In this document: piece by piece, positions 1 through 64,000 of the stretch
Layout of the letters: each line of letters begins with the position of its first letter
Numbering within the stretch: the first letter of the stretch is position 1
Source: Halichondria panicea
Taxonomy: Eukaryota > Porifera > Demospongiae > Suberitida > Halichondriidae
Length of the DNA: 64,000 nucleotides
Assembly (NCBI RefSeq): GCF_963675165.1
Contig: NC_087380.1
Location: forward strand, 5,216,071-5,280,070
Direction: 5' to 3'
Notes under the pieces: generated by a model
The model's input: only the letters and a program-made list of their open reading frames with translations
What the model was told of the DNA's origin: nothing
Databases searched by the model: none
Made by a program: the position numbers and the translations under genes

Positions 1-1610
1 ACAACAAACCTACACAGCTCTGTCTCTAGCTAGCTAGCTAGCTATATATAGCTCTGTGTATGACTTTTAGGATATTTTCTCTGATGTATCCAGTATTATA
101 CGGGAAAAAATATCCAATAATTTAGCGCATGCGCAAGCAGTTGATAGCAGGCCTTCTTTTCCTATGAAGGCCGGTGAAGGAGGCTAAGAACTACTATGCT
201 GTAATCGAGCTAGCTAGCTAGCTACATACCTGCAGATATAAAAAAAAGACCTTGATTTACCTTGTGCGGTCAAAGATTACGCGTGGGAGTTTTTGGGAAG
301 TTCTAAAAATAGCTCAATACGAAGTCGGATGATTCTGAGAATAGGGTGAGTTGCATACCCTCTTCTCTGTATATGCCCTTGATAGGACTCGAGATCGATG
401 TATATATAGACTGTGTTCCAGATCTATACCAGCTTCCATCCACCACATCATATAATCCAATCCATGTATGTCACTACGCATGGATGAACTGTGTATACTT
501 GTGCTCAACCGCAATTAGGGAACATCAATTCATTACAAATCATTATGCCCGCACATTCCATAATGCATGCATGTAATGTATGAAGGGATCGGTCGATCAC
601 CTCACCAGTAAAAATTGCTAGGATTGGCCGGGAAAAACTACCAGCCAAGTACATGTGAATGAAAATTTCACTGATTGATGCATAACCACAATTACATCGT
701 TTGAAGCCAAATTTGGAGTGTAGACTGAGTCATCATTCAGTTGGATGTGGATAACCCCACCGCTTTACATGAGGGTTGACCACACCCAGCTAATGCCGTA
801 CTTGCTAGAAAGGTTTTATGACGAAATAATATATCATGATCACCATGCATGCAATGTTTACTGCTGGCCTTCATTCAGGCTTATACGTACTATTATTGTA
901 TAGCAGAGGAGGTTGCTCACATTCAACAGAGGAATGTGCGTGCACGGAGAAAAAACAAAAGATAAACGGAAACCTACAGAGAAAGCACGAAAAGTAGCTA
1001 TCCTAGCTAAAGCCAGCAAACGATTGTAGCACTCTATACTAGTAGCAGATGATGCTAATAATACCTAAAAAGTGAGTAGCAATGAGCCAGAAACTAACAA
1101 ACTTCCAGCACTTTCCTTGATTCTTTGACTCCTGTCTTAATGTAGCAGGTTACACTATTATGATTCATAAACTAACCGGAGATGTAATACAAGAGAGATA
1201 ACACACAAATGCTCAGGAATGCAAGAACGAGACAAAAGTGCTGACTCAGCGGGTTGAAGGTTGGAGGCGAATTCGAGGCCAAACACGGTTTGCACAGCAC
1301 TTTTCGCCATGGTTTAAATCGTGACCAACCTCCAGCCAATTTGCGGTAACTGTACTCATGTAGCTCACCTTGGTCTGGTGTGTATCCATGTCCATATTCA
1401 GATGGGATAGATCTAGACCTGATTGGTGCCTGGCCTGGCGTATGGTTGTTGTACATGTATTGATGACCTGCATGGCATGTGTAAAATAATGATTTAGTAA
1501 ACTGATCGGTATACACGATTAGAGTCTATATTATGTAAAAAGACATACATAATTTACCTCCTGTTGCCATCTTCTGTACTGTATACAACTTAGCCTACTA
1601 GCTATGATAC
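1..1610. other. No gene recognised; repeat-derived DNA
   Basis: I see no exon with family resemblance here. Short TAGC microsatellites lie near 24-52 and 208-224. The stretch around 108-190 (GCGCATGCGC followed by an AGCAGGCCTTCTTT core) recurs in diverged form near 25035-25110, so it is a dispersed repeat. The open frames in this stretch are short, overlap on both strands and lack motifs. Confidence 0.6.
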
Positions 1611-1619
1611 AACTGCTTA

Positions 1620-3440
1620 CTTTTTACTTCTGGACAGTATCACGTGCACAGTATCACGTGCACCTAGGCTAATATTATTTGCCAGAGGAGGTACAGCGGT
1701 TTTCAGAGTTCTTGCATTTGTAATGTCTAGAGCGGAAGTACCTGTCACGTGAACCGTTACGTAACAAGATTGAAGTTCTAGCCTCATTCTAAACCGATTT
1801 TTTTCCAATACATGATTTGGGAGAAAATCAACCTTGGAAATAGCCTTTGCAAGCCTTTGGCATCACGGCTGAAGCTATCCTTGAGATTGTAAGCACTTCC
1901 AATAGTTTTGTAAGCTACTATTAGTAACATAGGACTGGATGTCTGGAGCTAAGAGAGATTCTACTGTCTATATGACTCATCAGCTTGCAGCAACACAAAA
2001 TGAGTAGGCAGGCCGGGGCAGTCACTTCAACCAGTTCCTTATATAATACTGAGAAGCTACACGCTTATTTCAGACTTCTCTGAATAACTAGTAACGAATA
2101 ACTTTGTCTGTAAAATTTATATTGAAAACTCATGTAAAAAAACTTGCCTGACTCAGCAATATTTGTGCTCCCGTGATGTTGTACAGCGGTTTTCAGAGTT
2201 CTTGCATTTGCAATGTCTAGAGCGGAAGTACTTGTCACGTGAACCATTACGTAACAAGATTGAATTCTACCTCATTCCAAACCGATTTTTTTCCAATACA
2301 TGTAATAATATGATTTAGGAGAAAATCAACCTTTTGGAAATAGCCTTTGCAAGCCTTTTGCATCACCGCTGAAGCTATCCTTGAGATTGTAAGCAGTTCA
2401 AATAGTTTTGTGAGCTACTATTAGTAACACAAGACTGGATGTCTAGAGCTAAGAGAGATTCTACTGTCTGTATGACTCATCAGCTTGCAGCAACACAAAA
2501 TGAGTAGGCAGGCCGGGGCAAGGCACTTCAACCAGTTCCTTATAATACTGGGAAGCTACACTCCTATTTCAGACTTCTCTGAATAACTAGTACATTTAGT
2601 AACGAGGAGTAATTTTGTGTATTAAAAACTAGCCTCGATTCCAGGCCGCTGAGAAAGGCACTATTCAAGGGGCTGGAGTGGCTAATTAAAAACTCAATGT
2701 AAAAAAACTTGTCTGACTCAGCAAAATTTGTAGGAATATCACGTGACAAGTGACTTCCGCTCTAGACATGAGAGATGCAAGAACTCTGAAAACCGCTGTA
2801 GTACAGACCTTTGCAGAGTTCTTGCAACTCGACGTCTAAAGCGGAAGTTACCGTCACGTGATATTCATGTACATTAAAGCCACACAACATCACGTGAGCC
2901 CAACATTGCTGAGTGAGGCAAGTTTTTTACATTGAGTTCTCAAGATGTACGTATCACTAAATTACTTGTTACTAGTTATTCAGAATAGGATTGTAGCTTC
3001 CCAGTATTATATAAAGTGGCTTGCCCCAGCCTTCCCGCTCATTTTGTGTTGCTGCAAGCTGTTGAGAGTCTAGTCATAGACAGTAAAAGCTTGAAGCTAA
3101 GCCTTAGCTCCAGCTGGATATATAGTTCTGTGACACAGGCTGTGTGACTAATAGTAACTCACAAAACGATTGGAAATACTCATCAGCTAGCTAGCTGTTC
3201 ATGTTCAAAGCCTTCCTCCTATATAGGTCGAATTTTTCCCAGTTTAACAAAATTAAATAGGCTTTATTGGAGAAAAATTGGTTAGGAATGAGCCAGAATT
3301 CAATCTTGTTATGTAATGGTTCACGTGACAGGCACTTCCGCTCTAGACATCGAGTTACAAGAACTCTGCAAAGGTCTGTAGTAATGCACCTATCAATGCA
3401 AATCCCCACCCACCCCCTCACGGGAGAGGGTGGGGATTTG
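1620..3440. repeat. Nested direct and inverted repeat cluster
   Basis: A block starting with TACAGCGGTTTTCAGAGTTC at about 1691 is repeated in direct orientation at about 2182, a period near 491 bp. Both copies share GAGCGGAAGTA, TCACGTGAACC and the tract around CAGCTTGCAGCAACACAAAA. An inverted partial copy follows at about 2725-3060, a further short copy at 2806-2860, and inverted ends at 3318-3381. CACGTG palindromes recur at the edges (1640, 1655, 1747, 2236, 2740, 2856, 2893, 3321). This looks like several insertions of one MITE or foldback family into each other. No coding sequence is supported. Confidence 0.75.
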
Positions 3441-3441
3441 T
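3383..3441. repeat. Hairpin of CAAATCCCCACC type
   Basis: CAAATCCCCACCC and GGGTGGGGATTTG form a tight hairpin next to the tract TGCACCTATCAATG. The same hairpin, with the same flanking tract inverted, occurs at 9711-9770, so it is a small mobile or duplicated unit. Confidence 0.7.
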
Positions 3442-3577
3442 AAGTCATTTGCAAAATAACTTCCTACTTGGGGGCAGGGCTTTTGTCAATCCGTATATTC
3501 AAGGATACAAGAATCAGTATACTACAATATGTGTTTCTTCTTTTTCTTTGTGACCTCCAATGCCACATGGACTATAG

Positions 3578-3651
3578 CGATCCCAGGCCGATCCGTCTCT
3601 AATTGAACGCTAGGTCGCCTCCTCGGCCTGGTATTGATTGTACCTGGGCGT
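3578..3651 (+). repeat. Left arm of a 75-bp inverted repeat pair
   Basis: This segment starts CGATCCCAGGCCGATCCG. It is present as its reverse complement at 8120-8194 with only a few mismatches. The two arms bracket the RecQ-like and ZAD-like reading frames. Each arm is itself weakly palindromic (ATCCCAGGCCGA / TCGGCCTGGTAT) and belongs to a dispersed family with TAGCCTCG...CCAGGCC ends, so the arms could be two independent MITEs. Confidence 0.7.
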
Positions 3652-4475
3652 GTATCTGGGCGTGCTCTTATTGGCTCCACCTCGCTCAGGTATTCGCTAA
3701 AAAAGAGCGAATTCCTGAGCGACTTAACACTAATGGTGTATGTATGAGCACCTACTCTGTAAACGTAATTGTAATCTCATGAATAGCTCTGTAAAGCTAG
3801 CTAGCTATACACTGTACTATGGCAATTTCTAGCCTCTACACAGGCTCTCCTTTTTCTGTTCTTTATCACAATCGTTCAATAAGATAAAATACTGTCTTAA
3901 TCGTTCAATGAGATAAAATACGGTATTAATTGGAGGAATAAAGAAAGAAATAGACGTAGAGTTAGGAAAAAGGAGAGCCTGTATCGGGAAGTCGCGTGAG
4001 GGTAGAAGGGTGGTAGAAGGGTGAAAATGAGTGTGGGCATGCTGAGCTAGAGATGTTGGACTGCCCACGCAGATATCTATGACTAATAAAACTTTGCCTG
4101 CAGCAAGCTGGACATGGACTTGGAACTGGAAGTTTGCAAGCACTATAGCTAGCTATACCTTAGGCTTAGCTAGATGATCTACTAGTCTAGATTGTGTGTT
4201 CAGATTCTATCAGACTATTACCTTTTCTTGTGTCTTTCTACATGCTAGTATAGATCAAGAATAGCTTAAGTTAGTCATCATTATCATATATAGCAGGTAG
4301 CTACTGGCACCAGAGCTGGCCACGCTGGTTCTCTGATCTGACTTGCAGCACAGCTTGGTGGTTGTCTCAGTACAGTCTTATTAACTCTGAATGCGTGGGA
4401 GAATACCTTACGTCACGATTGTGGGCTACATATCGCCCACGTTCATAAAAATCCTTGTGGATCACGCGATTTCCC

Positions 4476-4616
4476 AAACCAGGCCTTACTTTTTCTTTAA
4501 CTGTACGCCCATTTCTTTCTTTGTTGCCTCACTAGCACTATGTCTTTCTAGTGATTATATTTATGGATGAACAGTGACAACAGCAAGAAAAAGTAAGGCC
4601 TGGGATCGAGGCTAGG
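4476..4616. repeat. Hairpin MITE with CCAGGCCTTACTTTTTCTT ends
   Basis: The left end CCAGGCCTTACTTTTTCTT is matched by AAGAAAAAGTAAGGCCTGG at 4584-4602, followed by GATCGAGGCTAG. The loop is about 90 bp. It lies directly upstream of the RecQ-like frame and belongs to the same end type as the repeats at 3578 and 8120. Confidence 0.75.
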
Positions 4617-4669
4617 CAATTTCAACGTCTTTTGATTTCCAAGAAGCATTAGCATATGCACTGTCTTGT

Positions 4670-6010
4670 GTGAAGCAAGAAGGACTGATCCTCAAGGAAC
4701 AGCAGGTCTGTGCTCTCAAGCTCCTGTCGGAAGGAAGGGACGTTTTTGTGTGGTTCCCAACTGGGTATGGCAAGTCTCTGTGCTATCAATTGCTACCCTT
4801 CTTGATGGACTACAAGCTTGGTAGGACTAAGGGTCCCCTTGTCGCCAGAAGTGTAGTTCTTGTCATCTCTCCCCTTGTGTCTCTCATGATTGACCAGGTC
4901 AGGAGTCTGAACACTAGAGGTGTTTCTGCTGCCATCCTCAGTAGTAATAAGGAAAACTCGACAGAAGTCTTGTTGCCACTAACAAAGATGTGTCGGATGG
5001 AAAGTACCGTCTGCTGTTCACTGCCCCAGAGGCTGTTGTTGAAGACCATCGTTGGAGGATGCTATTACTAGAGCCTCCACTCAATTCCTCTTTAGTGGCA
5101 ATAGCTGTGGACGAAGCACACTGTGTTTACAAGTGGTAAGTTATTAATAACTCCCGTTGTGAAATAATAATTATTATGTATGTTCTGTAAGAGCTCTGAC
5201 TTTCGTCCTGCCTATGCACACCTAGGTGAGCTTAGAGCATTTGCCCCTCCTGGTGCTCCAATGTTGGCTGCAACGGTTACTGTGACAGACGTTATGAGGA
5301 ATGTGATTGTGGAGGTTCTCGAAATGACTGGGTGTGCTGTTGTCAGTGTATCTCCAAATAAGCCTAACATCTTTTACTCAGTAAAAAAGCGCTCCTCCAG
5401 CATTGGTGAGGACTTCGCCTTAATCACGTCTGACCTGTTATGTAACAATGTTAAGGCCAATAGAGTAATAGTGTATTGCCAATCGTTGGACGTGTGTGCT
5501 AACTTGTATATCCACTTCATGAGAGTCCTTGGAGATCGTGGATACTATCCATCTGGTGCTGAGCAAGTCAGTGATAACCGTCTTTATGGTATGTTTCATG
5601 CTAAGACAGACGAATACAACAAAGACGTAATCATGAAGAGCCTCGCTAATCCCAAGGGGGTGGTCCGAGTTGTATTTGCAACAATGGCTCTTGGTATGGG
5701 TGTGAGCTTCACTGGACTGACGACTACCATCCACTATGGTGCACCGCGATCCTTAGATGATTATTTTCAGGAGAGTGGCCGTGCGGGCAGACAAGGAGAG
5801 CAATCCACATCAACCATATTTTGGAAACCCATGGACGCTCCACTGAAGACAGATCAGACCATCCCTCGAAATGTTGAAATTGCTGCTGTGAGGAGGTTCC
5901 TTGAGAGTACATCTGACTGTAGAAGGTACATTTTTTTTACCCTATTGTTGCAGCGAGCCTACAGAAACGAAACCTTATTTTGTGCTGCGACAATTGCAAG
6001 ACGTGAGTGA
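4670..6010 (+). pseudogene. RecQ-like DNA helicase, frameshifted, probably transposon-borne
   Basis: RecQ-family helicases are 3'-5' ATP-driven DNA unwinding enzymes. Motif I is visible as PTGYGKSLCYQ at about 4757-4790, motif Ia/II context as ISPLVSLMIDQV at about 4867-4902, and the DEAH box as VDEAHCVYK at about 5107-5133. An intron follows (donor after 5136, acceptor near 5189), then DFRPAY, the segment GMFHAKT, VVFATMALGMGV and the motif VI segment YFQESGRAGRQG. A remnant of the zinc-binding C-C-D-N-C segment sits at about 5982-6000. The frame changes near 4966-4976 (the DEAH half reads in another frame from the Walker A half), and the zinc segment is again out of frame, so the gene looks broken. 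No ATG fits the start. RecQ family membership is certain from the motifs; mobile-element origin is inferred from the flanking repeats and a second relic at 36.6 kb. Confidence 0.8.
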
Positions 6011-7140
6011 CAACATTGTAAGAATGCAATATAAGTGTGTGTTTCTCCCCTATAGTGTCAAATAGCAAAGACGCGTGATGTGAGCGGGGTGTATGGCTCC
6101 AGGCGAATCACCTCGATAACAACAAATTAACGAGATGAAGGCCGTACCTCAAAGGTGTCTTGGAAACCGGCCCAACCAATGCTTATTCACAATTAATTTT
6201 AGTAAGTGCAAGTCAGCAGCTTGCGTTGATTATATGTAAATATATGGTGCTACTACGTTAATACACATGAATTAATGGAAATGTACATGTATTTACATGC
6301 AGGAGTTAGAGCAGTGATGGGCACTGGGAGTGAGAGATAGCCATTATTGATGAAGTTCAGGGTTTCATGTGAGTTGTATTTTAACACTCTAGTATAACTA
6401 GAGCACTAAAGTGCAAACCCTCGGCTGGTGACATGATTAAAAAGAAACCAGAAATATAATGCAGTGCATATAGTGATGTTGTTATCATGTAGGACTTGCA
6501 CAGCAACTCAGGAGCAATAAAACTAAACCAGACTGGAGGCATGCTGAAACATTTGAGAACAGGTAGTGGTACTATAGCACTGTGGATTAGGATCACAGTA
6601 AAGAAGCCTGGAGTCTCAGAGAAGTATGGCTCCAGGTTCTGCATGGAGTAGGATCCCAGCCAGCAGCAAGAGCTACTATCTATGCTATAATTCAAGCTTC
6701 TACTTTAGTGACCCTGTTCCATTGTTCCTGGTATATACAGCTTTCTACTTTAGTGACCCTGTTCCATCGTTCTTGGTACAGGATCACTTCAGTTATAAGT
6801 AACGCATGTGCAAGTTCTGTTCAAGCTACATTTTGCTCGCTTTTATTAGACAAAGGAGCTTTAACACCGAAAGCTGCCACTATCAAAAGTACTAACTTGT
6901 TGTGTGGAGGCTACTTATGCTGTAAACGCAGTGCTAGAACATCCAGGTAAGCAGACCTAGTCACAAGCTTATTCAAGCTTCTTAGCTTTTGCTCGACAAA
7001 GAAGCTTTAACATAAAAATCTGCCACTATTTAAATCAAGATATTGTTCTGTGAAGGCTATCTATGCTGTAAACGCAGCGCTGTGGCATCCAGGTGAGTAG
7101 ATATACCTGTGACAAACAAACAAACAAACAAACAAACAGA
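6010..7140. other. No gene recognised; short internal duplications
   Basis: A 44-bp direct duplication (TTCTACTTTAGTGACCCTGT) occurs at about 6699 and 6743. A longer unit at 6825-6945 is repeated at 6985-7092 and again, split by MITEs, at 23680-24190. Each copy ends in ATGCTGTAAA(C/T)GCA and a consensus splice donor. It may be a copied exon, but no protein family is recognisable. Confidence 0.5.
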
Positions 7141-7405
7141 CCAACATACTACTATACCCGTGGCCGCCCACGCGCGCCTCGGGTAATTATTATAAACGCT
7201 CATATCGTAGTCTCATCTTCCACTGTCTCTTCTTCCACTGTCTCTTCTTCTTCGCAACATGCATCACCATATTCGTCTGGTTGGAGATTGTTGTGATTCT
7301 TAACTTTTTGTTTTATCCACTCTTCCAGGTTCGTGCGGTTTAGGGCCTTGAGGGGATTTGGTGCAAACCCCGGGAAGCTTTTGTGCTCTCTGTTGTCAAT
7401 GGCTG

Positions 7406-8086
7406 TTAGGATCTTGTTGACTTGTATGCAGCCTCGGTCTGGGTAGAGCTCTCTTGTTGCTGACATGATGCAGCCTCTGTCTGGGTGGAGCTCTCTTGTT
7501 GGCTACTTGTACAAGCAAACTGGATAGTTTCTGGCCTACCCTCTAGCTCCACAGCGATTGCAGATGATGTCGAGGCACTGGCATTATGTGGACCATCAAT
7601 GTGAGCTAAAAAAATAATTTTATTTACAACATTCTATTACATTAAAAATTTCCTACTTTGTGCAGGAGAAAAAGCAAGCCTTTTCCCTCGAACCCCGATG
7701 GTACTCCTCTTTGCTGATGGACGCGAGCTCACAGTGAAAGGAGATGCGTCGGAACCACTCGTGTCCTTAGTCCTTTTCTTAGGGGCTGATCTTACTGGAC
7801 TACTAGGGAGCTGCTCTTTGGACACTTGTTTCTGGTAGCTACGTCTGGCCAGGAGCCTGAACACCTCTATGGACTCTATCTTCTTGATACAAGAAAGACA
7901 GACAATCTTTGACAGGCCATCTGAATCACTAACAGGCAGATCCAATGCAAGACTGAGCCTCCCTGGAATATCTTCTTTGAGAGCCTTACTGCTGAACAAA
8001 GGTTTATATCTTCTGTTTTGTATGGCATCAGTGCTGCAACATAACCTACAAAGAACAAACTTAGAAGCCATTAAATCAATTTTCAT
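7406..8086 (-). CDS. ZAD-like zinc-finger protein, two exons, 3' part frameshifted
   Basis: Exon 1 runs 8086 to 7657 from an ATG; the next in-frame ATG is at 8071. Exon 2 runs 7605 to 7406. The splice phases match, giving 209 residues. The N-terminal domain has the zinc-finger-associated (ZAD) spacing: CRLCC near residue 13, then CLSCIKK about 55 residues later, ahead of a Ser/Lys/Arg-rich tail. Exon 2 holds two copies of QQESSTQTEAA, encoded by a tandem duplication of about 45 bp. After them the frame ends in TAA, but the other frame stays open down to 7200 (QVNKILTAID..., then an acidic CCEEEETVEEETVED tail), so a frameshift near 7410-7440 has probably cut off a longer C-terminus. ZAD domains are protein-protein interaction modules of DNA-binding proteins. 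It lies on the opposite strand to the RecQ relic inside the same inverted-repeat pair. The function is unknown. Confidence 0.6.
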
Positions 8087-8119
8087 TTGACCACATGGAC
8101 TTAATAATAATAACGAAGT

Positions 8120-8194
8120 CACGCCCAGATACAATCAATACCAGGCCGAGGAGGCAACCTAGCGTTCAATTAGAGACGGATCGGCCTGGGATCG
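8120..8194 (-). repeat. Right arm of the 75-bp inverted repeat pair
   Basis: Reverse complement of 3578-3651, starting ACGCCCAGATACAATCAATA on the plus strand. It extends into GATCGAGGCTAG, the common end of a MITE family seen across the window. Confidence 0.7.
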
Positions 8195-8223
8195 AGGCTA
8201 GTATATATATAGAGCTAGTGTGT

Positions 8224-9455
8224 TATGGGGGGTGATCAGTGCCAAAACCTCCAGCTCTTTCTATTTAGTACTAAAATCATTTGCATAGTGAAGTTCTACA
8301 TACAAATGACGAGCTCTCTCTTATTTGCATGGTGAAGTTCTACATACAAATGATACTCTCATTTGCATGGTGAAGTTCTACATACAAATGACACGCTCTT
8401 TCTTGTTTGCATGGTGAAGTTCTACATACAAATGATACTCTCATTTGCATGGGGAAGTTCTACATACAAATGATACTCTCATCTGCATGGTGAAGTTCTA
8501 CATACAAATGATACTCTCATTTACATGGTGAAGTTTTACATACAAATGATACTCTCATTTGCATGGTGAAGCTCTACATGCAAATGATACTCTCGCATTT
8601 GCATAGTTAATTTGCTAAACTGGAAACTACTCCTTTTCACCTAAGAAAAGGCTCAGGGGAGAGAGTAATTTTTTTAGCTCCGTTATTGGACATGCCCACT
8701 TATGTGACCAAAAAGGATTGCCACATGAGCGGGTGTGTCCAACACGTAGTTGATATGTTAATTAAAATGTCCGTCTATACTATAATGTTAATTGTGTCCT
8801 CCTTCAATATGCCACTATAAATTTACAGTTGTCCTATAGGGGCATGCGTGAAGAATGTCACGCTCCCACAATGTTAACGTCCTAACAACTTGCGTGCCAC
8901 CACTCACGCATGTACTATTTCTGTTGCTATATAGCCTTGAGTATAAAATACATTTCTGACGGGGTCTCTGGGATCAAAGCTGAATAAACACCCACACATT
9001 ATGTATTCCAACCTTCCCTTTTTCATCCAAGCCCATCCTTATAGATAAAAAAGGGAGTGGTTTCAAGTCAATGCAAACATATATGAGAGTGTCATTGTAA
9101 AACTAACAAAGCTTATATCATTTGCCATGCAGCGTTATTTGTATGTAGAGCTTCTCATTTGTATGTAGAACTTTCATCGTATAGAACTTCACCATGCAAA
9201 TAAGAGTATCATTTATATGTAGAAAATCACCATGCAAAGAAGAGTATCATTTGTATGTAGAAAATCACCATGCAAATAAGAGAGAGCGTGTCATTTGTAT
9301 GTAGAACTTCACCATGCAAATGAGAGTATCATTTGTATGTAGAACTTCACATGCAAATAAGAGAGAGCGTGTCATTTGTATGTAGAACTTTACCATGCAA
9401 ATAATGTTAGTACTAAATAAAAAGAACTGGAGGTTTTGGCACTGATCACCCCCCA
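8224..9455. mobile_element. Foldback element with inverted arrays of octamer-bearing 38-bp repeats
   Basis: Both ends carry TGGGGGGTGATCAGTGCC in opposite orientation, extending through CCAAAACCTCCAG to TTAGTACTAA. Inside each end is a tandem array of a roughly 38-bp unit (TGGTGAAGTTCTACATACAA plus ATGATACTCTC): about nine copies at 8279-8605 and, inverted, six to seven at 9130-9405. The 500-bp core has no long open frame. The octanucleotide TAGTGTGT flanks the element at 8216-8223 and 9456-9463, which fits an 8-bp target duplication; a 2-bp TA duplication is the alternative reading. The element is non-autonomous and I cannot name its superfamily with certainty. Confidence 0.85.
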
Positions 9456-9710
9456 TAGTGTGTATACGCATATGCATATGCTAGTCATTGTTCTTGGATA
9501 TAGGCCCTAGTTTGTGCTTAATAGTATGGAGAAGAAGGTGGTTGTGTCTACTAGTGGTAGTATAGAAGTGCACATTGTGAACCATTCATACTTTTTATTA
9601 ATATTGTTGAATCCCCTGTGTGGGGGGAGAGTCGTTTGTAGTGCTATGGACATGCATTTGTACAAAGAGGTGTTCCCTGGGGGAGTGTCTTTGTAACTCC
9701 CCTATTGACA

Positions 9711-9770
9711 AATCCCCACCCTATCCCGTGAGGGGGGGGGGTGGGGATTTGCATTGATAGGTGCATAATC
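9711..9770. repeat. Hairpin of CAAATCCCCACC type, second copy
   Basis: AAATCCCCACCC pairs with GGGTGGGGATTTG around a G-run, followed by CATTGATAGGTGCAT. This is the inverted counterpart of 3383-3441. Confidence 0.7.
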
Positions 9771-9962
9771 GATCTGACAAACGTTCTTGTGTACGTTCTG
9801 ATAATCGATTTATTCATGTGAATTACATTGCAAAAATGTTGGTGGATTTGGCGTTCCATAGCAAACGGCGTTCCATACTCTTCTCGGTATACGCCCTTGA
9901 TACAGTTTAGACAATGTACAGTACTCTGTTAGCCTCGAATCGAGGCTACTAAACTGTATGCT

Positions 9963-11576
9963 CAGGGGCGGATCCAGAGGTAGTTCGTTGGGTTCGTACG
10001 AACTACCCTTCCACTAAGTTGATACTTTATATTACACCTGGCTAGCTAGCTTACTGTCATGACAATAGGGTACAAAGTTCTCTCTGCATAATGTGAGGGT
10101 GGGGCTGGTACTCTCTGCATAATATGAGGGTGGGGCTGGCTATATTGACTCATCCAGCCATGGTCGCAGTGATAATTGAGCCTGGCCATGAATCCTAACA
10201 AAAGTCTAGATTGCAACCCTCCATTGACTCCTGGTTAAAGTTTCAGGTAAGGGAAAGTTCATGGCACTGCATACTGAATGATAGACACTGTATAGATTAA
10301 TTATAATTGCTATAATAATTATATTGACTAATATAATAATCTAGATGATCTACAGCCAGTCTCCTCTTCAAGAGAACCACCAGCCACCACCGTCTCTTTT
10401 CTCCAGTCATCAACGTCTCTCCTCGAGTCACAACCATCTCTCCTCCAGTCACAACTATCTCTCCACTGGAACCACCAGCCACCTCCATCACCCCTCCATG
10501 TTCATCGAAGTAAGCAACGAGATCTTCCGCTGAGGATCAGCCAATGGAGCTCTCCTGAAAGAGAAGAAAGTGCAATCACTATCCCAGAGCATGAGAATGG
10601 CTTTGCCTTGTGTTCTTTCAGATATTATATAATTTATGTTTTTGTATAATGTTTTTGTTGAAGGGAATGTGGTTAATTAATGGGCGTGGCATGTAAAAGG
10701 GGGCGTGGTCAGCCAAAAATTTCGGCGCTACACGCCGAGTGACACTTCTTCTTGTCCACGCTTCGCGCTAGTTGGGCGGAGTCCAACCAACGCTGCGCTC
10801 TGGGTTGGGTATCAGTACACGTAGCAGTTTTGTTCCACTGGTACTTGAGACAGAGTATGAATATTGTTTAATCTTTAAGTGGCTGACAACCGCATGGCTC
10901 AGGGGTGCGATATAAAGAAATCAATTAACTATTTGGATGGCTATTCTAGCTGACTGGATCTAGCTATAGTTGTTTTGGAATTCAAGAAAGACCTCAGACT
11001 CTTAGAGAAAGTAGAAGAATACTTTAGCCTGTAATATAAGATTTAGTACAGGCAGAAATAAACTTTTTCATAATAGTTAGACATCTAGCACAAGGAGAGG
11101 TACAGCCAGCTATAGGACTACCCCAAGGCTTCTGAGAAGCTTTTCGAAGACCAAAGAAGGCATACATAACACAGGTTTTGTCCAAACTAATGATCTAATC
11201 TTATTGGTAGCACAACAAAACTTAAAACAAAGACAAGTCCTTTTAATTAATTAATACATACTGTTCAAGCTTCATTCATAGATGCTAAGATAGACTATGC
11301 TTCTTTTCTAGTAGCCTAGATATCCAGCAGGAGCTGTTTCTGCATTCTCCAGAGAAATACAGTGTCCCAGCTCGCCTTGTCAGCTAAATTGAGCTGTAAG
11401 GTTTCCCACTTGAACGCAGCAATCTGATTGGGCTGCAAATTTCTTGCAGTGGGAACAAAACTGCTACATGTACTGATACCCAACCATGAGCGAAGCGTTG
11501 GTTGGACTCCGCCCAACTAGCTTCGCGCGACCAAGAAGTAAGAACCCCCCTTCCCTAAATCCTGGATCCGCCCCTG
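9963..11576. mobile_element. 1.6-kb non-autonomous element with CAGGGGCGGATCCAG ends
   Basis: The left end CAGGGGCGGATCCAG (9963) is matched by CTGGATCCGCCCCTG ending at 11576. The pentamer ATGCT flanks both sides (9958-9962 and 11577-11581), consistent with a target duplication. Inside is a second inverted pair: about 10753-10850 (GGGCGGAGTCCAACCAACGC) against 11448-11530. No transposase-like frame is seen. It sits some 50 bp upstream of the CWC27-A start codon, in what was the promoter of that copy. Confidence 0.75.
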
Positions 11577-11629
11577 ATGCTCCCCTCCATGATCCAGTAC
11601 ATGCAGTAGAGAGATCAGCATGCAGCAGT

Positions 11630-14159
11630 ATGAGCCAAATTTATGTCCAATGAGCCTCTGACTAATCTGTAATGGAAAGGTAGATTATTCATCTGTAATT
11701 TTATATGATTGACCTATCATGTATCAATGTGTGGCGCATGGCCCCGGCCGGCCCATGGGATCAGGACATGGGGGAATTTGATGAAATTCTGGCCTTGCAT
11801 ATAGCCGTAAAGACTTCTTTCACATGATGTGTGCCACTGCTTGAGGTTCAAAAAACACATGCATGTTGACTGGAGAACATTTTGGGGATTTGAGGACAAA
11901 ATCCTTCCAACCATGTGGGGAATTTGACCTGGAGTATGGTCAAATCCCCCCACCCTTCCCAGAGGGGGTTAGTGGGGCATCATTGATAATCAATTTGCTG
12001 GAATGTAGGTTCTGATAAAGACAACCCTAGGAGATGTTGACGTGGAGTTATGGTCCAAGGAGGCGCCTCTGGCTTGTTGAAACTTTGTACAGCTGTGCAT
12101 GGAAGGCTACTACAATGGAAATATCTTCCATAGGATAGTCAGCGGTAAAGACAATGTGCAGGGTGGTGTGGTTAGTGTCGCCCTGCCATGTATATTAAAG
12201 CAGTCCATTTCCCTTTTTACTGAATCAGGCACATATAAGTTTCAAAATGGAATTTCCAGCTAACCAATCACATGAACACATCCTGATTCTAAGAGTTGGT
12301 GACCACTACTACTTTTAATTGTGTGGTAACTCCAAGTACATGTACGTTGTGTTCAAACTCTCTTGTACAGAGTTTATTGCTCAAACTGGTGACCCCACTG
12401 GAACTGGAGAGTCCATCTATGGCCACACCTTCAAGGTGAGCTCTGCCGGTCTTTGTTTGTGGCTTGATTTAAAAAGTGAACAGTGACTTGGCTCTGCCTT
12501 CATCAGAAGTATACACATACTGTATATTTTCATCCCTCTGTTTGTTCGTTTATCGGCCAGGATGAGTTTCATTCTCGGCTGAGATTTAAGCGGCGAGGGC
12601 TGGTGGGGATGGCTAAGCTAGCAAAAATGACAATAGCACTCAGTTTTTCTTCACTCTGGGCAGAGCAGACGAGCTCACTAACAAACACACTCTCTTTGGC
12701 AACGTGAGTTGGTGGGTACACAGCTTTGAGTGGTGTAAAGTTAAAACTGGGTCCCAATAAAGCGGCACTCTTTGGTATGGGGAAGAGGGCCTTCTGGGAT
12801 CAGTGTGAGGTCACAGATTGTGTAACGAGAGAGTGCCTTAGTTACTGTGGCATAGTACACGTATGCTGCATGTAGGTCCGAACATGACAGTTTACATGTG
12901 CATGCACCTGCTTCTGTTAGCTGGGTACAGCTGTTTCTTGTTTGTGTGTAGGTGTCTGGTCCCACACAGTACAATATACTTCGTCTAAACGAGGTACCCT
13001 CAAACAAGGAGGACCATCCCCTCGACCCTGTGCCCAAGATTCTCAAGACCGACGACATTGTTCTGCGAGTAGACTCGAGAAAGCTGGACAAGACGAGGGA
13101 GAAGACAAAAAGCCAGTCAAAAGCAACAAAGTAAGTAATCATCTAGTGGGGGGGGGGGGGTGAACCTCCCCAGTCAAAAGCAACAAAGTAAGTGTTTGAG
13201 CTCTTTCTTGGTACAGACAAATAGCTAGACAGGTTAGAAACGGGTTCTATTCCGGTATATGCAATTTAAATACTGTAGCTAAGCTATAGCAAGCATTCAT
13301 GCAAATTGACTTGACTGCTATGCCAACAATTGAATCACAGGGGTGAACCTCCCCCCCCCCCAAATGCTCAGCTTCCCCAAACATTGTAGAATATCATTAC
13401 ATTAGTACTGTCTATGATGAGCAATACGTTACTAGACCAACTGTGATGCACTAGCATACATGTAATAGGGGGTGGTAATAACAAATGTGGGAGTGGCTAA
13501 ATATGTTGCGGCATGCTTACGCGTGCCCAAACCTGCCCCCCCAAACTTTAATCCTAGATGAAACCCTGCAGTCATGTCCGAGTTTAACTTACTACCGTAT
13601 AGCGGGTAAGTTTTGTGGGGTAAAAAATCGTTCAACTCGAGAAACGGTGGTTTTCGTGAGTAAAAATTTCGTTTAGTCTCGTGGCTGCACGGCATTCCTA
13701 CGTTCCGATAAGCCACGCCTACGTTAAAATTTCGTGGAGGTCAGCCTGCCCACAAAAATAACGAATATTTTACCGCACGAAAATTACCTGCTATACGGTA
13801 TCTACATTGCAAGTTATAAGTGTGTCCCATACCGCTTTTCAGCTGTTCATATTGAGCGGTACAATATTTTGCTTACTGTACATGTACCTCGGTAAAGGTA
13901 TTGGTGTTTTTAGCACACCTGTGACTGAATTGCGTGTCATTATGCCTCGGTGCGCATGCGCAAGCAAGGTATATGGTAGTGCAAATTTATGGCAATTAAC
14001 AACGAGTGGTGCAAGCGCAATTTGTTTTTTCGATTTCAATTTACATACCAAATTTGAGCAGTGGTCTTTGTAGGAGTTAAAGATTAAGAGCAGCCACGAT
14101 GTACTCACAAAGGACTCCAAACTCAGCGCTCAACCGGCTGTCAACCAATCAGAATTGAG
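11630..14159 (+). pseudogene. CWC27: CWC27 pseudogene, copy A (exons 1-5 and 7)
   Basis: Segment-by-segment match to the intact gene at 44.7 kb. Exon 1 (11630-11679) has a 1-bp and a 7-bp insertion that break the frame. Exon 2 (12009-12144) has TGA at 12078-12080 where the intact copy has CGA. Exon 3 (12371-12435) lacks 9 bp. Exon 4 (12561-12703) lacks 1 bp and has lost the last G before its donor. Exon 5 (12952-13130) lacks 21 bp, removing the segment around LANPF. Exon 6 is not found. Exon 7 (14074-14159) is intact. After exon 7 the similarity to the intact gene stops near 14260. No functional protein can come from this copy. Confidence 0.92.
13593..13800. mobile_element. MITE, TACCGTATAGCGGGTAA family
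   Basis: The terminal inverted repeats are TACCGTATAGCGGGTAA on the left and its near-perfect complement on the right, with a 208-bp body rich in CGTGGGG/ACGAAAAT. It lies in the CWC27-A pseudogene between exons 5 and 7. A truncated, inverted copy of the same subfamily is at 22519-22688. Confidence 0.85.
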
Positions 14160-14267
14160 GTATGTCATATAGACCATGCATGGTTTCCAGATGATCATGT
14201 ACATGTATATAATGTACGTACATCAACTACAGTACCTTTGACTTCAATATAATTATAGGTTTAGCTA

Positions 14268-14310
14268 GTCTCGATCCCAGGCCGCACTGGTATCGACTGT
14301 TTATAATTGA
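14268..14310. repeat. TAGCCTCGATCCCAGGCC-type MITE fragment at the duplication breakpoint
   Basis: CTCGATCCCAGGCCG followed by TGGTATCGACTG. The matching piece in copy B (38355-38370, TGGTATCGACTGTTTGCAC) lies at the same place relative to CWC27 exon 7, so the repeat marks the shared breakpoint of copies A and B. Confidence 0.65.
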
Positions 14311-14589
14311 TTTATAATCATCATGATGAACATTTTTTAGCTGCATGCAGAATCACAGAGAAGAGAGGGCATGCAACTCACTGTCTAGTACACGTAGCGA
14401 GCAGAATTCAAATGTGAGCAGATGAATATGTGAATTTGCATGAAATGCTAAATATAGCACATTCGTGCACATTCATCCGCCCACAATTGATTTTGCTGTT
14501 GTATTCCCTCTCTTCTTTTATATGCCCTTGGTAATAATTATCTCGAGCATAATCATAATCACATGATATACCAACCCCTAATCTGTAGT

Positions 14590-14688
14590 TAGCCTCGTCC
14601 CCAGTCCGAGTTATCTCTAAAATAACACTAGGTCTGGTATTTTTCACCATCCGGTCTATTAAATAAAATCAGCCTATGAACGAGGCTA
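14590..14688. repeat. MITE, TAGCCTCG...CGAGGCTA ends (copy A)
   Basis: The terminal TAGCCTCGT is matched by ACGAGGCTA. The body contains TAACACTAGGTCTGG. The orthologous insertion is at 39362-39460 in segmental copy B, so it predates that duplication. Confidence 0.8.
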
Positions 14689-14794
14689 GTATAAGATCTC
14701 ATAGAGTCTCGGTGTACGAGTGGATACATAATGAGAGTAGGATCAGATTAGTGGGGACTTTACCAACACTGCAAATTGGCTCACTCCATTGCAG

Positions 14795-14958
14795 GTGGTG
14801 AGGAGAGGTCTTCAAGAAGGAAGCTGAAGCACAAGAGGAAGTCGCACAAGCACAGCTCTGATAGGAAGCACGAGAAGCACCAACACAAATCGTCTAACAA
14901 GAAGAAGAAGAAACACTCATCACATACACAATCATTGACTTTGCCGCTGTTCGTATAG
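14795..14958 (+). CDS. Last exon of an unidentified Lys/His/Ser-rich protein, copy A (partial)
   Basis: A splice acceptor (CCATTGCAG) precedes an open segment that starts mid-codon and reads GGEERSSRRKLKHKRKSHK, then more Lys/His/Ser and a run of five Lys. Such tails occur on many splicing-associated nuclear proteins, but I cannot name the gene. The copy at 39567-39703 differs by few residues and stops at TAA after SSHT; here that codon reads CAA, adding nine residues before TAG. No upstream exon is recognisable. Joining it to CWC27 exon 7 would give an immediate stop (phase mismatch), so it is not part of a CWC27 fusion. It is convergent with the F-box gene. Confidence 0.55.
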
Positions 14959-15295
14959 TACAGTCACATACATGTTCACCTTGGTATACCCACTCCAATC
15001 CATGCAAGCTATATCCACTGAACTGTCTGATCATGGAATTGGCATGACTCTGAGTCTGATAAACACAATGATATACAATACAAGTATAATTATAGTTTTA
15101 AGGGTACATCGTAATATATAGCCCATGCATGATCTCCCATGCCCCGACTAATTCACACTCGTTTATTCTTGACAATTTTATTCAATCATGAATTTATCAT
15201 ACATTTACATAGAGAGTAGAGACACGTATACAGTTATAGTGCTAGAAATAAATTGTACTCCTGACACAATGCCAATGCCATACATTTCACACAAT

Positions 15296-17185
15296 TTATG
15301 AGGAAGTCCATTGAAAACGAAATAGTGATCTTACATCTTCCACTTGGTCAAGATATTGCATTTGCCTTAAATACATTTGTCTTGATGTTCGAACAGACTT
15401 CACTGATCCACATATTCCTTTCGCATCTAGCAGTGGCTGTGATTGTTGTCCAGGCATATATTCACATATCACATAACACTCACAGAGATGACGAAAATTA
15501 CTCAGTTCAGAGTTAACAAAATGATCAGCAAATGTCATACTCAGGCACAGGTGTGTCAGAGATCGAGATTGAGAGAGGGCTTTAAAAACTTCTGACTGAG
15601 CAGTGATTTTTAACTCTAAAGGTCTAACACAATAGATGTACATTTTTTTCAAAGAAGAGTAACACTCTGGGTCCGTGGGTAAAGACAATCGCGGTAAGCT
15701 ATCCTGTGATCTAATGGCCATATAAGTGAGAGACGGTAGATTTGGTAGGATATTGGTAAGATCGACTGTTCCGTTTGAGTTGGTTAGGATTCTTAAGTGC
15801 TGCACCCGTACCAGAGCTGGCAAAAGCATTTCAAAATCAAGCGGAAGGGGTTTGTAAACATTACGACTCCGACTATAGTCAATTTTAAGTGAAAACAAAT
15901 TCATCCGTACTACACTAAGGTGAATACGAGAACGACTTTGCACGTCAAACGGGGGTAAGTGGGACACACGTTCACCGATAGTACTTGGAGGTGTAACGCT
16001 TCTGTCAGGAACACACAAGCAATTCCTTAATGCCAAATGGCGAAGTTTCTTCATCACTGCTAGCACTTCCCAGAGAGAGGCCATACTTTCGACTTTGTGA
16101 ATACCCTTGAGATTCAGAGCAACCAATCCTGAGCAATTTGAGCTAATGTCAGCCAATCCTTGTAGATTGAGAAGGGCATTCTCACAACCACTAATATCAA
16201 AACAGACCAGATTGGGATAAGACTCAGAGAGCAACGTAAGATCAGTAGAAGATAGCTCCTTTAATCCAGCCAAACAGAGGGATTTGATACTGGGGGGTAA
16301 AAATGAGACAGTGAGGCCAGGTGAAGGGATGCCTGATTTGTACACTGTTGCACTGACAGGATCATTACTTGGAGATAGAACCAATGAATACGAGGCATGA
16401 CAAGATGAGCAAACTGATTTAGCAGGACATGTCACAATTTCGACGCTTGAATGTAACGACACCTTTAGGATTGGGTATTTATTTATCATATTTCCAGCAA
16501 CTGGCGAACAAGTGGAATAAATTGAAAGAAGAGCTGGGTGGTCACAACTTGTTAGTTGGCCAACGACAACTTCAAAGGAAATGTATGAAACACTAAACTC
16601 CAGATTTGGCGGCAAATAGTTATTCTCCCTCCAATGTTGAACAGCTAGTGGTACATAATGTGCGGCACAAATCCGAAAATTAACTGTAGACGTTTCAGTA
16701 ATGCGTACTATTTGAAGGTGCTGTATTTTGGAGGCTGCACAAACGATCTGGTTAACTTCAAGCTTTTGCCCCACCGATACATTGACATAGTACAGAGACG
16801 GCAGTGCAGAGAGCAGTTTTTCCAGCATTGAGAGCGTTATAGGCATGCCAATCAGTGAGAGATATCGGACTTGTTTACAGCTGTGGATTTTGGGGATAAA
16901 CTTAGAAAGAGGAAATTTTAGCGAGTTAGGATTATACGATACGTAAATATTTTGAATATAGGAACAAGACAGTCCCAACGATAGCCTGAGAGCCTTGAAG
17001 TCTTCATCTCTTCTGCGGCAGTCTTTCCACACCAGGGAGTTCCAGGCACGAGGGTCGCTGAGGATGGAATAGAACCTCTTGCAGGAGATACGGAGACACA
17101 GTTTCTATTAACCAGTCAGAGTGTCAGTTATCTTGATCAGTACCTCTGTGGGGAGACTGAGCAGGTCTTGATCTTGAGGTTCCAT
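15296..17185 (-). pseudogene. F-box/LRR protein, copy A, two nonsense codons in the F-box
   Basis: The frame has the length of a complete gene (630 codons from ATG at 17185) and matches the intact paralogue at 40181-42037 almost throughout. After the start and LLSLPTEVLIKITDTLTG, codons 26 and 27 are TAA and TAG (17110-17105), where the paralogue has TAT and GAG. The remaining 578 codons are open, including the leucine-rich repeats. If translated from an internal Met it would lack the F-box and could not bind SKP1. The long open remainder means the stops are recent, or an N-terminally truncated LRR protein is still made. An AATAAA signal on this strand lies near 15160-15185. Confidence 0.88.
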
Positions 17186-17940
17186 GATTAGTGATTCACG
17201 GGATGTCAATTTTGTAAAAATTAATTGTTCCCCAAAATCGGGTTTTTTGGGAGACCAATTTTCGTAGGGAAAGAAGTTGAGATCACGTGCGAACAGACAA
17301 GAGTCTGGCTGTTTTTCTGTCTAGTCAGCCGTTTAAAAAATAGCTACGTACTGCACTGCACCAACTTCTAGGATAATCACATTCATGACACTTGTACTCT
17401 CCAGGCCAATCTACCACAAAATCCAATATCAACAATCAAAAGGGATATACGTTTCCACTGTTTATATAATAGGGACTCGCTTCGCTCTCTATGCTTGGCC
17501 TATCTCTATCAGTCAGTCTATGCTTGGACTATCAAACAACTTTATGTTGGAATAAGCAATTATCCCACAAACAATTTATTTTTAGGAGGAAGTGGGTTTA
17601 TTAAACTGTGACCCTCATGCATACCTTTGTGACACTGTTGTGATCTACATCTTGTGGAGATGACAATTGGTAGTCTAAGAGTATGTTTGCTACTTCTGCA
17701 GCTGCCTGTAGTGGTTCAGTGCCTGTCAGTTTAGTTCTCAATAAAGCCAAGGGAAAAAAACAAAGAGAAGGTAGGTCACTCAACATAATTAGATCTATAA
17801 ATAATAGACTATAAAGTTTAAAATAATTATAAGTTTACTGTGCTACCAAATAAGTTTTTTGTGCTCTGAATGGTTTGTGTTAAACTGCCTACAATGAATT
17901 CCGTATGAAATCGACTTTTGACAATTCTTTCTCCACTATT
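17186..17940. other. Region upstream of F-box copy A, no gene supported
   Basis: The sequence loses similarity to the promoter of F-box copy B directly after the start codon. One possible minus-strand exon (17736-17630; residues TGTEPLQAAAEVANILLDYQ, followed by a GTATGC donor) is open, but no family is recognised. Confidence 0.4.
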
Positions 17941-17943
17941 ACC

Positions 17944-20900
17944 ATAGATGTAAGAAGGGAGAGGGATGGGAAACGCTACGTAAATAGCATTGACGATCCG
18001 CGTTTCGGTCAATGTTTTCTTCTTTATTTCCTCCAACCCATGCTTTTAGCTAGTACTAGGCTATAAACTAGCTACTGAGCTCCATGTATTAGCAATGGCT
18101 AGTGGAACAGTCACAACAAGGTAGCAGCAATAGTTAGTGAGACCCTCCAAGCAGTAAAAAGCAGCTTGGACAGCAAATTCTTGAGAGGAGCTCTGTCTGT
18201 ACCGTTGAGTATTCCAGTACAGTCACAGACATGATAGAGAATTATGGAAATGTAGCAAAGTTCTGTCGTAAATTACTGTGCCGATACGATGAACCAACTA
18301 TCAATGAATACAAAGAGACATTTACCTACATTCAATCATTGATGTATCTTTCTAAATGGGTACACAAAAAGTCTGCTTTTAAAAACCAGCTTACTAAGAC
18401 ATCAACTCTTATTGACCTCGTTCTTATGTCATCTCCAAGAACTCTAAAGTACTGTGAAACGGTGCCTCCACTAGCCAACTCTGATCATCTTGGCATCAGT
18501 CTACAAGTGAAAGTTCGTGCAAACTCTCACACTCGTACGCACACAAACAAAGTATGGAGATATGATTATGCTGACTTTGACAAAGCAAGATATATGTTGG
18601 CTACATTTGATCTTACCAGCTTCATACACCCAAGTTCTGTTGAGTCATCCTGGAAAGAGTGGAAGAATGTATTCATGACTACTATGAGAAATTGTATTCC
18701 CACAGCAGAAATCGCAACCCGAAAGAATCTTCCTTGGCTAACGAAAAATATAATAAGAGATATCAAAAAGAGAAACTATTACTACAGACTTGCCAGAAAA
18801 TACAACGAACCCTCTGATTTTGCAACCTACAAACAGATCAGAAATAAGGTTGTGACCACTCTCAGACGGAGTAAACAAGATTTCTTTAGCACCCTCAAGC
18901 CTCAGTCAAAAAAATTTTGGACAGCTCTGAAATACCTGAGAAAATCAGATAGCTCTATCCCATGTCTTGTAGTAAATGGCTGCAAAATCGAACAGGATGA
19001 AGAAAAGGCCCAGGTCCTTAACAAACAGTTTTATGCAAATTTCAACCATTCACTTCCTCCTCTTGACCCAAATTCCTTTAAACAACCAACAAGAGACTTA
19101 CCTGAGAACTTACGCTGCACAGAAGATGAAGTATTCAACCTGTTATCAAATCTAGACACCACAAAAGCAAATGGTCCTGATGGAATCTCCGCCAAAATGC
19201 TAAAGGCTACTGCTGAAACGATCACCCCAAGTATAACAATGCTTTTCAATATATCGATAAAAAACTGTGAACTGCCATACGACTGGAAATTGGCTCATGT
19301 CACTCCAATACCCAAATCAAACGACAAGTCTGATCCCTTAAACTATCGCCCTATATCGCTACTCTCCATCCTTGTAAAGCTCCTGGAAAAACATATGTAT
19401 AGTAAAATCTTAGAACAGCTAAAAGATATATCTTTCCTCTCGAATAAACAATGGGGTTTCACTAAAGGAAAATCCACCACAGGTGCGCTGCTTACGGCAG
19501 TGCACAATTGGCACAAACTGCTTGAAGATGGTCAGAGTGTATGTGCAGTCTTTTTTGATTTCAAAAAAGCATTTGACAAGGTTCCTCACTCGATATTGAT
19601 GAGTAAGCTAACCAATCTGAACCTAGATCCCCACCTGGTATCTTGGGTAGCAAGCTACCTCAGGAATAGATCACAATATGTCATAATAAATGGAAAGTCA
19701 TCAAATATCTCGGAGGTTGTGTCAGGAGTTCCCCAGGGTTCGGTGCTGGGACCTCTTCTTTTCCTAATCTATATAAATGACATCGATCTACATCAAAATG
19801 AAGGAAGTCTCTTGCTCTATGCTGATGATCTTCTTCTTTACCATCCTATTCAATCTCCTGAAGATTATATAAAATTGCAAGGAGATATTGATCAACTCCA
19901 AGCATGGTCTGAAAGAAATGTACTCTTGTTTAACCAAAGCAAGTGTAAATACATGACTATATCAAGAAAATTCAGCCCACCACTTCCCAACATGTGTCTC
20001 AATATCAGTGGACGTCCCCTACTTAAAGTTGACCACTACAAGTACCTTGGCGTGTGGATCTCTCACGACCTCTCATGGTCAAAACACATAGAAGAAATGT
20101 GCAGAAATGCCTGCAAGCAGGTTGGTATAATTTACCGACAGTTCTATGGCCACTCGTCACTAGAATGTTTAAGACAACTCTACATCTCCCTTGTGAGATC
20201 AAAACTGGAATATGCTGCCCCTGTTTGGGATCCACACCAAAAAACAAATTCTCACAAAATAGAAAAAGTACAAAAGTTTGCCCTTAAAATCTGCACAAAA
20301 CTTTGGAATATGGACTACGACTCCCTATTAGATACTGTGGACCTACCGTCCCTTTCTACAAGAAGATTGTACCTGAAGCTATCATACCTTTACCAGGTAA
20401 TAAATGGTAACTTTAAATTCCCTGATCCACCACTGGAAAGAAGAGTATGCCCTCTCAATCTAAGAAGCACAAAAAATATACAGTTTGAAAGACCAATTTG
20501 CAGAACAAATGCATATGCGAACTCTTTTTTCCCAAAGGCAATATCTGTGTGGAATGAATTACCACTGGAGCTGCAGGAAAGTACATCGATTTTGTCATTT
20601 AAGAGAAATGTACTCTGTCACTTGCATTAGTATAATATTAGTCTTTATTTTTAATTTGTACTCGCTATTGTAAGTAATATATACAGGGCGCACATTAGGT
20701 TAGCGTAATATGCTACTAGTGTATCCATGCATTTTGCAGAATTATTATAAAATAAAAAAAAAAAAAAAAATAAAAAAAAAAGACAAAAATGAACATTACT
20801 TACCAACCTAAAGCCAAGTGGCTTTGATTTTACAATGCCCATGCAGCTACTTAAGAAAGAAGGAATCATTAATATTTTGGGCTGTAGTCACAGCCTCTCC

Positions 20901-21203
20901 TTGTTGAAGGTACACAAAGCCACTAGATAGAGCCGAAACGATAATACAACACTCAAAAAACTGCCTTTGAAAGTTTTCAAGCTCTTGGTGAGATACACAA
21001 CACTTCTATATGATGCACAGTAGGTGTGGATGCTCAGCACAGTACTAAGAGTCCCAGTGGGGAGCTGTGAATGATAGTAATAACATTTCCTGCTGGGTTG
21101 GCGGGGTGTCTAGAGCCGAAACGCAGATCAACCTTTTGCCATTACACAGAAGTGATTGTGCGCACGTGCTCCGTTTCCCATCCCTCTCCCTTCTTATATC
21201 TAT
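17944..21203. repeat. Inverted-repeat pair flanking the LINE
   Basis: ATAGATGTAAGAAGGGAGAG (17944) is matched in reverse by CTCTCCCTTCTTATATCTAT ending at 21203, each followed inward by GGATGGGAAACG. The same type of end (AGAGAGGGATTGGAAACGGA) bounds the repeats at 25305-25829 and 52905-53340. The LINE therefore probably landed inside a TIR element, making it 3.26 kb. Confidence 0.65.
18231..20782 (+). mobile_element. 5'-truncated non-LTR retrotransposon (LINE), reverse transcriptase intact
   Basis: One open frame of 799 codons (18231-20630) carries the C-terminal end of an AP endonuclease (TSTLIDLVLMSS, then SDHLG, about residues 58-100) and a complete non-LTR reverse transcriptase: LNYRPISLLS, motif A AVFFDFKKAFDKVPH, motif B SGVPQGSVLGPLLF, catalytic YADD in LLLYADDLLLY, and a CR1/Jockey-like C-terminus. 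Most of the endonuclease and any ORF1 are missing, as in 5'-truncated target-primed insertions. An A-rich tail ends near 20782. The first 50 codons (from MIENYGNVAK) do not look like endonuclease and may be flanking sequence read in frame. The frame has no stops, so the insertion is young or the family is still active elsewhere. Confidence 0.88.
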
Positions 21204-21730
21204 GCTATTACCAAGGTGACGAAATTTTGCGAAATTTAGTAACTCCCAGATATTATTATTAAAACAACTAACGAGTAATTGGCAAGTTATGAATGTCATT
21301 AATTTCACAGATAAAAAATATGTACACAATGGTAAAAATACTAGATCTACCAGTCCTGTCGGAGTGCATGAATTCCTGGTCCTGTTAAGTTAATAACTAG
21401 AGCACTGAAGGGCAGAACTCTCAGTGTTATCGTCTTTGTTCTAATTACAGCACCAATTCGAATCTGGACGACAAAAGAATTCTTAGAATAGGGTGGAGCT
21501 AACAAAAAAAACACATTACAGTGACTTGGTTGCCTCGAATATAGCCGCTCAAGTTTCAAGTCCTTAAACGTTTGTGATCTAGGGACTCAAAGTAGTATTC
21601 TACATATCGAATGTGTACAGCAACAGCAGCATTTAGCTGAGCCTGGCTTGCAGACTATGTCCTTGAAACCGTGCTAACTGTATTTTATAACTGTATATAG
21701 GTTGTTGGTTATGGTCGTGCTAACTATAAC

Positions 21731-22229
21731 TACCTTATTGTTACTATTATAAACGGGCACTAATTTTAGCAAATTTTAGCAAATTTGTAATTAACGCTAA
21801 ATTAAGTATGCGCTAATAATAAAACGCAATTAGGTGATGTAGTTTTAAGCTGCAGTTTCAGTAAAATAATTAGCCACGGCCGTTATTCGAACGTGCGGTC
21901 GTCAAGACAGTAATTACTGCCTTGACGACGTGCAATTACTGATACGCGATTAATCACTGTACGAATCACAGTGAATAATAGGACAACATGCGATTCAAAA
22001 AATTATGAATCTCATTAAAAAAATAAAAAATTTTTCTTTTTTCTAATGTACTTTGTACTTTTGAGAGTATGCTAAGCAAACTAGCCCTTTTTCATCTGTA
22101 TCTGACTCCAAACTTTCCATACTTGTACATCTTTTGAGGTATTAGCTACAATACAAATCCGCCAAAATTAGTACCCTGAATCTGAAAATGCTAAAATTAC
22201 TACCCGTCTATAATAGTAACATTAAGGTA
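21731..22229. mobile_element. MITE, ACCTTAATGTTACTATTATA family, copy 1
   Basis: The left end TACCTTATTGTTACTATTAT is matched by ATAATAGTAACATTAAGGTA at the right. The 499-bp body is AT-rich and has no coding potential. Copy 2 begins 175 bp downstream. Confidence 0.8.
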
Positions 22230-22403
22230 ATAACTAAGCACCACAATAAAATAATTACGAAATGGAAATTGTTCATAAATAGAACAAAAAATAACTGACA
22301 GTTGGTTCTTCTATTGGAGTGATTCTGTAATTAGAACAAAGATGGTAGTTGGAGCTGTACAAATTTTTACCGTGAACCAAAGCACACCTATCACGTGATG
22401 TAC

Positions 22404-22892
22404 ACCTTAATGTTACTATTATAGACGGGTAGTAATTTAGCATTTTCAGATTTTTCTCTGTTTTTAGGGGTACTAATTTTGGCGGATTTGTAGCAAATTC
22501 ATTACCACAATATTATATTACCGTATAACGGGTAATTTTTGTGGGGTCAAAAATTCGTTATTTTTGTGGACAAGCTGACCTCCACGAAATTTTAACGTAG
22601 GCGTGGCTTACCGGAACGTATGAATGCAGTGCAGACAACGAGACTAAACGAAATTTTTACTCATGAAAACCACCGTTTTCCGAATGGAGTTTTGAGTCAG
22701 ATACAGATGAAAAAGGGGCTAGCTTGCTTAGCATACTCTCATTACATTATAAAAGTATATTAGAAAAAAGAAAGGTTATTTAATGAGATTCTTTAATTGC
22801 GTTTTATTATTAGCGTGTACTTAATTTAGCGTTAATTACAAATTCGCTAAAATTCGTTAAAATTAGTACCCGTTTATAATAGTAGTAAGGTA
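22404..22892. mobile_element. MITE, ACCTTAATGTTACTATTATA family, copy 2 with a nested MITE
   Basis: Starts ACCTTAATGTTACTATTATA and ends TATAATAGTAGTAAGGTA. Its arms share GCATACTCTC and the CAGATACAGATGAAAAA tract with copy 1 in the opposite orientation. A truncated CCGTATA-family MITE lies inside at 22519-22688. Confidence 0.8.
22519..22688 (-). mobile_element. Truncated TACCGTATA-family MITE nested in another MITE
   Basis: Starts TACCGTATAACGGGTAATTT and is the inverted equivalent of 13593-13800, missing the far end near GAAACGGTGG. It interrupts the surrounding element, which gives the relative order of insertion. Confidence 0.75.
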
Positions 22893-22906
22893 TACAGAGT
22901 CATGCG

Positions 22907-23654
22907 CATGTAGGGCCACTATAAACCAGAACGCCACTAAACAGAAACAACCGGAAATGAAGCCAATAAATGGGCGTGGCTATTGCGAGGTCATTATTCG
23001 ACACGTGGGCTAATTATTGAACTGGGAATGGAGCTGTATATACTCTTCCAAGACATGGTGACCGATCAAGTAGCTAGAGAGTGTCACTGTAGTGTAGCTG
23101 TACTAGCTATAATAGTCGGATTATAGAGCTTACTAGCTATAGCTTAAATTCATTAACACACTACTGGTACGTCTAGTTTGTTTTTGAGAGGAAGATGCTC
23201 CTCTACTATGATTATATATATACATAATAAGTCGTCTGGGTGCCTGGTCGAGTTGCACAGCCTGTATCTTGGCCTCTAGGGGGTGTTCCTAGTTTTGTGT
23301 GACGCTAAACAGGAACACCCCCTAGAGGCCAAGATACAGGCTGTGCTACTCGACCAGGCACCTATATATGACTTATTATGTATATATATTCATAGTAGAA
23401 TCATAGTAGAGGAGCATCTTCTTCCCCAAAACAATTTAAGTATTAATGTTAATAAATTTATATTCATTTCTAGCTATTCAGCTGTATGTAGCTAGTACAG
23501 CTACAATACAGTGACACAGAGAAGCTACTTGATCAGTCCAGCTCAATAATTAGCCCACGCTCTCAACAACAACCCTGCAATAGCCACACCCATTATTGGT
23601 TTCATTTCCGGTTGTTCCTGTTTAGTGTGCGTTCCTGTTTAGTAGCCCTACATG
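22907..23654. mobile_element. 748-bp foldback element (near-complete palindrome)
   Basis: The outer ends CATGTAGGGC...ACTAAACAG are matched at 23620-23654. The arms extend about 370 bp to a centre at about 23296, where GCCTCTAGGGGGTGTTCCT faces AGGAACACCCCCTAGAGGC across a roughly 20-bp loop. There is no coding content. Such a palindrome would extrude or be hard to clone and assemble. Confidence 0.85.
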
Positions 23655-23734
23655 GACTAATGTCTCAAATCTAGCTTTTGCTCGCTTTTGTTCAACAACG
23701 AATTTTTACATGAGAAAATCTGCCACAATTAAAC

Positions 23735-23933
23735 TACCGTATAGCGTGTAATTTTCGTGGGGCAAAATATTCGTGGTTGGAGGTCTGACCACGAATATTT
23801 TACCCACGAATGAAGCGATTGCCTACCTTTACCTGCAGTGCAAGCTCCAACCACGAAAATATTACCCACAAAGTGTCGCAATATTGCTGAACCATGAATA
23901 TTTTGTCCCCCGAAAATTACCCGCTATACGGTA
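23735..23933. mobile_element. MITE, TACCGTATAGCG family
   Basis: TACCGTATAGCGTGTAATTT at the left is matched by ACCCGCTATACGGTA at the right. The same subfamily, inverted, is at 49875-50095 (shared core CTACCTTTACCTGCAGTG). Confidence 0.85.
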
Positions 23934-23936
23934 AAA

Positions 23937-24141
23937 TACCGGGTAATTTTCGTTGGTGTAAATTTTCGTATGAACGACCTATTTGAATATTAATTTTCAT
24001 ATTTAAATATTCGTACAGCTCAGATAGTGACGTTGAATCTATTGCGGTAGAATAATTTCGTAGTTTTAATTTTTGTATGATGCTCTTCAATACGAAATAT
24101 ACGAAGATTTCCACCATACGAAAATAACCCGCTATACGGTA
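23937..24141. mobile_element. MITE, TACCGTATAGCG family, adjacent copy
   Basis: The left end is shortened (TACCGGGTAATTTTCG) and the right end is complete (ACCCGCTATACGGTA). It is separated from its neighbour by 3 bp; together the two split the third copy of the 6825/6985 repeat. Confidence 0.8.
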
Positions 24142-24210
24142 ACTGGTTGTGTTGAGGCTATTGATGCTGTAAATGCACCACTTGGGCAATCTAGGTGAGC
24201 AGACTTAGAA

Positions 24211-24470
24211 TTAGTTGGCCAGAGGTTGGCCTCTGGCCGGTCATAGGTCGGGTTTCAAGCCTATCTAGGATTTGTTCTGCTGATTGCTGTCTATGATATT
24301 AGTTGGCTTGACCACAAGTGAATGATACTGCACACGGCAGTTTTGCAACTACATGTGGAAGTGTAACCAATCATGTGAGTAATCTAATAGGGCGCCACTT
24401 TAGTAGCGCCAGCACTAATCCAAGATAGGCTTGAAACTCGACCTCCAGAGGTCCGGCTCCGCCAAACTAA
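24211..24470. mobile_element. MITE with TTAGTTGGC...GCCAAACTAA ends
   Basis: TTAGTTGGCCAGAGGT at the left faces GGTCCGGCTCCGCCAAACTAA at the right. An inner pair, TCAAGCCTATCTAGGATT and AATCCAAGATAGGCTTGA, extends the arms. No frame of note. Confidence 0.8.
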
Positions 24471-24479
24471 CTCAAAAAT

Positions 24480-26550
24480 CACTAGCAAACAAACAGACTG
24501 CTGTAACCCATGGATGGTGTGATATTAGTGTCAAAATTAGGGTGATCGCAAAAGGTTTTCAAGGTAGCCTCGTCCCCACGCCCACTTCCTCTCATTGTTA
24601 ATTGCTTGTTCGAGAGAAGAGGGCCTGGTATCGACTGCTTACGCATGTGCTAACTATTACGTCTAACTCAGGACAAAAACGTGTATGCTCAGTAAAACAA
24701 AACAGACTAAAGTGGTGATCTAGTAGTAGCAGTAATGTTTACTCTGATAGCTTCTCGTAGCTCTAACAAAGACTCACACCTGCCTACAACAATTAACAGT
24801 GTGAAAAACCATCCTCAGAACAGGGTGAAAAGCTGACACTATAGCCTAGAAAAGCCACATCAAGAAAATGAGTTGCACAGTGAAGTGCTCCAACAAATCT
24901 ACATTTGACTAATCTAAGTCAACTCCTCTGTCTCTAGCTACAATGTAGCCGAGTCTATGTACCATGCACACTGACTTATATTATTTATTCGAGTGATGAA
25001 AAAATTAATGTTCAGTAGATTTTACGAGAAAGTATCGCACATGCGCGCGCAAACAGTCAGTAGCAGGCCTTCTTTCTTAATTCCTTCAAGGCTTGCGTAG
25101 GAGGCTAGTATGTGGTTGTTTTTTCTGCCAGAGGGTGCTTGCTAATCCTTATGAGAGTATACTTTTTGCCAGATCATTGCTGATCCTAGGGAAGGTATGT
25201 CTTCATAGTTGAAGACACTGATAGTACATGATAACAAAGGGGATCAGAGTTCCATGCTTGCATGATTATACTAGACCATTCAAGGTATACAAGCTAGTCC
25301 AATCATAGACAGAGTAGAGAGGGATTGGAAACGGAAGTACCCTCAAAGTACCATCCGTGTATCTCCGCGGTTTTAATCGAGGCTTATATTTTAACACTAG
25401 GGCTAACGTGAATAATTTATAAGAATAATTTTGCTCTCTGTAAAAAGTCCACGAGCAGTTCTGCTGCTAAACGTCAACTTTCATATCATACTTGAGGCCA
25501 TTTGGGACACAGTACACTATTTAGTTACACAGCCTTAGCTATATCAAAGGTACTATAGGAACACAAGCATGAAAAAGCGCTTTGTGTACCTTTAGCTACT
25601 TCACGATAATCGAGATTATATTTTCTTCGTTTCCAAATGATACCTACCATCAGGAGGAGTGTGATTCAGTAATGGGGGTAGCTCTGAGATGTATGCACAA
25701 TAAGTTTCCCGGGCTTTTGCGGGAGTAATGAAGAGATACATGGATGGTCCCAGAGCCACTACGTAGACTTCATTGTAAAACATCACGTGACTCACTTCCG
25801 TTTCCAATCCCTCTCTACTCTATATCTATATGGTCCAATACATGACCACCAGAGTCACTGTATGCATGGCTCAAAGAATGACACCCTTGATTGATTGTAT
25901 TGTCGTTTCCAGATCATTTTTCAGTCGAGTGAATATATAGTGAAGCTTAAATCTCTAATAAAAAGCATGTGGTAGAACGAATAGCTACCCTTATGCCAAT
26001 TAAAGCAGACTATATACAATACTTATAGCAACTTAGGGAGAATTGTTTAACACGTGATACTTTAGTTATATGTCTGTGTTACACTTGTTGAAACATCAAC
26101 TAGCACCAAGAAGTTTCACCTTTCAAAGATATCCTGATGCATATAGTACATATTTCCTAGCTTAAAATTTTGCCATTTTAATTCCTGATAGTTTTTGAGT
26201 AACAGTATCTGACCTATCTAGCCAGTACATGTACCAGCTCCTACAATTGTTTTACCCTTCAGCCCTAGAAATGTCAATAAGATCGTGATGTCATACAAGT
26301 AAGTATAAGTACCGGTATAGGTTTTTGCGATCAACACTCGCAAAATTCGCATAATTATTATGTTTTTGATGCTCGCAAAACTATCAAAATCGATTTCATG
26401 TTGTAGATATAACTATGCTACTTACAGTTTACCTGAATTTTCTCGACAGTGTCGTTCTGTGCCTATCACGATCAGTGCCTATATATTCGCTTGATATTGT
26501 GAACTATGCAGTCCAGCATGACATTGCGTACTAACGTCCATTTTAAAACT
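24480..26550. other. Gene-free stretch with repeats upstream of the death/Roc gene
   Basis: Contains a TAGCCTCG-type fragment (24564-24650), the dispersed GCGCATGCGC repeat (25009-25110) and the element at 25305-25829. Positions 26280-26410 resemble the GCAAAACATTCTAG family. The first exon of the gene starting at 26557 should lie in or before this region, but I could not identify it. Confidence 0.5.
25305..25829. mobile_element. TIR element, AGAGAGGGATTGGAAACGG ends
   Basis: AGAGTAGAGAGGGATTGGAA and TTCCAATCCCTCTCTACTCT face each other over about 525 bp. A related copy is at 52905-53340 in CWC27 intron 10, and similar ends flank the LINE. Confidence 0.75.
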
Positions 26551-26556
26551 ATACAG

Positions 26557-29500
26557 CTCCAAGACTCACACTTTCAAACCTAGTGTCTGCTCTGAAAAGT
26601 GTTGAAAACAGATGGAATGATTTGGGTGCTGATCTGCGATTCCCTGAAGCAGTATTGCAAAGTATCGAGAAGCAGAATTGCTCCTCACTAGAGAGATTAA
26701 CAGCTGTTCTCAAGCATTTTCTCCAACTACATCCATTTGCTTCTTGGCGAAGGATCATTCGAGCTCTTGAAAGGCTGGAAGAGAATGGGATAGTTAAGCA
26801 CATTAAAACTTATTCTGAGCACATTTTAGGTGAGTAAATTCCTTTAATATAAATCATACTCACACAACAGTTAACGGTTGTTTTTCACTACAGACCCAAG
26901 TCTTACTGTTGAGAATGTTGCTAGAGTGATTGCAGCTACCACTGATGATTGGGCAGATGATGTATATACTTATCATCTGGCAGGAGAGCTTATGGTGCCA
27001 ATCACTATACAAGATAGAATTAAGAAACAGTACTCCTCTGTTAAAGATCAACAAACTTCTCTAGCCAAGTACTGGGTGAGAATGCTTTTCAATGCTTCAT
27101 GGTCTACTCTAGCTGGAGCATTGCATTTCCTGAAGGAAAAGGAAGCTCTTGCCATTTGTGTGAAGGATTACCTTGACATTGAGAATGGTTTGTGATGTAT
27201 GTGTTGTCACGCTATTAAATCTCTCGTGTGTACAAGAGAGGCATCAACGATTTTAATGCATGAGAACTGTATATGACGGAATGTGTTTATTCCTGCAGAT
27301 GAAACCCTAACAATGGAAAATTTACTAGCCGCGTTTGAGGGTGTGACAAAATGGGATGAAATTGGATATCGGCTAAGGGTACCTACAACCCAACAGAATG
27401 AGATTAGATCATCTTTTCAAACAGACGATGAGAAAAAAGAAGCTATTTTAAATCATTTTCTTCAACACAACCCATCTCCCACCTGGAGAGAAGCTGCATT
27501 AGCTTTGTATAGAATGAGGCACCATGATTTAGTCAAGACCCTATACGAGAAGAAATATCTTATTGGTATGCTTGCACTTTACACTAGATATAATTATATA
27601 TACATTGGGTCAAAAAAATGCACAGTCTATAAATTTATTTATTGCAGCACCGGAGGATCAAAGGCTACTGGACATATTCAATTATACAGTGAAGCAAAGA
27701 GGATACTTAAATCAGACTATAATGCAAGCAACGATACAAGGAAATGCCCGGTCTGGAAAGACGTCGTTAATCAAGGTTCTACAGGGGAAACATGCTTGCC
27801 CTGTTGAACCAAGTACTGCTGTAATGGAAGAATCAGCGCGTATAGAGCTAAGCCAGTCTACTGTGCTTGTTGAAGGTATTCTCTGGACTCCAATCGAAGA
27901 TTTGCATGAAGAAGCTAATCTTGTTGTGCGTGAGGTGATGACTGCTGAGCAGCTTCAATCGAATAATGCCAATGAAGATGACGAAGACAATATTATCATT
28001 GCAGACACTATTGGAGAATCAGTTTATCCTGGAGCAGTAACTTCTATGGTTGACTCAGAATTACCCACTAGGAATACAACCAGGTATATATATATATATA
28101 CTTATTGATTAGCTCCTTAATTGTCTGTATGGGATAACTATAGCACAAAATAATATTACTAGCAGTCAGAGTGGCACAGAGAGCCTTGCAGCTCTCTTCT
28201 CACTCTTAAAGCTACCAATAGCTAGCGTTCTAGTGCCGGCAGAGCTAACTACTAAGTAGAGTAGCAACACTCCATGGACAAGTTTTGCTATATGCACTCT
28301 TCTGAAAAGGCTGCAATTGCATTCCAAGTATGCAAAACTAGGCATAACTCGAAAACGAAGTATTATTTTGCAAATCCATGAATTAACAAGAAAACATTAC
28401 TATATAGAAGCCTATAGAAACTCTTACATGCAGTTTATTGATCTCTAAGCAGCTGTAGCTATCTACAGAGACACAAACACACTACCGAATACCTCGCTTG
28501 CGCATGCGCACCGAGCCATAAGTGTGTGTCTGTGTAGACTGCAACAGCTGCTCAAGGATGAATCAAGTGCAAGTAAGAGTTTCTATAGGCTTCTAGTCAT
28601 GTTCTCTTGGATTTTAATTCGTGGATTTGCAAAATAATGCTTCGTTCTCGAGTTATGCCTAGTTTTGCTTACTTGGAATGCCATTGCAGCCTTTCAGAAG
28701 AGCACGTAGCCAAACTTGTTTACCGAGTGTTACTACTCTACTTAGTAGTTAGCTCTGCACTAGAACGCTAGCTATTGGTAGCTGCAAGAGTGAGAAGAGA
28801 GCTGCAAGGCTCTGCTGATGGCAGCCATTAATTCTAGGTGTCTTTAGTTATCATCCAGAACGCTTTGGAAAAAGAGGCTGACATTCTGTTTTAGTTTAAA
28901 TCTGGATCTGAGCCTGGGGCTGCTGTTATATAATGGGTGGTTGCTCTTCGGAGTATAAAGAGTATACTGTTTTCATGCAAACTCATGTATAGTATTAAGG
29001 ACGATCCTTTTTCATCATTTTAGCACTATCAAAACCTTCAACAGTAGTCTCTTCACTGAAACATTTGAGCAAGGTCAAGATAATTCTTCAATATTGAATT
29101 TATTCAAACTTTCCATTAAGAAAGCAAAACTCGAAATGACAATGATTAAGGACCCATGGACTCTATACATTTCAGATATAGGTGGCCAGCTTGAATTCCA
29201 AGAACTGGTGCCAGCACTAACAAATGGCCCTAGCCTTCATATTATAGTCATTGCTGCTCACTGGGGTCTCAACAATAAGTGTCCAATTGAGTACTTACAC
29301 AAAAATGGACAGTCTGCCGTATCATATAAAGCAAACTATACGGTAAAAGAAAATGTTCTGTTAACTCTGGCAACGATAATGTCTACAGGACAACATAAGC
29401 AACTTCCTAAAGCAATGTTTGTCATTACGTTTAAAGATTTGGTTACTGTAGAGGAACTACTTGTAATGGATGAAGAGCTACAAAGAACTGTGAAATGCAC

Positions 29501-32500
29501 TGAAGCATACCGCTCTGGAGTGATTGAGTTTGCCACAGAATCACACTTGTGTCATACCATTAATAATTTAATTCCAGATACAGATGACATTGCATGTATC
29601 CGTAAAACTGTGGAAAGAATAGGAATGCGAAATGATGATTACCAAGTTCGAACTCCCTACACTTGGCTTTGCTTTAGTCTTGCTCTACGCCGTATAAAGA
29701 ATAGAGTGCTGCACTATTCAACTTGTGTGGAAGCTGGAAAACAATGTGGGATTGAATCGATTGAAGAATTGAATGCTGCACTGAGATTCCTGCATTACAA
29801 CATTGGTGTAATTCGGTACTTTAGTGATGTTCCTGAATTATCAGACATTGTTATAAAAGATCCCCAGATGTTGTTTGACTGTGTTACAGAATTGGTTCTC
29901 AATACTTTCACTTTTGATCGTGTTAATTATTCTACTAAAGAAGATTTCGAGAAGAAAGGATTGTTTCCAGTTGAAATGGTTAGCAAAGTGTCTACCAATT
30001 CAGAGCTTTTTACAAACCAAAAATTGATCGCTTTTCTGATGTACCATCACATAATTGCACCATTGGAGGAAGATGGTGAAACCGTAAAATATTTTTTGCC
30101 TTGCTCTCTTGTTCATGCTGAAATTTTTGAAAATGATGCTTCCTTTAATGTACTCCCTCCAATGGTGATCATTTTTGATACTGGGTACACTCCACGCGGC
30201 ATTTTTGGATTTTTAGTGAGTGATATTCTAACTGACAAGGGTCATGAGATACAAATCGTGTTGGATGTAGATTGTATTTATCGTGACCAGCTAACAGTGT
30301 CTGTAGGTCCTTACGTAGACAAATTTTACTTCTCCCTCCATGCAACGTATATAAAGATTGATGTGCAGCCTTCGAAAATCGAACGAAAATTTCCCTTTGG
30401 AGAAATTTGCTGCTATGTTCGGAATCGTGTGGTTGAAGCATTGACTGACATTGTTAGCAAGTTGAATTACAATTGTAAAGCCACTCACTCTTTAGCATTC
30501 CTCTGTCCTGACAAATGCCATGGAGAACAAGTTCATGCAGCAACCATATTGTTTTATCGGGGGGAGATGCAGGCTTTAAAGTGTATCATTAGCAAGAATG
30601 CAAAGGCACTCCCAAAAGGTCATGAAGTGTGGTTCAATGAGGTACATTTTCAGTTTAGTAAGCATTCTATGGTTTTGCATTGTATACACCGTATTACTAG
30701 AATATTTTGCTGGTGAAAAACCTTTGCGAATGAGCTAAGTCAGCAGAAAAGTTGACCCTTTTGTGATCTAACTATTGCGTTCTGGCAAGGATCATGTGTA
30801 TTTACTAGTACAAAATAGGTTTTGCGGATTTTAATGTTGCGAATTGATCAACGATCGTAAAGTTTACAAAATGTTTGATGCTCGCAAAACATTCTAGTAA
30901 TACCGTAGAGTTTGTTGCACACACATTATTGAAGATAATGATAATTGAGAATCATAAAATAGTACTAAGTGTATTGTTCTACAGGATGTGTGTATTTCTA
31001 CGAGTAGAAAAAGACCAGCTTCAGAAGTTGCTTTACGTAAGTTGTATTTATATGGGCTATATATAGTACACTCTGATCTAATGTGTATACTTTCTTCTAG
31101 CATGCTCCAAACGTGTTGAATATGACTACTCGGAATTACATTTATCTTCAACCAAGTACTGGGTGAGCTGTTTAACAATTCAACTATTATTAATGATTTT
31201 TTGTCTTGCTACAGGACGGCCACAAAAGTACCTCAGGTATACCATTACTATAATTTTAATTTTCGAAACCACATGCATATAGAGCAGCAGTTGCTCTATA
31301 TGATTATGCATGCATGGTTCTGAGCATGTTCCTCACCTCAAAATGTGGTGTGCTAGTATGTATACTTGCACTATGTCGACGTCTGAAGCACTTTATATGG
31401 CTTTAGAATGACTTTTCCTATCATTATAGATCTAGGTCAAATTTGGTATTTGGAAACTGCGTGTGTAGCTGCTTATCCCTCCGTCTTCTCCTTCTCTACG
31501 TAATTATGTTATTATACTATAGCTAGTATGAAGCAAGATTGTTCTCTCAGATTGTCTGACAGTTAGTCAGCTGCCTTTATTACGGGTCTGCATTTGGAGA
31601 GCCAGAGTGGAGTGGGAAAACATAGGTACTGCTCTACACATCGATTCATCTATATTGAAAGCAATTGGATTGAGGAACCATTACAAACCTGAGGAATGCT
31701 TCACTGAGGTCCTCTACTACTGGCTATGTCAGGAGCCTCCACCTACCTTGAACGTCCTTAAGAAGTGTATGATGTCACTTTCTCTGAGAGAAAGTTGTCC
31801 TCGACTGGATGAAGATTTGGAGAGAAATTTTAATCAGGTTTGTGTTACTTATGCAATTAACACTATACGTTTTCAGTATATATTTATCCTTCAGTTTGAG
31901 CTTTCATGCCCAGACACTTCTGCGATGGATGAAAGTGAGTTCTTGTTTACATTACACTTACTTAATGTCACTAGACCTCTAATAAAAAGTTTACTTTTCC
32001 AATTGAGTACTGTTTGGAGTGGTGGAGGTCACACCACCGTAGCTCACTTGCCTTTGTTGCTTCCTTTGCCTGTGATAAAAAAAAACTAAGTACAATAGAG
32101 TCTAACTTCACGTGTTCATAATTTACCTCATGCCCGTCTGGAGTGGTGGGAGGAAGTGGGTTATGACCGTCTGGAGTGGTGGGGGTTGAGGTGGACGGTG
32201 TGGTGTTTTCTGTGGAATTGAATCATTGTTAAATGAATGGCGCAAGCACCTGTGGTGTAAAATACCTCGGTGCAAGTGGTCAAGTCTGCTCGTGAGACTG
32301 AGATGCCTCCTTGTTTACACTCAACGACCATGTGCTATCCTTTGTACTGTCTAAAATAAGGGAGTGATAAATGCCAAGAGTATCGTTTACTGCCTTAAAA
32401 TCGACCAAAAAGCATAATTCCCTACGTAACACTGTCAAACCTGTTTGTACAAGCCAGCAAGAGTACATTAATGTACTCCTGGTACTAGAATGGAAGCAAG

Positions 32501-33884
32501 TTAACGCGGCGTGGAATTGAGGCTACTTGCATAATTCAAACAAAAACTGGTGAGTATCACCAATATTTTCAAGGGGCTCATAACTAAGAAGCCATACGAC
32601 ACATGGGTTGTATATGCCAAGTTTCGTTGAAATCGGAGGGGGTGCTCATTTTTTTGTGTTGAGTTGACATGGAATATGTCCCAGTATTTTTGTGTCGATC
32701 ATGTGACCTATAGCCAATGACATTTATCATATGCAGTCGTGTGACTGTACTGCAAAATTTAAGGAATATACCCAATATGCCATGATAGATTTGGAAGCCT
32801 GCTGAAGCTACATGCCTTCTCCCGCCTTTTGGCGTAACTATGACAGAAGCACTCATTTTTTACTGCGGATGCGCACATTGTCAGATATGTGGTAAAAATT
32901 TTCTTCGTGAGAAAAGTCAAGTCTGAGAGATCATCTTACTTAGGCTACCGGTGCTTAGTGTAAATCTAGGAGCACATCTTGCTGAAAATAACGTTGAGTA
33001 GACAGGGTACAGCTAGGTAAAATCAATCATCTACGAATAGCGGACTCCTATTTATACTTTCCCATTATTATTACTAGAACTTTTGCGAGCATTAAACATA
33101 TGCGAATTTTGCGAGCGTTGATCGCTTCGCAAAATAGAATCGCAACGGTAATTTGTATGACATCACAATCCTTGCCAAAATGCAAAGGTTAGATCGCAAA
33201 GTGTTCAAATTTTCTGCTGCATTCGCAAAGGTTTTTCACGTGCAAAACATTCTAGGCCAGTGATCCAACTTGCTAAAAAAACAAAAGTAACTAACAGCTC
33301 TTTCTTTTTAACCCTTTTCTAACCCAACCTTACCTCTATGTTATACAACGGCATGCATATGCAAACGTTTTGCAATCCCATATCACACATGCAGACGTAA
33401 GAAGACTGTAGAATTCAGCTGTGATCCTTCCCTGCTTAGTAATAACTGCAAAAGGGCTAAAAAGTGTGCTGCTACCAATCCTAGTGTGAACAGTTTATGC
33501 ACGAGCAGATATCTTTAATTTTACCACATTAATTTCACCACAACATAGCAACCATACCATTTTATTAACTGTCGTCTTTGTTCATTTCCAGCGTTTCAAC
33601 TTGCACCTAGCCATCTGAAAATCATCGTCAATACTGTTTGGAGGGCCAGAGTAAAATGGTTTGACATCGGCATTTTTTTGCTGAATGATGTACCCGCCTT
33701 GGAATGTATCCGGACTAAGTGCCATCATGACCCAGACGAATGTTTAAGAGAAATGTTCAGCTGCTGGTTGCGTGGGGGTTGTGCAAATCTTCGAGACCTC
33801 AAGAATAGTGTGCAATCACTGCCTGTGCGGGAGAATTATCCTGGTCTCGGAAGAGATTTGGAAAATGCTCTGCTGAAACAGTAA
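26557..33884 (+). CDS. Multi-death-domain Roc-COR GTPase (5' end missing)
   Basis: Eleven exons with matching splice phases: 26557-26829, 26894-27187, 27299-27565, 27648-28083, 29024-30641, 30985-31036, 31101-31162, 31215-31236, 31551-31837, 31895-31934, 33592-33884 (TAA). They encode about 1,213 residues. The first three exons are phase 1-1 units, each one death-like domain (WNDLGADLRFPE, WADDVYTYHLAG, WDEIGYRLRVPT cores). Exon 4 has the P-loop GNARSGKTSLIKVLQG (about 27740) and a candidate switch Thr in PSTAVMEE. Exon 5 has the G3 motif DIGGQLEF (29175), a G4-like TFKD, and a COR-like region (ALRFLHYNIGVIRYF, then DPQMLFD). The last exons carry two more death-like domains (VEWENIGTALHI, VKWFDIGIFLLN). 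Roc-COR proteins bind GTP and act as dimerising switches; death folds recruit signalling partners, so an intracellular innate-immune or cell-death role is inferred. The first exon was not found. Confidence 0.82.
28178..28829. mobile_element. Foldback element in an intron of the death/Roc gene
   Basis: GAGCCTTGCAGCTCTCTTCT at the left faces AGAAGAGAGCTGCAAGGCTC at the right. The arms continue through ACTACTAAGTAGAGTAG and GCCTATAGAAACTCTTAC. It fills most of the intron between 28083 and 29024. A second, one-armed copy lies at 38764-38980. Confidence 0.85.
30697..30897. mobile_element. MITE with CTAGAATATTTTGC...GCAAAACATTCTAG ends
   Basis: 201 bp, starting 56 bp after the donor at 30641. Its ends CTAGAATATTTTGC and GCAAAACATTCTAG are flanked by TTA/TAA. 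Related copies: 33074-33255 in the last intron of the same gene, and diverged pieces at 26280-26410 and 49325-49420. Confidence 0.8.
33074..33255. mobile_element. MITE with CTAGAACTTTTGC...GCAAAACATTCTAG ends
   Basis: 182 bp, same family as 30697-30897 but in the opposite orientation (AAAAACCTTTGCGAATG appears inverted at its right end). It lies in the intron before the last death-like exon. Confidence 0.78.
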
Positions 33885-33927
33885 GTGGAGCAGTGGAGTA
33901 TGCATGTCATGCACTTTGCTTGAGAAG

Positions 33928-34148
33928 TACCGTATAGCGGGAAAATTTCGCGTGCACATTTTCGCTATTTGGCTAGAAAGCCCTCAGAAAAAAATTTCGC
34001 TGGTTGTAATAAATGCCAGGAAACCATACCCACCAAGGGCTTTGCATGTGAATTACTGGTGCGTGTGAGTTTATCCCAGTTTTAATCTTCACGTTAACTG
34101 CTCTGCCCTCAAAAACACGAAAATTTTCACCTCACGAAAATTCACAGT
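33928..34148. mobile_element. Decayed TACCGTATAGCGG-family MITE
   Basis: The left end TACCGTATAGCGGGAAAATT is complete. The right end only keeps CACGAAAATT. It begins 44 bp after the stop codon of the death/Roc gene and may supply its 3' untranslated sequence. Confidence 0.65.
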
Positions 34149-34332
34149 CTACTAAATTGAGTTATAGTGGCTGGAATAATGTTTCATTCATAATTCCATG
34201 CGTAGAGTTAATTACACACTTGGCACAGAAGTTGTAAATTACTTGCCTATACATCCCACTCATAAATATCAACACAAGGTTCAGGGATGTGCCCCACATG
34301 TCGGTGATGGTTAGTACTAAATAATAGTTAGA

Positions 34333-34473
34333 GACTGTTTTGGAGGTGTCTGTCTATACAAGATATATAGGATTTAGAAGCCCAAAGGCACTAAATTAGT
34401 ATCCCGAGTGTAGCGAGGAACACTACAAGTGGCTGAGGGCTTCTAAATCACATAGACACCGACAAAACAGTCA
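34333..34473. mobile_element. Short hairpin MITE, GACTGTTTTG ends
   Basis: GACTGTTTTGGAGGTGTCTG faces AGACACCGACAAAACAGTC, with an inner pair GATTTAGAAGCCC / GGGCTTCTAAATC. The element is about 140 bp. Confidence 0.75.
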
Positions 34474-34774
34474 TTTAGATACTAGTGCGCATGCGCAAAC
34501 CTTGCTTCGAGGCTTTACTACAATACAAACAGTTTACTTAGTATAATTATCTCCTTTGAGGCAATTTTTTCCCTGTACTTCCATGTAGATCTTATCAGCT
34601 AGTGTCCTAAACAAAAATTACCACACCACTAGAATACGAAGACTTTGGATCTCACGCAACTACAAACGACTCTATACTAATTTTGGATATTTTAACTGTC
34701 CTGGTCTACCCTTACGGCACCCTTACTTTTTATGCCTCGAGGCGTAGCCGCACGAGGGATACGGTAAAGCTGAC

Positions 34775-35228
34775 TACCGTATAGCGGGTATATTTCGAGG
34801 GTATAAATGTTCGCGGTTTTCACGGATTGGGCCTGTACCACGAAAATTTATACCCACGAAATTTTATATCTTATTGAATAGTAGGCGTGTTCAGTATTAT
34901 TGACCACACCTATCGACAATAAAAGGAAAGAAAAAGGAATCTAGAGACAAGGACACCGGTATAGCCAGCTAGCTTGCTCTACGTCTACTGTATCCCCTGA
35001 CCATGGCCTGCACAGTAAACGTTCTGCTAGAGGTGGAGGACATAGTGCCTCACTGATTCACAGGCTAGGCATGGATTCGAGGCTAACGGTGTGGAGGTAC
35101 AGCTGCATATTGATGTGCGCATGCGCCAAAAGGCTGGAACTCAGACCACAAAAATAAAATCCGCGAAATCCTTTGTAGAGGTCCATCCGCAAAAATTTAT
35201 ACCCTCGAAATATACCCGCTATACGGTA
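34775..35228. mobile_element. MITE, TACCGTATAGCGGGTATATT family (454 bp)
   Basis: TACCGTATAGCGGGTATATT at the left faces AATATACCCGCTATACGGTA at the right. The larger body (about 250 bp extra) suggests an insertion between its halves. It directly abuts the next member. Confidence 0.85.
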
Positions 35229-35230
35229 TA

Positions 35231-35436
35231 TACCGTATAGCGGGTATATCTTGAGGGTATAAAACTTTCGCTGAACTGTTAGATAGGTTTTCGTGGATTT
35301 AATTTTCACTGAATAGCAACCTTTTGTATGTGATACTAAATTCATGGGTATAAAATGTTCGCGATACATGCTTAATCAGCGAAAACCGCAAATTAACATT
35401 AATTTTATACCCTCGAAATATACCCGCTATACGGTA
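35231..35436. mobile_element. MITE, TACCGTATAGCGGGTATATC, tandem neighbour
   Basis: 206 bp with both ends complete. It begins 2 bp after the end of the previous copy, giving two members side by side, as at 23735-24141. Confidence 0.85.
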
Positions 35437-35538
35437 GCTTATACCTTTCATAGTAGACACAGTGCATGTGTGTGTTGATATTGGCAAGTTTATGCTTCGG
35501 GGGGTAGCCACACTAGGATATAGAAGGATATAGTAAAG

Positions 35539-35540
<2 letters not shown>

Positions 35541-35611
<71 letters not shown>
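35541..35611. repeat. (GT)n microsatellite
   Basis: About 70 bp of uninterrupted GT, then a short GC-alternating run (GCGCGCGTGTGCGTGC). Confidence 0.98.
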
Positions 35612-35623
<12 letters not shown>

Positions 35624-35707
35624 CGTGCATGTGAAGGCTGTTCAAGTGCAGTCTCTTCAGAACTGTCCCTAGCACTTCTGTCTATGCTAGCATAATCTGC
35701 TTGCAGC

Positions 35708-35781
35708 GTAACTGGGGCCGAAGGTCAAAGGTTTTTGGTAATTATGCGTGATATGCCAATAACCTTTGACCTTTGACCCCA
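35708..35781. promoter_or_regulatory. Inverted GGTCAAAGG elements (DR1-like nuclear-receptor site)
   Basis: GGTCAAAGGTTTTTGG faces CCTTTGACCTTTGACCCC at 35763-35780. On the minus strand the latter reads GGGGTCAAAGGTCAAAGG, which holds direct GGTCA half-sites with 1-bp spacing, the HNF4/RXR-type DR1 arrangement. The hairpin form suggests a small MITE. No promoter next to it is recognised, so regulatory use is speculative. Confidence 0.35.
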
Positions 35782-36070
35782 TTGCTGTCTGATCATTGAT
35801 ACATGAGTAACTCAGCAGAAATAATTGCTGCATGGACATACAAGCGTTTTGCAACTCAACTTTGGGAGTTTTATTGTTTAGTTATCATCCTTACATAATT
35901 ACTATGTGACTCTCAGCCAGTGCTATTTTCATCTTCAGAATCTACTAAGTAAACCTCTGTTTGTAACAGCAGTAGTAAGAGCAATGGCTATAACATCTTG
36001 CAACTAGCTAGCACGTTAATTAAGTATCACAAGAAACCACGCCCTAATATCTGCACTTTGTGCGATCTGG

Positions 36071-36207
36071 TAGCTTTGCTAAACATTGACCTGGTTGCTA
36101 AACATCGATCTGGTCTCTAAACATTGATCTGGTCTGCAAAGATCTGGTTGCTAAACATCGATCTGGTAGGTAAACATCGACCTCGTTGGTAAACATCGAC
36201 TCTTTAT
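36071..36207. repeat. Minisatellite, about 20-bp unit
   Basis: Six to seven imperfect copies of TAAACATCGATCTGGTTG. The units vary between CATTGA/CATCGA and CTGGT/CTCGT. Confidence 0.85.
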
Positions 36208-36367
36208 TAGTTTTGAGACAAACGGCACCCCATAGAAACGGTACGTTGTGTCTGATTATCAATTTTTTTTGTCTGTTCTTACCGTTTATCAGACACTAGC
36301 ACATTTTCAGCTTTTGAAGACATATAGTAGTTGATATTTATCAATTCTTTTTTGCATACATTATAGT

Positions 36368-36440
36368 AGCCTCGATTCCAGGCCGCTGAGAAAAGCGGCC
36401 TGGTATACACTGTTTACGCATGCGCCAGAATTACCAAGAA
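36368..36440. repeat. TAGCCTCG-type MITE
   Basis: TAGCCTCGATTCCAGGCCGC, then AAAGCGGCCTGGTATACACT and the GCATGCGCC tail. This is another copy of the CCAGGCC family. Confidence 0.75.
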
Positions 36441-36599
36441 TCTTGGTAATCGTAAATTGTAGTATATTTATCAGTATTCTTATTCCGCATTTAGTTGTAA
36501 AACATTGATATCCGTTTCATTTATTAATGATGTCATTGATCTAGTCCAAGTTGTGTAATGGCTGCTACCTTCTCTTCTGCTCTCGTGTACGCGTTATCC

Positions 36600-36960
36600 A
36601 TGTGTTGGAAAACCAGGTCTAGTCTTGAAAGACAAGCAGCTGGAGGCGTTGAAGTGTCTGTACGCTGGGGTGTTTATGTGGGTACCGTACCGACCGGCTA
36701 TGGCAAGTCCTAGAGCAAGTCCATCTGCTTTCCAGACACTCCCTTTCTTGATTGATGTAAAGCTTGACAGGACCAGTGCACCTCTCTCTGAAAGAAGTGT
36801 TGTGATGAAAGAAGTGTTGTGATGAAAGAAGTGTTGTGATGGTGATTTCTCCTCTTGTAACTTGTTTCTCTGAGTGAAGCCATCTTCAAAGTGCTGGTGT
36901 GTCTGTTCGACGTTCAGTGCCATTCTCTCTGGAAGGAAGTATTGTTGTGATATTTGCCGA
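36600..36960 (+). pseudogene. RecQ-like helicase relic
   Basis: Readable pieces align in order with the RecQ-like frame at 4.67 kb: LVLKDKQLEALKCLYAGV, a broken Walker A (PTGYGKS split by frame changes near 36690), LPFLIDVKLDRTSAPL, and an ISPLV remnant near 36840. A short local triplication of GATGAAAGAAGTGTTGT sits at 36789-36840. Frames are broken in several places and motifs II-VI are absent. Confidence 0.75.
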
Positions 36961-37803
36961 AAATTGGTCACAGAGTAAGTACGTGGTATCTGATCCGAGA
37001 ACTGTGTGGCCTGAATGTGTTTACAATCCGAGGGACTTGTGTGTATCCGATCCGAGGGACTTGTTGCTTGAGTGTGTATCCGGACTTGTTGCTGGAGTGT
37101 GTATTAATGGATAGTGCTTTCAATGGTAAATCTATTGTGTAAATCAATAAGTAGTCCTCACATTATGTTACGTCACAGCCACTGTACTTATCCACATTTA
37201 TTTTTTACCCACAGGTTTAACTAATTTCTTATGAGATTAACTTGTCGCCTGAGTGTGTATCCGATCCGAGCCTCAAGTTAATGAATAAATCTACAGAGCT
37301 GATGTTTTACTTAGCTGTCTCTGTCTCAGTATATACAGAGAGGTAGCCTCTCCTTTTTTTTTTCTGTTCTTTATCACAATAAGATAAAATACTGTTTTAA
37401 CGTTCAATGAGATAAAATACGGTAAATAATAAATTAATTGTCCACCCACGCGCCAACAGTAAATACCAGGCCCACTATTCAAGGGGCTGGAGTCGAGGCT
37501 AACACATGCTTGATCAGATGGTGCAAAAGAAATTTTTTTTATCACTGCTTGTTTCCTTAGAATGAATGTCTGAACATACATTAATTGTGTCTGATTATAG
37601 ATGCCTTACTCTAGAATGTAGAATTTAGATCGCAGAGAACGACACGAGTACACTCACGATCACGTACGTATAAAAGAGCTGCGCACAAAACCCAGAGCAC
37701 AAAACCTGTATTTGTAACTTTATCGATCATAACTTTGGTTTTCTGTACCCTTCCTATACCCTACCCTAGGCTAGATCCTAGTGTTCCTCAGAAAACCATC
37801 AGT

Positions 37804-38257
37804 ATGAGTCAAATTTATGTCAATGAGCCTCCGACTAATGGAAAGGTATTGATTAGTTTATTGTGATGTCAGATATAGATTATTCACCTGTAATTATTTT
37901 ATGCACCCATCAATGTGTTGCCCCACTACCCCCCCCCCCCCCAGGACATACGAACTCTAATTTGACCTGTATATACTGGGGGATTTGACCTGGCTTTGCG
38001 TATAATTATACCTCTCCACCTCTTCTTGAGCGAAAGCAAAACAAGGGCAAGAGGCATTAGCACAGCGCAGCTTGTACCACTCGTTGTTAATTGTTTTAAT
38101 TTCCATAAATAATTATTATTTGCTTTTTCGATTTCAATTTTTGTACCAAATTTGAGCAGTGGTCTTTGTAGGAGCTAAAGATTAAGAGCAGCCACGATGT
38201 ACTCACAAAGGACTCCAAACTCAGCGCTCAACCGGCTGTCAACCAATCAGAATTAAG
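37804..38257 (+). pseudogene. CWC27: CWC27 relic, copy B (exons 1 and 7 only)
   Basis: Exon 1 (37804-37845) is intact and reads MSQIYVNEPPTNGK before a GTATTG donor. Exon 7 (38172-38257) is intact and matches the ELKIKSSHDVL exon of the full gene. Exons 2-6 are missing; part of intron 1 with a C-run follows exon 1, and the tract before exon 7 around CCACTCGTTGTTAATTG is inverted relative to copy A, so a deletion with local inversion is likely. Upstream, 37700-37745 matches both flanks of the Tc1-like insertion near 42.1-44.5 kb without the element. Confidence 0.88.
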
Positions 38258-38763
38258 GTATGTCATAGACCATGCATGGTTTCCAGATGATTATGTGTAT
38301 ATAATTATAATGTACATCAACTACAGTACCTTTGACTTCAATATAATTTAGGCTTAGCTGGTATCGACTGTTTGCACATGCGCCACATAATTCCCATATA
38401 ATTCCCCAGAAAGTGGGGAATTCGGATAGCATCGTATATATCATATGCTCAGTAAAACAATGACGTCACAACGAACGGAAGTAGATTGAAAAAGTAGATA
38501 TAAGTTCGATTGTGAAGGTTTCTAGCCCATTTGATAGCATTCTAATAGCCACCCATAACCTGCTATGCTAATGAAAGCACCGCGGGTGCTGATGCCTCGG
38601 TGGAGGTGTCAAAGCTAAAGCTACTAGCTATTATAGCAATAGCTTTTGAACACACATTATAATCATCATGATGAAAATTTTTTAGCTGCATGCAGAATCA
38701 CAGAGAAACTCTACGAGTGGGTAATAATCGAACATGATTGTTGTACAACGACAAGTCTAAAAT

Positions 38764-38980
38764 GAATGGCTGCATCAGCAGAGCCTTGCAGCTCTCTTCT
38801 CACTCTTGCAGCTACCAATAGCCAGCGTTCTAGTGCAGAACTAACTACTAAGTAGAGTAGAAACACTCCATGGGCAAGCTTTGCTATGCACCCTTCTGAA
38901 TTAAAAGGCTTCAATGTAAGCAAAACTAGTCAGAACAAAGAATTGAAAACGTTACTAGAAGCCTATAGAAACTCTCAGTC
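38764..38980. mobile_element. One-armed copy of the GAGCCTTGCAGCTCTC foldback family
   Basis: Matches the left arm of the intronic element at 28178-28829, from GCAGAGCCTTGCAGCTC through ACTACTAAGTAGAGTAG to GCCTATAGAAACTCTC. It is absent from the equivalent place in copy A near 14350, so it arrived after that duplication. Confidence 0.75.
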
Positions 38981-39361
38981 TAAACACACACACACACACA
39001 CACACAAACTACCATATACCTCGCTTGTGCATGCGTACCAAGGCAATATAATCGACGATTAAATTTTGAAAGGCATTTGTAGGCTGTTAACTTGAGCATA
39101 AAAGGAATAGCATAATAGGTAACATCAAGGATAGAAGAGAGGGTGTGCAACTCACTGTCTAGTACACATAGCGAGCAGAATTCAAATGTGAGCGGATGAA
39201 TATGTGAATTTGCATGAAGTGCTAAAAATAGCACATTCGTGCACATTCATCCGCCCACAATTGAATTTTGCTGTTGCATGCCCTCTCTTCTTTTATATGC
39301 CCTTGGTAATTATCTTGAGCATAATTATAATCACATGATCTAACAACCCCTAATCTGTAGT

Positions 39362-39460
39362 TAGCCTCGTCCCCAGTCTGAATTATCTCTAAAATAACAC
39401 TAGGTCGGGTATTTTTCACCATCCGGTCTATTAAAGAAAATCAGCCTATGAACGAGGCTA
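39362..39460. repeat. MITE, TAGCCTCG...CGAGGCTA ends (copy B)
   Basis: Orthologous to 14590-14688 by position and sequence. Confidence 0.8.
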
Positions 39461-39566
39461 GTATAAGATCTCATAGAGTCTCGGTGTACGAGTGGACACA
39501 CAATGAGAGTAGGATCAGATTAGTGGGGACTTTACCAACACTGCAAATTGGCTCACTCCATTGCAG

Positions 39567-39703
39567 GTGGTGAGGAGAAGTCTTCACGAAGGAGGCTGAA
39601 GCCCAAGAGGAAGTCGCACAAGCACAGCTCTGACAGGAAGCATGAGAAACACCAGCACAAATCGTCCAACAAGAAGAAGAAGAAACACTCCTCACATACA
39701 TAA
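39567..39703 (+). CDS. Last exon of an unidentified Lys/His/Ser-rich protein, copy B (partial)
   Basis: Same acceptor (CCATTGCAG) and frame as the copy at 14795. It reads GGEEKSSRRRLKPKRKSHK and ends SSHT followed by TAA. Conservation of frame and of the lysine run, with silent and conservative changes between copies, suggests both derive from a real terminal exon. The rest of the gene is not in the window. Confidence 0.55.
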
Positions 39704-40180
39704 TCATTGACTTTACCGCTGTTCGTATAGTACAGTCACATACCTTGGTATAATTTTAAATTACTCAATCTGTGATTATAAGTTTATAATAATTATACCC
39801 ACTCCAATCCTATATCCACTGAACTGTCTGATCATGGAATTGGCATGACTCTGAGTCAATAATATACAATACAAGTATAATTATAGTTTTAAGGGTACAT
39901 CGTAATATATCCCATGATCTCCCATGCCCCGACTTAATAATTCACACTCTTTTATTCTTGACAATTTTATTTACTTGTGTCGCATATATTATTCAATCAT
40001 GAATTTACCACTACAATTATACATTTACACCATGAATGAAGATAAAGTGTTCAGTCTATACTTATTATTTTTACTCTAGAGAGTAGAGACTCGTATACAG
40101 TTATAGTGCTAGAAATAAATTGTACTCCTGATACAATGCCATTAATGCCATACATGTCACATAATTTATGAGGAAGTCCG

Positions 40181-42037
40181 TTAACGAAATAGTGATTGTA
40201 CATCTTCCACTTGGTCAAGATATTGCATTTGCCTTAAATACATTTGTCGAACAGACTTCACTGATCCACATATTCCTTTCGCATCTAGCAGTGGCTGTGA
40301 TTTTTGTCTAGGCATATCAATACATATCACATAACACTCACAGAGATGACGAAAATTACTCAATTCAGAGTTAACAAAATGATCAGCATCTGTCATACTC
40401 AGGCACAGGTGTGTCAGAGATCGAGATTGAGAGAGTGCTTTAAAAACTTCTGACTGAGCAGTGAATTCTAAGCAAGGTATAACACAATAGATACAAATTT
40501 TTTTCAAAGAAGAGTAACACTCTGGGTCCGTGGGTAAAGTCAATTGCGGTAAACTACTCTGTGATCTAATGGCCATATAAGTGAGAGACGGTAGATTTGG
40601 TAGGATATTGGTAAGATCGAGTGTTCCGCTTGAGTTGGTTAGGATTCTTAAGTGCTGCACCCATACCAGAGCTGGCAAAAGCATTTCAAAATCAAGCGGA
40701 AGGGGTTTGTAAACATTCCAACTATAGTCAATTTCAAGTGAAAACAAATTCATCCGTACTACACTAAGGTGAATACGAGAACAACTTTGCACGTCAAACA
40801 GGGGTAAGTGGGACACACGTTCACCGATAGTACTTGGAGGTGTAACAGTACTTCTGTCAGGAACACACAAAAAATTCCTTAATGCCAAATGGCGAAGTTT
40901 CTTCATAACTGCTAGCACTTCCCAGAGAGAGGCCACACTTTCAACTTTGTCAATACCTTTGAGATTCAGAGCAACCAATCCTGAGCAATTTGAGCTAATG
41001 TCAGCTAATCCTTGCAAATTGAGAAGAGCATTCTCACAACCACTCATATCAAAACAGATCAGGTTGGGACAGGACTCAGAGAGCAATGTAAGATCAGTAG
41101 AAGATAGCTCCTTTAATCCAGCCAAAGAGAGGGATTTGATGCTGGGGGGTAAAAATGAGACAGTGAAGCCGGGTGAAGGGATGCCTGATTTGTACACTGT
41201 TGCACTAACAGGATCATTACTTGGAGATAGAACCAATGAACACGAGGCAGGACAAGATGAGCAAACTGATTTAGCAGGGCATGTCACAATTTTGACGCTC
41301 GGATGTAACGACACCTTTAGGATTGGGTATTTATTTATCATATTTCCAGCAACTGGCGAACAATTGGAATAAATTGAAAGAAGAGCTGGGTGGTCACAAC
41401 TTGTTAGTTGGCCAAGGACAACTTCAAAGGAAATGTATGAAACACTAAACTCCAGATTTGGCGGCAAATAGTTATTCTCCCTCCAATGTTGAACACCTAG
41501 TGGTACATTATGTGCGGTACGATCCTGAAAATTAACTGTAGACGTTTCAGTAATGCGTACTATTTGAAGGTGCTGTATTTTGGAGGCTGCACAAACGATC
41601 TGGTTAACTTCAAGCTTTTGCCCCACTGATACATTGACGTAGTACAGAGACGGCAGTGCAGAGAGCAGTTTTTCCAGCATTGAGAGCGTTATAGGCATGC
41701 CAATCAGTGAGAGATATCGGACTTGTTTACAGCTGTGGATTTTGGGGATAAACTTAGAAAGAGGAAATTTTAGCGAGTTAGGATTATACGATACGTAAAT
41801 ATTTTGAACATAGGAACAAGACAGTCCCAACGATAGCCTGAGAGCCTTGAAGTCTTCATCTCTTCTGCGGCAGTCTTTCCACACCAGGGAGTTCCAGGCA
41901 CGAGGGTCACTGAGGATGAAATAGAATCTCTTGCAGGAGATACGGAGACACAGTTTCTCATAGCCAGTCAGAGTGTCAGTTATCTTGATCAGTACCTCTG
42001 TGGGGAGACTGAGCAGGTTTTGATTTTGAGGTTCCAT
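40181..42037 (-). CDS. F-box/leucine-rich-repeat protein (FBXL type), intact copy B
   Basis: A single-exon gene of 618 residues starting at ATG 42037. Residues about 7-52 form an F-box (LLSLPTEVLIKITDTLTGYE, then CLRISCKRFYFILSDPRAW), the SKP1-binding part of SCF ubiquitin ligases. The remainder holds irregular leucine-rich repeats, e.g. VRYLSLIGMPITLSML, IKSLSLAGLKELSSTDLTLL and LVALNLKGIDKVESV, that would bind the substrate. The substrate cannot be told from sequence. An AATAAA on this strand lies near 39970. It is divergent from CWC27; the Tc1-like element sits 70 bp upstream of its ATG and separates the two genes. The paralogue at 15296-17185 is about the same length but has two stops in the F-box. 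Confidence 0.92.
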   Translation of the reverse strand: MEPQNQNLLSLPTEVLIKITDTLTGYEKLCLRISCKRFYFILSDPRAWNSLVWKDCRRRDEDFKALRLSLGLSCSYVQNIYVSYNPNSLKFPLSKFIPKIHSCKQVRYLSLIGMPITLSMLEKLLSALPSLYYVNVSVGQKLEVNQIVCAASKIQHLQIVRITETSTVNFQDRTAHNVPLGVQHWRENNYLPPNLEFSVSYISFEVVLGQLTSCDHPALLSIYSNCSPVAGNMINKYPILKVSLHPSVKIVTCPAKSVCSSCPASCSLVLSPSNDPVSATVYKSGIPSPGFTVSFLPPSIKSLSLAGLKELSSTDLTLLSESCPNLICFDMSGCENALLNLQGLADISSNCSGLVALNLKGIDKVESVASLWEVLAVMKKLRHLALRNFLCVPDRSTVTPPSTIGERVSHLPLFDVQSCSRIHLSVVRMNLFSLEIDYSWNVYKPLPLDFEMLLPALVWVQHLRILTNSSGTLDLTNILPNLPSLTYMAIRSQSSLPQLTLPTDPECYSSLKKICIYCVIPCLEFTAQSEVFKALSQSRSLTHLCLSMTDADHFVNSELSNFRHLCECYVICIDMPRQKSQPLLDAKGICGSVKSVRQMYLRQMQYLDQVEDVQSLFR

Positions 42038-42213
42038 GATCAGCCTTTAGTGTCGATCTGCGTTATTTTAGAGACAAATCGGTCCGGAACAAAAAGTGTG
42101 TATTTGTACAGTGGATTTCAGTTGCGTTCGAATTTGCGTTGACGTACGGACTTCCGTGTTGCGCTTACAAGAGGAAAACCGCGGGAAATTCAAATGTAAT
42201 ACTACAGATCAAA

Positions 42214-43200
42214 ATGTCAGCTGAACCGGGAAGAAAGAAAGCCTATGGCATAGATCTACGCTGGAGAGTAGTCTATCAAAGAATTGGTATGAATCTTACC
42301 TATGACAAGATAGCTACTAACTTAAATATTGCAGCAAGCACAGCATACAGTATATTTACGAGGTTTCAGCAAACAGGAAAAGTAGACCCTGTACTGAGCG
42401 AACAAAGGAGAGAGCTGAGAAAGCTAAGTGTACATGAAGAAATATATACAGTTGGGATGGTGCTCGAGGATCCATCCATGTATCTCTCTGAGGTGTGCCA
42501 CGAATTGGAGGAAGCAATGGGGGTTGTGGTGACTCCCCCAACTATTTGTCGGCTACTTAGAAGATATGGGATCACTCGAAAGAAGATTCAACAAGTAGCT
42601 CTCCAAAGGTGCTATACACTCCGTGGAGCATTTATGGCTCAGTGTTTACTATTTAATCCAGACCAGTTTGTATTTATTGATGAAACGGGTTCAGATGCCA
42701 GAGATCATATCAGAAAGTATGGATATGCAATAAGAGGATTGGCACCACAGAATAAACGCCTGTTGAGTCGTGGGCAAAGAGTTAATGCTATTGCTGGCAT
42801 GAGCACTGATGGTGTAGTAGCTGTTGAAGTTACTAAGTCTAATGTTGATGCGGAAGTGTTCTTTGACTATGCAAGACGATCCCTCATACCAAACATGCTA
42901 CCATTCAACGGATCTAATCCTTGTTCAATTGTTATAATGGACAATTTGTCTGTGCACCACACTCAAGATATCACACATCTATTCAGACAAATGGGCATAC
43001 TTTTACTATTTCTTCCACCGTATAGTCCTGATCTCAATCCGGCAGAAGAAATGTTTAGTTTTGTAAAAAACTACTTAAGGAAACACGATAACCTACTGCA
43101 AATTGTCACCAACCCAACTGATATAATACACTCAGCTTTTGATAGTATCACCAGTGAACATTGTACTGCTTGGGTTCGACACAGCGGTTACTCAAAATAA
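42214..43200 (+). CDS. Tc1/IS630-family DDE transposase (DD34E)
   Basis: 328 residues from ATG 42214; the frame stays open upstream to 42139 but without an ATG and inside the terminal repeat. The N-terminus is a helix-turn-helix pair (LRWRVVYQRIG, then ATNLNIAASTAYSIFTRFQQ; second HTH around TPPTICRLLRRYGITRKK). The catalytic DDE_3 domain shows D in FIDETGSD, D in IVIMDNLSVHH and E in PYSPDLNPAEEMF, with 34 residues between the last two. It excises and inserts the element at TA. No stop or frameshift is present, so activity is possible. Confidence 0.95.
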   Translation: MSAEPGRKKAYGIDLRWRVVYQRIGMNLTYDKIATNLNIAASTAYSIFTRFQQTGKVDPVLSEQRRELRKLSVHEEIYTVGMVLEDPSMYLSEVCHELEEAMGVVVTPPTICRLLRRYGITRKKIQQVALQRCYTLRGAFMAQCLLFNPDQFVFIDETGSDARDHIRKYGYAIRGLAPQNKRLLSRGQRVNAIAGMSTDGVVAVEVTKSNVDAEVFFDYARRSLIPNMLPFNGSNPCSIVIMDNLSVHHTQDITHLFRQMGILLLFLPPYSPDLNPAEEMFSFVKNYLRKHDNLLQIVTNPTDIIHSAFDSITSEHCTAWVRHSGYSK

Positions 43201-43317
43201 TTTGTGCATTCCATTCATATAATATAGTTACACATTGTCATTCATACACAATACTTGATTTGAAGGCAAGAAATTTCCTGATTCTTTGATTCTCGAATTT
43301 AGCAATGTTACAAACAG

Positions 43318-44335
43318 TCAATAGTTGGATTTAATTTCCTCCATGATTGCCTTTTGCATTTCATCATACTGCAGTTGAGAAATGGCACCTTTCTCAAGCA
43401 GTGAGTGCCATTTAACTAACTGCTCAATGCACTGACTCCGGAGGCCAACTCTTTTACTGGGAGAAGTAATAATTGATGGTGAAGACTTAGAGGCAGCTTG
43501 AGGTGAAGGTGGAGAATTCTCGCGTCCTTCACTAGCAGTCTGCAATTTTCGTTTCTTTGTTCCTCGGAAGTATGGTAAATCTGGAGGATCATCGTGTGAA
43601 TCATGTTTTCCCACATGAATCAAATGTGCCCAAGCATTACACTTTTCTACTGAATATTGGTTGCCATGCTTATCTTGAAGTTTTTTCACGATGCACTCAA
43701 CTTCGTTAATTTTCGAAGCAATCGCTTCCTTCTTAGATTTGGAACTTGTCTCTGCTTTTTTCGATTTACTGCATGTAGTGATCTCAGATCCTTCAGGGTT
43801 CTCAGAAAAGCACCAGAGCAGAATCTCAGTCTTTCTCTTGTAAATGTCATACATAGTATCTACATCTTCATCTGTATACAGCCACCTCTGCTTCCCCTTT
43901 AATCCATGCCCTGGCTCAATGTAGCCTATTTGGCTGGGTGATATTTTGTCCAAACACTTTTGCAACTGTTCTGTTAGTTCATCAAATGAGGAGAAACGAT
44001 CATAAGTACTAAGCTTTCTGACAGTGTATTCGGACTTGCGTACTGGGTTCACTACCTTTACCGAATATACGTAGTGTTTAGAAGATAATTTTGAAGGGGA
44101 AACCCTAACCCGTGCTGTTTCACACTGTGTACACAAAGGGTATTACATGGAAACATGTTAGCCAATTTTATTTACTTACTTCTACTTCGATGCAGCTTCC
44201 AGAAGCAGCGCTAACTGTAGCTTTGGGTGCTGAAACTTCCACTCTACTTTGGCCTTGCCAACAACGACCCATAGAGATAGACCCAGGGCTAGGCCCAGGG
44301 TATGGTAAGTGGGACTGGTAGTCACAACTCTCCAT
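43318..44335 (-). CDS. Accessory protein of the Tc1-like element, two coding exons
   Basis: Exon 1 44335-44180 and exon 2 44124-43318 join in phase 0 across a 55-bp intron (donor GTAAGT, acceptor TACACAG), reading ...CIEVE-CETARVRV.... This gives about 320 residues. A further 5' untranslated exon is likely, with a donor near 44392 and an acceptor near 44361. The middle of the protein reads IGYIEPGHGLKGKQRWLY followed by a helical segment ending KRKTEILLWCF. The C-terminal part is Lys/Ser-rich (KKAETSSKSKK) with FRGTKKRK, a likely nuclear-localisation stretch, and a final helix. I recognise no named domain; DNA binding or transposase regulation would be a guess. Keeping a spliced, stop-free frame beside an intact transposase argues for a role in the element. 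Confidence 0.75.
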
Positions 44336-44680
44336 GTAATCAGGCCAGCCAGAGTCCCTGTTAATGTTGTTTAATACTGTCAGACACTTACTGTGAATAA
44401 TCTGAGAAGGCTCTGAAATTTTCACATGGCAGCTCACGTGACAATATAATAATTTCCCGCGTTTTTCCTATCTTATAGCGCAACACGGAAGTCCGTATCA
44501 AGCAACATTCGAACGCAACTGAAATCCACTGTAACATTATCGATCATAACTTTGATTTGCCCTTCTCGGTCCTAGACATATGTACGTACCTAATATAAGC
44601 GCAAGCTATAGCGCTATAGCATGAGCTAGAGATCCATGATCCAGTACATGCAATAGAGAGAGAGAGATCAGCAGTGCAGT

Positions 44681-47600
44681 ATGAGCCAAATTTATGTCAA
44701 TGAGCCTCCGACTAATGGAAAGGTAGGTTATTCATCTGTAATTTTATATGATTGACCTATCAATGTGTGGCCCCGGCCCTGGGACATGGGGGAGTTTGAC
44801 ATGAAGTTCTGGCCTTGCATATAGCCGTAAAGACTTCTTTTACATGATGTGTGCCACTGCTTGAGGTTCAAAAACACATGTTGACTGGAGAACGTTTTGG
44901 GGATTTGAAGACAAAATCCTTCCAACCATGTGTGGAATTCGACTTGGAGTATGGTCAAATCCCCCATGTTAGCCGCACCCTTCCCGGAGGGGGGGGAGGG
45001 GGTTAGTGGGGCATCATTGATAGGTGAATTATAATCAATATTTGCGAATGTAGGTTCTGATAAAGACAACTCTAGGAGATGTTGACGTGGAGTTATGGTC
45101 CAAGGAGGCGCCTCTGGCTTGTCGAAACTTTGTGCAGCTGTGCATGGAAGGCTACTACAATGGAAATATCTTCCATAGGATAGTCAGCGGTAAAGACAAT
45201 GTGCAGGGTGGTGTGGTTAGTGACGCCCTGCCATGTATATTAAAGCAGTCCATTTCCCTGAATGAGGCACATTTAAGTTTCAATGGAATTTCCAGCTAAC
45301 CAATCACATGAACACATCCTGATTCTAAGAGTTGGTGACCACTACTACTTTTAATTGTGTGGTAACTCCAAGTACATGTACACAACGTTGTGTTCAAACT
45401 CTCTTGTACAGAGTTTATTGCTCAAACTGGTGACCCCACTGGAACTGGAGAGGGCGGGGAGTCCATCTATGGCCACACCTTCAAGGTGAGCTCTGCCGGT
45501 CCTTGTTTGTGGCTTGATTTAAAAAGTGAACAGTTGAACTTGAATTATCGTTTTGGCTCAAGCCTTCATCAGAAGTATAAACATACTGTATACTTTCATT
45601 CCTCTGTTTTTCGTTTATCGGCCAGGATGAGTTTCATTCTCGGCTGAGGTTTAAGCGGCGAGGGCTGGTGGGGATGGCTAACGCTAGCAAAGACGACAAT
45701 AGCAGTCAGTTTTTCTTCACTCTGGGCAGAGCAGACGAGCTCACTAACAAACACACTCTCTTTGGCAAGGTGAGTTGGTGGGTACACAGCTTTGAGTAGT
45801 GTAAAGTTAAAACTGGGTCACAATAAAGCGGCACTCTTTGGTATGGGGAAGAGGGCCTTCTGGGATCAGTGTGAGGCCACAGATTGTGTAACGAGAGCGT
45901 GCCTTAGCAGGGCTGCAGCCAGGATTTTGGATCGGGGGGGGGGGGGGGGGGGAATTGGGCAAATTAAAAATGTAGGAGGGGCAAAGTCATCAGAATTATA
46001 TTATAGCAGTACAAATGAATCTGCCATATCCTAGGGGGGGCGAAACTGTGCCCAGGGGAGGCGAATTACCCCCCTGGCCACCCTATCCCCCCTCAATGCA
46101 ACCCCTACTTAGTTACTGTGGTATAGTACACATATGCTACATGTAGGTCCCAATGTGACAGTTTACATGTGCATGCACCTGCTTCCGTTAGCTTAGTACA
46201 GCTGTTTCTTGTTTGTGTGTAGGTGTCTGGTCCCACACAGTACAATATACTTCGTCTAAACGAGGTACCCACGAACAAGGAGGACCATCCCCTCGACCCT
46301 GTGCCCAAGATTCTCAAGACTGAGGTCCTGGCAAACCCGTTTGACGACATTGTTCCACGAGTAGACCCGAGAAAGCTGGACAAGACGAGGGAGAAGGCGA
46401 AGAGCCAGTCAAAAGCAACAAAGTGAGCACTCATGTTTTTTGGGGTGTAGCTTTATATCGCCAGTGGTTGTCATGCACTTAATGATTGTGCTATATGTTT
46501 GTATTTAGATACTTGTCAACCACATACATGTAAAGCAGTATTTAATGAAGCCATAATTTACCACATAACTTCCGGGGTCGAACTCAACGCAGGCATGGTA
46601 TCTGGTAAAGGGTCATTGTATCTTAAGATTAGTATTGAGTTCACAATTAGTGTTTCACATCAGAGTAAAGATAATAATTACTCACTGTCTATTACTGAGT
46701 GTTTTGTGTACTGCACATACAAAACCCCTCTTTCTCCTCCAGGAACTTCAGTCTGCTGTCATTTGGAGAGGAGGCTGAGGAAGATGAGGAGGAGACACTA
46801 ACTGCCAGTAAGGTGGGTGCTGGGTGGGGGAGTGGGTAAGGGTGCATGCAGTGGTAAGGGACTTAGTAGTGTGTTGTACTTCACCTGTCCATGTAATATA
46901 AATATTCTTTTAGCAAGCCAAGCTTACTGTCCACTAACATTAGTACAGACCTGTCAGTATATTGTACATGTTTACTAAGTAGTACTTGATTTTACTTTTG
47001 TATCCCGTGGAAACTGACGCAAATACATGACATAATTATTTGCCGTAAATTTATTTTCTTGATTTTAATTACATGTATGTACGCAAATTTGTAACTGGCT
47101 GTTAGGTTTAGAATTGAGCAGTGGTCTTTGCATACTTTGTAGGAGCTAAAGATTAAGAGCAGCCACGATGTACTCACAGAGGACTCCAAACTCAGTGCTC
47201 AACCGGCTGTTGACCAATCAGAATTGAGGTATGTCATAGACTATGCATGGTTTTCAGATGTAATTATTATGCTTGCTAGAAACTTCCTCAACTACAGTAC
47301 CTTTGACTTTCAATATTATAATTATAGGCTGCAAAATTTGCTTTTATCACGTACTGGTACCTATAATTAGAGCATAGTTTAATTGGCTCCAAGTGGTAGG
47401 GTTCTAAGCTATCTTGTTTCCCGTACATACTTTGTACAATTCAGCTCTACCACTTCTATTTATCCAATACAGCTACGTACTGTGCATGTATAATGTAATA
47501 ATTGTTCTCTTCCACAAAATTCTTACCTCATGACGTAAGTATTCTTGATTACAGCATGTTGGTAACCTTGGACACACAATGTAACTGCCTATACAGCAGT

Positions 47601-50600
47601 AGCCTCGAATCCAGGCCTCCCAATGTATGTATGACTGGTGTTTCTAAGCATACAATGAACATGCAACGTTCAAAATAAGCCCTGTTAGTTGCTAGGTGTC
47701 CATGTTCATACGTACGTATTAGTCTACTGCTTTTAACATAATTTGTACGATCGACACTCTGGTTGTGAGGTGCTATAATATACAACTGCCGATGGTTTAG
47801 CATCTCACTGCTCTAGTTATTGGATTGCCAGTGCATGCATGGTCATTCTGACTACTGGGTAACTAGACTCTGTTTGTTATTGTACGTGTACGTACTTACC
47901 GCTGTCAGAATTTACATGTATTTGTAGCATACCACACATACACTGGTACAAGATTATTGCTCTTATGCGGCAGTCACCTTATTAGCCCTGGGTGGCATGT
48001 ACTCCCCCTAGCATGACTGATTAGCAAAATTACCAGAGTCTGTGTCTCTGTTACTATAATTATGTAATAAGTGCACAGAATCACTATAATTATGGTACCG
48101 TACGTAGATTACTGAGTGTTCTGTGCTATTGATTCTCCTTGGATGAAGCAGATATTTTGATTGTGTGCTTACGCATGTATACATGGTTAGCTTGACCCAC
48201 TACTGCATTAATCCTGAATTACATAAAACTATACATCTTTGGATGTATGCAATTATAGTGCCATATACCGGCTTTCAAATGTGAAACTCTTTCGATTATG
48301 AATTGTACATGGATCACAAACAAAATAGTCACAAGGGTAAAGGCACGTCGCATTGCATGCAATCTGGATTAGTACTAGAAATGGGCTTGTACAGTGTCAT
48401 TCGCAAATGTTTACCTACGCATTCGAAACCCAGTATATTATAGTGTGCAGTGATTATTTCATATTTAAGGGTCTTGATTGATTCGTCATTTTGGTGATAA
48501 GTTATTACCGCAGATCCTACAATCGTCTCTCTAGATACCATGGCATTGAAACACCATTCCATTGCTGTGTAGAATTTGCTCCCAAGTAACTGGCTGCATA
48601 GTGATGAAATGTGCCCGGGGGAAGTGTGCTATAATCGTACTTCCTAAGGTGACATGATTAGCTGCTAAAATATCCCTGAATATGCTTCACCATCCGCTGT
48701 GTGTAAGGATATACCGGCTGTGATCTTAACTGCTTGACTCATTGCTTGTATACAATTGCATAATTGCACTGTATAATTACAATTCCTTGCGCTAATCGCT
48801 GACTCTCAGCTCTAGTCACACTGTATAGGTACATGCATGTATAATTAAGCCATTACATGTATTTTTATACTCATTACTGTATCTAATTGTGGTATCATCT
48901 TTCCTATACAGGAAGAATGGAAAACGCAAAAACGATGTAAGTGTGTAGCTAGGGTATAAACACACACGTTATAAACATATTCTTTCTTATCTACACAAGG
49001 CTGCCATTAATTTTTTCTGTTTTGATGTTTGATGATGACCATTACCCATTGTACCTGCACAAATATAACTTAGCTTCGCAAGCGTTTCACTGAAATGCCA
49101 TTATGGTACGTACGTTATCAATTAGGAATCTAACGATGGGGATGAGGGGGACCACAAGAAACTGCGGTTGGAGGAGCACCCACTCAGCGCTCTGGAGGAG
49201 AGACTGCTCAAGGAAGAGCAGGTGAAGACAGATAAGAAGTGAGTCTTGATTATTAGAGATGGTATATTATACATGTAGTCAGGAACTCGTATTTGTACTT
49301 ATGCATTACTTGATCGGTGTTGCTAGGTTTTGCAAGCATCAAACATATGCAATTTTGTGAGTTTAGATCGCTTTGCAAAAACCTACATGTTACCAGTACG
49401 CAAAGATTGTGTGGTCATAGCCGATTTTAATCGTGAGAAAAAAAGACTCTAAACAGTGACCTACTAGCAGTTTAATATTAATTCCTGAGGGCGGCTCGAA
49501 GATTTCGTGCTCCATCTACATGTGTCTACAAACTGAAGAAAAATGAGCTGGTCGGCTATTTTTCTACTTTTACACGAGCTAACTCGATGACCGTGAAGAA
49601 ATTGTTTCGTGTCTCCCTGCCCCTTTCCTCGGGTAAATAGATAATTGCCTTGCTGGCAAAGAGCATGCATTATTTACCATATACAATGCCAACTAGTGTG
49701 TACAGTCAAGACAGCTTGATTTAAATTACTGCGTGGGTGAACACTGCATCATAACCTTAAGTATTATCAAGATTCATCACTCCTGGCATTATGTTGAGTA
49801 GAAGATGAGTACAGTCAAGAGTTCATACTCTTGGTACAGTAACATAATTGTACATTGTATGGGTGCACTCACTATACCGCATAGCGGGTAATTTTCGGGA
49901 GACAAAATATTCGTAGTTCAGCAATATTGAGACACTTCGTGGGTAATATTTTCGTGGTTGGAGCTTGCACTGCAGGTAAAGGTAGGCCAGAGGTAAGCAA
50001 GGTCGCTTCATTCGTGGGTAAAATATTCGTGGTCAGCCCTCCAACCACTAAAACCACGAATATTTTGCCCCACGAAAATTACACGCTATACGGTAGTAAA
50101 CCCGGTAGTAAACCCAGGTCTATTAAAACAATTTTGAGGTGTGTTATATTGGGGTTTGTTTGTGGTGTCTAGCTATCCATGTACTGTTCCCATAACAATG
50201 TACAAGGGACCCGTGACAACCACAGTTTATATATATACTGTAAGTGTGTGCACGCCTAGTGTGGGCTGGCTGTAAATAATGTTTGGTCTACCTGTAAGTT
50301 AATTGGCACTGTACCTCACAATGTGACCCATTGTGCTTAAGTCACACCTGTATACGTGCTGTAAGTGTGTCCAGGAATTTTGCTGCCAGAGTTGAGTTCC
50401 TGTTTGGCACATAGGAACACATAATTATGTGTCACATGTAGTTGCGGCTTACTGAGCACAGTTACGCCTGCACTACACAATTTACTTGTATATTCTAAAC
50501 AGGTGTACATGTAAATCATGCACATACCATGTCATGTACATGTACTGTATGTACGTGTCAGTACAAGTGCTTCAACACTACATGTCTGTGCCATATGCAC

Positions 50601-53600
50601 TTGCCTTTAAACCAATCAAAACAAAGATTTTCCCTGGGTAGAATCTTGTGACTGCACTACACGTACGTGACCTATTCAATTGGCGGACCTACCCGTCTGT
50701 CCTTATTAGCCCCATAGTACGGCAATCCTACGGAAGGATCACATGTCGTTTGACCTTGTTCCCCTGGGACGTTCTGGATTGGAATAACTGTCATGCCAAC
50801 CTGTGTGTGTCAGTATGTGAGGCAGCTGTGGCAGTGTGGAGGAGAGCACTGTGTTGACTGGACTTGCTGACAGTAGCACGATTTGTGTACTGGTACAGCA
50901 GCTGGCTGCTAATTGCGAACAGTGCCAAACAGCCTGAACGTAATAATTTCCACTCACTCACTTGATTGATTAGCTGTATGCCTGCTCCACACACACGTAC
51001 ATACACGTTATCAGTACATCATTAATTACCACTTTAACATAGGTTTAGGAAACCCCTGACCAGTTGTAGCACCTCCCCCCCCCCCCCACCACCACCACCA
51101 GGGCTATACTCCCCTAATGCATGTGCTCTTGTCCTCTCATGCGCTCTTGTAGATATAGCATTAAGTTACTCTACACCTGTGTGTTCTACACCTGTGTGCA
51201 CCTACACTGCTAGTATATAGCTATCGTGTTGTGTGAATAACGGTCCTTGATTTCACAGCTGTGTTTATAGTTACTGTACTCTCGAACCAGAGCAGCATCC
51301 TTTGCAGGTGGTCTTCTCTAGCAGAGGGCAAATGTTTACTCTCTTAATTTGTTATTGTACACTCTGTCAACTTAAGGTTTCCTTGTTTCCTTTAAATACA
51401 TAATTATATCTGCATCTGTGCAGTGGTGTGTGTGTTTCCATGTGAAGAGGCCAGACACAAATCAGTAGAGTAGACACAAATCAGTAGAGTAGACACAAAT
51501 CAGTAGAGTAGCCACTAACTACTCTCAGTACTCCCATAATTTTGCCCTTCCTGAGGTGGTACACATACATCCTTCAGTAGGCACAACTTACTGTAGCCTC
51601 AACCCACGCCCACCTTCTCTCCTTGTTAATTGCTTGGTTGTGCTCTTTGTGACAACAATTGTTAGCAGCTTACGTGTACCCTATGGTGATCATACTGCTA
51701 TAACTATGTAACATGTAGTTTGTCTGCTCTACAATGTACATAATTTAGTAATCTGGTGCTCAAGGGCATGGTGGTTTAGTCTCATTTAGACTGCTCTTAC
51801 TGTGTAGTTTCAATCAGGAGCACGAATGGCGTATCGACTGGACTGTCTTCGGGAAGGCGGTGGATATGCCCTTGGTATTATCTACTGTGTGCTCTAACCA
51901 CATACACTCACAACCATTAGTTGTGTACACCTAACTGAAGTAATGGGTAACCCAATCCACCAACTGCATGTCACTGGCATGATATCAGCTATTCACCAGT
52001 GTGCATTAGCCTACTTGACTGTGGTGTATCAGTTATCATGGTGTAAACCCTATATCCCTCAACACTGTTTGTGTTGATGCACTAGCTAGAGTTTTGACAG
52101 CTACCCTCCCACATAGACTTGGCCTCTAGACAGCTGCTATTAATAATCCGGCTGGGGTAATTTTAGAAGGCTATTAATTACTTCAGGGCACATGCAGCCC
52201 TAGCGTTTTGTACATGGTATTTTCTGTTGTTTATTAACACGAGTTATGCCGGCCGTATTAAGCCTGTTATTAATAATTCCAGCTGCCATAGGACTGGCCC
52301 TGTCTCAGCGGAATAACTGTCATATTGGTAACCGACAGTGTCACAACAAGCCACTTGAAAGTAAAGGTGTGCTCATGCACCACTTCAATGTCCTACCAGG
52401 AGTACATTAAGAGTCCTATGCATATGTACTGTGCTTCAGTGTCATAAGAGGGTGACCTGCGCATGTTGACTAATTTTAAAGCAACACCAACAGTTGCTTG
52501 TTCAGTATGGGAGTGTCTGTGACTGTATAGTGAGTGATGTACCAGGTCGTGGTTGTATGGTGTTGTCAAGTGCATGTCTAGGTGCACATGCACACATCCT
52601 CTGCAGTCACCTCTACACTACTTGCACCTGTGACCCTCACTCTCCACACACACCCTCACAGGAAGGCAATGCGGGATGAAGCCACTCAACTCAAGAAGGA
52701 GCTCAAAGAATCTAAGAGAAGGAGGGAGGCAGAAAAAGAAGAAAAAGAAGCTCAAGAGAGAGGTACTAAATATATGCACTCTGCACCCCAGATTTACCTA
52801 TCACGGCTTTTGAAGGCTGAATCATATCCATTTTCCTCAATGGTACATTTACCTGATTTATTGAATTGAAGCCATTTATCGTGTACTATAATTATATGCA
52901 CAACATAGATAAAGGAAGAGAGGTATTGGAAACGGAAACCACGCACGTGACCATTTAACATCGAAAACTATCCGTTTTCCTCCTATTTTTTGCCGGGTAT
53001 TAACTCGCTCGAAATAAGAAAGTTGTGTTTACTCGAGACATCATCTCCTTAAGCAATTTATAACATGCCTATTCTGTGAGCCTCGTGTAGTCAGAGCTAA
53101 TGACTGACCACACCCAGTAAAAGGAGACATGGAAGTAAACTTCAAAGTTCTATTTTAGGGTGCACAGAATAAGCACATTTGCGAGTGGTTTATTCTCCAC
53201 AGTGTATAGAAATAGCTAGCTCGCAAACCACGCCCCATACAGCCTTATTGCTTAAGACAGCCTCGATTGAACCGCGGGGAAGAGCGGATGTTCATTCGAG
53301 GGTACTTCTGTTTCCAATCCCGGCCTTTCTTTCCTTTATCTTAGATTACAATAAACTGTCATTACAAAATAGAGTGGTTAATTGGAATTAATCTATTTTC
53401 TATGGATTTGGCCACAAGAATGATGTTGTGATATGTGGTGATATGTGGCGGTTGTAATGGGGTGAGTGGGGAGAGAGAATGTTGTAAGCTTATACTGTGA
53501 GCTTTTAGGAAACCCTTGGAGGGTGTTTGTTAAGATAGGGTAACTCGAGAAGTTTGTGCTTTGATAGCGAATGTCCAAATTCTCTCTAAATTAACGTGTA

Positions 53601-56449
53601 GCTATTGCTTCAGCCATTTTAGCTATTGGTCATGTGCTCCAAATGTGTACTAGTACGTGCATGTAAGCACAGTGCAGCACAGCAATGAAACAGTTAGTCT
53701 GTAATCTTAATTGATGTATCAGTATAATTATATAATTGATCCATTATACATAAAATATGATTATTATGACAACAATATCTAAATTCCTTGGTAATGTTGA
53801 ATGTTGCTTCAAACAGTTATCTATCCCCTAATTACCCTTCCCATTCCCATCCCCCTACAGAGTTGCCTGAGGCTGTACGAGACCTCCGTAAGGAGATGGC
53901 CAAGTATCGGTCAATCAAGGGCACCATCGCTACGGGTGGAGATAGGGAGGGTCAGGTGAGGTCTTTAGGCCATTACAAGTGGTTCCTAAGCAAGAAGAGT
54001 TCACTATAACGATTTGAAATGCAGATCGTAGTGATCACCAGTGATATTGAAAGATACATACACGTGTACAGGTTTTAGTTTGAGGTTAGAATACAACAAC
54101 TTGTTATCAAAATTGATTTATGGGGGCACTACTGTTTACATGTATAATAAGTCCCTGGCCCATAGTGTTGTGTTTACTCCTAAGAACTGAATTATAATTA
54201 TTCTCAGAATAATTATGTTGTTGTTCTCTTTATCAAGATACGGTGTTGTAAGCATTGGATTACAACTTCACATTCAATCTGTGTCAATGCGTGTGTGTTA
54301 GTTCTTTAATATGAGAAAGTGTGGCTGGCTGGTTTTCACTAATAATAATATTATAATCTCTGTATATTTTATGTGGATAAGAAAGTTTGATATGTGAGCT
54401 CATACCATAGCAGATTGTACATGTCGGTTTGAGCGCATATAGATTGCATAATGTACAGGGGATTCTTCGTAAGCCCTTAAACTGCTGCCAATTCATTTTT
54501 GTGGGATAATTTAAGCAAGGAAAACATTTTTAATATAAGAGGAAAGAATCCATGTACATACAATATGTCATATGAAACCATTAACTTGCATGGTCACAAT
54601 TAACCTCACATGAAGGTTGTGTCCTTTATCTATAGCTCTTGCTTTGCTGTAATTACACTAGGCGGGTAGCTTCCAATGTTTGCTATGAATCATTTATGAC
54701 ATCGAATTATCTCATCCTTTGTCAGCCTGCACTCCGTATGTACCTATCTCTGCGTGCTACATTGTATGTAGCTTGGCTTCCACTCCTCGGCATGTGTATT
54801 GTCATGAGAGGGAGATCAATTGCAGTACCATAATAATACATACCTCATTGAATTGAGTGCATCATTAATGATGCTGAACTTGCCCAATTTTTCACTCTTC
54901 AAAATTCATCCTGTAATCAATGAACACCTGTGCATGATAAGTTTCTTAGTCACACGTACTTCTTTCTTCTTTCACCACAGACAATGGACATGCTGTCCAA
55001 GTTTAAGTCTCGGCTTTATTCCCTTCGTTCTAAGCCTGCCGACGAGGAGGAGTCACCTGACATTCCTGTGATCAGCGAGGATAATAAAAGCAGCGAAAAA
55101 CCTATGGATGACTGGTAAGGTTTAATCTCATTTAGGGGTGTGAGTGGAACATCCCCCCTGGATCCTAAATTTCCCTCTTCCTCTTGAGATTAGAAATACA
55201 AAATCCCAGGGCGCCCCCCTCTCTATGAAACCCTGACTGGTGGGCCGTGTGCAATTATATGTACAGCTTCCCCCCCCCCCCCCTTGTTTCCTACTTTGCC
55301 TCTCTTTTCAACCCTGAGTCACGTACATGTTCCCGTAGTGTATACACAATGATGTGAGTTTGCAAACCTCTACACTAAGTGTCAATCTCTTCAACAGCAA
55401 ACATTCAGAGTGTTTATGTCAGTGTTAACTAAGCGTTATGGTTATAGGAGTTTGGTATTCAATCTGTTGGGTAGCTTTAAGTTTATACATGTACATGCGT
55501 ATAGCAGATACTTAGCGAATGAGGCAATTGATTAGCGATTGTTTATTTGACAAGCATGCTGCATGGCATGCTCACGTACATATGAGTCTCAGACTGTATC
55601 TTGAAGCCCAACTCTCACCTTGATTTGCCAAATGTACCTGGTATACCGTATCTCCCTAAAAAGGCCTAGCAATATAATGGAAATGGCTGATCCTTCCCCA
55701 TATGTAATTGTCACACGTCACATTCTGGTACCAGCTACAACACGTACTGCAGTTTTGTAGCTACGTACTGTAGACAAAGAGGCTGTAGAATTTGCTGCGT
55801 ACATAATTATGATAATTGGTTTGTAATTGCTCTAGAAAGCTTACCGCCTTGCACTACAATATTATATGGAAGTCTTTCTGTACGGATTAATTGAGCTCTA
55901 ATACACTTGATAGCATAAAGCATGCTTTCTTGTGTGGTAAATTGCTACATCCCATATCGTATAGTTGTGGTATGCATCGATGCTAATTTGAATTTTATGA
56001 ATCAACTACACAATCAAGTTGAGATAGATACAACTTATCGCCACATGTCACATGAGCGTGCATAGAGAGGAGAGACGAACTGATTTGTTTTTCACGTTAG
56101 TTGATATAGCATGTCTGATATGCATATATTCCATACGTGCAGATCCTATTTTTATCAGCTGTATACCTTTGCAATCCCACCAAAAACCTCAGTTTTGTAC
56201 ATGTACTTTTCACCTACTGTTCACTGGGACGTGCATGTATCTACGTAGCTCGTCATATAATAATTGTCATGCATCTCCAGGTTGACTCACCGCCTAAAAT
56301 TTGAGAATGATGACCCTATTCTAGCCAAAGACGCTAATGTTCAGAACGCAGACACATACGATATCTACGATCCAAGAAACCCTCTCAATAAGAGGCGAAG
56401 GGAGGCTGACAAAATTGAGATGATGAACCTACGAAAGGGCAAAACTTGA
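44681..56449 (+). CDS. CWC27: Spliceosome-associated cyclophilin CWC27
   Basis: Thirteen exons: 44681-44722, 45054-45189, 45412-45485, 45626-45769, 46223-46422, 46743-46812, 47143-47228, 48912-48936, 49126-49238, 52662-52762, 53861-53955, 54981-55114, 56281-56449. All phases match and give 462 residues, close to human CWC27. The N-terminal cyclophilin fold starts MSQIYVNEPPTNGK, then DVELWSKEAPLACRNFVQLC, IFHRIVSEFIAQTGDPTGTG, and SSQFFFTLGRADELTNKHTL. The residue equivalent to the cyclophilin A catalytic Trp is Glu (ADEL), as in other CWC27 proteins, which suggests no isomerase activity. The acidic, charged linker (SFGEEAEEDEEE; SSHDVL) and the C-terminal DTYDIYDPRNPLNKRRRE motif are family hallmarks. 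CWC27 joins the activated spliceosome with CWC22/eIF4A3 in the nucleus. This is the only intact copy of three in the window. Confidence 0.96.
45908..46112. mobile_element. 200-bp MITE in CWC27 intron 4 with 5-bp target duplication
   Basis: Starts CAGGGCTGCAGCCAGGATTT and ends TGCAACCCCTA, with CTTAG on both sides (45903-45907 and 46108-46112). It contains a G-run at about 45937. The pseudogene copy A has the uninterrupted site (GTGCCTTAGTTACTGTGG near 12835), so the insertion followed the duplication. Confidence 0.85.
47229..48911. other. CWC27 intron 7, no other gene seen
   Basis: 1.68 kb. Copies A and B match the intact gene only to about 50-100 bp into this intron, so the segmental breakpoint lies here. 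A TAGCCTCGAATCCAGGCC fragment is at 47600. No exon or RNA gene is recognised. Confidence 0.6.
49875..50095. mobile_element. MITE, TACCGCATAGCGGGTAA family, intronic
   Basis: TACCGCATAGCGGGTAATTT faces AAATTACACGCTATACGGTA. It matches 23735-23933 in reverse orientation. Confidence 0.85.
51451..51511. repeat. 21-bp tandem repeat, three copies
   Basis: Three near-identical copies of GACACAAATCAGTAGAGTA in CWC27 intron 9. Confidence 0.95.
52905..53340. mobile_element. TIR element, GGTATTGGAAACGGAA ends, in CWC27 intron 10
   Basis: ATAGATAAAGGAAGAGAGGT at the left is matched by a tract ending TTCTTTCCTTTAT at the right; both are followed inward by the TTGGAAAC(G/A)G motif. Related to 25305-25829. 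Confidence 0.7.
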
Positions 56450-56867
56450 AAACAATGACTGTATAATCACTTTGACTGTGTTATTATTATGTCGTTCTTG
56501 TAAAAATTATTCTTAATGTAAACGAATTACATTTGTGATAAAAATTATTTTGCACTGCGAGCCCCGCCCACTTTGGAATTCCATAGCTGCGCTGTGCAGC
56601 TACAAAACAGTAGATCTAAACAGTAGATCTACTCACTTTCAATGTATTGCTGGATGCAAACTAAATGTTCAGTTTTGTGTCAAGTATAGACTAAGAATCA
56701 CTTACTTATAGCCTTCCATACTAGCTAGCTAGCAGTGAAGAACTTGTGCTCATTCAACTGTATCATTGTTTTGTACACTAGACCAGTCAAGTGTGAACGT
56801 AGTACCACCATTATTGAAGCGTGAAGAAGCCTGCCCTTGACGTATTGGTCTAGCCGTTTCTGTAGCC

Positions 56868-59800
56868 ATGGCTCAAAGCACAGGAGGAATGGCTGTGTTG
56901 CTGCTGCTCTGTGCATTGTCTGCACCTGCTACAGGTGAGCAGTTGTCAATAGTATGGTGTTGTGTTGGGTGGGTAGCTGACAATGAGACTGTGTGTGTGT
57001 CTGAAACGTGGTGCAGCAGTATTCAATGTGTTTCCAAATGGAGACCTAGCTTTATACCATAATTATAGTACCAGAGACTAGACTGTGGGTTATATTTTAA
57101 GTGCTAAGATAACAATAATTATGAACAGCTATAGCTCTTTACACAGTACCCTCACCTGTCCACTATACAACACACCCTATATAATGCATACCAAATAATG
57201 ATTCCGTTCTGCACTAGAGTCAGTTTGCAGAGTGTCTAGTGTGGACAGGCCTTATATTAGTGTCATAATTGTTATGCTCTTGAAGTACATGTAGTTTTTG
57301 GAGTAAAAACTATCAATTTAGCTTTCTGTGAAATCCTTTTGCATTGCTGTGATTTTAGTGTTAGCAGTTTTGTGTGGGTAGTACCTAGGGCGTATTGGCA
57401 ATATAAGAATCCACTGTTGCTAAGCATTATGGGATACTGATGGTTTGTAGAGTCAGAATACCTGGTAGCTCAGCTGTAGCCACATGTACATGTCATATAA
57501 TTCGGTAGCTCAGCTGTAGCCACATGTACATATAATTCACAACTACTGTACAGTTTAATTAACACGTGCTGTGGGACATGTACATGTATGTACAGCACAT
57601 GAACTTTCATGATGCACTTCTCATTATTAGAAAAACTGAGTGCAAAAAAACTTACTCAGTAGTATGTACTCCGTACTCCGTAGTACAACATAATTATTAT
57701 TGTATAATTATGTGTACGTAACAACACTGCCCCAAGGGCGAGCTGCCTTTAATTAATTGCGTACAACACAAGGATTCTCATGCTAGCTTACACTGTTTAC
57801 AAACAATCTACTTCAGCTGGCTGTTCATTTTACACACTGGCCAAGTGATTCACTATAATCGTGTTCACCTCATTGACCTTCCACTTAATAAAAGTGGGGT
57901 TCTGATCAAACTTTCAGTTGTATGTGGTCTGAAACTGTACAATACCACAAGGTTCTTTGAGCCCCGTTATTTACTAGTGCCTGGGGGGCACGTTACGCTT
58001 TCATGTTTCTGGCTTCAGTAGTGACTGTGTTCTATAGGTGGCATTGTTTGCATCACAGCCCTCTACTAGTATGGCATACTGTTGTCGTGTGTAGAAAGAA
58101 ATAAGGCACTTTAATTGCATTAATGTGAAGTCCCTCACTGGAATGATTTAGAGTCTTAACTGGATTAGTTCGTGATCTTGTTACATATAAATAATTTTTT
58201 TTGTATGATACATGCATGTATAGAAGCTCCCGCTAATCTTTCCATTGTAAGCTTCCCCCAGGAGTCCATTTCTCTAGTTAACACTCTTGTTCCTTAAACA
58301 TTATTTGCAAGTGCTGAGAGTAAAACAAGCTGTGCGCATATATGTCGTAGGAAGACATGTGGTATGTACACTCCCCCCATCCTCCTACTCGCAATGTTAT
58401 CACATTAGCTAATGTTTACCACATTAAGCATTGAATCGCACTATGAATTTGTGTGTTAATGAGATTCATTGGTGTGGGGTATACGAACTGTTGGTGCCAC
58501 TAAGTTCGTGTTTTGACATGCTTCCATAATGTATGTGATCTCACGGGTCATTAGACCCTGCATTTTGTAGCAAATTATTTATTTGTCAATGAGTTGTTGC
58601 TACATGTATTAATTATAATTCGAGTTGCTACATGTATTATATAATGTGCTCTTCGTGACTTGTTGTACAGTACTATATGTATATATTTGTATGTCGAATT
58701 CTACTAATGTTGCCTTAGTCAGTCCTGCAAGTATGTACGCACATGTACACTGCATATAGCTATAAATAAGTAGTTCTCAAGGGTGGTCTACGGAGCGACA
58801 TGTTTTAAGACACAAAGTATGTCTGGAATGTGTCTTTTGGTAGAGTTGGTGTGAGGGAGTGTGATAGCTTATGAATCTTGTACCGCTGGGCCATGGCTGT
58901 GAATTGGCCTTGTCTGGTACACAGCCAGTCGTGATTCCACTTGCTTAGCTTGTCAATGTTGTTAGCTTGTTGAACCCATGTCTGGGGTAGTTTAGTCTTG
59001 CTCATTGCACTGATTGTATTATGCATGATATTAACGGCTTGTGTTACCATGATGCAGTAACTTGTTTACTCTGTAGTTTTACTTCCATCGATTAATTGTC
59101 ACATATGTATATATAACTTCATGTGCTGTATTTTCCATCAATAAAATTATACAACTTCATGTGCTGTGTTTTACCATCAATGTTTCACCATCATTCGTCT
59201 TTCAAAAGATAACTTCACTTTTTCAAATTCGACTCAGTATATAAAACTTGCACTTTGTTCTTTGTTGCAGCTGCTCTGGAAATCTTTCAGAGCCGAGTAA
59301 CTTACGCCCCCATAAGAATAGAAGAGTTTAGAGTGGAGGGAGTGGCATCTGTTGCTATAGGAGGCGCCGGTGCCAACATGCCCGATTTCTTCTTTGATTG
59401 TAATACTACCAAGAACAATGGCACTGGCATACAATGGAGCAGAGTAGGAGGCTTGCAGATAAGCACCGAACCAGGCACATACAGTGGTCTGAGATTGCAG
59501 CTGGAGGACGTCGATTATCCCGATTTGGATGTGTATATATGTACAGACACAAATACAGGAGATTCATTGGAGCTCAACATCACCATCAGTAAGTTAACAG
59601 CTGGTTAAGCAGCGACACCTCCGCACTATAGCAATGGTATGGTATCTCACATGTACTCGAGGCTCCAGTGCCTTATTTTACATTCTTTGTCACCTCTACT
59701 TGTAGGTAACCCCGCAGTGTGTCCAGTAAGAGACATATCTACCACTCTACAAGGTGGTCTAGTTGAGTTAAAGGTCTACGTATCGAGTTACCCTCTCCTT

Positions 59801-60101
59801 ACTGGTAGCCAGATCCACTGGTACAGACCCAACGGTAATGAGATATTCGCCAGCGAACCGAATGTCCAGTTTGTCAATAGTCGCAAGTCTCTTATTCTCA
59901 GTAACGTGCAACTGGCTGACTTTGGGAGGTATGAAGTGGAAGGCTTATTAACTTCTGGCCCAATTGTAATTGGCAGAGATCGAACAGGAATCACTCTGGA
60001 CATTCAAGGTTTGTATAAAATGTACTACCCATTATTATACGATCACCTATCTATGTTTTTCCTGGTGGAATGAACTGTCAATCATTTTCTCACTTAATTG
60101 C

Positions 60102-60145
<44 letters not shown>

Positions 60146-63100
60146 CCCTTCACAAATACAGACACAACCAGTCAACGAGACGACCATATTAGAGAGAGAG
60201 CCCTTCAGCCTCTCGTGCACTGCATCAGGCAATCCTGCCCCCACCATCACCTGGGTGAGAGAAGATGGCTCAGACTTGAACACTATGGCCACGATGAACA
60301 CCCAGTCCAATCCATCCCTCCCCCTCGCCTTTGTGAGTTAGACGTACAACTCTCTCTTCTCTGCACTTCCTGTTTGCTTAAAATCGGCAATACTTAAAGT
60401 GTATAATCAAGAGTGTATGTATACATGTACACTGTATGCCAATAGAGTGAACTTTGTCACGTGTTTATGATAACTCAACTGGTTCAACCATCATTTAATT
60501 AACTTGATACCTTTCAAGTTGTTTACCAAGTGCTTAATTGCCACACACACACTAAAGGTGACCAGCACTCTCTCAGTACCCTTCGCCCTTTACTCTGACA
60601 GTGGCCGCTATCGATGCTCCGCTAATAACGATATCTCTAATCCGGTGTTGTCAGATTTCTCTGACATCACTGTGAGACGTAAGTTGATAATCTGAATGTT
60701 TGTATGCCTGTGTATATGTACTGTAATTCAACCTTTGTGTACCTACATGTATGTTATTTCTATATACAGCGTGTTGAGTACAAGTACAGATGCCCACCAC
60801 TAATGTTTACACTGTATCATTCTGTGCGTGCATGGTCTGAGCTTACTGAAGCTCAACATGAAATTTTTGTTGTTGTAGAGTAATACAGTCATGTAATTGT
60901 ATTTCTCCTCCAGCCACTATATTCCTGACTGATTCCAGTGACCAACCATTGTCTAACACTGATGTCATCTCACAGTCCGATGGTTCGGAGTTTCTCGTTA
61001 AATGTTACGGCTCTGGTAACATCATGTGGACTAGCTCGAATGGAGTCGTCATCCCAAACAACCAGAGTGGAACTTTATATCAAACGTTTGATAGTATTGG
61101 TGAACAGGTCTCTCTGGTATTCACAAGTTTTTCTCCTAATGAAGTGGCAGTGTATACGTGTGAAAGCCCTTTGAACGATGTCAACAATGTCCCTATTACT
61201 GATAGTGTCCTTATCACTAACTGTGAGTTATGGTAGTAATTTCTTGTTACCTAGGATGAATAGTGTCATTTTTCTCAATTTGTTAACCTGTTAGGGAGTT
61301 TGCTTTGTAGTGTACATGTGTGGTAGTGTAGGCCCTTGAGTGCACAGGGTTCTAATGGCGGCAGCTTTTACTTGTAAAGTGCATGTAGTGTCAGTAGCCA
61401 ACGGTGTGGTAAATGTACATTAAATTGAAACACCTTAGTGTGTCCACTGAAAGCAAATTATAAGTGTGTGGGGGTGTTCTGTAATGGCTACAGGCTTGCT
61501 ACAGCCAACTACATGCATTTGAAATGCTTCTGATTTATTATTAAAGAATCATGCTTATAATATATAGAGAGTGTGTTTGTCTTGTATAATTCCTTTTTCT
61601 GCATTGGTGTAATGCGACGAATCCTTCTAATTGCAAATGTCAGCCATTAATTAGCATGCATACATCAACCACCTTTATGCATTATGGCTGTGGGATGCTT
61701 TGTTGATTGTGGTAGGCGCTGGTTACCATGGAAAGGGAACACCTGCATACTGACAGTCAATTACAGAATTAGCAAACAATGACTAACTCCTACCTGTTCA
61801 CATGTACATAACCTGTCACATAGCTCTTACATGTACATGTAGTTGTATTCTATATGTAACTCACAAAAGAGGTTTTCTGGTGCACTCATTTTACAGTTTC
61901 CACCCTTCCCATACACACAAACACACAGCTGATCCAGCTGTCTTCATTACTACCACTGTCATGTATGTTTTGGAGGGGGACTCGGTATCCATTGAGGCCG
62001 GCATATACTTTTCTAGTACCTCTGAAGTACAATGGTTTCTTGGGGACCAGTTGCTGGATATTGATACTATCTCCCAGCTCTCTCAGACTATCGAAGGGAA
62101 CCTGTACACGCTAAACATTGATAGTATCAACAGTCAACTTTTGGGCCTGTACACTGTTGTGGTGACTCGTGAGGGGCAGAATGCTTCTGATAGTGTCACT
62201 GTCTCTTATGCATGTGAGTGCCAATCAAACTAGGCATTCCATTACATACAGTAACATGCATTCGAAAGCCAAAGTCATACCATTAGACCGTGCATATACA
62301 TTGTAATTATAATTATGCTTGTGAATTATGCTTGTGTGTTAAATTTCAGCTCCACCTACTGTGACTCTGTCCGTAACTGAACTGACTGTAACCGAGGGAG
62401 AAGAAGCCAGAGTTCAATGCATAGGCGAGGGAGTGGGTGCAATCAGGATTCGGTGGTATTATGACAACAAGGAGAGCGTACTACAGAGTGGCAGCGATCT
62501 GGTCATCCCTTCAGTCGCAAGTACCCACACTGGACTCTATGAGTGCAGAGTGTCCAACATTGCTGACACAGTCACAAAGACAGTACAAATCACTGTTAGA
62601 TGTGAGTTACATTTAATAGTGTGCATGAAAGACTTTTCCTCTTCTAAATGTAAAGTATAAAACTACCAGACTGCGTCTCCCTCTAACTTATGTATACATG
62701 TATAGTTACGCTGTGAAGCTTCACTTTATGTTCATCGTGTTCTCATATAATAATAGTAATACATGTATGTGTAGGACAACAGTCACAAATAACGTGTCCC
62801 TATCTCTTTCTCTCACACACACACACCCATCATGTAGATATGCCATTCAGCATGATCCAGTACAATAGTATCTCTTCCATGTCCAGTCCAATCATTTCCC
62901 CCATCTTTGGAGAGTCGACTATTGCTCCTGTTTTTATGTGTACCTCTAATGGCTACCCAGAGCCGACGATCACATGGCGAGCTACTAGTGAAACTGGTTT
63001 CCCTAATGGAGTCACCACCCAAGCAGAAGGACAGGAGCTAGTGTGGACACGTCCCTTTGAGTACACAGACTCTATGCAATATGAGTGTGTCAGTGAGAAT

Positions 63101-64000
63101 GAGCTGGGGACCAGTATCACCACTATGAATCTACTCGTACCATGTTAGTGAGTCTGTGTGAAAGCTCAGAATTGGTGTCTGCGTTATTACATGTATGTAT
63201 GCTTTATTGTAAATGTGTAGACGTGTTACGTGTATGGGACATGTGCTTTGGTTGCTATAGTTTTTATGAGTTGTGCTGTGAAAAGTCTTATAGCGATTCA
63301 GTTCACTTTTTACAAATACCTCGCCACTCTCCACAGCTGCACAAAGGATCGACAGTATCTACTCCACTCAACTCTCCTCTCTTACCTCAAACAGCTACCA
63401 AGTTCCAACTGGATTCACTGGATTTGCTCTTACTTGTCTCGCATTTGGCTGGCCTGCCCCGTACGTAGAGTGGCTCTACAATGACAACGCCCTACCTGAA
63501 GGTGTTGACTCATCACAAACATTCCTTACTGGCACCCACATGGGTCAAGTGTCAGCTAAGCTGAGGTTTAGGACAGGATTTAATTCGAACCTCAGCGGAG
63601 CCTACCAATGTGTGGTGAAAGATAGCAAAGTTTCGAGTGTTGCTGTAAATGAATCGAGGGAATTGATTGAGACCGGAGATGTCACCTCAACCACCCCTCC
63701 TCGTAGTTGCTCCGTTAGCAACTCTCTAGTCAACTTTCAGATTCGTATCTTGGAGACAGATTGCACCTCTTGGGGAGATACACTTAGGCAATCTATTGCT
63801 AATGCTTTCGAAGATGAGATCATGAGTATTATTCAGTTGGAATGCAATTGCACAGTTTCTTCTGACTTTGTACAAACCCTCGAACTACCAACATGCAGTA
63901 CAATGATCAACAATGGAGTCGTGTTTCGTGGAAAAATTGAAACAAACTCAGTCGATCAAACAGAGAACGTATTCTGTGCTCTCTCCACCTGGCAACAATC
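56868..64000 (+). CDS. Immunoglobulin-superfamily secreted/membrane protein (3' end outside window)
   Basis: Exons: 56868-56934, 59271-59588, 59706-60008, 60145-60332, 60558-60678, 60914-61222, 61929-62213, 62350-62601, 62838-63143, 63337-64000 and beyond. They give about 937 residues so far. Exon 1 encodes a signal peptide (MAVLLLLCALSAPATG). Eight Ig-like domains follow, almost all on single phase 1-1 exons; the third is split over two exons. Cys/Trp/Cys cores are clear in most (FSLSCTASGNPAPTITW... SGRYRCSA; ALTCLAFGWPAPYVEW... SGAYQCVV), but the second and sixth domains lack the usual disulfide cysteines. After the last Ig comes a Thr/Pro linker (TSTTPPRSC) and a Cys-containing domain (ECNCTVSS, VFRGKIETNS) of a type I do not recognise. 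Adhesion, allorecognition or receptor roles are possible. The membrane segment and any kinase or cytoplasmic part would lie downstream. Confidence 0.85.
56935..59270. other. First intron of the Ig gene, no other gene supported
   Basis: 2.3 kb. A tandem duplication of about 40 bp (GGTAGCTCAGCTGTAGCCAC) is at 57463-57540. A minus-strand frame of 81 codons at 58805-59050 is open but has no recognisable motif. Intron 1 of signal-peptide genes is often long. Confidence 0.6.
60103..60143. repeat. (CA)n microsatellite at a splice acceptor
   Basis: About 20 CA units end directly in the AG acceptor of exon 4 of the Ig gene (CACACAG at 60144), taking the place of a polypyrimidine tract. Confidence 0.95.

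What the first reader, a model, noticed from the sequence alone, without database searches (positions are those of the whole stretch)
26557..33884. Death x3 - Roc - COR - death x2 gene: candidate intracellular immune switch
Eleven exons connect in phase to give at least 1.2k residues with five death-like domains around one Roc-COR GTPase. Known metazoan Roc-COR proteins (LRRK, DAPK1, MFHAS1) have at most one death domain. The phase 1-1 exons make the death module freely duplicable, a pattern seen in expanding receptor repertoires. The usual kinase, LRR or ankyrin parts are absent from what is visible.
Basis: partly seen in the sequence, partly recalled or inferred. Interest (0 to 1): 0.8.

Follow-up and report, generated by a model that had tools for sequence, protein, structure and literature searches.

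The report
Death-domain-flanked Roc-COR GTPase gene
This looks like a real animal gene whose protein puts a Roc-COR GTPase switch between three and two death domains, one of dozens of related loci in its genome, and it may be a GTP-controlled scaffold for cell-death or immune signalling.

Summary
Eleven exons at 26557-33884 join in phase to 1,213 residues and a stop; the start exon was not found. Death domains: exon A passes Pfam, C is sub-threshold, B, I and K come by homology and profile; models of I and B resemble death domains (Z 11.6, 9.0). Roc-COR: P-loop, DxGGQ, TxxD, and a family profile matching LRRK2 (1.7e-8, mostly COR). One gene: the order recurs in two paralogues (41-47% identical in exon E) with three N-terminal and one C-terminal death exons, and in a near-identical copy 124 kb away with coding constraint. 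"Immune switch" is plausible but untested; with no sensor or effector recognised, I favour a GTP-gated death-domain scaffold. Precedents: DAPK1 (Roc-COR-death), Trichoplax Roc-COR proteins with CARD and death domains, a sea-anemone kinase/Roc-COR/death/TIR protein. New variant of a known kind.

The parts
26557..26829 (+). Exon A: death domain 1 (phase 1-1)
   Evidence: Pfam Death E 4.2e-9, over cut-off; homologous exon first in order in L002 and L003
26894..27187 (+). Exon B: death domain 2, divergent (phase 1-1)
   Evidence: No Pfam hit alone; 45% identical exon in the same place in L002; AF2 model pLDDT 86.9, five helices, two of five models at 63.0 and 56.5; VIA Z 9.0 to ankyrin-B death domain, rmsd 2.5 over 73
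27299..27565 (+). Exon C: death domain 3 (phase 1-1)
   Evidence: Pfam Death E 0.0027, below cut-off; 29 of 87 identities with exon A
27648..28083 (+). Exon D: 5' part of Roc with P-loop
   Evidence: 50% and 42% identical stretches in L002 and L003; GxxxxGKT kept in window, L002, L003
27740..27763 (+). P-loop (G1) GNARSGKT, residues 309-316 of the partial protein
29024..30641 (+). Exon E: 3' part of Roc, COR and C-terminal Cys/Trp tail
   Evidence: family profile of 28 members matches LRRK2 Roc and COR in order, E 1.7e-8, most of the score from COR
29175..29189 (+). G3 / switch II motif DIGGQ (residues 474-478)
   Evidence: D-x-G-G-Q in all 51 aligned members, window included
29427..29438 (+). 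G4-like motif TFKD (residues 558-561)
   Evidence: T and D in all 51 aligned members, window included
29655..30071 (+). COR-A match
   Evidence: Pfam COR-A E 5.6e-8, 33.2 bits, just below the 35.3 cut-off; 35.9 bits, over cut-off, in the genome search
30495..30641 (+). Conserved tail of about 49 residues with two Cys and one Trp (FLCP...C...W), no Pfam name
   Evidence: C917, C943, W959 in 94, 92 and 90% of 51 members; no Pfam match there
30985..31036 (+). Exon F, linker (weakly supported)
   Evidence: splice sites and frame; no convincing counterpart in L002/L003
31101..31162 (+). Exon G, linker (weakly supported)
   Evidence: as exon F
31215..31236 (+). Exon H, linker (weakly supported)
   Evidence: as exon F
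31551..31837 (+). Exon I: death domain 4 (phase 1-0)
   Evidence: no Pfam hit alone; AF2 helix bundle pLDDT 90.5; VIA Z 11.6 to FADD death domain, rmsd 2.4 over 89; its L002 homologue passes Pfam Death (Death E 1.3e-5 for 1 of 4 members)
31895..31934 (+). Exon J, linker (phase 0-1, weakly supported)
   Evidence: no convincing counterpart
33592..33884 (+). Exon K: death domain 5 and stop codon
   Evidence: 34 of 96 identities with exon I; no Pfam hit alone; not modelled; kept in the second copy with 3 differences in 293 bases
28177..28817 (.). About 640-base foldback (MITE-like) element in intron D-E; not coding
   Evidence: same stretch matches the second copy on both strands

Best explanation
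One protein-coding gene for a probably cytosolic Roco-family GTPase in which Roc-COR is flanked by death domains: DD-DD-DD-Roc-COR-(tail)-DD-DD. Proposed mechanism: the Roc-COR unit binds and slowly hydrolyses GTP while changing between monomer and dimer or oligomer (inferred from other Roco proteins); that change exposes or aligns the death domains, which seed or bridge death-domain assemblies with adaptor or effector proteins. With no sensor repeat, kinase, protease or TIR part in the recognised exons, it most likely acts as a GTP-gated scaffold or relay between other death-domain proteins rather than as a stand-alone receptor. The two sub-kinds of death domain (A/B/C and I/K) suggest two different partners. 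Shown: gene structure, domain identity, kept GTPase motifs, coding constraint, membership in a large family. Inferred: location, nucleotide-gated oligomerisation, scaffold role, and cell-death or immune context.
For: Exon chain and frame. Same exon order in L002 and L003; candidate splice sites there allow the same phases where found. Near-identical copy intact: 16 of 3,644 coding bases differ against 86 of 7,843 other aligned bases in four BLAST blocks, Fisher p 3.6e-4, dN/dS 0.22. Death domains by sequence, profile and model. Roc-COR by profile to LRRK2, with P-loop, DxGGQ, TxxD. Expanded family: 83 loci by one query, 82 of 83 without a stop in the matched stretch, DxGGQ and TxxD in all 51 aligned. 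Scored Pfam Death within 6 kb on the same strand in 13 of 83 loci, on the opposite strand in 0 of 83; 500 circular shifts gave a mean of 0.7 and at most 8. Roco proteins and nucleotide-dependent dimerisation: PMC6337361 (passages), PMC4104024 (a proposed model; passages). AP-GTPases as switches in bacterial and animal conflict systems: PMC8195603 (passages).
Against: No transcript, no start exon, no biochemical data. 70 of 83 loci show no scored Pfam Death in reach, though only 150 of 503 Death candidates were scored. Pfam Roc is below cut-off for this protein (15.6 against 27 bits); the G1-G3 stretch is 165 residues, against 71 in a more classical Roc of the same genome, so nucleotide binding cannot be assumed. 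COR-A is matched at E up to 0.1 by 17 of 28 members taken singly. The exon B model has five helices, the last 28 residues long, and two of its five models were poor; Foldseek E-values were not significant (0.075 and up). No partner was tested. The near-identical copy could be an unpurged haplotype.
Confidence: 0.55

Rival explanations
1. Receptor reading: the protein is itself an intracellular immune receptor, the death domains or the long Roc insert acting as sensor, diversified by duplication.
For: Large repertoire in the genome, a recent near-identical copy, clusters of other members on C10, C13, C5, C6 and C8; a Roco expansion with LRR exon shuffling is read as candidate immune receptors in brown algae (PMC11378527, passages).
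Against: No LRR, WD, ankyrin or lectin match in the protein or the 20 flanking ORFs scanned. The window clade is small (4 loci) and its two near-identical copies show constraint, not excess change (dN/dS 0.22). No variable site was looked for in a population.
Confidence: 0.2
2. DAPK1-like housekeeping or developmental apoptosis regulator: a Roc-COR-DD core like that of DAPK1 without kinase and ankyrins, used in normal cell turnover rather than defence.
For: The order Roc-COR-DD is that of DAPK1 (PMC6337361, passages; PMC12365538, abstract in listing); a locus with COR-A, weak COR-B and Death in that order exists here (L010).
Against: Exon E aligned to L010 over only 91 residues at 25%, so no close relationship; part of a large family.
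Confidence: 0.17
3. Two or three adjacent genes, or a decaying pseudogene, read as one.
For: No start exon; the intron before K is 1.66 kb; F, G, H, J have no convincing counterpart in L002/L003.
Against: Introns A-D of 64-111 bases leave no room for gene ends; order kept in diverged paralogues; 11 of 11 exons open with splice dinucleotides in both copies; coding constraint.
Confidence: 0.08

Closest known systems
DAPK1 group of Roco proteins
   Same: Roc-COR followed by a C-terminal death domain; no LRR
   Different: No kinase or ankyrin part recognised; three death domains before Roc and two after COR instead of one (PMC6337361, passages; PMC12365538, abstract in listing)
Trichoplax ROCO repertoire (at least 17 genes)
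   Same: Early animal with many Roc-COR genes, with CARD and death domains among the neighbours
   Different: The passages read name no five-death-domain layout; the figure with the layouts was not seen (PMC4104024, passages)
Sea-anemone novel gene NG3
   Same: Roc/COR combined with a death domain in one predicted protein
   Different: Also carries kinase, SH3 and TIR (PMC5094078, passages)
MFHAS1 and LRRK1/2
   Same: Roc-COR core; family profile aligns to LRRK2
   Different: No LRR or kinase recognised here; no death domain there (PMC6337361, passages; absence in LRRK recalled)
NLR / STAND receptors with death domains (NLRD of sponges)
   Same: NTPase switch joined to death domains, expanded family (PMC12909245, passages); at least 102 NACHT matches in this genome
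   Different: Roc-COR GTPase in place of NACHT; no LRR sensor recognised

Membership tests
Roco (ROC-COR) family | Roc GTPase with P-loop, G3 and G4 motifs | tested here: met
   GNARSGKT, DIGGQ, TFKD; LRRK2 Roc aligned at G3 and G4 with low per-stretch scores (7.7 and 1.8 bits). Pfam Roc itself is below cut-off
Roco (ROC-COR) family | COR domain directly after Roc | tested here: met
   COR-A 33.2 bits against a cut-off of 35.3 in the scan, 35.9 and over cut-off in the genome search; LRRK2 COR stretch 22.7 bits in the family profile. Winged-helix fold not modelled
Roco (ROC-COR) family | GTP binding and nucleotide-dependent dimerisation | not testable with these tools
   needs protein
Roco group 1 or 2 (LRR, LRR plus kinase) | N-terminal LRR; C-terminal kinase in group 2 | tested here: not met
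   no LRR or kinase match in the 1,213 residues or in 20 chosen flanking ORFs; a missing 5' exon is not excluded
Roco group 3 (DAPK1) | kinase N-terminal to Roc-COR | tested here: not met
   a missing 5' exon is not excluded
Roco group 3 (DAPK1) | death domain C-terminal to COR | tested here: met
   exons I and K
Death-domain superfamily | sequence homology to death domains in each of five exons | tested here: met
   A over the Pfam cut-off, C below it; B, I, K by homologous exons and clade profiles; I's L002 homologue passes Pfam; profile hits to ankyrin, RIPK1, FADD for A/B/C (1.4e-4), for I/K only E 0.1
Death-domain superfamily | six-helix death fold | tested here: inconclusive
   modelled for two of five exons: I well (pLDDT 90.5, Z 11.6), B with five helices and a long last one (pLDDT 86.9, Z 9.0). 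A, C and K were not modelled. Z below about 13 can mean only a common arrangement in helical bundles (tool's note)
NLR / STAND NTPases | NACHT or NB-ARC NTPase | tested here: not met
   no such Pfam match in the protein at E up to 1
Expanded immune receptor family | microbe-responsive or highly variable between individuals | not testable with these tools
   no expression or population data

The most novel reading that the evidence does not exclude
Beside its NLRs this animal runs a second large intracellular NTPase-switch repertoire built on Roc-COR GTPases with death domains on one or both sides (83 loci by one query, against 47 genes in the largest brown-alga set read about), with a Roc that is about 90-140 residues longer between G1 and G3 than a classical one; the window clade is its sensor-less hub, linking two separate death-domain partner networks in a GTP-dependent way.
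Probability: 0.3. Interest if true: 0.78.

Novelty: new variant of a known kind. Interest (0 to 1): 0.52.

Why it matters
Roc-COR proteins are best known through Parkinson's LRRK2 and the kinase DAPK1. A genome with scores of Roc-COR loci, several beside death domains, would let one test whether Roc-COR served early animals as a death-domain assembly switch, parallel to NACHT in NLRs. No kinase was matched in the 25 of 59 same-strand ORFs scanned in seven more distant members. The layout with five death domains, in two near-identical copies, and with four in two diverged ones, is a clean system to ask whether GTP state controls death-domain polymerisation.

Tried and rejected
Start exon: ORFs upstream of exon A in L002 were compared with L003 (the window comparison in that script failed on a bad option), then 200 window upstream ORFs with L002/L003: best E 0.017 against 0.033 for a reversed control, so nothing convincing. 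Ten upstream and ten downstream plus-strand ORFs scanned with Pfam: nothing over cut-off; not all ORFs were scanned, and short exons could be missed.

Extent of the duplication by whole-genome DNA search: swamped by repeats; it did not even list the known copy. BLAST of the fetched copy shows homology from window about 24.2 kb to 35.6 kb, which is as far as the fetched DNA goes. Second gene or unpurged haplotype: undecided.

So 'winged-helix COR' was tested by profile only.

Species: not identified. The many NACHT and Death matches and the style of repeats suggest a sponge; that is recalled resemblance, not a test. No annotated animal proteome could be searched, so I cannot say how widespread the layout is.

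Literature: ten searches of an open-access library listed no paper that I recognised as reporting this layout; most subscription papers are missing, figures were not seen, and papers were read as passages only. In the passages seen, the amphioxus (PMC2575513), RIPK (PMC9573974, PMC11507063) and Mytilus (PMC3308963) papers showed no death-Roc-COR case. Rejected: NLR (no NACHT), LRRK or MFHAS1 orthologue (no LRR or kinase), DAPK1 orthologue (poor similarity to L010).

Dropped rows: L010 and L014 were left out of the 51-row alignment and tree for low similarity. The P-loop was seen in 9 of 53 records, the others mostly being exon pieces that need not reach it; this was not checked one by one. Alignment A1 holds the window and 27 of the 48 trimmed references. 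The tree is midpoint-rooted and its support values were not printed. The 83 loci leave out 17 of the 100 rows, second pieces of the same loci; some of the 83 may be haplotype copies. L015, fetched, gave no exon-E match and was not studied. Against a wide link: the I/K profile does not list the L010 death domain.
Full report
What is there. Eleven exons between 26557 and 33884 join in phase to 1,213 residues ending in TAA. The first three introns are 64, 111 and 82 bases long, too short to hold the end of one gene and the start of another. Exons A, B and C are phase 1-1; D is 1-2; E is 2-0; I is 1-0 with the small exon J 0-1; K runs from phase 1 to the stop. The start exon is missing: exon A holds no in-frame ATG and nothing upstream is convincingly conserved between paralogues. 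The four small exons F, G, H, J rest on splice motifs and frame alone.

Death domains. Exon A passes the Pfam Death cut-off (E 4.2e-9), C falls short (0.0027), and B, I and K give no hit alone. Homologous exons in two paralogues help: a profile of A/B/C exons finds exon I at E 0.014 but does not list K, a profile of I/K-type exons finds A at 0.0022 but does not list the window's B, and the profile-profile comparison gives probability 92. Reversed window ORFs reach 0.25 at best over three profiles (427 ORFs). Against solved structures the A/B/C profile hits ankyrin-2 (1.4e-4), RIPK1 and FADD death domains; the I/K profile lists FADD first, but at a non-significant 0.1. AlphaFold models made only from the window's own five exons: exon I pLDDT 90.5; exon B 86.9, but with five helices, the last 28 residues long, and two of its five models at 63.0 and 56.5. 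Aligned to Foldseek's matches, exon I has Z 11.6 to FADD (2.4 A over 89) and exon B Z 9.0 to ankyrin-B (2.5 A over 73). The tool warns that helical bundles can reach about 13 by arrangement alone, and the Foldseek E-values were not significant (0.075 and up). What persuades is that the leading rows are death domains in all six of these lists. A/B/C and I/K are two sub-kinds: I and K share 34 of 96 residues, A and C 29 of 87. K, A and C were not modelled.

Roc-COR. The protein has a P-loop GNARSGKT, a G3 motif DIGGQ and a G4-like TFKD. In 51 aligned members, window included, D-x-G-G-Q and T-x-x-D are invariant. A profile of 28 members matches LRRK2 from Roc through COR in order, E 1.7e-8, with 22.7 bits from COR and 7.7 and 1.8 from the two Roc stretches. 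COR-A of the window gene is 33.2 bits in the Pfam scan, just below its cut-off of 35.3, and 35.9 in the genome search; 17 of 28 members match COR-A singly at E up to 0.1. The distance from G1 to G3 is 165 residues here and 163-211 in seven other members, against 71 in a more classical Roc-COR gene (L014) of the same genome; the D-E intron falls inside this stretch. Insertions within Roc are also described in brown algae (PMC11378527, passages). After COR comes a tail of about 49 residues with two Cys and one Trp kept in 90-94% of 51 members, for which Pfam gave no name.

One gene. Two diverged paralogues, at C8:4.14 Mb (L002) and C11:4.57 Mb (L003), show the same order of three death exons, Roc exon, COR exon and one C-terminal death exon, with 47% and 41% identity over exon E. 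Candidate splice sites in L002 allow the phases 1-1-1-1-2-0 (its B and C donors were not located); L003 agrees at the sites read. A near-identical copy lies 124 kb upstream on the same contig, 98.5-98.7% identical in the two long blocks and 95-96% in two others. In it all 11 exons are open with their splice dinucleotides; 16 of 3,644 coding bases differ, against 86 of 7,843 other aligned bases (Fisher p 3.6e-4), with dN/dS 0.22. That is constraint on these exons, though with few changes. I cannot tell whether the copy is a second gene or an unpurged haplotype.

Place in the genome. The 521-residue query from exon E matches 83 separate loci (100 rows, 17 of them second pieces; 83 of 343 candidates scored, so a lower bound). 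The window gene, its copy, L002 and L003 form one clade in a tree of 51 (support values not printed). Scored Pfam Death matches lie within 6 kb on the same strand of 13 of the 83, on the opposite strand of none; 500 circular shifts give a mean of 0.7 and at most 8. Seven more distant members were fetched with longer flanks. Three have a same-strand Death match over the Pfam cut-off (L004, L005, L009), one below it (L006), three by in-house profile only (L007, L008, L016); gene joins were not tested. In L009 Death, a weak Roc match and the exon-E region share one open frame. The genome also has at least 102 NACHT matches.

How it most likely works. Roco proteins are described as changing between monomer and dimer with nucleotide state (PMC6337361, passages), and Roc-COR has been proposed as a nucleotide-dependent dimerisation device (PMC4104024, passages). 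Death domains act by homotypic assembly (established knowledge). The simplest reading is a GTP-gated death-domain scaffold: a change of nucleotide state brings copies together and lines up their death domains, which seed or bridge assemblies. Because no sensor, kinase, protease or TIR part was matched in the exons or in 20 flanking ORFs, I place it as a relay or hub rather than a receptor; the unknown 5' exon could change that. The death or immune context is inferred from domain company and from the view of AP-GTPases as switches in conflict systems (PMC8195603, passages). I give the scaffold reading 0.55, the receptor reading 0.20, a DAPK1-like housekeeping role 0.17, and a false join or pseudogene 0.08.

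What is known. The review PMC6337361 sorts Roco proteins into three groups; only the DAPK1 group is marked by a death domain. The window gene fits none of the three as far as it is visible. But diversity beyond these groups is in print: at least 17 Trichoplax genes with CARD, death, TPR and LRR neighbours (PMC4104024), a sea-anemone kinase/Roc-COR/death/TIR protein (PMC5094078), molluscan TIR and COR proteins with Death among the labels of a figure legend (PMC9334734), all read as passages. Brown algae, said to have more ROCO genes than other organisms reported, reach 47 (PMC11378527, passages); the 83 loci here are DNA matches, not annotated genes, so the comparison is rough. Ten literature searches listed no five-death-domain Roc-COR protein that I recognised. 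Hence: new variant of a known kind, with the size of the repertoire and the two-sided death domains as the notable parts.

Noticed in passing
L004:4248-4703, L006:39-740, L007:5612-6040 (minus strand): Immunoglobulin-type ORFs lie upstream of the Roc-COR exon in three other family members, with Death upstream in L004: possible Death-Ig-Roc-COR proteins, which recall MALT1's Death-Ig layout (recalled). Hydrophobic stretches were listed; gene joins not tested.
   Followed up: partly
L014:918-6155 (C1:3.01 Mb, minus strand): A 1,380-residue open frame with Roc and two COR-A stretches, next to an ORF with a weak CARD-like and a strong Death match (E 1.9e-16): a different, more classical Roc-COR-Death locus.
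   Followed up: no
L010 (C7:582501-588500): Locus with COR-A, weak COR-B and Death in DAPK1 order.
   Followed up: no
window 28177-28817: About 640-base self-complementary element in the D-E intron; the second copy differs in length here.
   Followed up: no
window 15299-17104 (minus) and 40184-42046 (minus): Two similar-looking long ORFs flank the gene, one with an F-box; both have sub-cut-off LRR matches.
   Followed up: no
window 18141-20627 and 42040-43197: Reverse transcriptase ORF and DDE endonuclease ORF: mobile elements on either side of the gene.
   Followed up: no
G000 C7, C13, C14: NACHT matches lie in dense clusters, suggesting tandem NLR expansion in the same genome.
   Followed up: no
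window 30985-31236: The predicted linker between COR and the C-terminal death domains reads RKRPASEVALPCSKR, a basic pair that could be a localisation or phosphorylation signal; weakly supported exons.
   Followed up: no
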